Shown here piece by piece: positions 1 through 53,023 of a DNA stretch of 53,023 nt (position 1 is the stretch's first letter; each line of letters starts with the position of its first letter). Under the pieces are notes generated by a model, which was not told where the DNA came from, made no database searches, and saw only the letters and a program-made list of their open reading frames with translations. A program made the translations under genes and the position numbers. Origin of the DNA: Candidatus Poribacteria bacterium (GTDB taxonomy: Bacteria; Poribacteria; WGA-4E; WGA-3G); NCBI GenBank assembly GCA_012270795.1, contig JAAXHO010000093.1:1-53023 (forward strand). The letters run 5' to 3'.

Positions 1-91
1 CCAGAATCCCGTATCTACTCATTGCTATTCTTTAAATGTCTTCTAACAAAGGGACATTGTTTCAATTGAATGCCTTTGATTATGGGCATCT

Positions 92-155
92 TTTCCGTGT
101 CTTCCGTGAAATCCGCGAATTCCGCGATTCCGAATCCAAATCCGCAAAATCCGAC
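92..155. repeat. Degenerate AATCCGCG-type reiteration
   Basis: The stretch repeats variants of (A)AATCCGCG / ATTCCGCG at roughly 9-11 base intervals. It is not coding in any frame I could follow. Apart from this and the GGTAGGAGCGACC palindrome at 311-354, positions 1-430 hold nothing I recognise. Confidence 0.4.
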
Positions 156-310
156 GATTGAACGCCTCTGATGAAACGGATTAGACAAAAGCCATAGTTG
201 ATCGACTTAAAACGTGTAAAAAGTTCAAAGTTGATCCTCTATGGCTAAATATGCCTCTTAATTTCTAATACCATTTCTAAAATATAATTTCTCATTAGCT
301 GTGGAGATCT

Positions 311-354
311 GGTAGGAGCGACCTCCTGGTCGCGACCGGGAGGTCGCTCCTACC
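311..354. repeat. GGTAGGAGCGACC palindrome, core of MITE family A without its ends
   Basis: A 44-base near-perfect palindrome has arms GGTAGGAGCGACCTCC and GGAGGTCGCTCCTACC around a GGTCGCGACC centre. The same core sits inside the complete elements at 19480, 43760 and 52585. Here the flanking terminal repeats (TATGGTGAATTAT) are missing, so this is either a decayed copy or an independently moving core. Confidence 0.8.
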
Positions 355-430
355 GAAGAGAGGCACTTCAACCAACTATAACAGTGGAATTCCTTATTTT
401 TTAGAATTGGTATAAATTTCTACCCATCCA

Positions 431-558
431 TTAATATGTGGAGTTTTTGATGTGTCCCCAACTTGTTGTAAATTTATCGTTAGGTTGAATTGGGGATGCA
501 GCGTCAAACCCATTACCCAAAGACTCAATTTCAATTTCATCAGTAGTAAAATACTAAC
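431..558 (-). pseudogene. Remnant of the C-terminus of a secreted protein
   Basis: Reading the minus strand to the stop at 431-433 gives about 40 residues that look coding, ending in 'NDKFTTSWGHIKNSTY'. This tail resembles the end of the secreted protein at 16178-17386, which closes with 'AGKFITTWGKLKGAK'. An in-frame stop lies just upstream near 559 and there is no start codon with a ribosome site. I read it as debris of a larger exported protein. The similarity is short, so the call is tentative. Confidence 0.35.
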
Positions 559-605
559 ACAACATAATGAAAAAGTCAAATTATGATTATGGAATTATGA
601 CACAA

Positions 606-2633
606 TTATCTTCGACTTAGAATCAGATTTCCATACACATCAACAACAGCGTCAAAGTTGGGAGGAATTATGGTCGTCGCACTGAATTCTGTTACAACTG
701 CAGGCCCCACTATTTTATTTCCGGGCAGTAAAGACTCACGTTTATAAAAACCTGTTGAATGCTTTTCATTCTCAAAGATAACAGTGTTCTCAGCAATCCG
801 CGCATGCAATGACTCAGAACTTGCTAATGGCTCAGGTGTAAGCGTTGGTTTCTCGGTTTCCCTGATAGCAGTTAGTCTTAGCGTTACTATCTCTACCGAT
901 GCGTCTTGGCGTGCATAACTAAATCTCTTTTCATGCATGTCATGAAATTGTACAACAAAATCTGTCTCACGTTCCTCATAGGGGACATTTAGCTCATAAG
1001 ATTGTCCGACATAACGCATGTCCAATGAACGTTTAATTTTAAGTTGAGACATATCAAATCCCTCTGATTTCATATCGTCTTTTGCCCTATTCAGAAGCGT
1101 GTCAAATCCGTTATTCAGTTGTATCAGAAAATTACTACCGAGGTCTTCAGTTTTCCATAAGACTGTTTGGGAATAATCTTTTACGACATCGGCAAATAAC
1201 ATTCCGTAGGCAGATAACAGTCCACCATTGGGAGGAATCAACACATTTTTGATACCGAGATTTTCAGCAAGAAATGCAGCGTGCAATCCGCCAGCACCAC
1301 CAAAAGAAACAAGCGTAAACTCACGCGTATCAAATCCGCGTTCAACTGAGATAACCTTGATAGCACGTTCCATTGCTGCGTTTGCAACCTTCAAAATACC
1401 GTCCGCAGTTTCAAATGGCGATAATCCGAGTTGATTAGCAATCTGTTCAATATGTTGCTGTGTCATATCAGATGCAAGAGACATTCTCCCACCCAAGAAA
1501 TGTGAAGGTGAAATACGTCCAAGGAACAGATTTGCATCTGTCACTGTAATTTCTGTTCCACTGTTACCATAACAGATAGGGCCTGGGACAGCCCCGGCAC
1601 TTTCGGGACCGACACGCAACGCACCCCCTGAATCCACCTTTGCGATTGACCCGCCACCTGCACCGACTGTATGGATATCTATTAACGGGATTTTGATTGG
1701 TAATCCACTGATAGTACTCTCTGTCGTCATAGAGATGCCACCGTCACACAGACTCACATCAGTAGAAGTTCCCCCCATATCGAAAGTTATTATCTTGTCA
1801 TATCCAGCAGTATTTGCGACTTGAAATGCACCAACAACACCTCCCGCGGGTCCCGATAAGACAGTCTGTATACCTGCTGATTCAAAACTCCTTGCAGAGA
1901 TACAACCACCGTTGGATAACATTAGGCGGAATGACTGAGGGAATGTATCAGATTCAATAAGTGTGGAGAGATGTTTCTCCAAAGTCGGACGAATGTAGGT
2001 GTTTGCTACAGTCGTGCTAAACCGAGAATATTCTCTATATTCTGGTAATATTTCATGAGAACATGAAATGGGTATATTGAGGGAGGAAAGATGGTCTGCG
2101 ACAATCTTTTCGTTTTTTGGGTTCACGTAGGAAAAAAGGAAACAGATAGCGATTGCATCTAACGCTAACCCCATCAATTTTGTTTTGAGTTTTTCAAGTT
2201 CTGTAGCAGCAATTTTTGTTTGAATTTCTCCAGTGTGCAGCGTGCGTTCTGTGATACCAAAACGTCTATCAGCTGTAATCAAAGGGGCAGGTCGTTGCAC
2301 ATTGATATCGTAGAGATGTGGACGTGTCTGTCTGCCGATCTCTATGACATCTTCAAAACCTTTTGTTGTAATCAGTGCAATTTTTGCACCTCTATATTCC
2401 AGTAACGCGTTTGTTGCGACAGTAGAACCGTGAACAATCTCAACATCAGAATGAGAGTCAATTTTGTGTTGCTCTAATATTTCACTGACTCCTTTAATAA
2501 CGGCATGTGCAGGATTCTTTGGAGTAGATAGCACCTTGTGTGTCCAAAGAGAACCTTCTAAAGACATAACAATGTCAGTGAATGTGCCACCGGTATCAAC
2601 TCCGATTTTTCGAATTTTCTTTTGATTTTGCAT
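606..2633 (-). CDS. Hydantoinase/oxoprolinase family protein (HyuA-like)
   Basis: This 675-residue protein matches the ATP-dependent hydantoinase A / N-methylhydantoinase A group, cytoplasmic enzymes that open hydantoin or 5-oxoproline rings. The N-terminal phosphate-binding motif GVDTGGTFTD lies at residues 11-20. HGSTVATNAL is at 68-77, GPAGGV at 261-266, a second actin-like motif DMGGTSTD at 285-292, and HTVGAGGGS at 321-329. Length is normal for HyuA. The partner HyuB subunit usually lies next to HyuA, but none is seen here, so the substrate cannot be named. The ATG at 2633 has no clear Shine-Dalgarno sequence. The gene is separated from the upstream dehydrogenase by a large hairpin, so it may be transcribed on its own. 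Confidence 0.9.
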   Translation of the reverse strand: MQNQKKIRKIGVDTGGTFTDIVMSLEGSLWTHKVLSTPKNPAHAVIKGVSEILEQHKIDSHSDVEIVHGSTVATNALLEYRGAKIALITTKGFEDVIEIGRQTRPHLYDINVQRPAPLITADRRFGITERTLHTGEIQTKIAATELEKLKTKLMGLALDAIAICFLFSYVNPKNEKIVADHLSSLNIPISCSHEILPEYREYSRFSTTVANTYIRPTLEKHLSTLIESDTFPQSFRLMLSNGGCISARSFESAGIQTVLSGPAGGVVGAFQVANTAGYDKIITFDMGGTSTDVSLCDGGISMTTESTISGLPIKIPLIDIHTVGAGGGSIAKVDSGGALRVGPESAGAVPGPICYGNSGTEITVTDANLFLGRISPSHFLGGRMSLASDMTQQHIEQIANQLGLSPFETADGILKVANAAMERAIKVISVERGFDTREFTLVSFGGAGGLHAAFLAENLGIKNVLIPPNGGLLSAYGMLFADVVKDYSQTVLWKTEDLGSNFLIQLNNGFDTLLNRAKDDMKSEGFDMSQLKIKRSLDMRYVGQSYELNVPYEERETDFVVQFHDMHEKRFSYARQDASVEIVTLRLTAIRETEKPTLTPEPLASSESLHARIAENTVIFENEKHSTGFYKRESLLPGNKIVGPAVVTEFSATTIIPPNFDAVVDVYGNLILSRR

Positions 2634-2702
2634 CAGTATTATATATTAATGTAACAAGTTTTGCATTTTATTTCAGAGGAATTCAATTGTCACAAAGCAT
2701 CA

Positions 2703-2775
2703 TTGTTGGAGGGGTTTCTAACCCCGATTTCTGCTGCTGTGTATCTCCAATCGGGGTTAGAAACCCCTCCAACAA
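2703..2775. repeat. Perfect 27-bp inverted repeat (GTTGGAGGGG hairpin)
   Basis: Arms at 2703-2729 and 2749-2775 are perfect reverse complements with a 19-base loop. It lies between two minus-strand genes, downstream of the dehydrogenase and just upstream of hyuA. No run of T follows either arm, so it looks more like an intergenic repeat element than a classic intrinsic terminator, though it could still stop or stabilise the upstream transcript. Confidence 0.85.
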
Positions 2776-2811
2776 CGAACTCGCCAAATGAATGCCTCTG
2801 CTTTTGATTTA

Positions 2812-3771
2812 TTATACAACCACGTTTCTGGGTTTATTTTCCAAAAAAGCGACGACATTGTCAACTACGCCTTCATTAAGCAGATCAACACCTTCTGGAG
2901 TCATATCCGCGCAATGTGGTGTTAGAATAACCTGTTCACAAGATAAGAGTGGATGGTCTTTTGGTAAGGGTTCTTGGTCAAACACATCAATTGCAGCACC
3001 ACTGATATAACCATTGTTTAGTGCCTGAACAAGCGCATTCGTATCTATTATTTTTCCACGTGCGACATTAATTAAAAGCGCGTCTGATTTCATCATTGCC
3101 AGTTCTCTTTCACCTATAAGATGATAACTATCATCTGTCAATTTTATGTGAAGACTTACCACATCAGACATTCTGAGCAAATCTTCTAATTGAACATACC
3201 GAATGCGGAGTTTATTTGTCTTTTCGGCAGTAGGATTATAAGTCCATGCGATAACGTTCATCCCGATTGCATGTGCAAGTCGCGCCATCTCCGAACCGAT
3301 ATGACCTGTCCCGATAATCCCAAGCGTCTTCCCTTGCAAATAGATGTTATTCATTCGGGGCCATTTTCCCGTTTTCAAGAATTGGGTCATATAAGCAGTC
3401 CGTTTAGCAAGTGCAAACATCAATCCGAAACTGTGTTCGGCAACGACTGGAGCAGTACGTCCCGGCTGATTACAAACAACAATCCCTTGCTGTTTTGCAG
3501 TCTCAAGATCGATCATATCAGTGCCAATAGAACATAAGGAAATTAACTTTAGATTGGGTAGTTGTTTTAGAACATCAGCATACCATTTCACCATTCCGCG
3601 GGAATTGATAAGAATATCAGCATTTTTTGCACGACAGATTTTTTCTGCGTCCGTTTCGGGCCGATCCTTATGTATGACCACATCTCCATAAGGTTCCAAT
3701 CGTTTTAGATGATGTGATCCTTGTATTTGTGGAGGCGCGTCACCGGGGACGACAATTTTGAGACGATCCAA
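2812..3771 (-). CDS. D-isomer-specific 2-hydroxyacid dehydrogenase
   Basis: The 319-residue cytoplasmic protein interconverts a 2-keto acid and the D-2-hydroxy acid with NAD(P)H. The Rossmann motif GTGHIG is at residues 154-159. The catalytic triad of the family is present: Arg238 in NVARGKIID, Glu267 in DVFDQEPL and His286 in LTPHCAD. The start is a TTG at 3771, since the next Met is residue 59, well inside the fold. A GGA-containing ribosome site precedes the TTG, and the stop of the BMP gene is only 10 bases upstream, so the two genes are very likely co-transcribed and perhaps translationally coupled. The exact substrate (glycerate, phosphoglycerate or another acid) cannot be read from sequence. 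Confidence 0.9.
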   Translation of the reverse strand: MDRLKIVVPGDAPPQIQGSHHLKRLEPYGDVVIHKDRPETDAEKICRAKNADILINSRGMVKWYADVLKQLPNLKLISLCSIGTDMIDLETAKQQGIVVCNQPGRTAPVVAEHSFGLMFALAKRTAYMTQFLKTGKWPRMNNIYLQGKTLGIIGTGHIGSEMARLAHAIGMNVIAWTYNPTAEKTNKLRIRYVQLEDLLRMSDVVSLHIKLTDDSYHLIGERELAMMKSDALLINVARGKIIDTNALVQALNNGYISGAAIDVFDQEPLPKDHPLLSCEQVILTPHCADMTPEGVDLLNEGVVDNVVAFLENKPRNVVV

Positions 3772-3781
3772 AATTTATTTC

Positions 3782-4786
3782 CTATTTTTTATCTGGGGTA
3801 TTCTTTTTCGAACGTTTAGACGGCACTTCAATTTCACCAGCAATAATCTTCGCTTTAAAATCCTCCACCTGTTTTAGGACATCATCAGTTAGTAGTGCTT
3901 TGTTATGTTCGTCCACAATGTATTCAATACCCCCTTCTTTTAGTCCATAGTTTTTTACGCCACCGGTGAAAGTACCGTTGACAACTTTTTCAATCATTTG
4001 GTACACAGACACTTCAACACCTTTAATAATACTGGTAAGCACCTGTCCGGGTAATAGATGATTTCCGTTTGAGTCCACCCAGATGATATATTTTTTTGTC
4101 TGTTGTGCAGCTTCAAGTACACCTAAACCACTTGCCCCAGCAGCTGCAATGATCACATCAACACCTTTATTATATTGAGCGAGTGCGAGTTCTTTTGCCT
4201 TTGCGGGGTTATCAAATGCTTGTGGCGTAACGCCTACATAGTTGACGAGAAGTTCTACATTTGGGTTCGTATGTTTTATACCAGCAGCATAACCGATTTC
4301 AAAAGCTTCCACGAGTGGCACTTTCATTCCACCGACGAATCCAACTTTTTTTGATTCTGTTTTTAGTGCTGCGATGACACCGGCGAGGAAAGTGCCCTCG
4401 TGTGCTTTATAAATAAGCGATGCGACGTTAGAGGGATCGGCTTCATCATCAATGAGTGCAAAGTTCACATTTGGGTAATCAGCAGCGACACGGTTCATAG
4501 GTTCTTTGAATACGAAGCCTACGCCGATGATAAGGTCATATTTTAGTTTTGCCAGTCTTCGCATTGCCAGTTCGTATTCAGCATTTTGTGCGGGATTTAT
4601 TTCTGTTAGTTTTATATTCAATTTCTTTTCAGCTTTTTTTGCTCCATTGTGTGCAGCGTCAGAGAAGGAGAGATCGCCGGGGCCGCGCACGTTATGAATG
4701 AGACCGATTTTAACTGTAGCGGTAACATTATCAATAAATGCAAGGCTTATTGTTAGTATTGTAAGAAACAGAAAAAATTTTTTCAT
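3782..4786 (-). CDS. BMP-family ABC transporter substrate-binding protein
   Basis: The protein has about 334 residues from the ATG at 4786, which a GGAG precedes at suitable distance. A longer in-frame start at 4873 would put the signal peptide far from the N-terminus. A hydrophobic signal sequence (MKKFFLFLTILTISLAFI) is followed by 'KIGLIHNVRGPGDLSFSDAAHNGAKKA', typical of basic membrane protein (PnrA/Med-like) periplasmic binding proteins that deliver purine nucleosides or related ligands. 'ALIDDEADPSNVASLIYKAHEGTFLAG' also fits the family. I see no lipobox cysteine. The permease and ATPase genes are absent from the neighbourhood. The leader carries two palindromic sites (4856-4905). Confidence 0.88.
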   Translation of the reverse strand: MKKFFLFLTILTISLAFIDNVTATVKIGLIHNVRGPGDLSFSDAAHNGAKKAEKKLNIKLTEINPAQNAEYELAMRRLAKLKYDLIIGVGFVFKEPMNRVAADYPNVNFALIDDEADPSNVASLIYKAHEGTFLAGVIAALKTESKKVGFVGGMKVPLVEAFEIGYAAGIKHTNPNVELLVNYVGVTPQAFDNPAKAKELALAQYNKGVDVIIAAAGASGLGVLEAAQQTKKYIIWVDSNGNHLLPGQVLTSIIKGVEVSVYQMIEKVVNGTFTGGVKNYGLKEGGIEYIVDEHNKALLTDDVLKQVEDFKAKIIAGEIEVPSKRSKKNTPDKK

Positions 4787-4850
4787 CAGGAAGTACTCCG
4801 ACTTTTTATTTTTGGATTTTTGTGTGAATTTTGCCAAAACAGTAATAAAA

Positions 4851-4909
4851 CTGTATTTGAGAATGCATCTCAAATACAGATTCTTTTTTGAGATGCGATC
4901 TCAAATACA
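4851..4909 (-). promoter_or_regulatory. Two tandem palindromic operator-like sites in the BMP leader
   Basis: Site 1 is TTTGAGA-ATGCA-TCTCAAA (4856-4874) inside a longer perfect palindrome, CTGTATTTGAGA / TCTCAAATACAG (4851-4879). Site 2 is TTTGAGAT-GCG-ATCTCAAA (4887-4905). Their centres are 31 bp apart, about three helical turns, as expected for two dimers bound on the same DNA face. The arms of neighbouring sites can also pair with each other (4865-4874 with 4887-4896), so an alternative-hairpin attenuator is possible. Both lie about 65-125 bases upstream of the BMP start codon. Confidence 0.65.
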
Positions 4910-5238
4910 TGTAATTGTCGTTAATTGTCCAAAAAGAACGAATCTTTTGTGAAAATATCAAAAACTTATAAATTGAAAGTAAATAAAGAATCTCATGGTG
5001 AAATTTATTTATCATGAAATACCAATTGGAAAACGGTCACATTTTTAATTCGGGTTGGAAAAATAGAAAATTAAAAAATTGAAAAAACCGTATTAATTAG
5101 AATACATCATCGCGAAAACAAATGCAACATTTTTCGTTGAGTTAGGGTTGTAGAAAAATTTGGTTGGGTTTAAAGGTTGGGGGAGAAGAAAAGTGGAAAT
5201 AACATGATAGGAAGTGTAACTGTGTAACTGTACGAGCA

Positions 5239-5274
5239 TTTAATGACGTATTGTACGTGCAAAACGTCATTAAA
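5239..5274. repeat. Inverted repeat upstream of the recombinase gene
   Basis: TTTAATGACGT (5239-5249) and ACGTCATTAAA (5264-5274) are a perfect 11-bp inverted repeat with a 14-base spacer. TACG(A/T)GCA also occurs twice as a direct repeat in and beside it. Its location about 60 bases before a tyrosine recombinase makes it a candidate binding site or operator. The rest of 4910-5335 is AT-rich with no gene. Confidence 0.6.
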
Positions 5275-5335
5275 ATGTTGATGTAAAAAACAGAAATATG
5301 ATAAAATTATCAGGTCATTTTAAGTGGAGAACCAA

Positions 5336-5947
5336 ATGTCAAATTCAAGAAGAAGAAAAACACAACAACCCAGAGTCCTCGACGAAATACAACAAAGAAT
5401 CATTTTAGACGCACTCAAAAATAGAGAACGCGATAGAACACTCGTACTCTTCTGCCTTCGAACCGGCCTTCGAAATGCTGAAGCATGTGGTATGAATATC
5501 GGAGATGTCATGAAATTCGGTAACATCGTAACCACATTAGAAGTCAGAGCAGAAATCGCAAAAAATCAGGTCGCCAGAAGAATACCCCTCGTCAACGATG
5601 TACGCGACGCGTTATACGACTTCTTACAATGGAAGATTGAACGGAACGAGAAGAGTGAATTAGAAAGTCCCTTATTTTGTACACTTCGCACAAAAAATAG
5701 ACTCGCTCCCCGAGACTTTCAACGTATCATGGAAGCGGCCTCCGCAAACATCGGACTCAGGTTTACACCACACGACCTACGACATACCTTCGGCACTGAA
5801 CTCTATAGAGCTACACACGATCTGGAATCTGTTCGCATTGCATTGGGACACACAAGTTTAGATGCAACGCTTATCTATATGCACACAAGTCCCGATATTC
5901 TGCGACAACGGTTTGAGACTGCTTTTGGTGGGTTTTCGCAAGATTAA
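5336..5947 (+). CDS. Minimal tyrosine recombinase/integrase (catalytic domain only)
   Basis: This 203-residue protein carries the catalytic domain of the XerC/XerD/phage integrase family, which cuts and rejoins DNA through a tyrosine. Visible active-site residues are Arg46 (TGLRNAE), His147-x-x-Arg150 (TPHDLRHTF), His172 (LGHTSLDAT) and Tyr181 (IYMH). The usual N-terminal SAM-like core-binding domain of about 100 residues is missing, since the conserved fold starts by residue 15. ATG 5336 is chosen because GGAG lies 6 bases upstream; an in-frame GTG at 5324 overlaps that site. No other integron, phage or conjugation gene is adjacent, so it may be a small mobile or chromosomal site-specific recombinase of unknown target. 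Confidence 0.85.
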   Translation: MSNSRRRKTQQPRVLDEIQQRIILDALKNRERDRTLVLFCLRTGLRNAEACGMNIGDVMKFGNIVTTLEVRAEIAKNQVARRIPLVNDVRDALYDFLQWKIERNEKSELESPLFCTLRTKNRLAPRDFQRIMEAASANIGLRFTPHDLRHTFGTELYRATHDLESVRIALGHTSLDATLIYMHTSPDILRQRFETAFGGFSQD

Positions 5948-5984
5948 TATCTTCATGTAAAAACTATGTGTATGACAAATTCGC

Positions 5985-6016
5985 TTGATATGATTCTTTG
6001 TGTATAATCATATCAA
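5985..6016. repeat. 11-bp perfect hairpin downstream of the recombinase
   Basis: TTGATATGATT (5985-5995) and AATCATATCAA (6006-6016) flank a 10-base loop. No T-run follows on the plus strand, so it is a weak terminator candidate or possibly a recombinase-related site. The rest of 5948-6242 is AT-rich and shows no gene. Confidence 0.55.
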
Positions 6017-6242
6017 AACAAATAAAAAAATGCGTTATAAGCCAACGTGAGCATAAAATTTTTTGGGAAATTCTTGAAAAAACGCTAATTCCATATATTC
6101 CTTACCAATAAGTAAAAAATTAGATTTGCTCCCAATCAAGTTAAGCTATTATTCATAATAGGTTGACTTTTTTCCTATTTTAGAGTATTCTGTTAATCAA
6201 ATACAGAGACTATATCAATTAATCTTGTCTTGGAAAAATAAA

Positions 6243-7688
6243 ATGGCATACTCCAGTTTAAGAGATTTCGTTAAAGCACTTGATAAAACAGGTGAACTTA
6301 AGCGGATTAAGACCCAAGTATCACCGGACCTCGAAATCAGCGAGATTACGGATCGTATCAGCAAATCTGGCGGTCCCGCGTTGTTATTTGAAAACGTTGA
6401 AGGCAGTGATATGCCTTTGCTAATAAACACCTACGGTTCATACGCACGAATGGCGATGGCACTCGGGGTTGACGATCTGTCAAGGATAGCTTACGAGATA
6501 GAAGGTATGATCAAAATCGGTCCACCCGAATCTCTTATGGATAAGGTCAAAATACTCCGTATCCTGTCACAACTCACAAATTTCCCTCCCAAAAATGTCA
6601 AAAAGGGGGCATCTCAAGAAGTGGTCTTAACGGGTGAAGAAGCATCCTTGGACAAATTACCCCTTATTAAATGTTGGCCAATGGATGCAGACAGGTATAT
6701 CACATTGCCTCAAGTATTCACACACAGCTTGAAAACCGGCCAACGGAACGTAGGTACCTACAGACTGCAAAAACTGAATCCGTATGCATTAGCAATGCAC
6801 TGGCAGATACACCACGACGGGGCAGCACATCATCGTGAATATAAACAGGCCGGTGAACAGATGCCCGTTGCTATCGCCATCGGTGGGGATCCTGTCATGT
6901 CTTACATCGGCACAGCACCGCTGCCATCAGGGATTGATGAACTACTGTTCGCGGGGTTTCTCAGAAAATCAAATGTTGAAATGGTTGATGCAATCACCAT
7001 TGACATGAAAGTACCCGCAGATGCGGACATCATTATTGAGGGTTTCATTGAACCTGACGAAACTTGTATTGAGGGACCTTTTGGTGACCACACCGGTTTC
7101 TATTCAATGCCAGATGAGTATCCTGTCTTCAGAATCTCTGCTATTACACATCGTAAGTATCCTATCTACCAAACGATCATTGTTGGAAAACCTCCCATGG
7201 AAGATTGTTTTATGGGGAAAGCAACCGAACGCATCTTCATGCCGTTGATTAAAACACAATTGCCTGAACTTGTTGATATGAACCTACCACTATTCGGTGT
7301 GTTTCACAACTTTGCCCTGATTTCAATTGACAAACGATATCCATATCATGCGAAAAAGATTATGCACAGTTTTTGGGGATTGGGTCAACTGATGTTCAGC
7401 AAAATTATCATTGTTGTTGACAAAGATGTAGACGTACAAAACGTTGAAGAAGTGCTTTTTTACGTAGGCAGTAATGTTGATCCAAAACGCGATGTAACCA
7501 TCGTTGAGGGCCCAGTTGATGTGCTTGATCACGCTGCACCATTACTCGGAGCCGGATCAAAAATGGGGATTGATGCAACGACGAAATGGGAAGAAGAAGG
7601 CTACCACCGAGAGTGGCCCCCAGAGATTATTATGTCTGACGAGATAATTGAACTTGTCAACGAAAAATGGAAAAAATACGGATTGTAA
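6243..7688 (+). CDS. UbiD family decarboxylase
   Basis: The protein has 481 residues from ATG 6243 (an in-frame TTG at 6225 is possible but has no ribosome site). UbiD enzymes carry out reversible decarboxylation of aromatic or unsaturated acids using prenylated FMN. Conserved stretches are NVGTYRLQKLNPYALAMHW, 'GGDPVMSYIGTAPLPSGIDE', the active-site segment EGPFGDHTGFYS and 'PMEDCFMGKATERIF'. Length is standard. The UbiX partner that makes prenyl-FMN is not in the window, and no other ubiquinone gene is nearby, so the substrate could be a quinone precursor or a degradation intermediate. A flavoprotein follows after 72 bases on the same strand. Confidence 0.9.
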   Translation: MAYSSLRDFVKALDKTGELKRIKTQVSPDLEISEITDRISKSGGPALLFENVEGSDMPLLINTYGSYARMAMALGVDDLSRIAYEIEGMIKIGPPESLMDKVKILRILSQLTNFPPKNVKKGASQEVVLTGEEASLDKLPLIKCWPMDADRYITLPQVFTHSLKTGQRNVGTYRLQKLNPYALAMHWQIHHDGAAHHREYKQAGEQMPVAIAIGGDPVMSYIGTAPLPSGIDELLFAGFLRKSNVEMVDAITIDMKVPADADIIIEGFIEPDETCIEGPFGDHTGFYSMPDEYPVFRISAITHRKYPIYQTIIVGKPPMEDCFMGKATERIFMPLIKTQLPELVDMNLPLFGVFHNFALISIDKRYPYHAKKIMHSFWGLGQLMFSKIIIVVDKDVDVQNVEEVLFYVGSNVDPKRDVTIVEGPVDVLDHAAPLLGAGSKMGIDATTKWEEEGYHREWPPEIIMSDEIIELVNEKWKKYGL

Positions 7689-7760
7689 ACATTAACACTG
7701 TTTCTGTAGTTGTACCTCATATCTTTTCGTTTATATAGATAGAAAACGTGGAGGTAACAA

Positions 7761-8834
7761 ATGAAAGAAACAATTTACGATGTTGCAGTAATTGGTGCTG
7801 GTCCCGCAGGTACACAGGCAGCAGTTTCAGCAAGTCATCAGATGCGACATGTGTTAGTGCTTCATTCTGGTAAGGTGAGTTTTAGTAGAGGCAGGGCATA
7901 TTGGTCGAAATCTGTAGAAATTGAGGATGCCCCCGTTTTCCCCGGTATTACCGGTCCCCATTTTGCTAAAGAACTGATGAAATGGATGGAGAGTCGACCT
8001 GTCGTAGATTTCATGCTGGGTGACGAACACCGAAAAACTGGTATTGATGTCAAAGACGGGCTCGTAACTCGACTGACAAGAGATAACGATGTTTTTGAAT
8101 TGGAAGCCTCTACAGAAGTCCTAAAGAAAGATACCCCACTGCAAATAGCACATTTCAAATCACGAACCGTCGTTGTCGCTTCAGGTTTTGACGATAAGTG
8201 GCCGGATATTGAATTTGAACCTAATGCTGAAAGGTTATATAAACAGTATGCAACCGTTTTTCGTTATGCTGGAAATCGTAAAGGATGGCACGTCTGTATC
8301 CGTTGTGATGGGCATTTACATGTCAACGAACACCTCGCTCTTCTTGGCGTTGGCGATTACATCTATGAAGCAGCCATAGGCGCGCAAGATTTTACTAATA
8401 AAATTACTATCCTGACAAATGGAAGACTCCACGGTATTTCTCCTCCCGTTCTCAATCAGATAAAAGAACGAAAAATCAATATCATTGAGACAAAAATTAA
8501 GCGACATATCGGTGAAAAAACTGATCTCCTCGGCTTTGAGATGATAGATGGCACAGAGTTGTATTTCCATGGCTTCCTTGTTGATGAAGGGCTAATCCCA
8601 AATACGAAGTTTTTAGAGGGTTGGGACTACCAGAAAGATGAAGAAGGACTAATCATCGCAAACGAGGACATGCAGATGTTGGCCAGCAACGGTGACCCTA
8701 TTCCGGGTCTTTATGCTGCTGGGGACATCATATCAGGGGAACGAAATCTTATAGCAACTGCGTTTGCACTCGGTCAAGAAGCAGGTTTATCCGCATCCGA
8801 TTCACTGCGAAAGTGGCACTATCCGACACCTTGA
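7761..8834 (+). CDS. Thioredoxin-reductase-like FAD/NAD(P) oxidoreductase with CxxC
   Basis: The 357-residue flavoprotein starts with the FAD-binding motif VIGAGPAG (residues 10-17). It has an NAD(P)-site-like stretch LLGVGDYIYEAA near 194-205, and the C-terminal AAGDI segment typical of this family. A Cys179-IRC182-DGH motif sits where thioredoxin reductase has CATCDG, so a redox-active disulfide is likely. A good ribosome site (GGAGG, 6 bases before ATG) fixes the start. It differs from TrxB by a divergent region at residues 40-135 and by GVGDYI in place of the classical GGGNTA. Thioredoxin or another small protein may be the partner, but none is encoded nearby. Confidence 0.85.
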   Translation: MKETIYDVAVIGAGPAGTQAAVSASHQMRHVLVLHSGKVSFSRGRAYWSKSVEIEDAPVFPGITGPHFAKELMKWMESRPVVDFMLGDEHRKTGIDVKDGLVTRLTRDNDVFELEASTEVLKKDTPLQIAHFKSRTVVVASGFDDKWPDIEFEPNAERLYKQYATVFRYAGNRKGWHVCIRCDGHLHVNEHLALLGVGDYIYEAAIGAQDFTNKITILTNGRLHGISPPVLNQIKERKINIIETKIKRHIGEKTDLLGFEMIDGTELYFHGFLVDEGLIPNTKFLEGWDYQKDEEGLIIANEDMQMLASNGDPIPGLYAAGDIISGERNLIATAFALGQEAGLSASDSLRKWHYPTP

Positions 8835-8883
8835 AAAACGCTAATATTTAATTATCCATACAACTATAATGAAGGATTACTAT

Positions 8884-11712
8884 ATGACACTAAACGAAGG
8901 ACAGAAAAAGTTATACATTATTGATACATTAGCAGAGATTTTTCGCGCATTTTATTCCATACAAACCAGATTAGTCAGTGCTGTAACTGGGGAACCTACC
9001 AACGCAATCTTCGGTTTCACTGGCACATTGATGAAACTATTAACTGACTACAAAGCAGAATATATTATTGCTGCGATTGATATGCCCGGTGATACCTTCC
9101 GCAACGAAATGTACGAAGAGTATAAGGGGCATCGCAGAACTCCACCAGACGACCTTGTCACGCAAATACCCAGAATACAACAGATTCTTGAAACTTTTCA
9201 AATACCCGTAATTGGTAAACCTGAATTGGAAGCAGACGATATTATTGCTTCTGTCACACAATATATATTGGATTCTCCCGATACACAAGATGTGCATGTT
9301 TGTATCATATCAAAGGACAAAGACCTTGAGCAACTTCTGTGTGATCGCGTGACAATGTTTGATATCCGCAATGAAAAAACGATTGATGTTGCGTCTTTGT
9401 GGGAAGATAAAGGTATAAAACCCGATCAGGTCATTGATGTTCTCACTTTAATGGGTGATCCTTCTGATAATGTGCCTGGAGTGGAAGGTATTGGATTGAA
9501 AACCGCAGCGAAGTTAATCCAAGAGTTTGGTTCAATTGAAAACATCTACGCAAATATAGACCAGATAAAGGGAAAACGCAGAGAGAATTTAGAGAAAGCA
9601 CAAGAGTATATTTCACTTTCTCAAAAACTTGTAACCCTTAGATACGATGCTGATCTGGATTTCTCATTGGAACAGGCACGGTTCAAACCACCCGACCTTA
9701 GCAAAATCACACCGCTGTTTGAGCAACTTGAACTAAATAGATTTCAAAAATCTATTGCTGAACTTGCTTCTGGTAGCGATGCTACGGATCAAGTAAAAGC
9801 CGAAGTGAAGACGACAAGAAAAGAACGATTAGAAGCAATGGAACAGCAGAAAGATGCTATTCTGGAGGAAGGCAATTTCACGACAGCTGAAACAGCAAAC
9901 TACTCTGCAATTACAACAGAAGAACAATTGAAATCACTTGTTGAAACACTCTCTAAGCAACTAATAATTGCGGTTGATACCGAAACTGATGGGTTATATC
10001 GCAATTCTGCTTTGTGTGGAATTAGTTTTTCTTGGAAACAGCATCAAGGTGTCTATGTCCCTGTTCGCTCTCCCAATCCTGAAAAGCATTTGGACGAAGA
10101 AACGGTCGTATCACATCTCAAACCGATATTAGAAAATCCTGATCTGCCTATATGTGGACACAACCTAAAGTTTGATGCAAGTATCTTCATTAGACACGGT
10201 ATCCAACTTCAAGGTGTTGTTTTTGATACAATGTTGGCAAGCCAACTTGTTGACCCAAGACAACCCTCACATAACCTGGACAACCTCGCTCTTTTACATC
10301 TAAATCATAAGATGATTCCAATTTCAAAACTACTCGGTGAAGGAGAAAACTCCACATCCATTGATAAAATACCTTTTGAAGAGGTCACACAATACGCTTC
10401 CGAAGATACGGATATTGCACTTCAACTCTATCACTATTTCATACCGAAACTCAAGGAAACGGATACAGCAGAATTGGTTAGAGAGATTGAGTCACCGCTT
10501 GGTCCAGTACTTGCTCTAATGGAATTCAATGGTATTGTATGTGACACAGAGGAATTGCAAAGACAGAGTAAAGTGGTTGAGAATCTGGTGAATGAACGCG
10601 AGAAAGAAATTCATGATATTGTGGGTTACCCATTTAACATTGATTCACCTACGCAATTAGCAGATATTCTGTTTGACGAAATCGGTTTTAAACCTGTGAG
10701 ACGTACCAAAAGTGGTAAACGATCTACTGATGTTAATGTGTTAGAAACACTTGCATTATCAGAGGATATTAATGATCCTAAAACGACTGTCCCAGGCAAA
10801 ATTGTTGAGTACCGTCAATACCGAAAACTCCAAAGCACATATTTGGGACAACTCAGACATTCTGTAAATGCTGATACACACCGTATTCACACACACCTAT
10901 ACCAATTGACGACAGCGACAGGACGACTGAAATCTGATAGTCCAAATCTACAAAATATACCTGTTCGGACAGAAATTGGACGACAATTAAGACGTGCATT
11001 TAGATCGCCAGATGGACATAAACTGATCTGTGCAGACTATTCGCAAGTCGAACTCCGCATACTTGCTCATTTTAGTGAAGATGAAAAACTGATTGATATA
11101 TTCACTCAAGATCTGGATATCCACACGTCTGTGGCTGCTGAAGTCTATGGTGTAGCCTCCGATGAAGTGTCACGCGAACTGCGAGATAAAGCAAAAACCA
11201 TCAATTTCGGTATTATCTATGGGGTCTCACCATCAGGATTGGCAAGACGCATTCAAGGCATGAAAGTAGATGAAGCACGAGATTTGATAACTGACTACAA
11301 AGAACGTTTTCCAGGTATCAATACTTTTCTGCATCGGTGTGTCCAACAAGCGTTAGATCAAGGTTATGTCTCTACACTAACTGGGCGACGTCGTGCTATC
11401 CCTGAGATTTTTGAATCCTCCCATAGTCGGAGAAGTTTGGGAGAACGTCTGGCAATTAACACAGTAATTCAAGGTACTGCAGCGGATCTGATAAAAGCTG
11501 CGATGGTGAAAGTTCAACAACGTATTGACAGAGATGCCCTACCGATCAAAATGTTACTGCAAATACATGATGAACTGATCTTTGAAACACCAAACGAATT
11601 AGCAGAGACACACGCGGAAATCGTGTCTAAAGAGATGGAAAATGCAATGTCGCTACGTGTCCCACTCCGAACAGAAACAGGAATCGGTGACAATTGGATG
11701 GTAGCGAAATAA
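8884..11712 (+). CDS. polA: DNA polymerase I
   Basis: This protein of about 942 residues fills gaps and removes RNA primers in replication and repair. The N-terminal third is the 5'-3' exonuclease (DTLAEIFRAFYSI, 'GDPSDNVPGVEGIGLKTA'). The middle holds a 3'-5' proofreading domain with its acidic residues visible (VDTETDGLY, GHNLKFDAS, YASEDTDIA). The C-terminal polymerase domain has motif A DYSQVELRI, the O-helix 'RDKAKTINFGIIYG' and motif C QIHDELIFE. All three activities therefore look intact. ATG 8884 is preferred to ATG 8869 because AAGGA lies 7 bases before it. It follows the flavoprotein by about 50 bases on the same strand. Confidence 0.97.
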   Translation: MTLNEGQKKLYIIDTLAEIFRAFYSIQTRLVSAVTGEPTNAIFGFTGTLMKLLTDYKAEYIIAAIDMPGDTFRNEMYEEYKGHRRTPPDDLVTQIPRIQQILETFQIPVIGKPELEADDIIASVTQYILDSPDTQDVHVCIISKDKDLEQLLCDRVTMFDIRNEKTIDVASLWEDKGIKPDQVIDVLTLMGDPSDNVPGVEGIGLKTAAKLIQEFGSIENIYANIDQIKGKRRENLEKAQEYISLSQKLVTLRYDADLDFSLEQARFKPPDLSKITPLFEQLELNRFQKSIAELASGSDATDQVKAEVKTTRKERLEAMEQQKDAILEEGNFTTAETANYSAITTEEQLKSLVETLSKQLIIAVDTETDGLYRNSALCGISFSWKQHQGVYVPVRSPNPEKHLDEETVVSHLKPILENPDLPICGHNLKFDASIFIRHGIQLQGVVFDTMLASQLVDPRQPSHNLDNLALLHLNHKMIPISKLLGEGENSTSIDKIPFEEVTQYASEDTDIALQLYHYFIPKLKETDTAELVREIESPLGPVLALMEFNGIVCDTEELQRQSKVVENLVNEREKEIHDIVGYPFNIDSPTQLADILFDEIGFKPVRRTKSGKRSTDVNVLETLALSEDINDPKTTVPGKIVEYRQYRKLQSTYLGQLRHSVNADTHRIHTHLYQLTTATGRLKSDSPNLQNIPVRTEIGRQLRRAFRSPDGHKLICADYSQVELRILAHFSEDEKLIDIFTQDLDIHTSVAAEVYGVASDEVSRELRDKAKTINFGIIYGVSPSGLARRIQGMKVDEARDLITDYKERFPGINTFLHRCVQQALDQGYVSTLTGRRRAIPEIFESSHSRRSLGERLAINTVIQGTAADLIKAAMVKVQQRIDRDALPIKMLLQIHDELIFETPNELAETHAEIVSKEMENAMSLRVPLRTETGIGDNWMVAK

Positions 11713-12008
11713 TAATAATGTATAGTAAATTCAAATTTGACAATTTTAAATATTTATAGTATCATGTTAACGTTTGGGAAATGTGACGGTGTCTGCGAAG
11801 AACGATATACGTAGTATTTTGACAGTTTTACAGTTTGGAACCAGAAGCATTCTTGAAGATTGTATTGCGGCTTCCGACAAAGATTGATGAGAATCCCGAG
11901 TTCATTTTTACCAATCTTTGCACTGCCAAATGTCTGCCTATAGAACATGCTGACAGTACTCAGTTTTCTCACATTCCCGTTTATTTCAATATCAAAAGGA
12001 GAAACGAG

Positions 12009-12296
12009 ATGAACATCTACGTTGGCAATGTGCCCTATGCAGCAACAGAGACTGACCTGGAAGAAATTTTTGAGCCGCATGGACCACTCACCTCAGTAAC
12101 CATTATCCGCGACCGTTATGATGGTCGTTCCAAAGGATATGGGTTTGTGGAGATGGAAAACCAAGAAGATGGCGAACGTGCAATTGAAGCTCTTGACGGT
12201 CAAGAGTTAATGGGCCGCCCATTGAAAGTCAACCCCGCACGTCCACGTGAAAGACGACCTGAACCCAGATATCAAAGCCGCTACGAAGAAGAGTAA
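12009..12296 (+). CDS. RRM-domain RNA-binding protein
   Basis: The 95-residue protein consists of one RNA recognition motif. RNP2 IYVGNV is at residues 3-8 and RNP1 KGYGFVEM at 42-49. A short basic tail (PARPRERRPEPRYQSRYEEE) follows. Such small glycine-poor RRM proteins occur in cyanobacteria and several other bacterial phyla and bind single-stranded RNA, often under cold or stress control. ATG 12009 is preceded by AAAAGGAG. The same frame stays open upstream to 11835, but without a ribosome site, so that part is probably 5' untranslated leader. A strong hairpin terminator follows. Confidence 0.93.
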   Translation: MNIYVGNVPYAATETDLEEIFEPHGPLTSVTIIRDRYDGRSKGYGFVEMENQEDGERAIEALDGQELMGRPLKVNPARPRERRPEPRYQSRYEEE

Positions 12297-12348
12297 TAGC
12301 ATTCTGTGAGATATTTCTAACAATTTCAGAAATACTAAAGCGGATTAC

Positions 12349-12380
12349 AATACTCCTGTTGCTACAACAGGAGTATTTCT
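12349..12380 (+). terminator. Intrinsic terminator of the RRM gene
   Basis: A 13-bp perfect stem, AATACTCCTGTTG (12349-12361) with CAACAGGAGTATT (12365-12377), has a 3-base loop followed by TCTGTT. It lies 52 bases after the RRM stop. The terminal A/T pairs could make it work in both directions, which suits the convergent AAA gene. Confidence 0.8.
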
Positions 12381-12382
12381 GT

Positions 12383-12420
12383 TATAAAGGACTAAAACAA
12401 CTATAAAGGACTAAAACAAC
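12383..12420. repeat. Two tandem copies of a 19-bp unit
   Basis: TATAAAGGACTAAAACAAC occurs at 12383-12401 and again directly after at 12402-12420, without mismatch. It sits between the terminator and the 3' end of the minus-strand AAA gene, so it does not affect coding. Confidence 0.9.
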
Positions 12421-12427
12421 CCGAATT

Positions 12428-14281
12428 CTATGCACTCATTCCCAATTCCCGACTCAGTTCAATTATACGTGCATTAATCTTTGTCTTGTCAATCCTATTT
12501 TCAGTGACAAATTCTTGATATGGGGGTGGGATTCTGTCTGGTATCATCGCACGAGAATTTGCTTCTTGCATAGCAAGTAATGCCATAAACATTTGCATCT
12601 CACGCGAATAGTCTGGCATATAGTCTGCAACTGCTTCGCGCAAATCTTCCTCATTGAACGCATCCCGTTTTTTTCGCTTCGCTATATTATGACTACGTTG
12701 CGCAATTTGTGCAAGGTCGTTAACAGTCACGCCACGTAACTTTGCATTCCTTGAAATTTCTTGAAAATTTATATTTTCACGTGTGTGGAAGCGACAGAAA
12801 AACTGCAAAATATTCGCCCGACTTTCACGTACAGGCGGTAAGAGGACTAATTTATGACTGAAAACATCGGAGCGTCGGAATATTGGGGGAATTAAATCTG
12901 GACGACTTGAGGAACCAATCCATATTACCTGACCATGTTGGGTAGCATCGCTAATAGCATTCGTAAGTATTGATGGAAATCCGCGTTCTATGTTTCCGGT
13001 ATTCATGCCTGCCTGTGGTGCTGCTCGTTCAATTTCATCCATAAAAACTACAACAGGGACAAGTCCCCGAATAAAACTTATTGCTGAATTTAGATTTCTG
13101 TCATAACTGTTCCCATTCTCATTTACATTTATTGTAACCTCACTTACTTGGCTGGCATAACGAAGCTGAATGAATGCCATGTTTGTCTGTCCAGCTAACA
13201 TACGAGCAGCAAAAATATTTCCATTACCAGACGGACCAAGCATCAGTAAACCGCGTGGTACACGTCTTAAATCTTGTTCTTTCAAGCCATCTACAATATC
13301 CTCAATCACTCTTGTAACATGGGGGGACCAATGTTGTCTCGGATTATTGATTGGTTCATTGACTTCAATAATACCGTGACTAAAAGTTTTGACACTTTCA
13401 CGACGATAATTTGTCAGAAGTCGTCCCTCAGGTTTCTGTTTTACTGAAGCAGCATGCCGCACTAAATCGTGAATGCCAAACAGATTCAAGCCTGCAGTAT
13501 CAAGTGCTAATGCTTGCATATCACGATTATTTCCAAGGTTCAAATCCACCCGTACCTTCTCATCTGGAGAATCTTCTTGTGAGATTTCCTGTGGTATTTT
13601 ACTCATGTGTTGAATAAATTTCAGGCGTTCTTCGTAGTCTGGAAATGGTATCTCTACAATAGGTATTTCTTGATTTGATAGGAAATTCGGATGAATATCA
13701 AGGGTATTTTGAGTCACTAGTAAAATTATATGCTTTTTTCTTCTAATATCCAGATTTGAAGCCCAATTCTGGAGTCTATGGAAGAAGATCTGTAAGTCGT
13801 CTTTTGCACCTGTGTCAAGGAAAGGGTCGTTAGGAGAAATCTGTTCAAGATGATTGATTATCAAACCGACTCTGACTCTGCCTTGCTTGAATAGCTCATT
13901 CATTCTTTTTGCTAAATCTCTCGTTGGTAACGGATCGCTACGCAAAAACGGATCTTCATGAAGTTTGTGGGTATTTACTTGTGAATTAATTCTATTACGG
14001 TCTTCAGTTGGTTCAGGTAATTCATAGTCTTCTGGAACGAGCCCTAAAATTCGTTGTGTTTGCAGCCAATGGTTGACATGTGGCCACATAAATCCCTCAG
14101 TTGCATTGTATCTGAGAACTATATGACACCCGAGTACATTCATTTGTTCCATCAGAAAATCTGTCGCCGGCAGGTAACCATACATTTCGTCATGTAGCAA
14201 ATCATTCACGTTAAAATGCAGTAAAAATTGGTGTGCAGCTGAAACCCTATATTGTGCTTCTATTCTATCCCAAAACATCAT
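12428..14281 (-). CDS. Ycf46-like AAA family ATPase with altered Walker A
   Basis: This 617-residue protein seems to have two AAA-type units. Residues 1-280 look like a degenerate first unit without a P-loop: a Walker B-like 'VGLIINHLEQ' at 138-146, then 'IILLVTQNTLDIHPNF' and 'VEIPFPDYEERLKFI'. Residues 310-560 are a clear AAA+ module with Walker B VVVFMDEIE (410-418), 'VIWIGSSSRPDLIPPIFRRSD' with arginine-finger candidates near 469-470, and a C-terminal lid. The Walker A reads GPSGNGNI (349-356), with Asn355 where the ATP-binding Lys should be and Ile for Thr/Ser. The architecture resembles Ycf46/CDC48-like proteins. It may be a non-hydrolysing or weakly binding family member. The gene is divergent from the uridine-kinase-like gene. 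Confidence 0.8.
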   Translation of the reverse strand: MMFWDRIEAQYRVSAAHQFLLHFNVNDLLHDEMYGYLPATDFLMEQMNVLGCHIVLRYNATEGFMWPHVNHWLQTQRILGLVPEDYELPEPTEDRNRINSQVNTHKLHEDPFLRSDPLPTRDLAKRMNELFKQGRVRVGLIINHLEQISPNDPFLDTGAKDDLQIFFHRLQNWASNLDIRRKKHIILLVTQNTLDIHPNFLSNQEIPIVEIPFPDYEERLKFIQHMSKIPQEISQEDSPDEKVRVDLNLGNNRDMQALALDTAGLNLFGIHDLVRHAASVKQKPEGRLLTNYRRESVKTFSHGIIEVNEPINNPRQHWSPHVTRVIEDIVDGLKEQDLRRVPRGLLMLGPSGNGNIFAARMLAGQTNMAFIQLRYASQVSEVTINVNENGNSYDRNLNSAISFIRGLVPVVVFMDEIERAAPQAGMNTGNIERGFPSILTNAISDATQHGQVIWIGSSSRPDLIPPIFRRSDVFSHKLVLLPPVRESRANILQFFCRFHTRENINFQEISRNAKLRGVTVNDLAQIAQRSHNIAKRKKRDAFNEEDLREAVADYMPDYSREMQMFMALLAMQEANSRAMIPDRIPPPYQEFVTENRIDKTKINARIIELSRELGMSA

Positions 14282-14496
14282 ATTCTCCAGAATACCTCTT
14301 TCGTTAATACTAACGTCATAACATCAATGAACGCAAACTATTATGTTTTTTCCATATATAGAATACCATATAACCTCTGGACAAGTCAAATGATTCATAC
14401 AGGATTTTACACACCCAAATTTGACAATAGTACTGAAAAGTGATATTCTATATTCACTTTATGAAAATGATTTTATTGGTATAAATACATAGAGAT

Positions 14497-15144
14497 ATGG
14501 CGAAAACAGGTACAATTACTCCAATTACAGTTGGTATTATGGGAGGTTCGGCATCAGGGAAGACAACTTTCGCAAATGCTTTAGCAGAACTTCTGGTTGA
14601 ATTTTCACCAATAATACTGAATCAAGACTCCTATTTTAGGGATTGGTCGGAATTCACACCTGAGGAACGAGAAAAGGTAGTAACCGCAAACCACCCAGAT
14701 GCTGTATGTTGGGATGTGCTTATAGCTGATTTAGAAAAACTGCGTTCCAACACTACAATTGAAATACCTTCACCAGGGACACGTGCTGCACACCGTGGTG
14801 ATGATAGTAAGACCATACAGCCCAGTGATGTCGTGATTGTAGAGGGACACCTTATCTTTTGGAATCAGAAATTACGAGAGTTGCTGGACATAAAACTTTA
14901 TTTAGATGTGGATGCACATGAACGCGTGTTACGACGTATGCTTCGAGATGTCGGCACACGCAGTGCAAACCTTGAAAGTGCAATCAGTTGGTACCGCCGT
15001 GATGTCCTACCAAATTATCCAATATATACGGAACCGTGTAAGAAATACGCTGACCTTATTATCCCCTTCCTAAACGAAAATCCTATTGCATTGCAAACTG
15101 TTGCTGCTGGTATCCGAGCCCACCTTGCTAACCTGATCTTATAG
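14497..15144 (+). CDS. Uridine kinase/phosphoribulokinase-family P-loop kinase
   Basis: The 215-residue cytoplasmic kinase has Walker A GGSASGKTT at residues 16-24. It continues with ILNQDSYFRDWSEF, 'NHPDAVCWDVLIADLEKL', a Walker B-type 'DVVIVEGHLIFWN', and the lid/RR segment 'RVLRRMLRDVGTRS'. This order is typical of uridine/cytidine kinases, which phosphorylate nucleosides with ATP in pyrimidine salvage. The 'EGHLIFWN' and C-terminal parts are closer to the nicotinamide riboside/uridine kinase-like branch, so substrate is uncertain. No clear ribosome site precedes ATG 14497. The gene stands alone, divergent from the AAA gene. Confidence 0.82.
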   Translation: MAKTGTITPITVGIMGGSASGKTTFANALAELLVEFSPIILNQDSYFRDWSEFTPEEREKVVTANHPDAVCWDVLIADLEKLRSNTTIEIPSPGTRAAHRGDDSKTIQPSDVVIVEGHLIFWNQKLRELLDIKLYLDVDAHERVLRRMLRDVGTRSANLESAISWYRRDVLPNYPIYTEPCKKYADLIIPFLNENPIALQTVAAGIRAHLANLIL

Positions 15145-15159
15145 CAATTCTCCACTTTA

Positions 15160-15261
15160 TTAAGTTTACATTTTCTGTGGGAGCGATCTCCGAATCACGA
15201 CAAAAAGTGATAATAGTTAGGAATCGAAGTTCCCTCCTACAATTGGAAAATGTAAAGTTAA
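15160..15261. repeat. Decayed inverted-repeat element
   Basis: TTAAGTTTACATTTTC (15160-15175) and GAAAATGTAAAGTTAA (15246-15261) are near-perfect terminal inverted repeats. The inside holds relics of the GTAGGAGCGA core (GTGGGAGCGATCTCC ... CCCTCCTACA). It looks like an old relative of MITE family A with different ends. Confidence 0.55.
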
Positions 15262-15381
15262 TTGTAGAATGTACTATATAGTAAATTATTTGTGAAAACT
15301 AATTTATTGCATATAATCTGAAATGAATAATTTTTTATTGATATATTTTTGAAATTTTGTATAATAAATGCATAATAAAAC

Positions 15382-15405
15382 TTGTAGAAATGATTCTTTC
15401 TACAA
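15382..15405. repeat. 9-bp hairpin in an AT-rich gap
   Basis: TTGTAGAAA and TTTCTACAA are perfect arms around TGATTC. It lies between the kinase gene and the tandem repeat. No gene is near, and its role is unknown. Confidence 0.5.
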
Positions 15406-15454
15406 ATAAATAGTTCCTTTTGTCATCTTTGGACAATCGTAAGTAATAATTGTA

Positions 15455-15614
15455 ATTTATGGTAGATTATACAAATTTATGGTAGATTATACAAATTTAT
15501 GGTAGATTATACAAATTTATGGTAGATTATACAAATTTATGGTAGATTATACAAATTTATGGTAGATTATACAAATTTATGGTAGATTATACAAATTTAT
15601 GGTAGATTATACAA
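15455..15614. repeat. Tandem array of eight identical 20-bp units
   Basis: The unit ATTTATGGTAGATTATACAA is repeated eight times head to tail with no mismatch. The last unit (15595-15614) is also the terminal 20 bases of the adjacent MITE copy (15598-15697), so the array is an amplification of that element's end. There are no spacers between units, so it is not a CRISPR array. Confidence 0.95.
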
Positions 15615-15697
15615 TTAATTCTACATTTTGAGTTGTAGGAGCGACCTTTGGTCGCTCCTACAGAAGAGGTGTATAATTATTTCAATAATTCACCATA
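15598..15697. mobile_element. MITE family A, copy 1 (100 bp, inverted orientation)
   Basis: The element runs from TATGGTAGATTAT to AATAATTCACCATA and is flanked by TA on both sides. The centre is the GTAGGAGCGACC-TTT-GGTCGCTCCTAC hairpin. It has no open reading frame. Compared with the copies at 19480, 43760 and 52585 it lies in the opposite orientation and has the shortest core. The TA flanks fit the target duplication of IS630/Tc1-mariner transposases, an inference only. Confidence 0.85.
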
Positions 15698-16177
15698 ATT
15701 GATATTGGTACAAATATTCAAACAGGACAAGGAATGGCGAAAATGCAAGATGTTTATGTAGCACATGCTGTTAGTTTGTGCGTATTTCGTTATAGCAACC
15801 GCAATCACGTTGGTTCTACTCTTAAACTTTCTGTGCTTTTACCAATTATCCGTTTTATTAACTATCGGTTTATCCCCCCCTTCACGCAAATTAACGATTG
15901 TAATAATATGTCAGTTAACGAACAACCGGATATCGCTGGTGTTCGTCAACTTTTTATTGTGCCCGTACGCTCTCTATTCACTTGGATAGTTTGCTGCGGG
16001 TTATTTTGTTTGCATGAAGTTGGTGGGTATCTTAACCGTTAATCATGAATAAAAATATTAGAGTTTCAAATTTTACTTTAAGAACTCTAACTGTAAACCT
16101 AAATAAGGTTAAATTAATCAACGATTAATTTGTGGACTTACCTTTACTGCGTCAGTCCTAAAAATGGAGGTATTTTA

Positions 16178-17386
16178 ATGTTTTCCAGGATATTTGTTAT
16201 AACCATAGTAGGCATGATGTGTCTATTCATGTTGACACTCACGGCAAATGCCCAAGAACCGATTCTCGGTCCTTATCTTTGGATGTTCGTTAAGTTGGCT
16301 CAAGATCAGGGTGGGCAATTAGCTACCAACGTTGATTCCCTTGCAGCCGCAAGCAATAATACGGTTACTGAAGATGTGGTGGCAAAAAATGGAGCCACTG
16401 AGGGGGATACGGTTGGGGATTATCAATGGACATTCGCTGACTTACCCGATAACGGTAACATAAATGATGTCGCCAAGCAAGCAGGTTTCACAGAGGTTGA
16501 CTTAGACGACGTGACCTCTTATGCCCTTTACACATACACATCCGATAAAGATCAAGAAGCGACAATGAAAACCGGGAGTGATGATTCTATCAAAGTCTGG
16601 CTCAATGGGGAAGTCGTTTTTACCAATGCCACTAACCGTGGAGCAGCCAGATGGCAGGATGAGTTCGGAATTAGTCTGAAACAGGGGGACAACCTGTTGA
16701 TGATCAAAGTTAGTGACCGCGGCGGTGGTTGGGGGATGCACGCCGGTATCCTTGAAACGCCTTTCGTCGCTCCCATACCTATCGTAGAAATTACCACAAA
16801 TTGGCTCTGGACGATGGTCAAGTTAGAAGCAAATCAGGGTGGACAATTAGCCACCGACGTTGATTCTCTTTCCGCCGCAACCGATGGAAACGTTACTGAA
16901 GAAAAGGTGGCTAAAGAAGGGGCAACTGAGGGGGATACGGTTGGAGATTATAAATGGACACTCGCTGATTTACCATCAAATAATAACCTAAATGATCTCG
17001 TCAATCAAGCTGGCATAGCAGAAGGAGGTTTTGACGACGTAACTGCTTATGGACTTGTTACGCTTGTTGCTGCCGAAGATATGGAGAATGTCGCATTCGT
17101 GGCTGGCAGTGATGATTCTATCAAAGTCTGGCTCAATGGGGAAGTTATACACACAAATGCTGTTAACCGAGGAACACGCAAATGGGATGATGAGTTCACT
17201 GGTAATCTGAAAAAAGGTAACAACCTATTGATGGTCAAAGTCAGTGACCGTGGCGGCGGTTGGGGCGTAGCCTTCGGTATTCGAGGGACCGTAGAAACCG
17301 CCTATCTACCCGGTGATCAACTTCTGAACGTTGAAGCAGCTGGGAAGTTTATCACCACCTGGGGTAAATTGAAAGGTGCGAAATAA
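16178..17386 (+). CDS. Secreted protein with two beta-sandwich-type repeats
   Basis: The 402-residue protein has a signal peptide ending near ANA-QE (residues 23-25). Two repeats of about 175 residues follow (roughly 30-200 and 208-385). Each contains 'GSDDSIKVWLNGEV', then 'NRG..W.DEF...LK.G.NLLM.KVSDRGGGWG'. This motif belongs to PA14-like/carbohydrate-binding beta-sandwich modules seen on exported glycan-active proteins, but no catalytic domain is present. ATG 16178 is fixed by GGAGG 7 bases upstream. Parts of the repeats are almost identical as DNA, so the duplication is recent or kept alike by conversion. The C-terminus 'AGKFITTWGKLKGAK' may be a shared tail. It is a likely surface or periplasmic binding protein of unknown ligand. 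Confidence 0.85.
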   Translation: MFSRIFVITIVGMMCLFMLTLTANAQEPILGPYLWMFVKLAQDQGGQLATNVDSLAAASNNTVTEDVVAKNGATEGDTVGDYQWTFADLPDNGNINDVAKQAGFTEVDLDDVTSYALYTYTSDKDQEATMKTGSDDSIKVWLNGEVVFTNATNRGAARWQDEFGISLKQGDNLLMIKVSDRGGGWGMHAGILETPFVAPIPIVEITTNWLWTMVKLEANQGGQLATDVDSLSAATDGNVTEEKVAKEGATEGDTVGDYKWTLADLPSNNNLNDLVNQAGIAEGGFDDVTAYGLVTLVAAEDMENVAFVAGSDDSIKVWLNGEVIHTNAVNRGTRKWDDEFTGNLKKGNNLLMVKVSDRGGGWGVAFGIRGTVETAYLPGDQLLNVEAAGKFITTWGKLKGAK

Positions 17387-17421
17387 TTAACTTTACATAA
17401 CACTTGATGTATGTTGAAACT

Positions 17422-17466
17422 GACCCTATAGTCCAATTAAGTAATTGCGGCTATAGGGTCTATATA
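17422..17466 (+). terminator. Hairpin terminator after the secreted two-repeat protein
   Basis: GACCCTATAG (17422-17431) pairs perfectly with CTATAGGGTC (17451-17460) and is followed by TATATATT. The loop is 19 bases. It lies 35 bases after the stop codon. Confidence 0.6.
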
Positions 17467-17502
17467 TTAGATAACGTGTTTTCTGAAAAATAGATATAAT
17501 GG

Positions 17503-17627
17503 TCAGGACTTACGCATTCCCCCTTGATAAGGGGGGTTAGGGGGGTTAAAAAGTTGCTATTTCAGTGATTTAACCCCCTAAATCCCCCTTATCAGTGGGA
17601 CTTTAAGAGAAAATGCGTAAGTCCTGA
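17503..17627. mobile_element. MITE family B, complete copy (125 bp)
   Basis: The 16-bp perfect terminal inverted repeats are TCAGGACTTACGCATT (17503-17518) and AATGCGTAAGTCCTGA (17612-17627). The interior is itself an imperfect hairpin of C/G-rich runs (GATAAGGGGGG ... CCCCCTTATC). TGG flanks both sides, a possible 3-bp target duplication. No coding capacity. Partial copies lie at 22429-22527 and possibly 52820-52833. Confidence 0.85.
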
Positions 17628-17966
17628 TGGTTTGGTTTCAAGAACTCACCTGACATTCCCGCACTTTGTAGTTTATGCTTCCGCGAAACGCAAATTTGCT
17701 ACAATCATACCTACTTTATAATTCCATTCCTACGTGATAATAAGTCTTTTTGGCATATTCACCATTTCAAAATGGCAAATATCTGTCAATGTGGCATCCT
17801 ATATTCCTTAATCTCATAAGTGAAATACTAGCATATTTTCTGTCAAGAATTAGAATCACAACTTGATGTTTTCACTTCCAAAGATATGATTATTCCGCAT
17901 CGGTATCGGTGTTAGAAGTATATTCCATACCTTTCATCAATCCATTTGGAATGTATTAATTTATTT

Positions 17967-17983
17967 TTGGCATACAATTTGCT
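17967..17983 (+). promoter_or_regulatory. Sigma-54-type promoter 1, upstream of hsp20
   Basis: TTGGCATACAATTTGCT matches the RpoN -24/-12 pattern, with GG and GC exactly 10 bases apart. It lies 64 bp upstream of a second site that differs from it by only one base. Confidence 0.75.
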
Positions 17984-18005
17984 CATATAATTATCAGAGA
18001 TTGAG

Positions 18006-18024
18006 AAGACATTACAAATGTCTT
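18006..18024. promoter_or_regulatory. Palindrome between the two sigma-54 sites
   Basis: AAGACATT-ACA-AATGTCTT is a perfect inverted repeat placed just upstream of promoter 2 and downstream of promoter 1. It is a candidate operator for a dimeric regulator. Confidence 0.5.
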
Positions 18025-18029
18025 GAAAA

Positions 18030-18046
18030 TTGGCATAGAATTTGCT
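18030..18046 (+). promoter_or_regulatory. Sigma-54-type promoter 2, upstream of hsp20
   Basis: TTGGCATAGAATTTGCT again has GG-N10-GC and the TTGCT -12 box. The predicted transcript start is near 18057, about 30 bases before the hsp20 start codon, leaving room for the AAAGGAG ribosome site. Confidence 0.8.
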
Positions 18047-18087
18047 TTTGATATTTCAGAAAACTAAAATATAAAGGAGAAAGAAAA

Positions 18088-18555
18088 ATGGCATATTTGA
18101 CAACTCGCAAACCAATAGGAAATCTGTTCAATCTTCATAACGAAATGGGAAGGCTTTTTGGGGATTTACTGTCCTCTCAAGATGGAGATTCAAATACAGA
18201 AAACTCGTCTTGGATGCCTACGGTAGACATCTCCGAAACTGAAAACGGTTTTGAAATTCATGCTGAACTCCCAGGTGTAACTGATGATGATCTCAATGTT
18301 TCAGTAACCGACAACCTTCTCACAATAAAAGGTGAAAAGAGACAGGAAGAGAAAACAGAAGGTAAAAACTACCACCGTGTAGAAAGAAGGTACGGCAGTT
18401 TCCAAAGAAGTTTCACACTGCCACGTCAAGTGAACACCTCTGACATCAAAGCTGGATTCAAAGATGGTATTTTGACCTTATCTATTCTAAAACCCGATGA
18501 AGTGAAACCGAAGGAAATTCCGATCGGAACTTTATCGGATGTAAGTGTTGAATAG
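18088..18555 (+). CDS. Hsp20/alpha-crystallin small heat-shock protein
   Basis: The 155-residue cytoplasmic chaperone holds unfolding proteins in an ATP-independent way as an oligomer. A short N-terminal arm is followed by the alpha-crystallin domain from about residue 45 (WMPTVDISETENGFEIHAEL). The family stretch 'ERRYGSFQRSFTLP' and the 'GILTLSI' edge strand follow, then a C-terminal 'PKEIPI' with an I-x-I-type anchor. AAAGGAG precedes the ATG. Two sigma-54-type promoters lie 42-121 bases upstream, so expression probably depends on RpoN and an enhancer-binding protein. A second Hsp20 gene follows 170 bases later, possibly arising by duplication. Confidence 0.95.
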   Translation: MAYLTTRKPIGNLFNLHNEMGRLFGDLLSSQDGDSNTENSSWMPTVDISETENGFEIHAELPGVTDDDLNVSVTDNLLTIKGEKRQEEKTEGKNYHRVERRYGSFQRSFTLPRQVNTSDIKAGFKDGILTLSILKPDEVKPKEIPIGTLSDVSVE

Positions 18556-18584
18556 TCAAATAACTCACACGACAAAAACCAATA

Positions 18585-18616
18585 GGGTTGGCACAGTCAT
18601 AAGTGTCAACCCATTT
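18585..18616 (+). terminator. Hairpin between the two hsp20 genes
   Basis: GGGTTGGCAC pairs with GTGTCAACCC (one G-T pair) across a short loop and is followed by ATTTAATG. It could end or attenuate transcription before the second hsp20 gene. Confidence 0.5.
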
Positions 18617-18724
18617 AATGTTAAATCCTTAGCCAACCAAAATTTTCGAACAATTCATAAATATATCAGTCAAATATAGCGAATAAAGAAAACTTATAAT
18701 TGAAAACAATGAAGGAGAAATTAG

Positions 18725-19447
18725 ATGAGAAACTTACCAAGACCAGACCACAGAAGAACTTTTCAAGGTCCTGGAAGACAAAGTCCATCGCGTTCTGGAA
18801 GAAGACATCATCGTCAAGAACAGAGCCGTGGTCAAGGGGAACGAAGACCGCAACGTCCACCCAGAGATAGAAGCAACCAACCAAATCCTGGAATGAGACG
18901 ACAGGGGCCACCCCCGCATGTAAGCGGTAATCGACAAAACCGTCCACAAGAAGGTCGTGAAAATAGGAAACGGCATCGACGTAGACGATCACATCAAGAC
19001 CATTTTGGTCCACAGAATCCGATGCGACTACGTATGCAACGTAAAAATCGGATGAGACACTTTTTTGATAGAGGATTTGCAGACGGTAAGCGAAACCCAA
19101 AAAGAGGTAGATCCCGTTGGAATCCTCCCATCGAATTTGCTGTGTATAAAGATAAATTTGAAGTGTTAGTTGAACTCACAGGTGTTTCACAAGACAGTGT
19201 GAAAGTGTCTGCAACAGACAAACTTCTGATTGTGAAAGGTGAAAAACAACGGAAACAAACTGACGAAAAGCACAAGGTTTACCGATCCGAACTGAAATAC
19301 GGAAGATTTAGACGTTTACTACCGCTGCCATCGAATGCAAAAACAGATGGTATAGAAGCCAATTTCAAAAATGGGGTCTTAACGATAGTAATTCCAAAAT
19401 CCGAAGAGTCTAAACCAACCGAAATTCCTATCAACGGAAATGAATAA
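18725..19447 (+). CDS. Hsp20 protein with a long arginine-rich disordered N-terminus
   Basis: The 240-residue protein has an alpha-crystallin domain from about residue 132 (PPIEFAVYKDKFEVLVEL, SELKYGRFRRLLPLP, GVLTIVIPK), ending in the PTEIPI anchor. The first 131 residues contain about 36 Arg with many Gln, Pro, Gly and His, including an 8-residue RKRHRRRR run (81-88). No stop interrupts this frame, and AAGGAG lies 7 bases before ATG 18725, so I judge the extension real. The +3 frame over the same DNA also looks protein-like but contains stops; that is expected from AGA/CGA/CAA-rich codons. Ordinary bacterial Hsp20 arms are 30-60 residues. The extension could bind RNA or DNA or drive condensate formation; this is inference. 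Confidence 0.85.
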   Translation: MRNLPRPDHRRTFQGPGRQSPSRSGRRHHRQEQSRGQGERRPQRPPRDRSNQPNPGMRRQGPPPHVSGNRQNRPQEGRENRKRHRRRRSHQDHFGPQNPMRLRMQRKNRMRHFFDRGFADGKRNPKRGRSRWNPPIEFAVYKDKFEVLVELTGVSQDSVKVSATDKLLIVKGEKQRKQTDEKHKVYRSELKYGRFRRLLPLPSNAKTDGIEANFKNGVLTIVIPKSEESKPTEIPINGNE

Positions 19448-19479
19448 AGTAAATTCACTTGTTTGAATTAGGATGTATT

Positions 19480-19594
19480 TATGGTGAATTATTGAAATAA
19501 TTATACACCTCTTCGGTAGGAGCGACCTCCTGGTCGCGACCGGGAGGTCGCTCCTACAACTCAGAATGTAGAATTAATTGTATAATTTACCATA
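19480..19594. mobile_element. MITE family A, copy 2 (115 bp)
   Basis: TATGGTGAATTATTGAAATA starts the element and TGTATAATTTACCATA ends it, with TA on both flanks. The core palindrome is CGGTAGGAGCGACCTCCTGG and its complement, the same version as the fragment at 311-354. It lies between the second hsp20 gene and the convergent aquaporin gene. Confidence 0.9.
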
Positions 19595-19639
19595 GTATAG
19601 AAGACTGCAGCATCAAGCTCCAGTCTATTTCTTTTTTGA

Positions 19640-20320
19640 CTATTCAATATCTTTTTCTTTCAAAACTCCAATATAGAGGAGTGCTGCAAGGACTGCCCCG
19701 ATACAAGGCCCGACAAAATATAACCAGATATTTCCCCACTGGGCAAACTCTGCACCTGCAAACATTGCTGGCCCCAAAGTCCTTGCTGGATTCAAAGAAG
19801 CACGTGTCAACGGTCCTCCCATCAGGATACAAAACACTAAAGTCAATCCGATGGCAATCCCAGCAAAGTTCCCCGCTTTTCCGCTTACAGCTGTGTTGAA
19901 AATCGTATTGACGAGGAAAAATGTCAGGACGATTTCAACGAATAATCCTTGTACTGGGATGACTGTGAATGCGCCACCTGCTTCCACTGTTGTTAAAATA
20001 GTCACCCCAAGATCAGTTTCCATCGGTAGTACTGCTTTAAGCACCAATGCTCCTGCAATTCCACCAGCAAACTGCACAATCCAATATCCTACGGCTGCAC
20101 CAAATCGCATTTCACCTGCTACCAAGAGACCGAGCGTCATAGCTGGGTTGATATGTGTGCCAGAGATATGTCCATAGGCATACACAAACGCCACTATGAC
20201 CAATCCGTGAGCAAGGGCAACGCCTAACAAACCCGCTTGATTGATTGCTAACGCACCTGCCCCGATAAAGATTAGCGCGAAGGTGCCGATAAATTCTACA
20301 ACAAAATTCTGTATTTTCAT
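19640..20320 (-). CDS. Aquaporin (MIP family channel), AqpM-like filter
   Basis: The 226-residue inner-membrane channel has six hydrophobic segments and both NPA boxes: GTHINPAMTLG (first half) and ASLNPARTLG (second half). Aligning by eye to E. coli AqpZ, the aromatic/arginine filter positions (Phe43, His174, Thr183, Arg189) become Tyr, Ile, Ala and Arg. The Ile at the histidine position recalls archaeal AqpM rather than strict water channels, so small solutes besides water may pass. A GGAG lies about 10 bases before the ATG. The sulfatase-like gene ends only 60 bases upstream on the same strand, so co-transcription is likely. Confidence 0.93.
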   Translation of the reverse strand: MKIQNFVVEFIGTFALIFIGAGALAINQAGLLGVALAHGLVIVAFVYAYGHISGTHINPAMTLGLLVAGEMRFGAAVGYWIVQFAGGIAGALVLKAVLPMETDLGVTILTTVEAGGAFTVIPVQGLFVEIVLTFFLVNTIFNTAVSGKAGNFAGIAIGLTLVFCILMGGPLTRASLNPARTLGPAMFAGAEFAQWGNIWLYFVGPCIGAVLAALLYIGVLKEKDIE

Positions 20321-20380
20321 AAGATGCTATCTCCATTCCGTGCTACATCAGACGCCGTGTTTTTTACATCAAGAAATCTG

Positions 20381-21739
20381 TCAAAGCCGCCATCTACTCT
20401 GGAATTGTGCAACCATAGCCTCAGGCCCTCCGTGTTGTCCCAAGAATTCCAAAAATGCTTGATAGAGTCGGCGCGCTTCGTCTGTGTCCGATTCGAACCG
20501 GTTGTAGTTCTGTTCTGGATCTGTTGGTAGATGGAACAAACTTTTCGGTGCTCCTTTGTTTTCTAACAATAATGACCATTCGCCATCAGTCACGCTACCG
20601 TGTGGACTGCCACCATCAGGACTCCAGCCACCACCCCAAGCACCGTGAGAGATAACATACTCCCTACCTTTATCGGTGTCTCCGACGATTATGGGTAGCA
20701 GACTATTTCCCTCAACCTGTTTACCACGTTCAGCATCAAATGTATCTATCACGGTGGGGGGAATATCAATAATACTCACAAGCGCATCAGTCTGTCTTGG
20801 TGCGACTTCTGGATGATAAATAAGGAGAGGTATATGGATAACCTCTTCATACATGCTAAGGTTTTTCGCAATGAGATCGTGTTCTCCGAGCAAAAACCCG
20901 TGGTCCGCCATGAAAATAATCATCGTGTTTTCCATCAATCCCATATAGTCAATCTTCCGCAATAGATGTCCAATCCAATTGTCAACAAGGCATGCTTCAG
21001 CACGGTAGAGTGCGTTGAGACGTTGCGTTGTTCGGGCATCCATCTGATTTGGACCATAAGTAGGATAGATGGGTTCCGGTCCATTGTAATCATCCGGATC
21101 AAATCGTCTGATGTACCAGTCTGGTACATCCCAAGGTTCGTGCGGATCAAAGGTATCTACCATTAGATAGAAGTTCTCATGCTGATAGTTGCGTTCAAGC
21201 CAGTCACATGCGGTTTGCATTGTTTGTGCAACGAAAGTATCGCCCTCATTCTGGCGAAAATCTGCATTTTTGAGATGGTTGCCAAGCCCTGGCGGTAATC
21301 TGTTCGGATTTGGTCGTGTGTGTTCTCTATATCGCAATACTTCCTCTGTATCAAAATCGTAAGGATGTGTTTGATATTGATCGGTTTCTTGTCCGCGTAT
21401 CCAGTTCCAGCCTGTAAAACCTCTGTTATAGAAGAACGCATTATTGAGATGATGTGGGGTATCTGTGATCATCATGCTCACAACACCTGCTTTTGTGAGA
21501 TCGTTTGCGATGACAGGAACGTTTCGGGGAAGCGGCTCCCACCCGCGCCGACAAATCCCTACCTCCCCAGTAACCAAATCGCCGCGGATCGGCACGGTTG
21601 GGAAGCTGCAGATGTATGCCTTGTTAAAAACAACACTTTTCTCTGCAAAGGCATTAAGGGCGGGACAATAACCCTTACCCCCATAAACTTCTAAGTTGTC
21701 TCGTCTGAATGTATCTGAAATAATGTGAATGATGTTCAT
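20381..21739 (-). CDS. Sulfatase-like hydrolase with Thr at the formylglycine position
   Basis: The 452-residue protein has the alkaline-phosphatase/sulfatase fold. It has the metal-site start 'IIHIISDTFRRDNL', the region 'FPTVPIRGDLVTGE', and 'IIFMADHGFLLGEHDL' with the metal-binding Asp-His. In true sulfatases the third segment starts with Cys or Ser in C/S-x-P-x-R, which is turned into formylglycine. Here the codon is ACC, giving Thr-Val-Pro-Ile-Arg. Thr is the nucleophile in related NPP phosphodiesterases, so this may be a phospho- or phosphonate-ester hydrolase or a non-canonical sulfatase. I see no signal peptide, so it is likely cytoplasmic. AGAGGA precedes the ATG by 6 bases. Confidence 0.88.
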   Translation of the reverse strand: MNIIHIISDTFRRDNLEVYGGKGYCPALNAFAEKSVVFNKAYICSFPTVPIRGDLVTGEVGICRRGWEPLPRNVPVIANDLTKAGVVSMMITDTPHHLNNAFFYNRGFTGWNWIRGQETDQYQTHPYDFDTEEVLRYREHTRPNPNRLPPGLGNHLKNADFRQNEGDTFVAQTMQTACDWLERNYQHENFYLMVDTFDPHEPWDVPDWYIRRFDPDDYNGPEPIYPTYGPNQMDARTTQRLNALYRAEACLVDNWIGHLLRKIDYMGLMENTMIIFMADHGFLLGEHDLIAKNLSMYEEVIHIPLLIYHPEVAPRQTDALVSIIDIPPTVIDTFDAERGKQVEGNSLLPIIVGDTDKGREYVISHGAWGGGWSPDGGSPHGSVTDGEWSLLLENKGAPKSLFHLPTDPEQNYNRFESDTDEARRLYQAFLEFLGQHGGPEAMVAQFQSRWRL

Positions 21740-21953
21740 AGTTTTCCTCTATTGATATTGATAATTAGATTATACCCTATTTTCATTTTCTTGTGGTGTA
21801 ATTTTCATAATTGAGTGCGTTTATTTAAATGATGCAGAATGCAGAATGCGCCTTTGGTATTCTACATTGGTTAGGAAACCTCACTTGGGTATTAACTTTC
21901 AGTCCATCTCAATACCAGAAAACTAAATAACCCTGCCCGATATAATTTTTTTG

Positions 21954-21982
21954 TTGACATTTTTTGAATCCAATATTATAAT
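21954..21982 (+). promoter_or_regulatory. Perfect consensus sigma-70 promoter
   Basis: TTGACA (21954-21959), a 17-base spacer, and TATAAT (21977-21982). No reading frame starts within 700 bases downstream, but strong hairpins begin 30 bases after the -10 box. Confidence 0.85.
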
Positions 21983-21988
21983 TTATTG

Positions 21989-22240
21989 ACAATTAGTTAA
22001 AAAATGCAACATTCGGTTTGACGTAAATATGGGATTGTCATACCTTGTAAGGTTTTCAATCCCAAGAACACAAACCGAATCCCAAATCCAAAGGATCTGA
22101 GTAACGGCAAAATGCACGGATCCGGTACTTTTAGGTTAGTTGAAAACTTCCTCTGGAACCCTGAATTTGCAACATATTTTCATTGAGTTACTATGGGTGT
22201 GAACGTGCAATAAAACGCACATCAACCCCAAAATGTTGTC
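21989..22240 (+). ncRNA. Candidate structured non-coding RNA
   Basis: Starting just after the promoter, stem 1 ATTCGGTTTG/CAAACCGAAT (22011-22020 with 22071-22080) encloses stem 2 TGGGATTG/CAATCCCA (22030-22037 with 22057-22064). Stem 2 in turn encloses ACCT-TGTA-AGGT. Further down, GGATC/GATCC (22093-22123) and a long hairpin CAACATATTTT ... AAAATGTTG (22170-22238) follow. I cannot match it to a known RNA family and no clear U-run terminator is visible, so the 3' end is approximate. Confidence 0.5.
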
Positions 22241-22428
22241 GTAACGAGTTGTGCTAAATAACTAATTATAAGGTATTCCTTTGCGAATATATGTGAAAAC
22301 CAACGCAACATTTTGTTAACTGGCACAAGTCGTTAATATAAAATGACTTATTATAACCGACGTAGATTTTATTGTTAATTGGACATCTGCTTCGTCAGAA
22401 TACACCAAATTGAGGGATTAGGAGAGGA

Positions 22429-22527
22429 AAAAGTCGCTATTTCAGTGATTTACCCTCCCATACGTTGTCGCTATGGCAACTCTTCTCTCTTACCAAGGGA
22501 CTTTATAGGAAATGCGTAAAGTCCTGA
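22429..22527. mobile_element. MITE family B, degraded copy
   Basis: AAGTCGCTATTTCAGTGATTTA followed by CCCTCCC matches the inside of the element at 17503. The right end AAATGCGTAAAGTCCTGA matches its terminal repeat with one insertion. The left terminal repeat is lost. Confidence 0.7.
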
Positions 22528-22611
22528 TACTGTAGCACTCTTGCCTACGCACTGGGCAAGGTAGGAGGAGATTAATTTTGTTTGATAAATACAATAGGAG
22601 AATATATACTG

Positions 22612-22696
22612 ACTTGCACTACCAGGGAACCTGGAAATAAATGTTCGCAAGTTAGATTTCTCCGTTTACCATAATTTTCCTTGCAGTTGCAAGGAA
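22612..22696 (+). promoter_or_regulatory. Structured leader of the small exported protein gene
   Basis: ACTTGC/GCAAGT (22612-22617 with 22647-22652) encloses CCAGG-GAA-CCTGG (22622-22634). TTCCTTGCA-GT-TGCAAGGAA (22677-22696) lies just before the ribosome site. Together they could regulate translation of the gene at 22723. No known riboswitch consensus is recognised. Confidence 0.4.
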
Positions 22697-22722
22697 GTCA
22701 AAATCAAAAGGAGATTATACTA

Positions 22723-23277
22723 ATGAACAAAAAGATTGTTGTTATCACACTTCTTCTCACAACAGCATTTGTTGTCGGTGGTGCTATTATCCAAACACAT
22801 GGTGAAACCTCATATTCAATTGGCAATGTCTCTGAGTATAACTACGCGCAAGGTTGGCATTTAAGTATCTACGCTAATGCCAATGAATCTGGGGCAAACG
22901 CTTATGTATCCCCTGGTCTATTAAATATCGATTCGATTGTTGAAGCGACTACGGAAAGTGGTACTCCAGTAGACAAAAGTGGATATGCATCTGCCTATGT
23001 ATTAATCTATAAAGGCAAAGATCCGAAACCCAAAACTGATCCAGGTAAAATTTATGCTAAACTTGAGGTCACTGTTGAAAAAGAAAAGACAGAGATCGAA
23101 AATGATGATGGCACAATTACAACTATATACACCACTGTGAAGTCTGTAACGCCAGATTCAAAGGGTAGAAGTAAATACAAGGAGGCTGGCGAGTATATAG
23201 CAAAAGACTCTGGTGTTTGTGGTAACTTCGGCAATTGGCATTTTTCAGCGTACGATCGTTATAGATTTACTCAATAA
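22723..23277 (+). CDS. Small exported protein of unknown function
   Basis: The 184-residue protein has an N-terminal hydrophobic signal sequence (MNKKIVVITLLLTTAFVVGG, cleavage probably near THGE). A Tyr-, Ser- and Asn-rich body follows (YSIGNVSEYNYAQGWHLSIYANANESGANAYVSPG), then a Lys/Asp/Glu-rich middle that ends in 'CGNFGNWHFSAYDRYRFTQ'. I do not recognise a family. AAAAGGAG is 9 bases before ATG 22723. A membrane-anchored acidic protein follows 88 bases after the stop, separated by a hairpin, and the leader is structured. Confidence 0.7.
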   Translation: MNKKIVVITLLLTTAFVVGGAIIQTHGETSYSIGNVSEYNYAQGWHLSIYANANESGANAYVSPGLLNIDSIVEATTESGTPVDKSGYASAYVLIYKGKDPKPKTDPGKIYAKLEVTVEKEKTEIENDDGTITTIYTTVKSVTPDSKGRSKYKEAGEYIAKDSGVCGNFGNWHFSAYDRYRFTQ

Positions 23278-23290
23278 AACAAGAGGCAGT

Positions 23291-23324
23291 TACTGCGTGG
23301 TTGGTCTAATACTGCCACGCAGTA
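23291..23324 (+). terminator. Hairpin after the small exported protein
   Basis: TACTGCGTGG pairs perfectly with CCACGCAGTA across a 14-base loop. No T-run follows, so it may be a processing or stability hairpin rather than a strong terminator. Confidence 0.5.
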
Positions 23325-23364
23325 CATAATCACGCAATTGCATATTTTAAAATAGGAGCGTATG

Positions 23365-24984
23365 ATGACTCTGAAAAAATTCTACATTATAATTCCCATT
23401 ATAGTAATTTCATTTATCGTTGTGCTGTTCATCAAAAAAGAGAATAATGAACAAATTGTTTCTGATAAAGTGGATTCCGTGGACAGTGTAAACGAACCAG
23501 ATCATCACAGTGAAGATGGAAAAACCGCATTAGAACTTGGGAATAAAGAATCGACAGAAGAAGTGGTATTTGATGAACAATGGGAAGAATGGATTGATAC
23601 AGTGACAGACGATCTTCTGCAAAGGTATTTAGCAAAACCCTCTTTTAAAAATGCTACCGAAGCACAAATTGCCTCAATCCATAAACAACTATACCCACAG
23701 ATAGTTACACTTGCTGAAGAGATTATACGGCATAACCCCGATGGTCCTCCGGATCCATCTGCCGTAAAACATAGTTCTGTGTCTACGACAAAAGGTTCTC
23801 TTCATCATAAAGGTCCGCAAACCCCTGAAGCGATCATGGAAACTTACGATGCATGGTATAACCGTTTCTATCCGAGTGATGCTACCGTGGAGGCAAAATA
23901 TCCACGTGTCGAATGGATACAGGAACTGCTTGACATGGGTGTTACTATTACAACCGAAGCACATTATCCACGGATGTTGGGTATTCGTTATCACTTAGTA
24001 CGCGTTGAAAATGATCATGAGGAGTGGGCATCAGGGCGACGAGGAGTGCCTCCACAAGATAATTTTGAGGATTATAAGCGAGCATACATTGAGCGGAATG
24101 TCTGGGAAAGTCAACAAATAGATAATGCAGAGGCAGCTGATCCAGAAGTCTCTGGGGGATTCTTTTTTGACGATGCACCAGATGTGTTTTTTCCAGGAAA
24201 GAAGAACCTTCTATATGTGCAACGTAGTTTTGAGGATGGCATCCCTGGCGTAGACATGTGGGGAGAAGTGATGACAACAAAACAGCGATTTGATCTTATC
24301 TATAGAGGCGAACATCCAGAAGGATGGGAAGTCATCTATCTTGATGAGGATTACAATGTTCTCGCTGAAAAACCACCCCATGTCACGCGCGAGATGGTCC
24401 GGGAATGGCAGCTCCCACCTGAAGACTGGGTGCCGCCAGAGGGAGTGACACTACCAAAAGGCTTTGAAGCAGAACTTCGCGTACAGGGTTGGAAAGGGAC
24501 ATGGACACAAGAACCTACTCCTACTGATCCTCTACCTGAGGAACTCTCCTCACAAGAACGCGCAGTACAAGCACAAAAGATGATAGAAGCAGAAAGGGAG
24601 GCAGCCAAAGCAGAATGGGAAGATTTTGAAAAGGCACTACAGGAATTTGAAAGATTAGCAAACATGAGCGATGCTGAATTAGAAGCAGAATTTCAAAAGA
24701 TGTTTGTGTCTTCATTACCTGGAATTATTACTGAAGATGACATCATAGAAGGATTAAAGAAACAGTTTAGTCCTTCAAGATATGAGAAAGCAGAAAACTT
24801 GTTGAAGCAATATGGTCCTGAGGAAGGATTCCGTAGAATTGCGAAAGACGATCCTGAACTTGCCAAAAAACTGGAAAGTGCTTTTGGAAAGCGACTTGCC
24901 CCATCACAGAAAAGTGGTCGTTTCATTCCAAGAGATGGACAGCGACCTTCTCCTAACGCGCCACAACCAACAGAAGATAACTAA
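23365..24984 (+). CDS. Membrane-anchored acidic protein of unknown function
   Basis: The protein has 539 residues, using the second of two adjacent ATG codons (23362, 23365) because GGAG is 6 bases upstream of it. One hydrophobic segment (FYIIIPIIVISFIVVLFI) near the N-terminus anchors a large, Glu/Asp-rich, Pro-containing domain that probably lies outside the membrane. The middle (about 150-330) is compact and aromatic, e.g. 'EHPEGWEVIYLDEDYNVLAEKP'. Residues 380-460 are helical and charged (AQKMIEAEREAAKAEWEDF). The C-terminus is Pro- and Gln-rich. No catalytic motif or family is recognised. It sits between two exported-protein genes and the STT3-like gene, hinting at an envelope role. Confidence 0.75.
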   Translation: MTLKKFYIIIPIIVISFIVVLFIKKENNEQIVSDKVDSVDSVNEPDHHSEDGKTALELGNKESTEEVVFDEQWEEWIDTVTDDLLQRYLAKPSFKNATEAQIASIHKQLYPQIVTLAEEIIRHNPDGPPDPSAVKHSSVSTTKGSLHHKGPQTPEAIMETYDAWYNRFYPSDATVEAKYPRVEWIQELLDMGVTITTEAHYPRMLGIRYHLVRVENDHEEWASGRRGVPPQDNFEDYKRAYIERNVWESQQIDNAEAADPEVSGGFFFDDAPDVFFPGKKNLLYVQRSFEDGIPGVDMWGEVMTTKQRFDLIYRGEHPEGWEVIYLDEDYNVLAEKPPHVTREMVREWQLPPEDWVPPEGVTLPKGFEAELRVQGWKGTWTQEPTPTDPLPEELSSQERAVQAQKMIEAEREAAKAEWEDFEKALQEFERLANMSDAELEAEFQKMFVSSLPGIITEDDIIEGLKKQFSPSRYEKAENLLKQYGPEEGFRRIAKDDPELAKKLESAFGKRLAPSQKSGRFIPRDGQRPSPNAPQPTEDN

Positions 24985-25017
24985 TAGTAGTTTTGATTTA
25001 AACATGCATTACATTCA

Positions 25018-25048
25018 CGCGTGAGGTACAATCCTTGTTCCTCACGCG
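25018..25048 (+). terminator. Hairpin after the acidic membrane protein
   Basis: CGCGTGAGG (25018-25026) pairs with CCTCACGCG (25040-25048). A short CTGCCTTT stretch follows. It plausibly ends the upstream transcript. Confidence 0.55.
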
Positions 25049-25178
25049 CTGCCTTTACTGTAACACTCAGGTAGTACTTATACCCAATTAACGTGATCTG
25101 TTTTGTTAAGTGTGCGGTTAGGAAACTGCACCTACCATTGAAAAAAGGTAAATCCCGTTAATTTGGTATTATCTATTT

Positions 25179-27575
25179 ATGAACCTTATCAACATTCTAA
25201 AACAAGTTGCAACATTTTCACTCCTTGCTTTTATACTGCTTGCAGCCGGTTGGATTCGGGTTCAATCCGTTTCCAATATACCCGAAGGTCAATTTACTTC
25301 AACTGATGCTTACCGTTATGCTCGGGAAGTTGATATTATTTCTGAGTTTGGACAACTGCCGAAACGAGATATGCATCGTTGGTACCCACTTGATAGAGAT
25401 ACTGAGCAGTCCCTAAACCTCTATCCTTATGTTCTCGCTTATGCGCATAGACTGATAACGACATTTTTTCCAAATGTTACCCATTATCAGGTTCAACTCT
25501 TTGCACCTATTGTATGTTTTGTACTTGGTATTGGGGGGCTCTGTATCTTCTTGTATCAGGTATGTGGATTTCGGGTTGCTGTAATTGTCGGGTTGCTCTT
25601 AGCGATTATGCCTGGTTGTGTGGAACGAAGTACTGCTGGTTTCAGCGATAGAGACAGTTGGTGTTGGCTTCTTAGCGTTCTTACCGTTGTTCCCTATATC
25701 TGGAAGGAACAGACAGAGACGATGCGCTACCGATTTCTCGGTGCAGCAGTATCGGGATTATTCATGTTACTCGGGGGGCTTTCTTGGGAGGGATTCGGTG
25801 TTTTCGGTCTCGTGATTCTGGCAGTAGAATTGTGGCGATTTCTCACAACAGAAAGAGAGGAACACTTCACTGAATATCTGATATGGGTTTTGATGTTCGT
25901 GCCGTGGTTCTATCTATTGTCGCCTGCGTATCGGCGTGGTGAAGGTTTTACCACCTATTTAGCACTTCTGGTACTATTTCCTCCCTTGCTACTTTTGGTT
26001 CTCCGTGCATTCCGGCATTTCCTAATTACGCACAAATCTATATCACCGTTTATCCACAAGCATCTTTCGGCACAGACTGTTGCCTTATTGTTATGTGCGG
26101 GATGTTTTGTTGTCGGAATGAGTTATGTTTTTAGTCAGCAAGCTTCTTTCACACAAAACACTGTGCCCTTCAGTAATAATCGCTTGATGCAAACCGTGAC
26201 AGAATTAGAGGCTTATAGTGATAGCGACTGGTACTTTCACTATGGTGGCGTGTTTTTGCTTGCAAGTCTTGGTATAATAGGTGGATGCGCGCGGGCATGG
26301 GGCAAAAAGGGAATAATTTTGGCTATAACATTCTTCCTAATTGTCTTTTCAACATTTTTCAGAGTGTCCTTTTCTTATCTACTGCTACCAATCATTCGGT
26401 TATTTACAGACAGTGTTGAAAATGCAGTTCCTCTTTCACACAATTTGTCTTTCACTATATGTGAATATCTTTTTAATATTACCTTACCATTTACAGCCAT
26501 TACAGCACTCGGTATTGCCTGCACGCGCAAAAAAACTATAAAGAATGAATTGATTTATATTGCAATGGCGGCATGGTTTCTTTTGTGGGTAGGACTTGCA
26601 AGGAACGCAAAACGTTACGATTTCTTTGTTGGTATCTCATTTGCTTTCTTTGCCGCAATTGCTATCTATTCAATATCTAACTACATCAGTGAAAAACTTA
26701 AAGCAAGTGACAGACTTCGCCCCGTACTGAAAACTTGTTTAACTGTTGCCTTGTTAGCAGTACTACTGTTTTTTGAGTACCCTGGCAGTCCCGAATCCGA
26801 TTTTCTCGCGAAACGCGGTATTTTAACCCCGACAGAGCTGCGGGGAGCGATTCCAGGACAGAACAATCCGCAAGGAGTCGCTATGGGAGATGCATTGAAA
26901 TGGATGAAAGCAGAACTTCCAGAAGCGGAAAATGCTGTGATCGCTGCAAATTGGAGCTACGGTAGCCTCCTCAACGTCCTCGGCAGTGTAAAAACCATCA
27001 ACGATCAAGACCATTATATTCAACACTGGATACATCTCTATTCTCGTCATGTTTTCTGTGCACAATCGGAATTAGAAGCCTTGGAATTCCTAAAGCCTCA
27101 CGGTGTAACGCATTTGATGTTAACTGAGTCTGACATCTTAAATGCACATAAAATCTCTTTTGTGGGTAGTAATATAAAAAATGATCGACAATTTCGTTTG
27201 GAAATGATGGGTAACCGCACATTATTAAATAGTCTGTCAAAGTTCAAAATGGAGCCTATCGGTAAAAATGCCTCCATAAAATCTATTGAAATTGACTTTG
27301 CAAAGCCAGTTACCATCACAACGAAATTTAAAGCCGAAAAAGAAATTCCTTTACCGTATATTGCTGTCTCTGAAGAAAAAGAAGTTGAGAGGAATCTTTG
27401 CACAGATCATGAAAACGGTGGAATATTGCATTATTTTGATGAATACACACAACGAGAAGTTGTCTATTATCTAACACCTGTTGGGTGGAATAGTCTTGCT
27501 GTCAAACTATTCTTGCTCGGTATGGTTTTTAATATCCTCTGCCCGTTCAGCAATTTGCACAACGGCAGGCAGTAA
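25179..27575 (+). CDS. STT3/PglB-like oligosaccharyltransferase
   Basis: The 798-residue polytopic membrane protein likely moves a lipid-linked glycan onto protein asparagines at the outer face of the inner membrane. STT3/PglB landmarks appear in order: Asp43 in STDAYRYAR (first acidic metal motif), 'RSTAGFSDRDSWCW' with Asp157/Asp159 (second motif), 'GGLSWEGF', Glu342 in 'QTVTELEAYSDSDW' (external-loop glutamate), and 'RNAKRYDFF'. The soluble C-terminal domain holds NWSYG (591-595) in place of WWDYG. Length and topology fit. The WSYG variant and the lack of neighbouring pgl genes leave some doubt; a GT39-like transferase is the alternative. The 3' end overlaps the convergent O-antigen-ligase-like gene by 69 bases. 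No clear ribosome site precedes the ATG. Confidence 0.8.
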   Translation: MNLINILKQVATFSLLAFILLAAGWIRVQSVSNIPEGQFTSTDAYRYAREVDIISEFGQLPKRDMHRWYPLDRDTEQSLNLYPYVLAYAHRLITTFFPNVTHYQVQLFAPIVCFVLGIGGLCIFLYQVCGFRVAVIVGLLLAIMPGCVERSTAGFSDRDSWCWLLSVLTVVPYIWKEQTETMRYRFLGAAVSGLFMLLGGLSWEGFGVFGLVILAVELWRFLTTEREEHFTEYLIWVLMFVPWFYLLSPAYRRGEGFTTYLALLVLFPPLLLLVLRAFRHFLITHKSISPFIHKHLSAQTVALLLCAGCFVVGMSYVFSQQASFTQNTVPFSNNRLMQTVTELEAYSDSDWYFHYGGVFLLASLGIIGGCARAWGKKGIILAITFFLIVFSTFFRVSFSYLLLPIIRLFTDSVENAVPLSHNLSFTICEYLFNITLPFTAITALGIACTRKKTIKNELIYIAMAAWFLLWVGLARNAKRYDFFVGISFAFFAAIAIYSISNYISEKLKASDRLRPVLKTCLTVALLAVLLFFEYPGSPESDFLAKRGILTPTELRGAIPGQNNPQGVAMGDALKWMKAELPEAENAVIAANWSYGSLLNVLGSVKTINDQDHYIQHWIHLYSRHVFCAQSELEALEFLKPHGVTHLMLTESDILNAHKISFVGSNIKNDRQFRLEMMGNRTLLNSLSKFKMEPIGKNASIKSIEIDFAKPVTITTKFKAEKEIPLPYIAVSEEKEVERNLCTDHENGGILHYFDEYTQREVVYYLTPVGWNSLAVKLFLLGMVFNILCPFSNLHNGRQ

Positions 27576-28901
27576 ACCGTATATCCCCCAGAAAGGTACA
27601 CCGATAGCATCACCATTCAGTAGGTTATTCACAACGAAATGCACCATCAATGAGATTTCTGCTGCCATAAGACCAATAATAATTGAACGGTAAAACCCAT
27701 CATCAATTCGTTTGATAGCACGAAATCCGTATATAAGAAACGCGAGGTTAAGCCATAGCCAAACGACTAAACCGATACTACCCATTTCTGCCATAACTTG
27801 AAGATATTCACTGTGTGCACCTAATTGAAACTGAGCAATATAGCTGCCGACAAGCGCAACATCCTCCTCATATAGCATGCCAAATGCACCATAGCCTTTT
27901 CCTAAAATTGGACTATCAAGGAACATTGATATCGATTGTCCCCAACGTAACAAGCGTGCTCGATTGGATGCGTAGTCAAAATCCACCGTCGTTGAAATCC
28001 TATCCAAAACTGCACTATACACCCCCGGCAAACTCAAACATATCAGCAAGATAACACCCACAGTCCCAACGAATAGTATCTTTTTATGTGTAAAACCTTT
28101 GCCCAACTGCAACAACATAAATCCAACGGCAACGATGACTGACAACCATACCCCACGAGAAAAACACATGATAAGTCCCACTCCGAAGCATATAAGCCAA
28201 CCCACCCACATAACGCGGTCGTATTTCTGATTGTCAAATAGCAGACGGCTCAGACAAATTAGAAAGAAAACCGCAGTAAATGATCCGTAAACAGAATAAT
28301 TCGTGAACGGTGAACTCCGATACGCACTTGTCCACTGCCATTCGTCAATATGGTAAAACAGCACAATAACTGTCCACACAATAGCAATTGCGGCACTTGG
28401 AAATGAAGCAAAAAATAGACGATTCAGACTCTGACGATGCTGGACTAAATCATAGACGACTAAGCTGAACATTACGTAAGTAGAATATCTGACTGCCCCT
28501 TTCAATGTGCCAAAAAGATTAGGTGTGTTAATCGCAGATAGGAACGTAACGAAGATAAATAAACACAGAGGCAAAAGAAATGGAAAGGTAGGCGTGCGTT
28601 GCTGTTTACCAAGCGCAAAATCCAAAATCTTCTTTAGCAAATAGACTGCACAAAACATCCCTAACAGGGGTTCGGTAGGTGTCTGTATCTCAAGGAGATT
28701 GGGTATGATATAACGGAATGAAAACGGCAAACAGATTAACAACACATAGAGTGCCAATTCCATCCCAATAAATACAAAGGCACCAGTTGCAGCTAATAGA
28801 CAGAGAACAGTAAGCGGCGTTTCAGAAAAGTAGCCAACGATTGTCCCCAACACGATGCAAACTGCAAATGGTAAGATACGGTATGCTTGTTTAAAGGACA
28901 T
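27507..28901 (-). CDS. O-antigen ligase/polymerase (WaaL/Wzy-like) membrane protein
   Basis: The protein has about 464 residues from the Met at 28901 (MSFKQAYRILPF). An upstream in-frame start at 28964 would overlap the preceding gene. It has about ten membrane segments and the large periplasmic loop typical of WaaL/Wzy, with 'AHSEYLQVMAEMGSIGLVVWLW' matching the conserved H-x-x-Y/L...E-x-G motif. Such enzymes join or polymerise undecaprenyl-linked O-glycans. It overlaps the STT3-like gene tail to tail, and a beta-barrel candidate lies directly upstream on the same strand. Whether it acts on LPS, a capsule or protein glycans cannot be told. Confidence 0.83.
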   Translation of the reverse strand: MSFKQAYRILPFAVCIVLGTIVGYFSETPLTVLCLLAATGAFVFIGMELALYVLLICLPFSFRYIIPNLLEIQTPTEPLLGMFCAVYLLKKILDFALGKQQRTPTFPFLLPLCLFIFVTFLSAINTPNLFGTLKGAVRYSTYVMFSLVVYDLVQHRQSLNRLFFASFPSAAIAIVWTVIVLFYHIDEWQWTSAYRSSPFTNYSVYGSFTAVFFLICLSRLLFDNQKYDRVMWVGWLICFGVGLIMCFSRGVWLSVIVAVGFMLLQLGKGFTHKKILFVGTVGVILLICLSLPGVYSAVLDRISTTVDFDYASNRARLLRWGQSISMFLDSPILGKGYGAFGMLYEEDVALVGSYIAQFQLGAHSEYLQVMAEMGSIGLVVWLWLNLAFLIYGFRAIKRIDDGFYRSIIIGLMAAEISLMVHFVVNNLLNGDAIGVPFWGIYGLLPAVVQIAERAEDIKNHTEQE

Positions 28902-28914
28902 GTTTTCATACAGA

Positions 28915-29670
28915 TTAAAATTGGGTTCTGACTCCCATTCCGATAGCGGTTCCATCCAAAACAATACTCAAAGGTACAGTACCTGTAGTTTCAACGGTTT
29001 TTAAAATCCTTTTTAATTCAAAGGAGACATAAGCATTATTGCCAAATTTTGCAAGTGTGTCTGTTTTTGATTGCCATTGAAACAGATCAATACCTACGAT
29101 AACGTAACCTGTTGCACTAATAGTACGATTTGAAAGGACGATACCTTGTTCACCAAGTATTTCAACAACATTCCCATGAAAATTCGCTCTCAAAATACCG
29201 AAACCGGCTCCTAAATAAACAGGTAAATATTGATTTAGTAGTACAGGACGATATAAAAGTTGATATGAAAATGGGACAAGTGTTGTCGTGAGAGTGAGTG
29301 GGTTAGGTGCTGCGGTTTGAAGTGCTGTACGCCAATAGCCAATTTCAAACCGCGAATCAATTTCAGGTCTGTGCTGAAAAACTGCTGAAAGTGTTGGCAT
29401 AATTGCTACGGGGGCATTTTTTACACCAACATTCTGAAGAAAATTAGTCAGATCACCTAACTGCGGTTTGTAAGAATAGACTACGAATTGAAAAGAAGAA
29501 GTTTGTATGTTATGTTCCCAGAAATTGTTACTGTTGGTTGATGGGTTTGGCTCCTGTGCATCACTGGTATCGGTAATTGTCAGAATAGAAATAGAAATAA
29601 AACAAGAAACGATCACTATAAAAATAAAATACTTATTGTGTTTATGTATTTTATAGACCATTTTCTGCAT
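28915..29670 (-). CDS. Probable outer-membrane beta-barrel protein
   Basis: The 251-residue protein begins with a hydrophobic signal segment (YFIFIVIVSCFISISILTI). Alternating-residue strands rich in Tyr, Phe and Val follow, such as 'YQLLYRPVLLNQYLPVYLGAGFGIL' and 'TGYVIVGIDLFQW'. It ends in 'GMGVRTQF', with the terminal aromatic typical of proteins inserted by BamA. No named family is recognised. It starts 99 bases after the OmpA-like lipoprotein gene on the same strand, with a terminator between them, and its stop lies 13 bases before the ligase-like gene. An envelope role is likely; function unknown. Confidence 0.7.
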   Translation of the reverse strand: MQKMVYKIHKHNKYFIFIVIVSCFISISILTITDTSDAQEPNPSTNSNNFWEHNIQTSSFQFVVYSYKPQLGDLTNFLQNVGVKNAPVAIMPTLSAVFQHRPEIDSRFEIGYWRTALQTAAPNPLTLTTTLVPFSYQLLYRPVLLNQYLPVYLGAGFGILRANFHGNVVEILGEQGIVLSNRTISATGYVIVGIDLFQWQSKTDTLAKFGNNAYVSFELKRILKTVETTGTVPLSIVLDGTAIGMGVRTQF

Positions 29671-29697
29671 CCCTGTTACAAGATAATACCTAAAAAT

Positions 29698-29725
29698 TTA
29701 GGATGTCCGAAAAAGGACATCCTAA
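29698..29725 (-). terminator. Intrinsic terminator of the OmpA-like lipoprotein gene
   Basis: TTAGGATGTCC and GGACATCCTAA are perfect 11-bp arms around GAAAAA. On the minus strand the stem is followed by AATTTTTAGG. It lies 44 bases past the lipoprotein stop codon. Confidence 0.75.
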
Positions 29726-29768
29726 TGTCGTTAGTTGGAAAAATAAGTACAAGAAGTTTGTTGAAAAC

Positions 29769-30644
29769 TTACATCATTGAACTTGTTGGGTTAAGAATAA
29801 TCTCAACGCGCCGATTCATTGCTCTTCCTGCAGATGTATTCTGCGGTGCTACCGGTTCAGTATGTGCTTTCCCAACGGCTTTAATCCTTGCAGCGTCAAT
29901 ACCTTTATCTTTCAGGTATTTGGCAGCAGCGTTTGCTCTTGATTGAGACAAATCCCAATTGCTCTTGTGTCCGCCACTAAGCACAGGCGTTCCATCTGCA
30001 TGCCCGACGACAAGTACTTCAGCTTCTGGATTTTCCATTATCTGCCCAACGATGCCATCCAGCATTTCCATCCCTTCTTTAGACAACCTTGTGTGACCAC
30101 TTTTAAAATTAACGGTAACCAAGAGTGTAGGTTTATTTGCAACTTCAGCTTTAAGTTCTGAGATGTCCTCTAATATAGAGGCGATTTGTGTCATGACTTT
30201 TTTCAAGTCAATATCTTGTGCCTTCAGAGCATTTGCAAGATTCATCACCTCTTTCTGTATCTTTGCATCCTCTGCTTTGGCAAATTCATTTGATTTGTTA
30301 CCAAGCATATCAATTTCTTTAGATAGGGCTGCCCGCAGTTTTGCGTCATTTTCTTTTGCTTTTTGGTCAGCAGCAGCGATAGTGTCGGCATCTCCTTGCT
30401 GTGAAGCAGCTATAGCCTCATCTTTTGCCGTTGAGATGGCCTCCATCGTTGCTTTGTTGTTCTGATCAACCTTTCCTTCAAGCTTGGTAATTTTAGTATT
30501 GATTTCTGTATTGGATTGGTTAATTGCGGCTACATGTTGATCTTTCCACATATTGAACTCTTCTTCGTTCATCTTTCCGCATCCGATCACGGTAATACAA
30601 ACAACCAAAAGAGCTGCAATGGTAAATGTTCCTCTGATATTCAT
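29769..30644 (-). CDS. OmpA-family peptidoglycan-binding lipoprotein
   Basis: The 291-residue protein has a lipobox (VIGC, Cys22), so it is probably anchored by lipid to the outer membrane. Residues 30-165 form a long helical coiled-coil region rich in Ala, Lys, Glu and Asn. Residues 175-288 are an OmpA-like domain that binds peptidoglycan: 'VVGHADGTPVLSGGHKSNWDLSQSRANAAAKYLKDKG', then 'ARIKAVGKAHTEPVAPQNTSAGRAMNRRVEIIL'. The Asp and Arg that contact diaminopimelate in the family are visible. It differs from Pal by the long spacer, which may span the periplasm. The divergent dehydrogenase gene starts about 400 bases upstream. Confidence 0.9.
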   Translation of the reverse strand: MNIRGTFTIAALLVVCITVIGCGKMNEEEFNMWKDQHVAAINQSNTEINTKITKLEGKVDQNNKATMEAISTAKDEAIAASQQGDADTIAAADQKAKENDAKLRAALSKEIDMLGNKSNEFAKAEDAKIQKEVMNLANALKAQDIDLKKVMTQIASILEDISELKAEVANKPTLLVTVNFKSGHTRLSKEGMEMLDGIVGQIMENPEAEVLVVGHADGTPVLSGGHKSNWDLSQSRANAAAKYLKDKGIDAARIKAVGKAHTEPVAPQNTSAGRAMNRRVEIILNPTSSMM

Positions 30645-30950
30645 GGAATTCCTCCAAATTAATTATTGATGGGTAAACTGAGTATTCAAATTATTTCACA
30701 ATATCTGCGTTATAATAGTTTAACACAATTTAGGTTTTAATTCAAAAAAAATTGTTATTGTATATTAACCTAAGTTGTTACCTACAAGATTTTAAACATG
30801 CAGACACCGTTTTTAATAGTGCATAATACAGTTTTCGCAAGTTTTGGTGGCAACTTAGATTATATTACTATAACATGAAACATAACGCATGTGCAGTATA
30901 TTTGGACAAACATTAACAACCAAAAATCGTTACAATTCTTTAGAAAAATG

Positions 30951-30979
30951 TTGACAATAAAAATCAACTTTTATACAAT
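30951..30979 (+). promoter_or_regulatory. Sigma-70 promoter of the Gfo/Idh/MocA gene
   Basis: TTGACA (30951-30956), 17-base spacer, TACAAT (30974-30979), followed after about 50 bases by AAGGAGG and the ATG at 31041. The rest of 30645-30950 is AT-rich with no gene. Confidence 0.75.
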
Positions 30980-31040
30980 TCCTAATATGGCTTGTGTAAA
31001 CTCTTATTGAACGAAGGAAATTTCTTCTAAGGAGGCTTTC

Positions 31041-32213
31041 ATGGCGGAACGAATTAAAATGGGTTTGGTCGGATGTGGTGGAATGTCCGGTGCCCACATG
31101 AATGGATATCGTGAGTTGTGGTCAAAAGAATTGAAAGAATATGAAATTATCGCTGCATGTGATATTGAAAAAGGGAGGGCTGAACAACGGGCAAATCAAG
31201 CGTACGAGTTTCAAGGCGGTACAAAACCGGCAGTATATACAGACCTTGACGAGATGCTTGATAAGCATCCCGATTTAGATTGCGTTGATATATGTGCATT
31301 GCATAGAGCTCATCATGTTCTTGCTGTACCAGCATTGGAAGCAGGGAAGCATGTAATTATCGAAAAACCTTTTGGTGTAACGATGCGGGCATGTAAACTG
31401 ATGATGGAAGCGGCTGATCGTAATAACAAAATAATTTCTGTTGCTGAAAACTATCGTTTAGCGAGGATTCAACGCACCCGCAGCTGGGCAATTGCACAAG
31501 GACGTATTGGCGAACCCCGTATGTTCTTTTGGATTGAAGTGGGTGAAGCGTTAGGTAAATGGGGTTGGCGAAACTTTAAGATGGATGCTGGCGGCGGTTG
31601 GGCATTAGACGGGGGTGTTCATTTTACGGATCTGATGCGATATATACTCGGTTTAGAAGCTGAAGAAGTATATGCAATCAATAAGGCTTATGAACCTTAC
31701 CGCTACGATAATGCTGGTGCCCGTGAAGGTGGCTATTCGGTTGATGTTGAAGACGCAATGATAGCAACCATAAAGTTCGAACAAGGTGTAACTGCACAAT
31801 GGACCTGGGTCGGTTCTGCCCCAGCACACGGGTTCGGTCAACACACAATCTACGGAAGCGAAGGTGCTCTTGACTGGGGAAGGGGATTAATCCCTCGCGG
31901 TGGTGAAGCAATTTCTAATGACGATCTGATGAAAGAATTTACTGAGAATCTCTCTGATGAAGAGAAGGAATACTACTTCCCAGCTGGCATTGGGGACACA
32001 GTAGCGATTGAGTTGAAATACTTTGCAGATGCAATAAAAACTGGTGGAAAACCGGAAGTAGATGCAGTTGAAGGGATGCGATCCCAAGCCATCTGTATGG
32101 CTGCTTATGAATCCGGCTATTGGGGACGACCTGTCACAATTGCAGAAATAGAAAACTGTGAACTTGAAGGATACCAGAAGGAGATAAATGATCATTTAGG
32201 AATAAGTGATTAA
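31041..32213 (+). CDS. Gfo/Idh/MocA family oxidoreductase
   Basis: The 390-residue cytoplasmic NAD(P)-dependent enzyme acts on sugars, sugar acids or inositols. The Rossmann motif is VGCGGMSGAH (residues 10-19), and the family EKP motif with its catalytic Lys is at 108-110 (IIEKPFG). 'MDAGGGWALDGGVHFTDLMRYILG' follows, with the substrate-site His. The C-terminal half is the beta-sheet substrate domain. AAGGAGG lies just before the ATG, and a good promoter is upstream. An enolase-superfamily enzyme follows 187 bases later, consistent with a sugar-acid pathway, but the substrate is unknown. Confidence 0.93.
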   Translation: MAERIKMGLVGCGGMSGAHMNGYRELWSKELKEYEIIAACDIEKGRAEQRANQAYEFQGGTKPAVYTDLDEMLDKHPDLDCVDICALHRAHHVLAVPALEAGKHVIIEKPFGVTMRACKLMMEAADRNNKIISVAENYRLARIQRTRSWAIAQGRIGEPRMFFWIEVGEALGKWGWRNFKMDAGGGWALDGGVHFTDLMRYILGLEAEEVYAINKAYEPYRYDNAGAREGGYSVDVEDAMIATIKFEQGVTAQWTWVGSAPAHGFGQHTIYGSEGALDWGRGLIPRGGEAISNDDLMKEFTENLSDEEKEYYFPAGIGDTVAIELKYFADAIKTGGKPEVDAVEGMRSQAICMAAYESGYWGRPVTIAEIENCELEGYQKEINDHLGISD

Positions 32214-32400
32214 AAAAAAGTAAAACAATAAGGGTGGAATATCTGTCATATTGGATTAGACCGATTTCAGAAATTATTATTTCAATGCTGCAAGACTCGG
32301 TGATAATCTATTTAGGATATATATTCTCACCCTTAAACTATTTAACGAAAAAATAAGAAATTTATACAAAGTTAATTTCTCTACATACAATATACAAATT

Positions 32401-33753
32401 ATGCCAAAACCTACAGATATACGAATACTTGATGTTCAATACGATTTTGAAAAACATCAATACCGTACTCCGCTAAAGTTTGGTGGAGTCCCAACAGATC
32501 ACTGTGTCCTTTTTAATGTTCGCATACAGGTGCAAACATTAAGTGGTCACGAAGCAGAAGGTAAAGGTTCTATGCCGCTTGGAAATGTTTGGGCATTTCC
32601 GCCTCGTTTTGTACCATTTGAACAAAGCCTTTCAGCAATGATAAACATTGCTGAAATAGCAGTTGAAACAACACGTATATGCAATCTTATAGCACATTCA
32701 CTTGAATTCTCTGAGATACTTGAACCCCAATTCTTACAAATCGCAGACGAATTATCTCAAACAATGGAACTAGCTACACCCATCCCTAAACTGTGTACTG
32801 TCGTCACAACAAGTCCAATTGATGCAGCTATTCACGACGCGTTCGGTAAGGCTAACCGAATAAACAGTTACAACGGATTGGACGAAGATTATGTCCAAAG
32901 AGATCTCTCACATTTTTTAGATAATCAGTTTACAGGCAAATATCTTGACCAGTATACATCTCGCCATCCAAAACCTGACATGCCAATCTATCACCTAATT
33001 GGTGCATTAGATCCTCTCACAGATGCGGATATCTCTGAACGACTTAATGATGGATTACCCGAAACTCTTTCTGAGTGGATCGTTGCTGATGGGTTGACGC
33101 ATCTAAAGATAAAACTAAACGGTGATGATCTTGAATGGGATGTATCTCGTGTTCTTGATATAGACAAGATCACAGCAGAAACACAAGCATGGAGAGGGGT
33201 CAAGACATGGTATTACTCCGCAGATTTCAATGAGACATGTCAAAATGTCGAGTATCTTTTGGAGTTTCTTCATCGCATTCAGGAAGAAGAACCTAAAGCA
33301 TTCGACCGACTAGCTTATATTGAGCAACCTACGGATCGCAACCTTGAAACCCACCCAGAAAACAAGATGCACAAAGCAGCCAAGGTAAAGCCAGTTGTTA
33401 TTGATGAATCACTTACTGACTTTGAAACACTCCTATTAGCACGCGATCAGGGATATTCTGGTGTTGCTTTAAAAGCGTGTAAGGGACAATCACAAGCATT
33501 GCTGATGGGGGCGGCAGCACAAGAATTTGGTATGTTCCTTGCTGTACAAGATTTAACCTGCCCAGGCGCATCGTTTTTACATTCTGCAGGACTTGCTGCG
33601 CGTATTCGTGGAGTTACTGCCATTGAAGGAAATGCCCGTCAATTTTGCCCATCCGCAAATGATGGTTGGCGGGATGTATATCCTGAAATATTCAACATTA
33701 CGGATGGTACTGTAGGAACACAGATCCTTACTGCTCATGGACTTGGTCACTGA
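32401..33753 (+). CDS. Enolase-superfamily enzyme (mandelate racemase/MLE type)
   Basis: The 450-residue enzyme would remove a proton alpha to a carboxylate, using Mg2+. The barrel motif HLKIKLNG gives Lys236/Lys238. The metal ligands appear in order as Asp275 (YYSADFNE), Glu308 (AYIEQPTDR) and Asp335/Glu336 (VVIDESLTD). Lys358 in GVALKACKGQ completes the second catalytic side, as in the muconate lactonizing/dipeptide epimerase subgroup. The N-terminal capping domain is longer than usual, about 190 residues. Neighbouring sugar and nucleoside genes suggest carbohydrate-acid dehydration or epimerisation. Its last 26 bases overlap the convergent hypothetical gene. No clear ribosome site precedes ATG 32401. 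Confidence 0.88.
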   Translation: MPKPTDIRILDVQYDFEKHQYRTPLKFGGVPTDHCVLFNVRIQVQTLSGHEAEGKGSMPLGNVWAFPPRFVPFEQSLSAMINIAEIAVETTRICNLIAHSLEFSEILEPQFLQIADELSQTMELATPIPKLCTVVTTSPIDAAIHDAFGKANRINSYNGLDEDYVQRDLSHFLDNQFTGKYLDQYTSRHPKPDMPIYHLIGALDPLTDADISERLNDGLPETLSEWIVADGLTHLKIKLNGDDLEWDVSRVLDIDKITAETQAWRGVKTWYYSADFNETCQNVEYLLEFLHRIQEEEPKAFDRLAYIEQPTDRNLETHPENKMHKAAKVKPVVIDESLTDFETLLLARDQGYSGVALKACKGQSQALLMGAAAQEFGMFLAVQDLTCPGASFLHSAGLAARIRGVTAIEGNARQFCPSANDGWRDVYPEIFNITDGTVGTQILTAHGLGH

Positions 33754-34084
33754 CGTTTAGTAAATCAGATTCCTCATTTGTAACAGAAATGTTGGTCACC
33801 ACATTTCGTTGGTCTGGGTGGCGGACAGGAAAATCTGTTATTGTTTCGTTGATCAAATCCTTCACTACCGACTTTATATTATCAAACGGAATACATTCCA
33901 ACACAATGATTGCGGAATGCTTTGATGGTTCTATAATAAAAGTCAATCCATAACGTATTCCTAAATGCATTAACTCTGGTTCAATGGTGATTGTTATTTG
34001 TCTACGTTCCTGTTCCGTAATGAAATAACTATCTATGATGAAGTGGGTGTGAATCCAAGCTTCTCTTTCTTCAATGATTTTCAT
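33728..34084 (-). CDS. Conserved-looking small protein, function unknown
   Basis: The 118-residue frame lies 32 bases downstream of the nucleoside hydrolase gene on the same strand, so it is probably part of that transcript. It contains alternating strand-like segments (QITITIEPELMHLGIRYGLTFIIEP, SAIIVLECIPF) and an acidic C-terminus, with no signal peptide or known motif. Its 3' end overlaps the convergent enolase-superfamily gene by 26 bases. Codon content looks like its neighbours, so I consider it real but cannot name it. Confidence 0.6.
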   Translation of the reverse strand: MKIIEEREAWIHTHFIIDSYFITEQERRQITITIEPELMHLGIRYGLTFIIEPSKHSAIIVLECIPFDNIKSVVKDLINETITDFPVRHPDQRNVVTNISVTNEESDLLNVSDQVHEQ

Positions 34085-34116
34085 AATAATACACGGTACA
34101 AAGAAATAAAATACCT

Positions 34117-35034
34117 CTAATTGGCATTTCGTAACTTCTTAAATAAATCTCCGAAAATAGCATCACGGTTAATACTGGATGCAGTCCGAATAAAATGTCT
34201 ACTGTTGTCAAAACTCCAAGATGGATAATCTGTTAATATTGGACTATGCACTAATTCAGTCGGTACCCAACTGCTATTGACGAGATACGCTGTAGCCGAT
34301 ATATCCCAAATAACCTTTGACCAAGCAAAGTGGTCTTTATGATATTCCTTGAATATTTTGACGAGATAATCACCAATTTTCCCTTGTCCTTGAACATAAC
34401 GTTCCATTTCTGAAACAGTTGTAAGAAGGTGAGAAACCACACCGCGTGCGGGCAGATGAACTAATGGTACTCCAGAGTTGAAAACCACTCTTGCTGCATG
34501 GATATCTTGTGCCAGGTTAAATTCTCGTGTATGAGGCCAATACAGAGGATTCCCACCAAGCCAAACCACAACAATATTCTTGATAATTTCAGGTTCAAGA
34601 AGAATTGCTGAAGCAACATTCGTAATCGCACCAATAGCAACTACATAGAGTGTATCGTCTGTATTTACCGTAGCACGCTTAATCACATCGCTTACTGCAT
34701 CACTATGTAATGGAGTATCTCCATCTGATAAAAACGATCTTGATCCTTTATGAACAAAACCATCTGATTTAACCTCCAGAAAATCCAAAAGTCTAATAAT
34801 CTCATCAAAACTCTTTTCCATTCCATCTTCAGGATTAGTTGAACGGTTATTGTGGAACGGAGCAGCATATATTGCTTCAAGGTTTAGTTGTTCAGGGGAG
34901 AGAATAGCGTGTACGACTGCAAACTGGTCATCAATTTCATTGTAAGTATCAGTGTCAAGCACCATCCGCACAGGTGCTTTTGGTGGCTGTAACATCTCTA
35001 TACGTCTGGATTCAGACATGATTGGGAAGTTCAT
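34117..35034 (-). CDS. Inosine/uridine-preferring nucleoside hydrolase
   Basis: The 305-residue enzyme splits ribonucleosides into base and ribose. The Ca2+-binding signature DTDTYNEIDDQFA is at residues 27-39 with Asp27, Asp29 and Asp35/Asp36. 'YVVAIGAITNVASAILLEPEI' and 'REFNLAQDIHAARVVF', with the EFN substrate stretch, confirm the family. Length is normal and no signal peptide is seen. It is followed by a small hypothetical gene. Its promoter must lie in the AT-rich gap 35035-35380, which also separates it from the divergent popT operon. Confidence 0.93.
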   Translation of the reverse strand: MNFPIMSESRRIEMLQPPKAPVRMVLDTDTYNEIDDQFAVVHAILSPEQLNLEAIYAAPFHNNRSTNPEDGMEKSFDEIIRLLDFLEVKSDGFVHKGSRSFLSDGDTPLHSDAVSDVIKRATVNTDDTLYVVAIGAITNVASAILLEPEIIKNIVVVWLGGNPLYWPHTREFNLAQDIHAARVVFNSGVPLVHLPARGVVSHLLTTVSEMERYVQGQGKIGDYLVKIFKEYHKDHFAWSKVIWDISATAYLVNSSWVPTELVHSPILTDYPSWSFDNSRHFIRTASSINRDAIFGDLFKKLRNAN

Positions 35035-35380
35035 TCATATTTGCCTTTTTGTGTTGGGTTATAGTACAATATTTCCTTATTTTATCATATAATCAAAGTG
35101 AAAAGTCAATAAAATTGTGGTGAAAATTTTTGATTGCATGTTTAAAAATAGAAATTTTTATGATTGAATAACGGATGTAAATAATGGTAATATAATATGT
35201 AAAATTAAAAATATGATATTGAGACTCATTATTATTTTTATGTATTGATATTAAATATCAGTATCATGTATAATATGATATTACTATTGAATATAATAAC
35301 TAACGCTTACAATTAAATTAGAAAGATGTAAAATATTCTACAATCAAGCAATTTCGTGTTTGAGTTCATTTTTTATACGG

Positions 35381-35409
35381 TTGACATAGTTTTAGTTTTA
35401 TAGTATAAT
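35381..35409 (+). promoter_or_regulatory. Perfect sigma-70 promoter of the popT-nadK-recN operon
   Basis: TTGACA (35381-35386), exactly 17 bases, TATAAT (35404-35409). Transcription should start near 35416, about 47 bases before the popT ATG. Such a perfect match suggests strong constitutive transcription. The remaining gap 35035-35380 is very AT-rich and shows no gene. Confidence 0.9.
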
Positions 35410-35462
35410 TCTTGACAGTAAATGACATATCCTAAACGAAATGATAGAGATTGCAGCCGACT

Positions 35463-36461
35463 ATGAATTTTATTCGCTACTTTGTTAACGGCTTCCTGAT
35501 AGGCATTGCCAACATTATTCCGGGTATGAGTGGCGGCACCCTTGCACTTGTCTTGGGTATATATGAAAGATTAATTGCGGCATTACACAACATCGGAACA
35601 TCAACAGCAAAGCGATTTTTTAGCATTTTTACTTTTAGAAAAAGAGCATTTTCGAATTTTCGAGTAGAGTTGCAGCGTATTGACTTTTATTTTTTGTTGA
35701 TATTAGGTATTGGTGCAGTCGTCGCAGTATTGGTATCATCAAAACTGATAGTATTTCTATTGGACTCTCATCATGATGCAACTTACGGTTTCTTTTTTGG
35801 TTTGGTTTTAACATCTATATTAATACCGTTACGAATGCTTAAGGGTTTTAGTTGGCGTGAACTGTTATCATTGCTTGTAGCGGTTGTATTGATAGTAATT
35901 GCGGAGGAACTTAAAAAGTCTGCTGCTGGTTCAACAACGATTTCAGATAATGAAATAGAAATATCTATTGTAACAATCACTGTCTATTTTGTATGCGGTG
36001 CACTGGCGATTTCAGCAATGATTTTGCCCGGAGTTAGCGGTTCGTTTCTGTTGCTTGCATTCGGTGTTTACTTTCCACTGTTAACTGCGATTAAGGATTT
36101 TATAAATGAAGTTCTAGTGATATTCAGAGGAGAAGCGAGTACAGTTTTTGTCAGCAACCTAATGATACTTGTAGTTTTTACAGTTGGTTGTTTATTTGGT
36201 TTATTGGCATTTACAAGGTTGCTGAATTTTTTGCTTGCACGCTTTCGCAATCCGACAATCGCTTTTTTAATTGGGTTAATGGTAGGGTCTTTATACGGTT
36301 TGTGGCCGTTTCGAGCATCTGTAACAGTTGGTGAAAAAAGGTATGATACAGCACACCTGCTTCCACAATTAGATATGAATTTTCTGATTACATTAGGCGT
36401 GTTTCTGGTGGGTTGTGCTGTGATCTTAGGGTTTTCGAAATTAGAGAAGGAGACTGGATGA
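35463..36461 (+). CDS. popT: DUF368 undecaprenyl-phosphate translocase (PopT)
   Basis: This 332-residue polytopic inner-membrane protein begins 'MNFIRYFVNGFLIGIANIIPGMSGGTLALVLGIYERL', the hallmark of DUF368. A second copy of the motif, 'ISAMILPGVSGSFLLLAFGVYFP', lies in the C-terminal half, as in an inverted-repeat transporter. DUF368 proteins have been shown to flip undecaprenyl phosphate back to the cytoplasmic face for recycling. ATG 35463 is used; an upstream in-frame TTG at 35451 is less likely. The stop overlaps the nadK start as ATGA, so the two are coupled. Function would serve peptidoglycan and any lipid-linked glycans, including those of the STT3-like enzyme. Confidence 0.88.
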   Translation: MNFIRYFVNGFLIGIANIIPGMSGGTLALVLGIYERLIAALHNIGTSTAKRFFSIFTFRKRAFSNFRVELQRIDFYFLLILGIGAVVAVLVSSKLIVFLLDSHHDATYGFFFGLVLTSILIPLRMLKGFSWRELLSLLVAVVLIVIAEELKKSAAGSTTISDNEIEISIVTITVYFVCGALAISAMILPGVSGSFLLLAFGVYFPLLTAIKDFINEVLVIFRGEASTVFVSNLMILVVFTVGCLFGLLAFTRLLNFLLARFRNPTIAFLIGLMVGSLYGLWPFRASVTVGEKRYDTAHLLPQLDMNFLITLGVFLVGCAVILGFSKLEKETG

Positions 36462-37321
36462 CGAAAAAGGTCGGGTTTTTTGTCAATACCACGAAAGAAC
36501 AAGCACCACAAGTAGTTGCTGATGTTTCACAGTTGCTAAAAAAAGAAAATGTTGTTCCAATAGTTCCTGATGAACAGGCAACAGACCTTGGTTTTCCACG
36601 AACCGGTGTAGACATCTCACAGATGGTCGAGATGGTTGATTTTGTGCTTGTTCTCGGTGGTGATGGAACGCTTTTAAGTGCAGCACATACACCAAATATA
36701 GAAAAAGTGCCTATTCTTGCTATTAATTTAGGGCATTTAGGATTTCTAACTGACGCATCGTTGGATGAATTAAAACCGACTTTGATCGCTACATTGAAAG
36801 GTGAATATCGTATTGAGCATAGAATGATGCTGGATGTATTTGTGGACAGCCAGAGTGCTTCTCCATTTCATGCTTATGCACTAAACGATGTCGTTATACG
36901 ACACTATACACGCCTGATTGAGTTGAATGCTTATGTTGATGGCGAACTGTTTATACCTTATAATGCGGATGGCTTGATTATTGCGACACCAAGTGGGTCA
37001 ACAGCTTATTCGTTATCTTGCGGAGGAACGATTGTAGCACCACAGTTAGAAGCAATCTTGCTTACACCTATTGCACCCCATAGTCTTACAGTACGACCTT
37101 TTATTGCTCATGGGGAGGCAGAGATAAAGGTTGAGATGCACTCTACTTATGAAAGGCTTGACCTGTCTATTGATGGCGTGCGTGAAACCCATACATTGAC
37201 AAGGGAAGCTGAAATAAGAGTACGTAAAGCAAAACGCACAATTCAACTGATCCGTTCAAAAAGTCATAGCTACTACAAAGCATTACGTGAAAAGTTGATG
37301 TTAGGTGAAAGAATAAAATAA
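36458..37321 (+). CDS. nadK: NAD kinase
   Basis: The 287-residue cytoplasmic kinase makes NADP from NAD with ATP or polyphosphate. The GGDGT motif is at residues 67-71, and 'YNADGLIIATPSGSTAYSLSCGG' at 168-190. The family's GHLGFL segment is also visible. ATG 36458 overlaps the popT stop (ATGA), and AAGGAG stands 5 bases before it, which decides the start against an upstream in-frame codon at 36413. RecN follows 30 bases later, an arrangement (nadK-recN) common in bacteria. Confidence 0.96.
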   Translation: MTKKVGFFVNTTKEQAPQVVADVSQLLKKENVVPIVPDEQATDLGFPRTGVDISQMVEMVDFVLVLGGDGTLLSAAHTPNIEKVPILAINLGHLGFLTDASLDELKPTLIATLKGEYRIEHRMMLDVFVDSQSASPFHAYALNDVVIRHYTRLIELNAYVDGELFIPYNADGLIIATPSGSTAYSLSCGGTIVAPQLEAILLTPIAPHSLTVRPFIAHGEAEIKVEMHSTYERLDLSIDGVRETHTLTREAEIRVRKAKRTIQLIRSKSHSYYKALREKLMLGERIK

Positions 37322-37351
37322 AAAATTGTTAGGTGACCAAAGGAAAGACTC

Positions 37352-39058
37352 GTGATAGAAACACTCTCTATCCGCAACATTGCACTGATTGACGAATTGG
37401 AATTGGAACTATCACCTGGATTAAACATCTTTACTGGTGAGACAGGAGCTGGAAAATCCGTTATCCTCAAATCGATTGCGTTGGTTTTAGGTGAACGAAC
37501 ATCAGCAGATATAGTACGAGAAGGTACTGACGCAGCATCGGTTGAAATAGGTGTTCTTCCATCTATACCGCTTCCAATTGATACTGACACCGATGACAGT
37601 CTATTATTATCAAGACACATCAACTCAAACGGTAGAAGTCGTTGTCGTATCAATGGAGAATTAGCAAACTTAAAGACACTTGAAGAAATTGGTTCACTCT
37701 TAGTTGATATTCATGGGCAACACGAGCATCAATCGTTATTTAGAACAGATACACATCTGGAACTATTAGATGATTTTGGTGAGACGGATGAAGAACGTAA
37801 ACAGGTAAGTGATAATTATCACAATTTACTTGATTTACAAAGAGAAATTGATACACTTTTACATACATTAAGGACCTCTGAACGTGAAAAGGAATTACTT
37901 GAGTTTGAGGTAAAGGAACTTGCCTCAGCAAATCTCAGAGCGGGAGAAGAGGAGGAATTGACGGCGGAAATTGGTATCCTTAATAACGCAGAGGAATTGT
38001 ATGAGTCTGCCAATCTTGTGTATGAACAACTGGATGGTGATTCACAAGCAGATGTAGGAAGTATAGGTTCACCCGGTAGTTTTTCAGTATTACAAAATCT
38101 TAGGGATGCAGCAAAAACAGTAGCAAAGTTATCTGAAGTTGATAGCAGTTTATCTGAATTGAGTGAGAGATTAGATTCATCGTTATATGAACTTGAAGAT
38201 ATATCATCACAGATAATTCAATACGCGGAATCAGTGGAATTTAATCCGGCGCGTCTTGCTGAAGTATCTGATCGGCTTGACCTTATTTCTAAATTCAAGC
38301 GGCGATATGGAAACACTATTTCAGATATGTTAGAATATCAAGCGGAGGCAGAAAAAAAATTAGAGAATATTGAACTCGGTTCAGAAAAAATAGAATTGCT
38401 TCAAACCCAAATTCGGAAAATGAAACAGGTAGTCCGAGAGTTATGCATTGCATTGTCTAACAAACGGAAGGTCGTAGCAGAAAAATTGTCAAAGTTAGTG
38501 GAAAAAGAACTCCAGGAATTGGGGATGGAAAAAGCAGAATTTTATACGTCAGTTGAACCGATTGAAGATACAAATGGATTGCTACTCATTGACGGGAAAC
38601 GGTATGTTCTTCGTGAAAATGGCATGGATAAAGTTGAGTTCTTAATTGCCCCGAACGTAGGGTCAGAGTTGCGTCCATTGACAAGAATTGCATCTGGTGG
38701 TGAGATCTCCCGTGTCATGCTGGCACTTAAAACAGTTTTGGTTCAAGTAGACAACATTCCAACAGTACTTTTTGATGAGATTGATAGCGGTATAGGTGGT
38801 AAAATCGCTGATGTTGTAGGGAAAAAACTGAAAGAACTCTCTCAAACTGCACAGGTAATTTGTATCACACACCTACCACAGATTGCCCGTTTTGCAGATA
38901 GACATTTTCTGGTTGAAAAAAAGGTCGTGGCAGAAAAAACTTTGATAACTGCCAAGTCGTTAAATGATACAGAACGCGTGACGGAAATTGCTCGCATGCA
39001 CGGCGGAAAGGAGACTGAAGTCGGTCTCGCACATGCCCGTGAATTACTGAATGGTTAA
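37352..39058 (+). CDS. recN: DNA repair protein RecN
   Basis: The 568-residue SMC-like ATPase helps in double-strand-break repair. Walker A GETGAGKSV is at residues 29-37. Two helical coiled-coil arms lie in the middle, about 150-390. The ABC signature 'IASGGEISRVMLAL' is near 446-459, and Walker B 'VLFDEIDSG' near 471-479. The start is GTG 37352, with AAAGGAAAG upstream and the conserved N-terminus IETLSIRNIALIDELELEL directly after. Length is typical. Its stop lies about 20 bases before the likely start of the oxidoreductase gene. Confidence 0.96.
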   Translation: MIETLSIRNIALIDELELELSPGLNIFTGETGAGKSVILKSIALVLGERTSADIVREGTDAASVEIGVLPSIPLPIDTDTDDSLLLSRHINSNGRSRCRINGELANLKTLEEIGSLLVDIHGQHEHQSLFRTDTHLELLDDFGETDEERKQVSDNYHNLLDLQREIDTLLHTLRTSEREKELLEFEVKELASANLRAGEEEELTAEIGILNNAEELYESANLVYEQLDGDSQADVGSIGSPGSFSVLQNLRDAAKTVAKLSEVDSSLSELSERLDSSLYELEDISSQIIQYAESVEFNPARLAEVSDRLDLISKFKRRYGNTISDMLEYQAEAEKKLENIELGSEKIELLQTQIRKMKQVVRELCIALSNKRKVVAEKLSKLVEKELQELGMEKAEFYTSVEPIEDTNGLLLIDGKRYVLRENGMDKVEFLIAPNVGSELRPLTRIASGGEISRVMLALKTVLVQVDNIPTVLFDEIDSGIGGKIADVVGKKLKELSQTAQVICITHLPQIARFADRHFLVEKKVVAEKTLITAKSLNDTERVTEIARMHGGKETEVGLAHARELLNG

Positions 39059-39080
39059 AAACATTCAAAGGATCATCTAT

Positions 39081-42000
39081 ATGATGGATGAAAGGTTTAC
39101 ACAATCAAACGGTACAAATGTCTATACCGGTTGTGAATTGCTTGTTAAAGGTGCATTAGAAAGCGGTGTGAGTCTGTTAACAGGTTATCCCGGTTCCCCT
39201 CTTGCTGAGGTGTTTGATGTCTTACAACGCAATGCCGATCTCCTCAAATCGAACGGTATCGTAGCACAGATAGCAAATAATGAAGCATTGAGTATTGCAC
39301 GTTTGAACGGATCACAAATGGCAGACATACGTGCAATCGCATTTATGAAAAGTGTGGGCATGCATGTCGGTTCCGATGCACTAGCAATTGGTAATATGGC
39401 GGGTACGACTGGTGGGGCAGTCGTCGTTGTCGGTGACGATACATGGTCTTATAGTACACAAGTTCCCGCGGATTCCCGGATTTTAGCACGACACCTCTAT
39501 ATGCCACTCATAGAACCAGCAACATGGTTAGAGTTAAAAAACTGGATAGACGTAGCATTTGAAGTTTCTGCGGAAGCAAATCTGTATACATGCTTTTTAA
39601 TCACACAGAACCAAGCAGATGGCGGGGGGAATGTTGAACTAAACCCAAACCGATATCATTCCATTAGTCATATTTCTCAGACTGAAATAGACACAGGTTT
39701 AATATCAACAGATGATCGTGTGGTTTTACCCCCTGACACTGCTCGAATTGAGGTTGAAACACTCCGTAATAGGCTTCCAAAAGCACTTGAAACTGCAAAA
39801 CGATTAGGTATCAATGAAATACTTTATCCTACAGAGAAACAAAGAAATTCAACGTCAAACAACGGACAACGAAGAATCGGATTTGTTACATCAGGATTCA
39901 GCTATTGCTATTTAGAACATGCATTAACTGAACTGGACATCAGCGGTACTATTCCTATTTTAAAGCTGGGGATGACTCATCCACTTGATACAGAAATCAT
40001 ATTTGAGTTTGCTCAAGAAATAGATGAAATATTCGTTATTGAAGAGAAACGACCTATACTTGAAAATGAAATCAAAGCATTTTTAACACAGATGTATCAA
40101 GAAGGGAAGCTAAAAAAATATATCAAAGTATGGGGCAAACATTTTCCCGACGGCTTAAACGGGATTCCTACCGAAGCAGGATTAGATACATCTATTCTAA
40201 TTCAAAGACTCTTACCTATCTTTGTAGATAATCCTAAGAAGGGGCAATATGCATCAAATGTTCCTATTGATTCAGAACGATTGGCACAAGAAGCACTCTT
40301 ACATCAAGAAGTCGCTGAGATAAAGACTGATATTCCCGCACGTACACCCACTTTCTGTCCTGGTTGTCCCCATAGAGATTCTTCAAGTGTTCTTCTTGAA
40401 ATAACGGAACACTTCATGGATACAGATTATATGAATAAACATTACAAGTCATCTCCAGTTGACCTTGTTTTTCATGGGGATATTGGTTGCTATTCAATGT
40501 TAAAGTATGAACCTTTTCCACGGTTGATGCATAATCTATCTGCGATGACTTTAGGGGGTGGTGCTGGAGCTGGGATTGACCCCTTCATTGTCAATAAACA
40601 GATTGTGTTTATGGGGGATTCAACATTCTTTCATGGCGGTATGTCCGCAATATCTGATTCAATAAAAAATAACCAAGATATAACCTACATCATTTTAGAT
40701 AACCAAACAACCGCAATGACAGGACACCAACCGACTCCATCAGGAGGATTGGACATACTCGGAAATCCTACCTTTGCACAGGACATTGAAAAAGTCACAC
40801 AAGGCTTAGCTGGTAAATCTGACATATCTATTGTAAGGACAAATCCAGAAGACCGTCTAAAATATAAAAAACTTCTTGAAACCACCATTTTGAAATCTGG
40901 TGTAAAAATCATTATTGCGGACAAAGAATGTGCAATTACTTTCCACAGACGACTGAGACGAGAACAGCAAGCAATAAAAGAGAAAGATGGCTACATAAAG
41001 GTCGAAAAACATATAAATATAACACATGAAGTTTGTGAATTTTGTTTAGAATGCACCAAATCTACTGGATGCCCTGCTTTAAAAATTATAGATACAGATT
41101 ATGGTGACAAAATTGCTATTGACAAATCAAATTGCGTTACAGATGGTGCTTGTGCACGGATAAAATATGCATGCCCTTCCTTTGAAGAAGTTGTCGTAAC
41201 ACGTAAACGTCCCCCGCGTTCACAACCGATTCAGCTTAGAAAAAAGACCGATGCGGAAAGTAAGTCATCAATGGATGGTTGGGAAGAAACAGGATTAACA
41301 GAATTATTAGCACAGATCGGTTTAGATGGCGTTCAGCCATTGCCCCCACCGCCCCCAAGAAACATTGGTACAGTTTGGAGTGCTTATGCTGCTGGTGTCG
41401 GAGGAATGGGGATCGGAACAATATCAAAAATCCTTGTGGTTGCAGGTTTCATACAAGGTTACGAGATACACTTCTGTGATAGGAAAGGATTGGCAATTCG
41501 CAATGGTGGGGTCTATACACACGTTACATATACGCATAAAGATGCAAAAATATCTCCAATTATTCCTTATGGGAAAGCAGATTTGGTGTTAGGACTTGAC
41601 ATATTAGAGACTGTTAGAGGCATTTCAGCAGATTCTGTTTTCCGTGTCGCATCAAAGAAACGAACAGATGCCGTTGTAAATACCGCTAAAAATGAAACTA
41701 TGTCTACGCTCATCGGGCAAGATAGTTTTGAAACCAACGCATTAGAAAACACTATCCAACAGAATACAAATGAGTACGTGGGTATAAATCTATTTGATAT
41801 CTCAGAACATTTGTTCGGAACTAAACTATATGCAAATATTATGATATTAGGTGTGGCATTTCAGCGAGGCCTGATCCCCCTTGAATTGAAACCATTGCAG
41901 CTCGCTATGAAACAGATGGTCAAACGTTCAGATCTACAGCAGAATTTCAATGCTTTTGAGATCGGACGACATCTGGCAATAGTCGAGAATTCAGTTAAAA

Positions 42001-42749
42001 TAACTTATCAGAATATACCTGATAGTTCAAAGCAAACTTACGAAGAAGTCTTGAGTGAGAAAAAGAAAATCCTATTAGGAAAATATCGTGGGAAACAAAT
42101 TGCAGACTCATATCTAACTATGGTAGAGGAAACAGTCGAAAATCTTAAACTGGATGTATCTACAAACAGACTCTTGGCGATTTACATCTATGACTTAATT
42201 CAGTTTGAGAACGTCAAATATGCACAACGTTACATTGATAAGATTGTACAAATATTTGATAAGGATTTTGACAATTACCTTGCGACAAAAACAACTATTA
42301 AATACCTACATAAAGTGATGTTAATTAAAGACGAAGTATATGTATCGCATTTATTGACAAGCAAAGAAAAGTTGGCACGTGATAAGATCCGCTATAATAT
42401 AGATGAGGCAAACGGGGACAGGATTCGTTATCTACATCTAAATCGTCCGCATTTCACTATAATGGGTTTAGATACTGAATTTGATATGAATGCTCGTAAT
42501 TGGATGCTTCATCTCATGAAAAGAATGAAGTTTCTCCGAAGATGGTTATCTCAGTGGCATGCAAAAGAGAGAGAATTCCGTGAATGGTATATCCGAGAAG
42601 TAATTGATACATTTTCTCCAACCGACGAGGAAAGTTATTCAAAGCATGTGCAGGCATTAGAATGCGTTGAAAACGTCCGTGGATATAGAGAAATTCGCTA
42701 TCCGAAGATGGAAGAAGCAAAAAACTTAGTGGAAAAACTGTTGAAATAA
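39081..42749 (+). CDS. Fused indolepyruvate:ferredoxin oxidoreductase
   Basis: The protein of about 1222 residues would oxidatively decarboxylate aryl-pyruvates or related 2-oxo acids to acyl-CoA, reducing ferredoxin. The N-terminal alpha domain starts 'VYTGCELLVKGALESGVSLLTGYPGSPL'. A TPP domain holds 'FCPGCPHRDSS' (about 424), 'GDIGCYSM' (466) and 'MGDSTFFHGG' (512). A cysteine-rich Fe-S stretch lies near 652-700 (CEFCLEC...). The gamma domain 'GVGGMGIGTISKILVVAG' is near 772, followed by a C-terminal DUF6537-type region. All parts are on one chain, as in the long IOR group. ATG 39081 is preferred over 39051 because AAAGGA lies 7 bases upstream. It probably belongs to the popT-nadK-recN transcript. 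Confidence 0.88.
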   Translation: MMDERFTQSNGTNVYTGCELLVKGALESGVSLLTGYPGSPLAEVFDVLQRNADLLKSNGIVAQIANNEALSIARLNGSQMADIRAIAFMKSVGMHVGSDALAIGNMAGTTGGAVVVVGDDTWSYSTQVPADSRILARHLYMPLIEPATWLELKNWIDVAFEVSAEANLYTCFLITQNQADGGGNVELNPNRYHSISHISQTEIDTGLISTDDRVVLPPDTARIEVETLRNRLPKALETAKRLGINEILYPTEKQRNSTSNNGQRRIGFVTSGFSYCYLEHALTELDISGTIPILKLGMTHPLDTEIIFEFAQEIDEIFVIEEKRPILENEIKAFLTQMYQEGKLKKYIKVWGKHFPDGLNGIPTEAGLDTSILIQRLLPIFVDNPKKGQYASNVPIDSERLAQEALLHQEVAEIKTDIPARTPTFCPGCPHRDSSSVLLEITEHFMDTDYMNKHYKSSPVDLVFHGDIGCYSMLKYEPFPRLMHNLSAMTLGGGAGAGIDPFIVNKQIVFMGDSTFFHGGMSAISDSIKNNQDITYIILDNQTTAMTGHQPTPSGGLDILGNPTFAQDIEKVTQGLAGKSDISIVRTNPEDRLKYKKLLETTILKSGVKIIIADKECAITFHRRLRREQQAIKEKDGYIKVEKHINITHEVCEFCLECTKSTGCPALKIIDTDYGDKIAIDKSNCVTDGACARIKYACPSFEEVVVTRKRPPRSQPIQLRKKTDAESKSSMDGWEETGLTELLAQIGLDGVQPLPPPPPRNIGTVWSAYAAGVGGMGIGTISKILVVAGFIQGYEIHFCDRKGLAIRNGGVYTHVTYTHKDAKISPIIPYGKADLVLGLDILETVRGISADSVFRVASKKRTDAVVNTAKNETMSTLIGQDSFETNALENTIQQNTNEYVGINLFDISEHLFGTKLYANIMILGVAFQRGLIPLELKPLQLAMKQMVKRSDLQQNFNAFEIGRHLAIVENSVKITYQNIPDSSKQTYEEVLSEKKKILLGKYRGKQIADSYLTMVEETVENLKLDVSTNRLLAIYIYDLIQFENVKYAQRYIDKIVQIFDKDFDNYLATKTTIKYLHKVMLIKDEVYVSHLLTSKEKLARDKIRYNIDEANGDRIRYLHLNRPHFTIMGLDTEFDMNARNWMLHLMKRMKFLRRWLSQWHAKEREFREWYIREVIDTFSPTDEESYSKHVQALECVENVRGYREIRYPKMEEAKNLVEKLLK

Positions 42750-42831
42750 ATAGCACAATTCAATAATACTTCTGGCAATGTGGAAATCATAAATTAATTT
42801 ATCCATAAAAAAGAAGATTGCAATTTGTTAT

Positions 42832-43713
42832 ATGGACAAACCACATACTATCACTGGACGTACTCGCATTGTTGGTGTCATTGGTGCACCAGTTGAGCAT
42901 AGTCGTTCACCTCAGATGCACAATGCTGCGCTTGCAAAAGCAGGACTTGATTATATATATGTACCGTTCAATGTGCCCCCTAATGCAGTAGCTGAGGCAA
43001 TGAATGGATTTAAGGCACTCAACGTAGTTGGTATCAATGTCACACTTCCCCATAAACAAGCAGTGATACCGTATCTTTCATCTATCTCGCGGGAAGCAGA
43101 ACTCATAGGGGCAGTTAACACACTAACTTTTTCTGATGGAAAGATACATGGAGAAAATACCGACGCGCCAGGATTTATACGCGCATTAGAAGAAACAGGA
43201 GCAGCCGTACCTGTCAGTAAGGATGTTGTTGTATTAGGTGCTGGTGGGTCAGCACGAGCAATTGTAGTCGCATTGGTATTGGCTGGTATACGCTCAGTTA
43301 TAATTGCAAACCGAACAACACCAAAAGCCGTTACCTTAGCAGAAGAACTATCTGAAAAAATATATGCACCTCAAGACAAAATTGGACAAAAAACCGTGCT
43401 CACAGGTATGGGGCTGAATGATACGCGGTTGCCTGATGCCGTCAAGAACTGTGCTTTACTTGTAAGCACTTCTTCATCAAGTATGGACCCTTCTTTACCC
43501 TTGTTAATTGATCCAGGTTGGTTACATCCAGAAATAATTGTTTGTGATATTGTATATACTCCGCCAATGACAACGTTATTAACAGTAGCTGCCGAAAAGC
43601 AATGTCACATCATAGGTGGACTCGGTATGTTGGTACATCAAGGGGCAATTGCCTTTGAACGTTGGACAGGCGTAACACCTTGCTTAGCAACGATGCAACA
43701 AGCACTCTTGTGA
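42832..43713 (+). CDS. aroE: Shikimate dehydrogenase
   Basis: The 293-residue cytoplasmic enzyme reduces 3-dehydroshikimate to shikimate with NADPH in aromatic amino acid synthesis. The shikimate-binding SRS of 'EHSRSPQMHN' is at 23-32. The catalytic Lys75 lies in VTLPHKQAV, Asn96 in AVNTL and Asp111 in NTDAPGF. The NADP motif GAGGSARA is at 136-143. The C-terminal 'GGLGMLVHQGAIAFERWTG' is also canonical. No strong ribosome site precedes the ATG. It stands alone between the IOR gene and a MITE. Confidence 0.95.
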   Translation: MDKPHTITGRTRIVGVIGAPVEHSRSPQMHNAALAKAGLDYIYVPFNVPPNAVAEAMNGFKALNVVGINVTLPHKQAVIPYLSSISREAELIGAVNTLTFSDGKIHGENTDAPGFIRALEETGAAVPVSKDVVVLGAGGSARAIVVALVLAGIRSVIIANRTTPKAVTLAEELSEKIYAPQDKIGQKTVLTGMGLNDTRLPDAVKNCALLVSTSSSSMDPSLPLLIDPGWLHPEIIVCDIVYTPPMTTLLTVAAEKQCHIIGGLGMLVHQGAIAFERWTGVTPCLATMQQALL

Positions 43714-43759
43714 ATATATATAAAAAATATAAGGCTTTTTCTTTAAACTACCTATAATA

Positions 43760-43913
43760 TATGGTGAATTATTGAAATAATTATACACCTCTTCTGTAGG
43801 AGCGACCTTTGGTCGCGACCGTGCGGTCTCTTCTGTAGGAGCGACCTCCCGGGTCGCGACCAAAGGTCGCTCCTACAACTCAGAATGTAGAATTAATTGT
43901 ATAATTTACCATA
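43760..43913. mobile_element. MITE family A, copy 3 (154 bp)
   Basis: A complete element with TATGGTGAATTATTGAAATA at the left, TGTATAATTTACCATA at the right and TA flanks. The core holds two GTAGGAGCGACC units instead of one. It differs from copy 4 at 52585 by only two bases over 154. It lies between aroE and zapA. Confidence 0.93.
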
Positions 43914-43968
43914 GTTTGCATTCAAGACGCAGTGGCGTTATATTGAAATATGACAGAAAGGAAAAAAC

Positions 43969-44283
43969 ATGCAAGAAGAACAGCGGACAGAGGAAGAAAA
44001 TCAATCAGATTCAGATAAGACTACTGCTATCCGATTTGTAGTTTTAGGTATCCCTTATTCTATTAGACCCACTGAGGAATTGAGTGCAGAGGATATTGAT
44101 GTCTTGGTTGCCTATGTAAAAAACCGGATAGAAAGTTTTAGACAAAAGGGCTATGATGAATCAAGAATTCCAATTCTCGCAGCTTTTGACATAGCTAATG
44201 AGTTGCGGGAACTACAAAAGTTTTACGAATTGCCTATCAATCGCGCAATAGACAAATTGAAATTTGTACTTGAACCCGATTAG
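43969..44283 (+). CDS. zapA: Cell division protein ZapA-like
   Basis: The 104-residue cytoplasmic protein matches ZapA, which tethers and bundles FtsZ protofilaments at mid-cell. After a charged, variable start of about 20 residues comes 'IRFVVLGIPYSIRPTEELSAEDIDVLVAYVKNRIESFRQKG'. A helix, 'IPILAAFDIANELRELQKFYE', then corresponds to the ZapA dimerisation and coiled-coil region. AAAGGAAAA stands before ATG 43969. Sequence conservation in ZapA is low, so the assignment rests on the whole pattern and length. Confidence 0.8.
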   Translation: MQEEQRTEEENQSDSDKTTAIRFVVLGIPYSIRPTEELSAEDIDVLVAYVKNRIESFRQKGYDESRIPILAAFDIANELRELQKFYELPINRAIDKLKFVLEPD

Positions 44284-44296
44284 ATGCAATTTGTAT

Positions 44297-45667
44297 TTAT
44301 AGGAATAGAATAAGGACAATTACTAAGAATATAGGTAACAACAATACTAAAATTTTCGCTTCAAGCAGGTAGCCGTGGTATCGCTTAACTAAATTATCAT
44401 CCTTTATAAATCGATTTACAAAATCAACACGTCTATGGATAGAAGGATGTGTATTGAAGATTTCAATAATTCGCCGAACGGTTATAGGAATACTATTGAA
44501 AATAGCCAATCGTTCTAAGGCAGAAATAAACACTTCAGGTTTGTTTGTCAAAGACACCGCATATAGATCAGCCTGGTGTTCAAATCGTCGTGATACATAC
44601 CGAAACCCGAAGATAAAATACAGAATAAAAAATATCATAGAACCGATTGAAGTTACTATCGGGTAATTCTCAATCAAATTCTGTGGAAATAGTCCAAAAA
44701 CCGGTTGCTCTATATAACTATAAAAAAGAGGATAGCTGAGTAAGTACAATAGTGAAAATAGAACATAAGTAGGAATATGTTTATAGCGAATGTGTCCAAG
44801 TTCATGTGCAACAATTGTCTCTATTTGGTCGTCCGTAAAGTATTGTAGTAGAGCGTCTGTCAGAAAGATACGCCTATTCCAGTGAAGTGTCCCCGCCACA
44901 GCAGCATTTGCAATCAATAAAGAACCTGTTTGCCAAACAGCGATATCTTTGTATTTCGTTTTACTCTTTTCGGTCAATTTTTCCAACTTCTCTCGCAACA
45001 CAACATCTGTCAATGGTTTTGTCTTCCACATAAACTGCATGAGCAACGGGGCAAAAATATAAGCCCCCGCCAAAACCGGAACCAATAATCCAATCAATAG
45101 ATAAGAATGTTCACCCAGAAAATCCAACACATTCTCAGGAAGTCTTACCAATACATCAAGTGATGTTAGATAGATTAGCAGTGGTATGAGGGGAATCAAT
45201 AGGAACTTTAAATGAAAAGATACCAACTCAATATAGCGAATTCCGCTGCTACGATTCAATTGATGAAATACCAAACGAACACCGATTAAGCTGATTATGA
45301 GGGGAAGTATTGCTAAACCTTGACGAAGCTCAAAAAATGGAAAGAATAATAAATGTAGATGCACATACAATGGTAGGTCAAATATGAAGATATTAATGTA
45401 GTATGCACCAAAACACAATAACTCAACAACAAAACGATATATACCAAGTTCAGAAAAAATGTTATCTGCAATTAATTTTTTAACTTTATAAATACCCGAA
45501 ACTAACACCGTAAATAAATAGGCTACAACAATTGGTCCAACTGTTAATAGAACACTCCAGAGAAGTGTCTTTATAGTATTTATTTCCTCAATGTCTTCAG
45601 GTTCAGGTATTTCATAGGCAAAAAGACATAAAAAACCTGCAATTAGAATGATACTCAATTGTCCCAT
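44297..45667 (-). CDS. M48-family membrane zinc metalloprotease
   Basis: The 456-residue polytopic membrane protein has the zinc motif HELGH at residues 288-292 (TIVAHELGHIRYKH). The third ligand is Glu363 in 'RRFEHQADLYA'. The C-terminal 'NTHPSIHRRVDFVNRF' is typical of Ste24/HtpX-type M48 peptidases. About six hydrophobic segments precede the catalytic domain. It likely takes part in membrane-protein quality control or CAAX-like processing. It is convergent with zapA (13 bases between stops) and divergent from the small membrane protein at 45953. No clear ribosome site precedes the start. Confidence 0.92.
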   Translation of the reverse strand: MGQLSIILIAGFLCLFAYEIPEPEDIEEINTIKTLLWSVLLTVGPIVVAYLFTVLVSGIYKVKKLIADNIFSELGIYRFVVELLCFGAYYINIFIFDLPLYVHLHLLFFPFFELRQGLAILPLIISLIGVRLVFHQLNRSSGIRYIELVSFHLKFLLIPLIPLLIYLTSLDVLVRLPENVLDFLGEHSYLLIGLLVPVLAGAYIFAPLLMQFMWKTKPLTDVVLREKLEKLTEKSKTKYKDIAVWQTGSLLIANAAVAGTLHWNRRIFLTDALLQYFTDDQIETIVAHELGHIRYKHIPTYVLFSLLYLLSYPLFYSYIEQPVFGLFPQNLIENYPIVTSIGSMIFFILYFIFGFRYVSRRFEHQADLYAVSLTNKPEVFISALERLAIFNSIPITVRRIIEIFNTHPSIHRRVDFVNRFIKDDNLVKRYHGYLLEAKILVLLLPIFLVIVLILFL

Positions 45668-45753
45668 ATATTTATTTTACAGTATTTTTGCTAAAATTTC
45701 AAGTTTTCAAAATAAATTCATTTTTTTATGAAAAAAGTGCAACCTTTTCCCAA

Positions 45754-45785
45754 ATAATGTCTCTTTAATAACAGAGAGACATTAT
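45754..45785. repeat. 11-bp hairpin in the divergent spacer
   Basis: ATAATGTCTCT (45754-45764) and AGAGACATTAT (45775-45785) flank a 10-base loop. It lies between two divergent genes, so it is more likely an operator than a terminator. Confidence 0.5.
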
Positions 45786-45952
45786 CTGTTTTATTGAATC
45801 AACCGACTTTTCATTTTTTCACAGGACGGTTGTTTGAATAAAATAGAACAATAAGATTAGTAGTTTGTCTAATTCTGTAACCGGGAAAAACCGAGATTAT
45901 ATGAAATACCACGTAGATGCTACATGGTCAATGGAACAATAAGGGAGAAAAA

Positions 45953-46300
45953 ATGATAAAAGAATTTTCCGTAGAAAACTGGATAATTGGAGGCACCTGT
46001 TTCCTCATCATTTTCACACTGGGATGCTATTTATGGTTTCATAATGTCATGGCTTCCATAGAAAACCAATATACAGAAACAAATACTGAAGTAAAACCCT
46101 TGGATAAGACCTCAGAAATGCCTCAAATAGAAAAAGAAAATACTTATGAGCAAGAATCACTTGAGAAAAACCGGGCTGAGTCAAAGGACGCTGTGGACGG
46201 CATATCAGATATAACAGACCCAAGGCAATTTGAACAGAAAAAGGACAATTCTATAGTTTCCAAAAAACTTTACACACCCATCTTTACCAGGGTTATTTAG
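45953..46300 (+). CDS. Small single-pass membrane protein, unknown
   Basis: The protein has 115 residues from ATG 45953, with AAGGGAG upstream. One membrane segment (WIIGGTCFLIIFTLGCYLWF) is followed by a Glu/Lys/Thr-rich tail that ends 'SKKLYTPIFTRVI'. The DNA for this end contains the AAAAAACTTTACACACCC sequence found twice more at 46569 and 49379, so the 3' end may have been rewritten by a repeat or insertion. No family is recognised. Confidence 0.55.
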   Translation: MIKEFSVENWIIGGTCFLIIFTLGCYLWFHNVMASIENQYTETNTEVKPLDKTSEMPQIEKENTYEQESLEKNRAESKDAVDGISDITDPRQFEQKKDNSIVSKKLYTPIFTRVI

Positions 46301-46387
46301 TTTAAGAATTCTTAGTAATTTATGTTAACTATTGGTTTAGGTTCTAAATTGGTAAATACACGCGTTTTTGTAGTATCTACGCTTTTT

Positions 46388-46564
46388 GTCTGAACCAGGA
46401 TTTTCAGATTTTCAGGATTACCATATCAAGGTTTTTTGATGCGCGTTTGTGTCATTTTTGAAATAGGATTTGATGAGAAAAATCCTGGAAATCTATAAAT
46501 CCCGGGGAATGCCTAAATGGCATTCATACCGTTGATTTCTTGATTTGAAAATCCTGGTTCAGAC
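46388..46564. repeat. Inverted-repeat element C (177 bp)
   Basis: GTCTGAACCAGGATTTTCA (46388-46406) and TGAAAATCCTGGTTCAGAC (46546-46564) are perfect 19-bp ends. The inside holds further CAGGATT/AATCCTG pieces. No coding capacity. Downstream to 46806 there is only AT-rich sequence. Confidence 0.8.
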
Positions 46565-46568
46565 ATAA

Positions 46569-46587
46569 GCAAAAACTTTACACACCC
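46569..46587. repeat. CAAAAACTTTACACACCC motif
   Basis: A near-identical 18-20 base motif occurs at 46261-46279, here, and at 49379-49398; a shorter relative (TTTTACACACCC) lies near 14405. It may be the end of a lost transposable element. Confidence 0.55.
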
Positions 46588-46806
46588 CATCTTTCACTTC
46601 ACCTTGTATTTCATTATATTTTATGCTATTCTATAGATCGTAAATATAACATCGTACTGGTTTTAATCCGAATCATAACATAAGAATTTGATTAATCACC
46701 TTCCAATTCAAATAACCCATTATCTGAAAATTGATTCCTTCCAATAGATATTCGTGTTGATAAATGATATTTAGATTTATTGGAGACTGCAAAAGAGAAT
46801 AATACT

Positions 46807-48996
46807 ATGAATGAAACAAGAAATGAAAAACTACAGCAAATCGGTAAAAAAGTTCTTAAAGAGTCTGTCGTCCGTTTCGTATGGGAAAAAACGGATAAGA
46901 AGACAGATGAACGTACCTCTATGCGTGGAAGTGGATTTTTTGTCAGTCCGAATCTGGTAGTAACAAATCTTCACTGTATCGCAGGGGCACCGTCCCTGTC
47001 AGTTGAGCTTGTTAGCGAAAAAAAGAAATTCCCTGTGGAAGGTGTCGTGGCGTATGATGTAGCCAATGACCTTGTAATATTAGCAGTTTTTGGAGAAGGG
47101 GTACCGCTCCAACTTGGTGTTAGTGATAAAGTTAAGATTGAAGATCGTGTCTTGGCAGTTGGATACCCTAAAGGGAAAACAAGTAAAATTACACAAGCAA
47201 CTATACAGGGAACAAGGGAAAGTGACAAACATTACCAAATTAAACCTGCATTTAAACCCGGACAAAGCGGTGGACCAATTGTAAACGATCAAGGTCATGT
47301 AATTGGTGTCGCTGTTGCTGCTACTATCGGTATATCCGAATTTAGTGACGGAGTAATAGCATCTATTAGTTATGCTATCCCGGCAAGTGTCTTACAGGAT
47401 TTTCTCAATCGTGTTGATGAAGTTGAACCCTTGTCAGAATGGCAAAATCGACCTGATATTCGCGGATTTGCTGAAGGTGTACGCGGTCAGATGAAAATGC
47501 TGGAAGGTAACTACCTAGATGCAATCAAGTGTTTTGATACGGCACTTGAACTCAATCCAAATTTGATCCAGATATACAATAATAGAGCAGGAATTCGACT
47601 TATTCATGGCGAAGCTAAACTTGCAATTGCTGACTGTAACGCTGCAATCAAACGCAAACCTGACTTCACTGAAGCTTATATCAACCGATCTATAGCAAAC
47701 TCACTAATAGAAAAACATAAGAGAGCAATTCAGGATTGTGATATCGCACAAAAACTCAATCCCGATATTGCTCAGATTTACATAAGCAGAGGGGGGGCAA
47801 AATCCGCTCTTGGACAATACGAAGAAGCAATTAAAGACTACGATACGGCACAGAAACTCAAACCAAAATCAGCAGAAATATATCTATTACGCGCAACAGC
47901 TAAGTGGGAACTAACAGATTACGCTGGAGCAATAGAAGATTTTGATGTCATTATAGATGCCTATCCTGAGTTTAGCAAGAATCACTCAGTTCAAGGGAGT
48001 AGAGCAATTGCCAAAAACCGTCATGGAGATTATAAAGGGGCAATTGAAGATTACGACACAATCCTAGAGTCTCACCCAAGAGAACATGTTGTTTACTTTA
48101 ATCGTGGTAACACAAAATATAACTTAGGAAGATCTCATGCAAATAAGGGAAACAGGATTGAATCTCGTAAATATTATAGATGGGCAATTGATGATTATAA
48201 TGAGGCAATCAAAATCAATCCAGATGATTCTACCTATTACTACTATCGAGGTCTTGCGAAACGCTTTTTAAACAACTTCCGTGAAGCACTCAGAGACTTA
48301 AATCTGGCAATACTCCTGGATCCAGAAAATTGTCGTGCTTTATTTCAGCGCGGACTGGTAAAACGCAACCTTGGCAAAACCAAAGCAGATCATGGAGATA
48401 CTATAGGTGCATCAACGCTTTACCAAGAAGCAATTGATGATTATACTGAAACCATTAGACTTAACTCTAACTATGCAAATGCAACTACCTTCAACAATCG
48501 TGGGTATGCAAAGTACCAATTAAGTAAAATTATAGCTAAAAACAGGAATAGAGAAAAAGAACGGGAATTCTTAAAACATGCAATTGATGATTATACAGAA
48601 GCAATCCAACTAAACAGAAAGTATTCTTTAGGTTACATAAATAGAGCAAAAGTTAACTATCTTTTGGGAAAGAATGAGTCTGAATATGGAAATATCAAAC
48701 AGGCAAATAACCGTTTTCAAGCAGTAATTGTTGATATGAATGAATACATTCATCTGAAAAAAGGCAAACCGAATTCTGATGCCTATTACTACAAAGGTCT
48801 TGCTTTGGCAGCACTCCATCAATATAAAGAGGCAATTGTAGGTTTCAATGAAACAATTCGAAAAAGATCTAAACATGCTTTGGCATACTACAATCGTGGT
48901 CTTGTCAAACAAGCTATTGAAGAACACGAAGATGCCAAGATCGACTTCAAAAAAGCAAAGGAAATAGATCCTGAAGTTGAAAATAAGTTGATATGA
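46807..48996 (+). CDS. Trypsin-like serine protease with TPR repeats
   Basis: The protein has about 729 residues from ATG 46807. Residues 15-205 are a chymotrypsin-fold protease with an intact triad: His56 (VTNLHCIAG), Asp88 (YDVANDLVIL) and Ser154 (PGQSGGPIV). About ten TPR-type helical repeats follow from about residue 225 onward (e.g. 'NYLDAIKCFDTALELNPNLIQIYNNRAG', then 'AIEDYDTILESHPREHVVYFNRGNTKYNLG'). These probably bind partners or substrates. No signal peptide or membrane segment is seen, so unlike DegP it may be cytoplasmic. It has no PDZ domain. It stands alone in a repeat-rich stretch. Confidence 0.9.
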   Translation: MNETRNEKLQQIGKKVLKESVVRFVWEKTDKKTDERTSMRGSGFFVSPNLVVTNLHCIAGAPSLSVELVSEKKKFPVEGVVAYDVANDLVILAVFGEGVPLQLGVSDKVKIEDRVLAVGYPKGKTSKITQATIQGTRESDKHYQIKPAFKPGQSGGPIVNDQGHVIGVAVAATIGISEFSDGVIASISYAIPASVLQDFLNRVDEVEPLSEWQNRPDIRGFAEGVRGQMKMLEGNYLDAIKCFDTALELNPNLIQIYNNRAGIRLIHGEAKLAIADCNAAIKRKPDFTEAYINRSIANSLIEKHKRAIQDCDIAQKLNPDIAQIYISRGGAKSALGQYEEAIKDYDTAQKLKPKSAEIYLLRATAKWELTDYAGAIEDFDVIIDAYPEFSKNHSVQGSRAIAKNRHGDYKGAIEDYDTILESHPREHVVYFNRGNTKYNLGRSHANKGNRIESRKYYRWAIDDYNEAIKINPDDSTYYYYRGLAKRFLNNFREALRDLNLAILLDPENCRALFQRGLVKRNLGKTKADHGDTIGASTLYQEAIDDYTETIRLNSNYANATTFNNRGYAKYQLSKIIAKNRNREKEREFLKHAIDDYTEAIQLNRKYSLGYINRAKVNYLLGKNESEYGNIKQANNRFQAVIVDMNEYIHLKKGKPNSDAYYYKGLALAALHQYKEAIVGFNETIRKRSKHALAYYNRGLVKQAIEEHEDAKIDFKKAKEIDPEVENKLI

Positions 48997-49050
48997 TCAT
49001 GAAAAACCTACAGACAATCACAAAAATCACAAAAAACGTTAAAAAAGCAA

Positions 49051-49163
49051 TTTAGTTGTTTTTTCAAAATTCTGCAAAAATAGAAAACTGCTAAAAACCC
49101 TTACCACGACACGATCGATAACACTTTTAAAAAAAGGACAAAAAACACAAAAAAACAACTAAA
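49051..49163. repeat. 14-bp inverted repeat spanning A-rich DNA
   Basis: TTTAGTTGTTTTTT (49051-49064) and AAAAAACAACTAAA (49150-49163) are perfect arms around an A-rich middle. It lies downstream of the protease-TPR gene. The rest of 48997-49411 holds no gene. Confidence 0.6.
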
Positions 49164-49411
49164 AAATTCCATTATTGGAATAATGTTCACAATCAGATGC
49201 ATTCAATTGTTGATTAATCACACACACTATTTCATAACATCTTGGCAATCGTTGCTTTCACAAACATTTAATGATATACTTGACATTGGTATCCTCTCCT
49301 AAAATAGTGATTTATTTATTAGGCTAGGATACCATTTGTATACATTCTTTGCAAGAACTCCATTCATTTCAATTTCATGCAAAAAACTTTACACACCCGA
49401 TGTATTGACTT

Positions 49412-50179
49412 ATGATTGCATTGATCCAAAAAGATCTTCAAATTTATTCCAATTCTCGAAAATTCCGAAATTTACTTTTTATCTTTCTGTCAATTCTTGT
49501 CCTTCTGTTTTTTTTAGGAACATTGGAGTTTTACGCACAAGGAACAGATTCACAACGAGATGGCATGCCCATTGATGTTGACAGACAAACATATACCCTA
49601 TTTATCTTATGTATTTATTTCGTTCAGTTATTTGTAACACGACATGCAGTTGATGCGTTTCATTTAGAATGGTCAAAGGTTTCATGGCAAAACTCACTTC
49701 AGCAGAACAGCGGTAATGTTGGGTTATTACTGATAACACCGTTGTCTAATTTCAAGATCCTACTGGGTAAGTTGGCAGCAGTCATGATTTGGTCATTATG
49801 GGTAATATGGTTTACAATCCCGTTATTTGTGCTTTCAGTCTTCATCGGTGGATTAGACATAACGCTTCTGTTGAAATGTGGAGTTGTAATATTGATAAGT
49901 TCTATTCTATTTACGCTGATTGGACTATGTTTCGCTACATTTCAACCGGCTGCTCATACAAAGGCTTTCAGTTTTGGATTTGTACTTGCTCTTACATTCC
50001 TGCCGCTCCTGCCGATAGTTCCATTTTCTAACTTGTCATTGTTATCAATAATGAGCCCTTTATCAGCTCTGATTTCACTATTGCAGACTGATCCGTCATC
50101 TCTGTGGTTGTGGAACATAGGATTGAATTGTGTGTTATGCATGCTTATTTTTCCCGTTGTAACGCATAGGTTGAATTGA
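49412..50179 (+). CDS. ABC-2-type transporter permease, possibly orphan
   Basis: The 255-residue inner-membrane protein has about six hydrophobic segments: FRNLLFIFLSILVLLFFLGTL, a second pair around 65-80, then four in the C-terminal half. 'LLLITPLSNFKILLGKLAAVMIWSLWV' matches the first cytoplasmic/TM part of ABC-2 permeases of CcmB/export type. No ATP-binding subunit is adjacent, so it must pair with a distant ATPase. The TACACACCC repeat lies just upstream of the start and no ribosome site is clear. Confidence 0.75.
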   Translation: MIALIQKDLQIYSNSRKFRNLLFIFLSILVLLFFLGTLEFYAQGTDSQRDGMPIDVDRQTYTLFILCIYFVQLFVTRHAVDAFHLEWSKVSWQNSLQQNSGNVGLLLITPLSNFKILLGKLAAVMIWSLWVIWFTIPLFVLSVFIGGLDITLLLKCGVVILISSILFTLIGLCFATFQPAAHTKAFSFGFVLALTFLPLLPIVPFSNLSLLSIMSPLSALISLLQTDPSSLWLWNIGLNCVLCMLIFPVVTHRLN

Positions 50180-50233
50180 CACAACTGTTTCTGTAGGTTA
50201 TAATTAGGATAGACAAAACTAAGGAGAATAAAA

Positions 50234-51235
50234 TTGAAACAGATCGCATTGACAGGTATTAAGCCGACTGGACAACCCCATATCGGCAACTATTTGGGTA
50301 TGATCAAACCTGCATTGGAACTTGCAGAGGATTATCAAGCACTCTATTTTATCGCAGATTACCACGCCCTCACAACTGTTAAAAACAAGAAAGAATTGGA
50401 GGAATTAACATATCAAGTCGCAGCAACTTGGCTGGCATTAGGTTTGAATCTCGAAGAAGTAATCTTCTACCGACAATCGGACATTCCGGAAGTGTTTGAG
50501 TTGTCGTGGGTGTTAGCATGTTTCACATCAAAGGGACTACTCAATCGAGCTCACGCATACAAAACTCTGGTAGATGAGAATGTTGCGGCAGGTCGTGAAG
50601 AGGACAAAAACATCAATTCAGGACTTTATACATATCCGATTTTGATGGCAGCAGATATTCTGTTGTTCGGCACGCACATCGTTCCTGTTGGTTTTGACCA
50701 GAAACAACACCTTGAAATTACACGAGACGTAGCGATGACGTTCAATAAGACCTATCGTGAAGTACTGGTTGTTCCTGAGGCTGTCATTCGGAAAGAGGTG
50801 ATGACCATCTCAGGACTTGACGGTAGAAAGATGAGTAAGAGTTATAATAATGTTATTCCGCTTTTTGCCCAGTCAAACCAGGTACGTAAACAGGTCATGC
50901 GTATCGTGACCGATTCTAAACGTCCTGAAGAACCGAAGGACCCCGATGAATGCAATGTATTTGCCATTTATCGTCATTTTGCCGATGCTGATGCTGTTGA
51001 AGCAAAACGTCGACTCTATCTTGATGGAGGTCTCGGTTATGGTGATATGAAAAATGAACTTTATGAGTTGTTGGAGTCAACTTTTTCAAAACAACGTGAG
51101 CAGTACAATGCGTTGATGGAAAACCGAAATGAGTTGGATAAAGTACTTGAACAAGGTGCGGAAAAAGCGCGTGACATCGCTGTGCCGATTTTGGTGAAAG
51201 TGCGTAAAGCGGTTGGGGTGACTGGAAGTCGGTAA
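50234..51235 (+). CDS. trpS: Tryptophanyl-tRNA synthetase
   Basis: The 333-residue class I synthetase charges tRNA(Trp). The HIGH-like PHIGN is at residues 15-19 and the KMSKS loop near 199-203 (GRKMSKSYNN). The N-terminus 'IALTGIKPTGQPHIGNYLGMI' is diagnostic. The start is TTG 50234, supported by AAGGAG 7 bases upstream; TTG starts are also used by the dehydrogenase at 3771. Length matches bacterial TrpRS. Confidence 0.97.
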   Translation: MKQIALTGIKPTGQPHIGNYLGMIKPALELAEDYQALYFIADYHALTTVKNKKELEELTYQVAATWLALGLNLEEVIFYRQSDIPEVFELSWVLACFTSKGLLNRAHAYKTLVDENVAAGREEDKNINSGLYTYPILMAADILLFGTHIVPVGFDQKQHLEITRDVAMTFNKTYREVLVVPEAVIRKEVMTISGLDGRKMSKSYNNVIPLFAQSNQVRKQVMRIVTDSKRPEEPKDPDECNVFAIYRHFADADAVEAKRRLYLDGGLGYGDMKNELYELLESTFSKQREQYNALMENRNELDKVLEQGAEKARDIAVPILVKVRKAVGVTGSR

Positions 51236-51279
51236 AACGCATTATTGCTATAGAGCGAGGTTATTTGAATGTTTGTATG

Positions 51280-52057
51280 CTACTTTGTATTTTGTGCTTT
51301 CAAACGTTCAAGTTCTTCTCGGAGTTTCGCTGCTTCTGCTTCAACCTGTTTTCTCATCTCGGCTTCTCGGTTTGCTCTTGCGGTTTCTTGGTCTGCTCTT
51401 GCAGCTGCTTTAACTGCAGGCGTTTCCAACCACTTAGAAGAATCTCTATCGTAAAAACCGAGAATTTTGCCTCTTAACCGCAGTTCTATATTCAATGTTT
51501 CCGACATTACACTGCCATCAGAACTTACCGGTATTGGAACATACTCTCCTTCAATTAGGCGGAAACCCATGATGGGTGTCGGTAGATATTGTCTTTCGGA
51601 ATCATACAGAAAGTATTCTTTCACACCGATTGAGGCATAGAGAAGTTTTTTTTCATTTTGGTCTCTCCTATATGTGTTCTCACTTGAGAATTCCAACACA
51701 AAGTTTGGTGGTTTTCCTTCTTCCCATAAGCGGTATGTGCGCCGCAGTTTTTTGCCTATACCAAAAGAAACGAAGACATCTGGTGAAACGGATTTCTTCG
51801 GGTCTCCTTTGATATAGTACATCATCATATTCCCTGAAAATATTCCCTGAAACGCACACGTCAGGTTTATTTTTGAAAGCTTCAATAAGGATTAGGAGCG
51901 CATTCATAATCGCATTTCGATGGATTTCTGTTTCTGCCATAGGTTTCCCATCTGATTCAGGATAAATAATTGCTCCATTCGTAGGAGCATATCGTATACG
52001 GGGTTTGGAAATATCAGATCCAGTTTCTTCAATATCTTCTTTATCAGCCACAATCAT
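51280..52057 (-). pseudogene. Uma2 (DUF820) family nuclease-like gene, frameshifted
   Basis: The first part, from 52057, reads 'YPESDGKPMAETEIHRNAIMNALLILIEAFKNKPDVCVSGN', then breaks. The rest continues in another frame as 'MMMYYIKGDPKKSVSPDVFVSFGI', 'PPNFVLEFSSENTYRRDQNEKK', and a coiled-coil tail. The break is a 13-bp tandem duplication (51837-51862). Removing one copy restores 'VSGNMMMYYIKGDP' exactly. Uma2 proteins have a PD-(D/E)xK-type fold with SPD and E-x-S residues, both present here. Their cellular role is unknown. Because a direct repeat can be lost again, the gene may be switched off reversibly. Confidence 0.88.
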
Positions 52058-52209
52058 ATCTCCTTTATTTCCAAGAATTATAGGGGTTTAGAACCATTAG
52101 TGGTTTTTTAGGACTTGCAGTCCGTTTACTAATTCAACATTCTTAAACCGAGCTTATGTTAAGCTTATACTAATTTTCCTCAGATGTCAAGGGTGATGGA
52201 ACTGTTCAA

Positions 52210-52380
52210 TTACTTCAAAATCAACATTTTGCGGGTTGCGGAATATTCCCCTGCTGTTAGTGTGTAGAAATAGACTCCACTTGCCACAAACTCACCGCTT
52301 TCATTTTTGCCATCCCAATTTTGCACTTTTTCAGCAGCAAGATGCAGCTGCTTGAGTCTTTGTGAATCGGCAATAGACAT
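52210..52380 (-). pseudogene. C-terminal remnant of a secreted FlgD-Ig/sorting-tail protein
   Basis: A minus-strand frame of 56 residues contains 'NWDGKNESGEFVASGVYFY' and ends 'SATRKMLILK'. This is the typical C-terminal FlgD-like Ig/sorting-tail sequence of secreted proteins. Nothing upstream continues it, so it is the stub of a lost larger gene. Confidence 0.75.
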
Positions 52381-52400
52381 TATAATGATTTAATCAATCC

Positions 52401-52487
52401 TGTAGGTCGGGTTGAGGAACGAAACCCGACATGCGTTGCTTTATCATTGGTAAAAGTCGGGTTTCGCTTCGTTCTACCCGACCTACA
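52401..52487. repeat. GTAGGTCGGGTT intergenic hairpin
   Basis: TGTAGGTCGGGTTGAGGAAC followed by GAAACCCGAC pairs with GTCGGGTTTCGCTTCGTTCT followed by ACCCGACCTACA. Such REP-like hairpins occur in many bacterial genomes. No coding capacity. Confidence 0.8.
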
Positions 52488-52584
52488 AAATAAGTCTGGA
52501 CAGGACACTAGAGGGAGTGTGTATAGATCATTTCCAGTCCCACTCCAAGCCCCAGAGGGAGGAAATGTGTTTTAGCACGAGATT

Positions 52585-52738
52585 TATGGTGAATTATTGA
52601 AATAATTATACACCTCTTCTGTAGGAGCGACCTTTGGTCGCGACTTTGCGGTCTCTTCTGTAGGAGCGACCTCCCGGGTCGCGACCAAAGGTCGCTCCTA
52701 CAACTCAGAATGTAGAATTAATTGTATAATTTACCATA
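52585..52738. mobile_element. MITE family A, copy 4 (154 bp)
   Basis: A complete element with the same ends as copy 3 and TA on both flanks. It differs from copy 3 by two adjacent bases in the core, so one of the two copies is recent. Confidence 0.93.
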
Positions 52739-52758
52739 ATACCATTTCTATTAATTTT

Positions 52759-52833
52759 GCCGCATTACCGTTTGTTAAAATGAAGCGGAATGCGGCACAA
52801 ACTGGGAAGTTTGTGCTACGATGCGTAAGTCCT
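52759..52833. repeat. Cluster of short hairpins and a MITE-B end
   Basis: GCCGCATT/AATGCGGC (52759-52796) and GCACAAACT-GGGA-AGTTTGTGC (52795-52816) are followed by ATGCGTAAGTCCT, which matches the right end of MITE family B. This looks like nested decay of several small elements. Confidence 0.55.
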
Positions 52834-52873
52834 ATTAAATTGAACCCTCAAAAGTCTTAGCAGAAACTAACGC

Positions 52874-53023
52874 CTACAATTCGGGCAAACTCTCAACAAT
52901 CTCCACCGTCTTTAGACTCACATTGATAACACGCCCAATCAAATCCACAATATATCGCGGCTCATTGACACGATTCGGATCGTTAACGATGCCGCTGCGT
53001 TTGTCTGTCTTGACACGATACTG
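52874..53023 (-). CDS. C-terminus of a probable type ISP restriction-modification enzyme (partial)
   Basis: The minus strand is open from the window edge to the stop at 52874-52876 and reads 'QYRVKTDKRSGIVNDPNR', then 'VNEPRYIVDLIGRVINVSLKTVEIV'. This resembles the C-terminal end of large helicase-methyltransferase type ISP enzymes and related predicted helicases. Only about 49 residues are visible, so the family call is from memory of this conserved ending and cannot be confirmed here. Confidence 0.6.
   Translation of the reverse strand, partial: QYRVKTDKRSGIVNDPNRVNEPRYIVDLIGRVINVSLKTVEIVESLPEL

Follow-up and report, generated by a model that had tools for sequence, protein, structure and literature searches.

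The array at positions 15455-15614 of the window (the whole stretch of DNA analysed, 53,023 nucleotides) consists of eight identical 20-bp units that adjoin a MITE at 15598-15697. We conclude that it is very probably a recent, locus-specific minisatellite, formed when the junction between host DNA and an already inserted MITE was duplicated by slippage or illegitimate recombination and then expanded. The draft genome amounts to 5.18 Mb in 298 contigs. Background statistics were taken from 1.2 of its 5.2 Mb (23%), and the array search covered 85 poribacterial genomes (this one and 84 relatives). The features concerned are the following.

15454-15614, + strand: perfect tandem array, eight units of AATTTATGGTAGATTATACA (8.05 copies), from TRF, a period scan and ancestor reconstruction.
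15598-15697, + strand: MITE family A copy including its flanking TAs, TA-TGGTAGATTATACAATTAATTC...TTTCAATAATTCACCA-TA, from its sequence, copies elsewhere and folding.
15454-15457, + strand: AATT host flank bordering the TA target on its left, with a copy in each later unit, from the corresponding bases in MITE-less empty-site paralogs.
15458-15459, + strand: left copy of the TA target duplication (first unit), from empty-site comparison.
15696-15697, + strand: right copy of the TA target duplication, from empty-site comparison.
15338-16060, + strand: dispersed leader that received the MITE, from paralog alignment; the inserted DNA including the array is 15460-15697.
16178-17386, + strand: downstream gene; its 402-aa product begins with a signal-peptide-like N-terminus, contains an internal duplication and has no confident Pfam domain.

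TRF reports a repeat of period 20 at 15454-15614, with 8.1 copies, a 100% match and no indels, and the unit ATTTATGGTAGATTATACAA recurs at eight consecutive 20-bp steps (15455, 15475 and so on to 15595). The sequence-only reading had described eight perfect 20-bp units, seven of them extra copies extending outward from the A-end of the MITE, and was correct on both counts. In the window, the longest perfect run at period 20 covers 141 positions, compared with at most 20 positions for any period between 10 and 60 that is not a multiple of 20; thus, a chance origin of the array is excluded. Within the 1.2 Mb, all other tandem loci with units of at least 8 bp have four perfect copies or fewer. 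With head-to-tail units of 20 bp present 8.1 times at 100% identity, the array falls within the definition of a minisatellite or VNTR (units of about 10-60 bp). Since the units are perfectly identical, the array is recent, as had been proposed from the sequence. Folding as single-stranded DNA gives it no secondary structure (z 0.2).

The element beside the array was confirmed as a MITE with further copies in the same genome. It reads TATGGT...ACCATA and measures 100 bp with its flanking TAs, the element proper being 96 bp. It carries TATGGTRRATTAT at both ends in inverted orientation and contains a perfect, GC-rich hairpin of 13 bp (TGTAGGAGCGACC/GGTCGCTCCTACA). As single-stranded DNA, the element has a strong fold (z -7); no ORF of at least 100 aa lies within 15598-15697. 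Copies of the family come in size classes of about 100, 113-116 and 152-157 bp, and the family hairpin core is GTAGGAGCGACC/GGTCGCTCCTAC. At 98% identity, C115:120112-120212 is the copy closest to the array-adjoining MITE, and it has no array. Approximately 92 A-ends of the family are recognisable in this genome, versus 1 in G038 (the nearest sister tried), 28 in G031 and 12 in G034; these counts suggest a recent expansion of the family in the lineage of this genome. Two 30-bp palindromes (L164:6698 and L142:14319) consist of two MITE ends only (TATGGTRAATTATTTCAATAATTYACCATA) and resemble extreme miniature derivatives.

Relatives were searched with window 14497-16400 as the query. Window segments 15331-15458 and 15698-16194 are contiguous in contig C14 of the sister genome G038, and similarly in its contigs C191 and C184 and in C174, C144 and C214 of the genome under study. 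These empty-site paralogs are dispersed leader copies without the MITE, whose sequence is uninterrupted at the insertion point. The empty site at L108 reads ...GTTTAATTGG and the other paralogs ...TTTGATTGG, where the window has AATT-TA-ATTG; in the leader alignment, several paralogs show ...AATAATTGTTATTTGATTGGTATTGG and L108 shows ...AATAATTGTTGTTTAATTGG, while the window at the insertion reads ...AATAATTGTAATT-TA-[TGGT...ACCA]-TA-ATTGATATTGG. Given that the lengths of filled and empty sites agree when TA is counted once, we infer that the insertion made a 2-bp TA target duplication and that nothing was lost. Another copy, at L167:19605, interrupts the palindrome CAGGGTTATT-TA-AATAACCCTG and fits the same rule; a TA target is compatible with IS630/Tc1-type elements. 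The bases to the left of the TA differ among other MITE copies (ATT, AAC, TAC, TAT, AAT), and AATT is therefore host flank.

This defines what was amplified. The unit AATTTATGGTAGATTATACA comprises the four host bases AATT, the TA target and the first 14 bases of the MITE. The sequence-only reading had equated the unit with the terminal bases of the MITE, which holds for 14-16 of its 20 bases, whereas the ATT or AATT before the TA belongs to the host; the last unit looks MITE-terminal throughout because its flank is itself a copy of the left-side host flank. Amplification of the terminal inverted repeat alone was consequently rejected, as the unit includes host flank: judged against the paralogs, what is repeated is a segment of the junction between host and element. 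Since it spans host flank, TA and element, amplification came after insertion. If one AATTTATGGTAGATTATACA in the inferred ancestor ATAATTGTAATTTATGGTAGATTATACAATTAATTC is expanded to eight, the result matches the window at every base.

We propose the following order of events: (I) a MITE of about 96 bp from a TA-target family entered the leader 5' of a gene for a secreted protein, a step that the empty sites show; (II) slipped-strand replication or illegitimate recombination would then have produced a head-to-tail duplicate of 20 bp across the left junction (AATT from the host, the TA, and TGGTAGATTATACA from the element); (III) the duplicated pair would have grown to eight identical units via further slippage or unequal recombination. 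In favour of the slippage account, the MITE has a strong single-stranded fold (z -7) and the array has none; the hairpin could stall replication beside the junction and may have promoted slippage. Against it, the break points share exactly 1 bp at register 20 and 4 bp (AATT) at register 19, so that microhomology would favour a 19-bp register; eight perfect units are also exceptional within the 1.2 Mb. The first joining may have been nearly homology-free, or may have been an AATT slip with one extra A acquired before expansion. No arrays were found at the other A-ends or in the relatives, which fits an event that is rare and private to this locus. Replication slippage, one of the options offered in the earlier reading, thus gains support, although as a mechanism it is deduced. 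The array itself is probably neutral.

A different origin, abortive or repeated transposition, would have a transposase repeatedly inserting or copying the end, with successive ends separated by the TA target. The array units are indeed bounded by TA, and doubled ends occur elsewhere, apparently where one element inserted into a related one at an internal TA (C180 and C288 in this genome, C148 in G034). However, nesting at the internal TA (TATGGTAGATTATACAAT-TA) yields the 18-bp spacing found in C180 and G034, while the array has a 20-bp spacing and includes the host-flank AATT; nested insertion was rejected as its origin on the basis of this spacing. Every unit would moreover require an identical truncation point that is not a TA, 14 nt into the element, and no other MITE copy with more than two tandem ends was found among the 85 genomes. 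We consider this origin, which the sequence-only reading had also raised, highly improbable. Its further suggestion, an array of transposase binding sites, stands as a physical consequence of the repeat only, given that the families tried include no transposase with matching ends and that no other family member is arrayed. The search with DDE_3 (IS630-type) returned three fragmentary matches, all without matching paired ends, and that with DDE_Tnp_1 returned none. In the 23% of the genome covered, the only end pair enclosing a transposon-sized region belongs to two separate MITEs on C197, and the 1.2 Mb read yielded no autonomous element.

The copy number could also be an assembly artefact, the true array being longer or shorter than eight, which would be compatible with the slippage account. 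The assembly is a draft in 298 contigs, and a perfect array of 161 bp is longer than the k-mers commonly used for short reads; the precise count may therefore reflect gap filling. On the other hand, the contig runs on through the array, no contig of this genome ends with a partial array, and assemblers normally collapse tandem arrays and do not invent them. An artefactual count is thus unlikely.

A third reading concerns function: the number of units might tune expression of the secreted protein, in the manner of a contingency locus. The leader contains a sigma-70-like promoter (TTGATA-N16-TATAAT at 15338-15365) and a small ORF (15734-16042). The array lies about 90 nt downstream of the promoter-like site, and about 560 nt separate it from the start codon of the downstream gene (16178); the leader that contains it is repeated before several secreted-protein-like genes. 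Each unit carries TATAAT on the minus strand, and there is a published precedent in BrickBuilt, a MITE from bacteria that contains a minisatellite and has promoter activity in both directions (PMC4596501). Nevertheless, the region shows no clear excess of promoter-like sites over shuffles (11 versus 6.2, sd 2.7), no minus-strand promoter-like site was found inside the array, and every other leader copy examined lacks an array. A regulatory role is possible but unsupported; we regard a functional variable-number array as quite unlikely, and as very unlikely the broader idea of a MITE-seeded regulatory element that tunes the leader-bearing secreted-protein transcript, with MITE junctions seeding contingency loci in Poribacteria.

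To return to the minisatellite, its closest comparisons come from the other MITE ends. Arrays of at least three ends were found nowhere else in the 85 genomes, the other approximately 90 A-ends of this genome included, so that tandem end arrays in further family A elements, which the earlier reading had proposed to look for, did not turn up. A collection-wide pattern scan added one Poribacteria contig, the nested-end case in G034 (JAAXGN010000052.1; same genus), and single pattern matches in unrelated genomes. At C197:48348-48434, a related MITE end (at C197:48363) bears a 41-bp duplication of flank plus A-end (CACTTCTCTAAAATTTATGGTAGATTATGGAATTAATTACA), with 2.1 copies, 100% identity and CACTT at both break points; this is a smaller-scale event of the same kind. 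Doubled A/B-type ends 18 bp apart occur at C180:4201-4231 and in G034 at C148:5409-5439, and in degenerate form at C288:22674-22704, consistent with one element nested at an internal TA of another. The C180 and G034 copies are alike at their other end too, but sit in different places, for which reason the doubled-end element may itself have moved. It should also be noted that, among 224 tandem loci in the 1.2 Mb, two independent ones and one nested-end case overlap MITE ends; this is about equal to a rough hand estimate (~1), and MITE ends as a general tandem-repeat hotspot were set aside with no enrichment claimed.

Eukaryotes provide well-documented examples of MITE-derived tandem repeats (reviews PMC6947457, PMC9659126). 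In bacteria, the BrickBuilt and 464/PgRS MITEs of Porphyromonas gingivalis are likewise multi-copy intergenic elements with a minisatellite, of 23-nt units within BrickBuilt and 41-nt units in PgRS, similar to the present 20 bp (PMC4596501). Their repeats lie inside the element and recur in many copies, whereas the present array is unique, lies at the outer junction of a single copy and includes host flank. As described in the two reviews, Xstir on the Xmix MITE of Xenopus laevis (Hikosaka and Kawahara 2004, via PMC6947457, PMC9659126) also has tandem units from the terminal inverted repeat region, although it is eukaryotic and carried on the element in many copies. The model of Haber and Louis, as presented in PMC6947457, invokes slippage between short flanking repeats of 5-10 bp, and similarly has two steps, a short-repeat duplication followed by expansion to identical units; the break-point homology here is shorter than in that account (1 bp, or 4 bp one base off). 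What distinguishes our array from the known MITE minisatellites is that it spans the outer junction of one copy. It offers a clean snapshot of the birth of a minisatellite at a transposon border: the empty site, the target duplication, the element copies and the array are all legible in one genome and its sister, and the order of events can therefore be read as insertion, junction duplication and expansion. No new transposition mechanism is indicated.

Window 15128-17740 (2.6 kb with leader, MITE, array and secreted-protein gene) is missing at the corresponding place in the sister G038, where the uridine-kinase gene is followed by about 60 bp and then by the region matching 17740 onwards. The leader, 600-700 bp long, is repeated upstream of different genes, mostly with signal-peptide-like N-termini. 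Its copies comprise window 15338-16060, C174, C144, C214, C272 and C115 of this genome, C14, C191, C184, C17 and C60 of G038, and others in G041, G042 and G045; it turned up in 6 of 18 genomes of the genus. It often contains a good sigma-70-like promoter followed by a reading frame of 84-105 codons with a run of 7-9 C, a frame not conserved in all copies. Rfam gave no structured RNA in the host leader and alignment folding only a few weak helices. The repeated sequence is possibly a mobile or recombining expression leader. Just upstream, window 15161-15280 holds a second, unrelated dispersed inverted-repeat element (AAGTTTACATTTTCTG...AAAATGTAAAGTT), of which the genus has dozens of copies.
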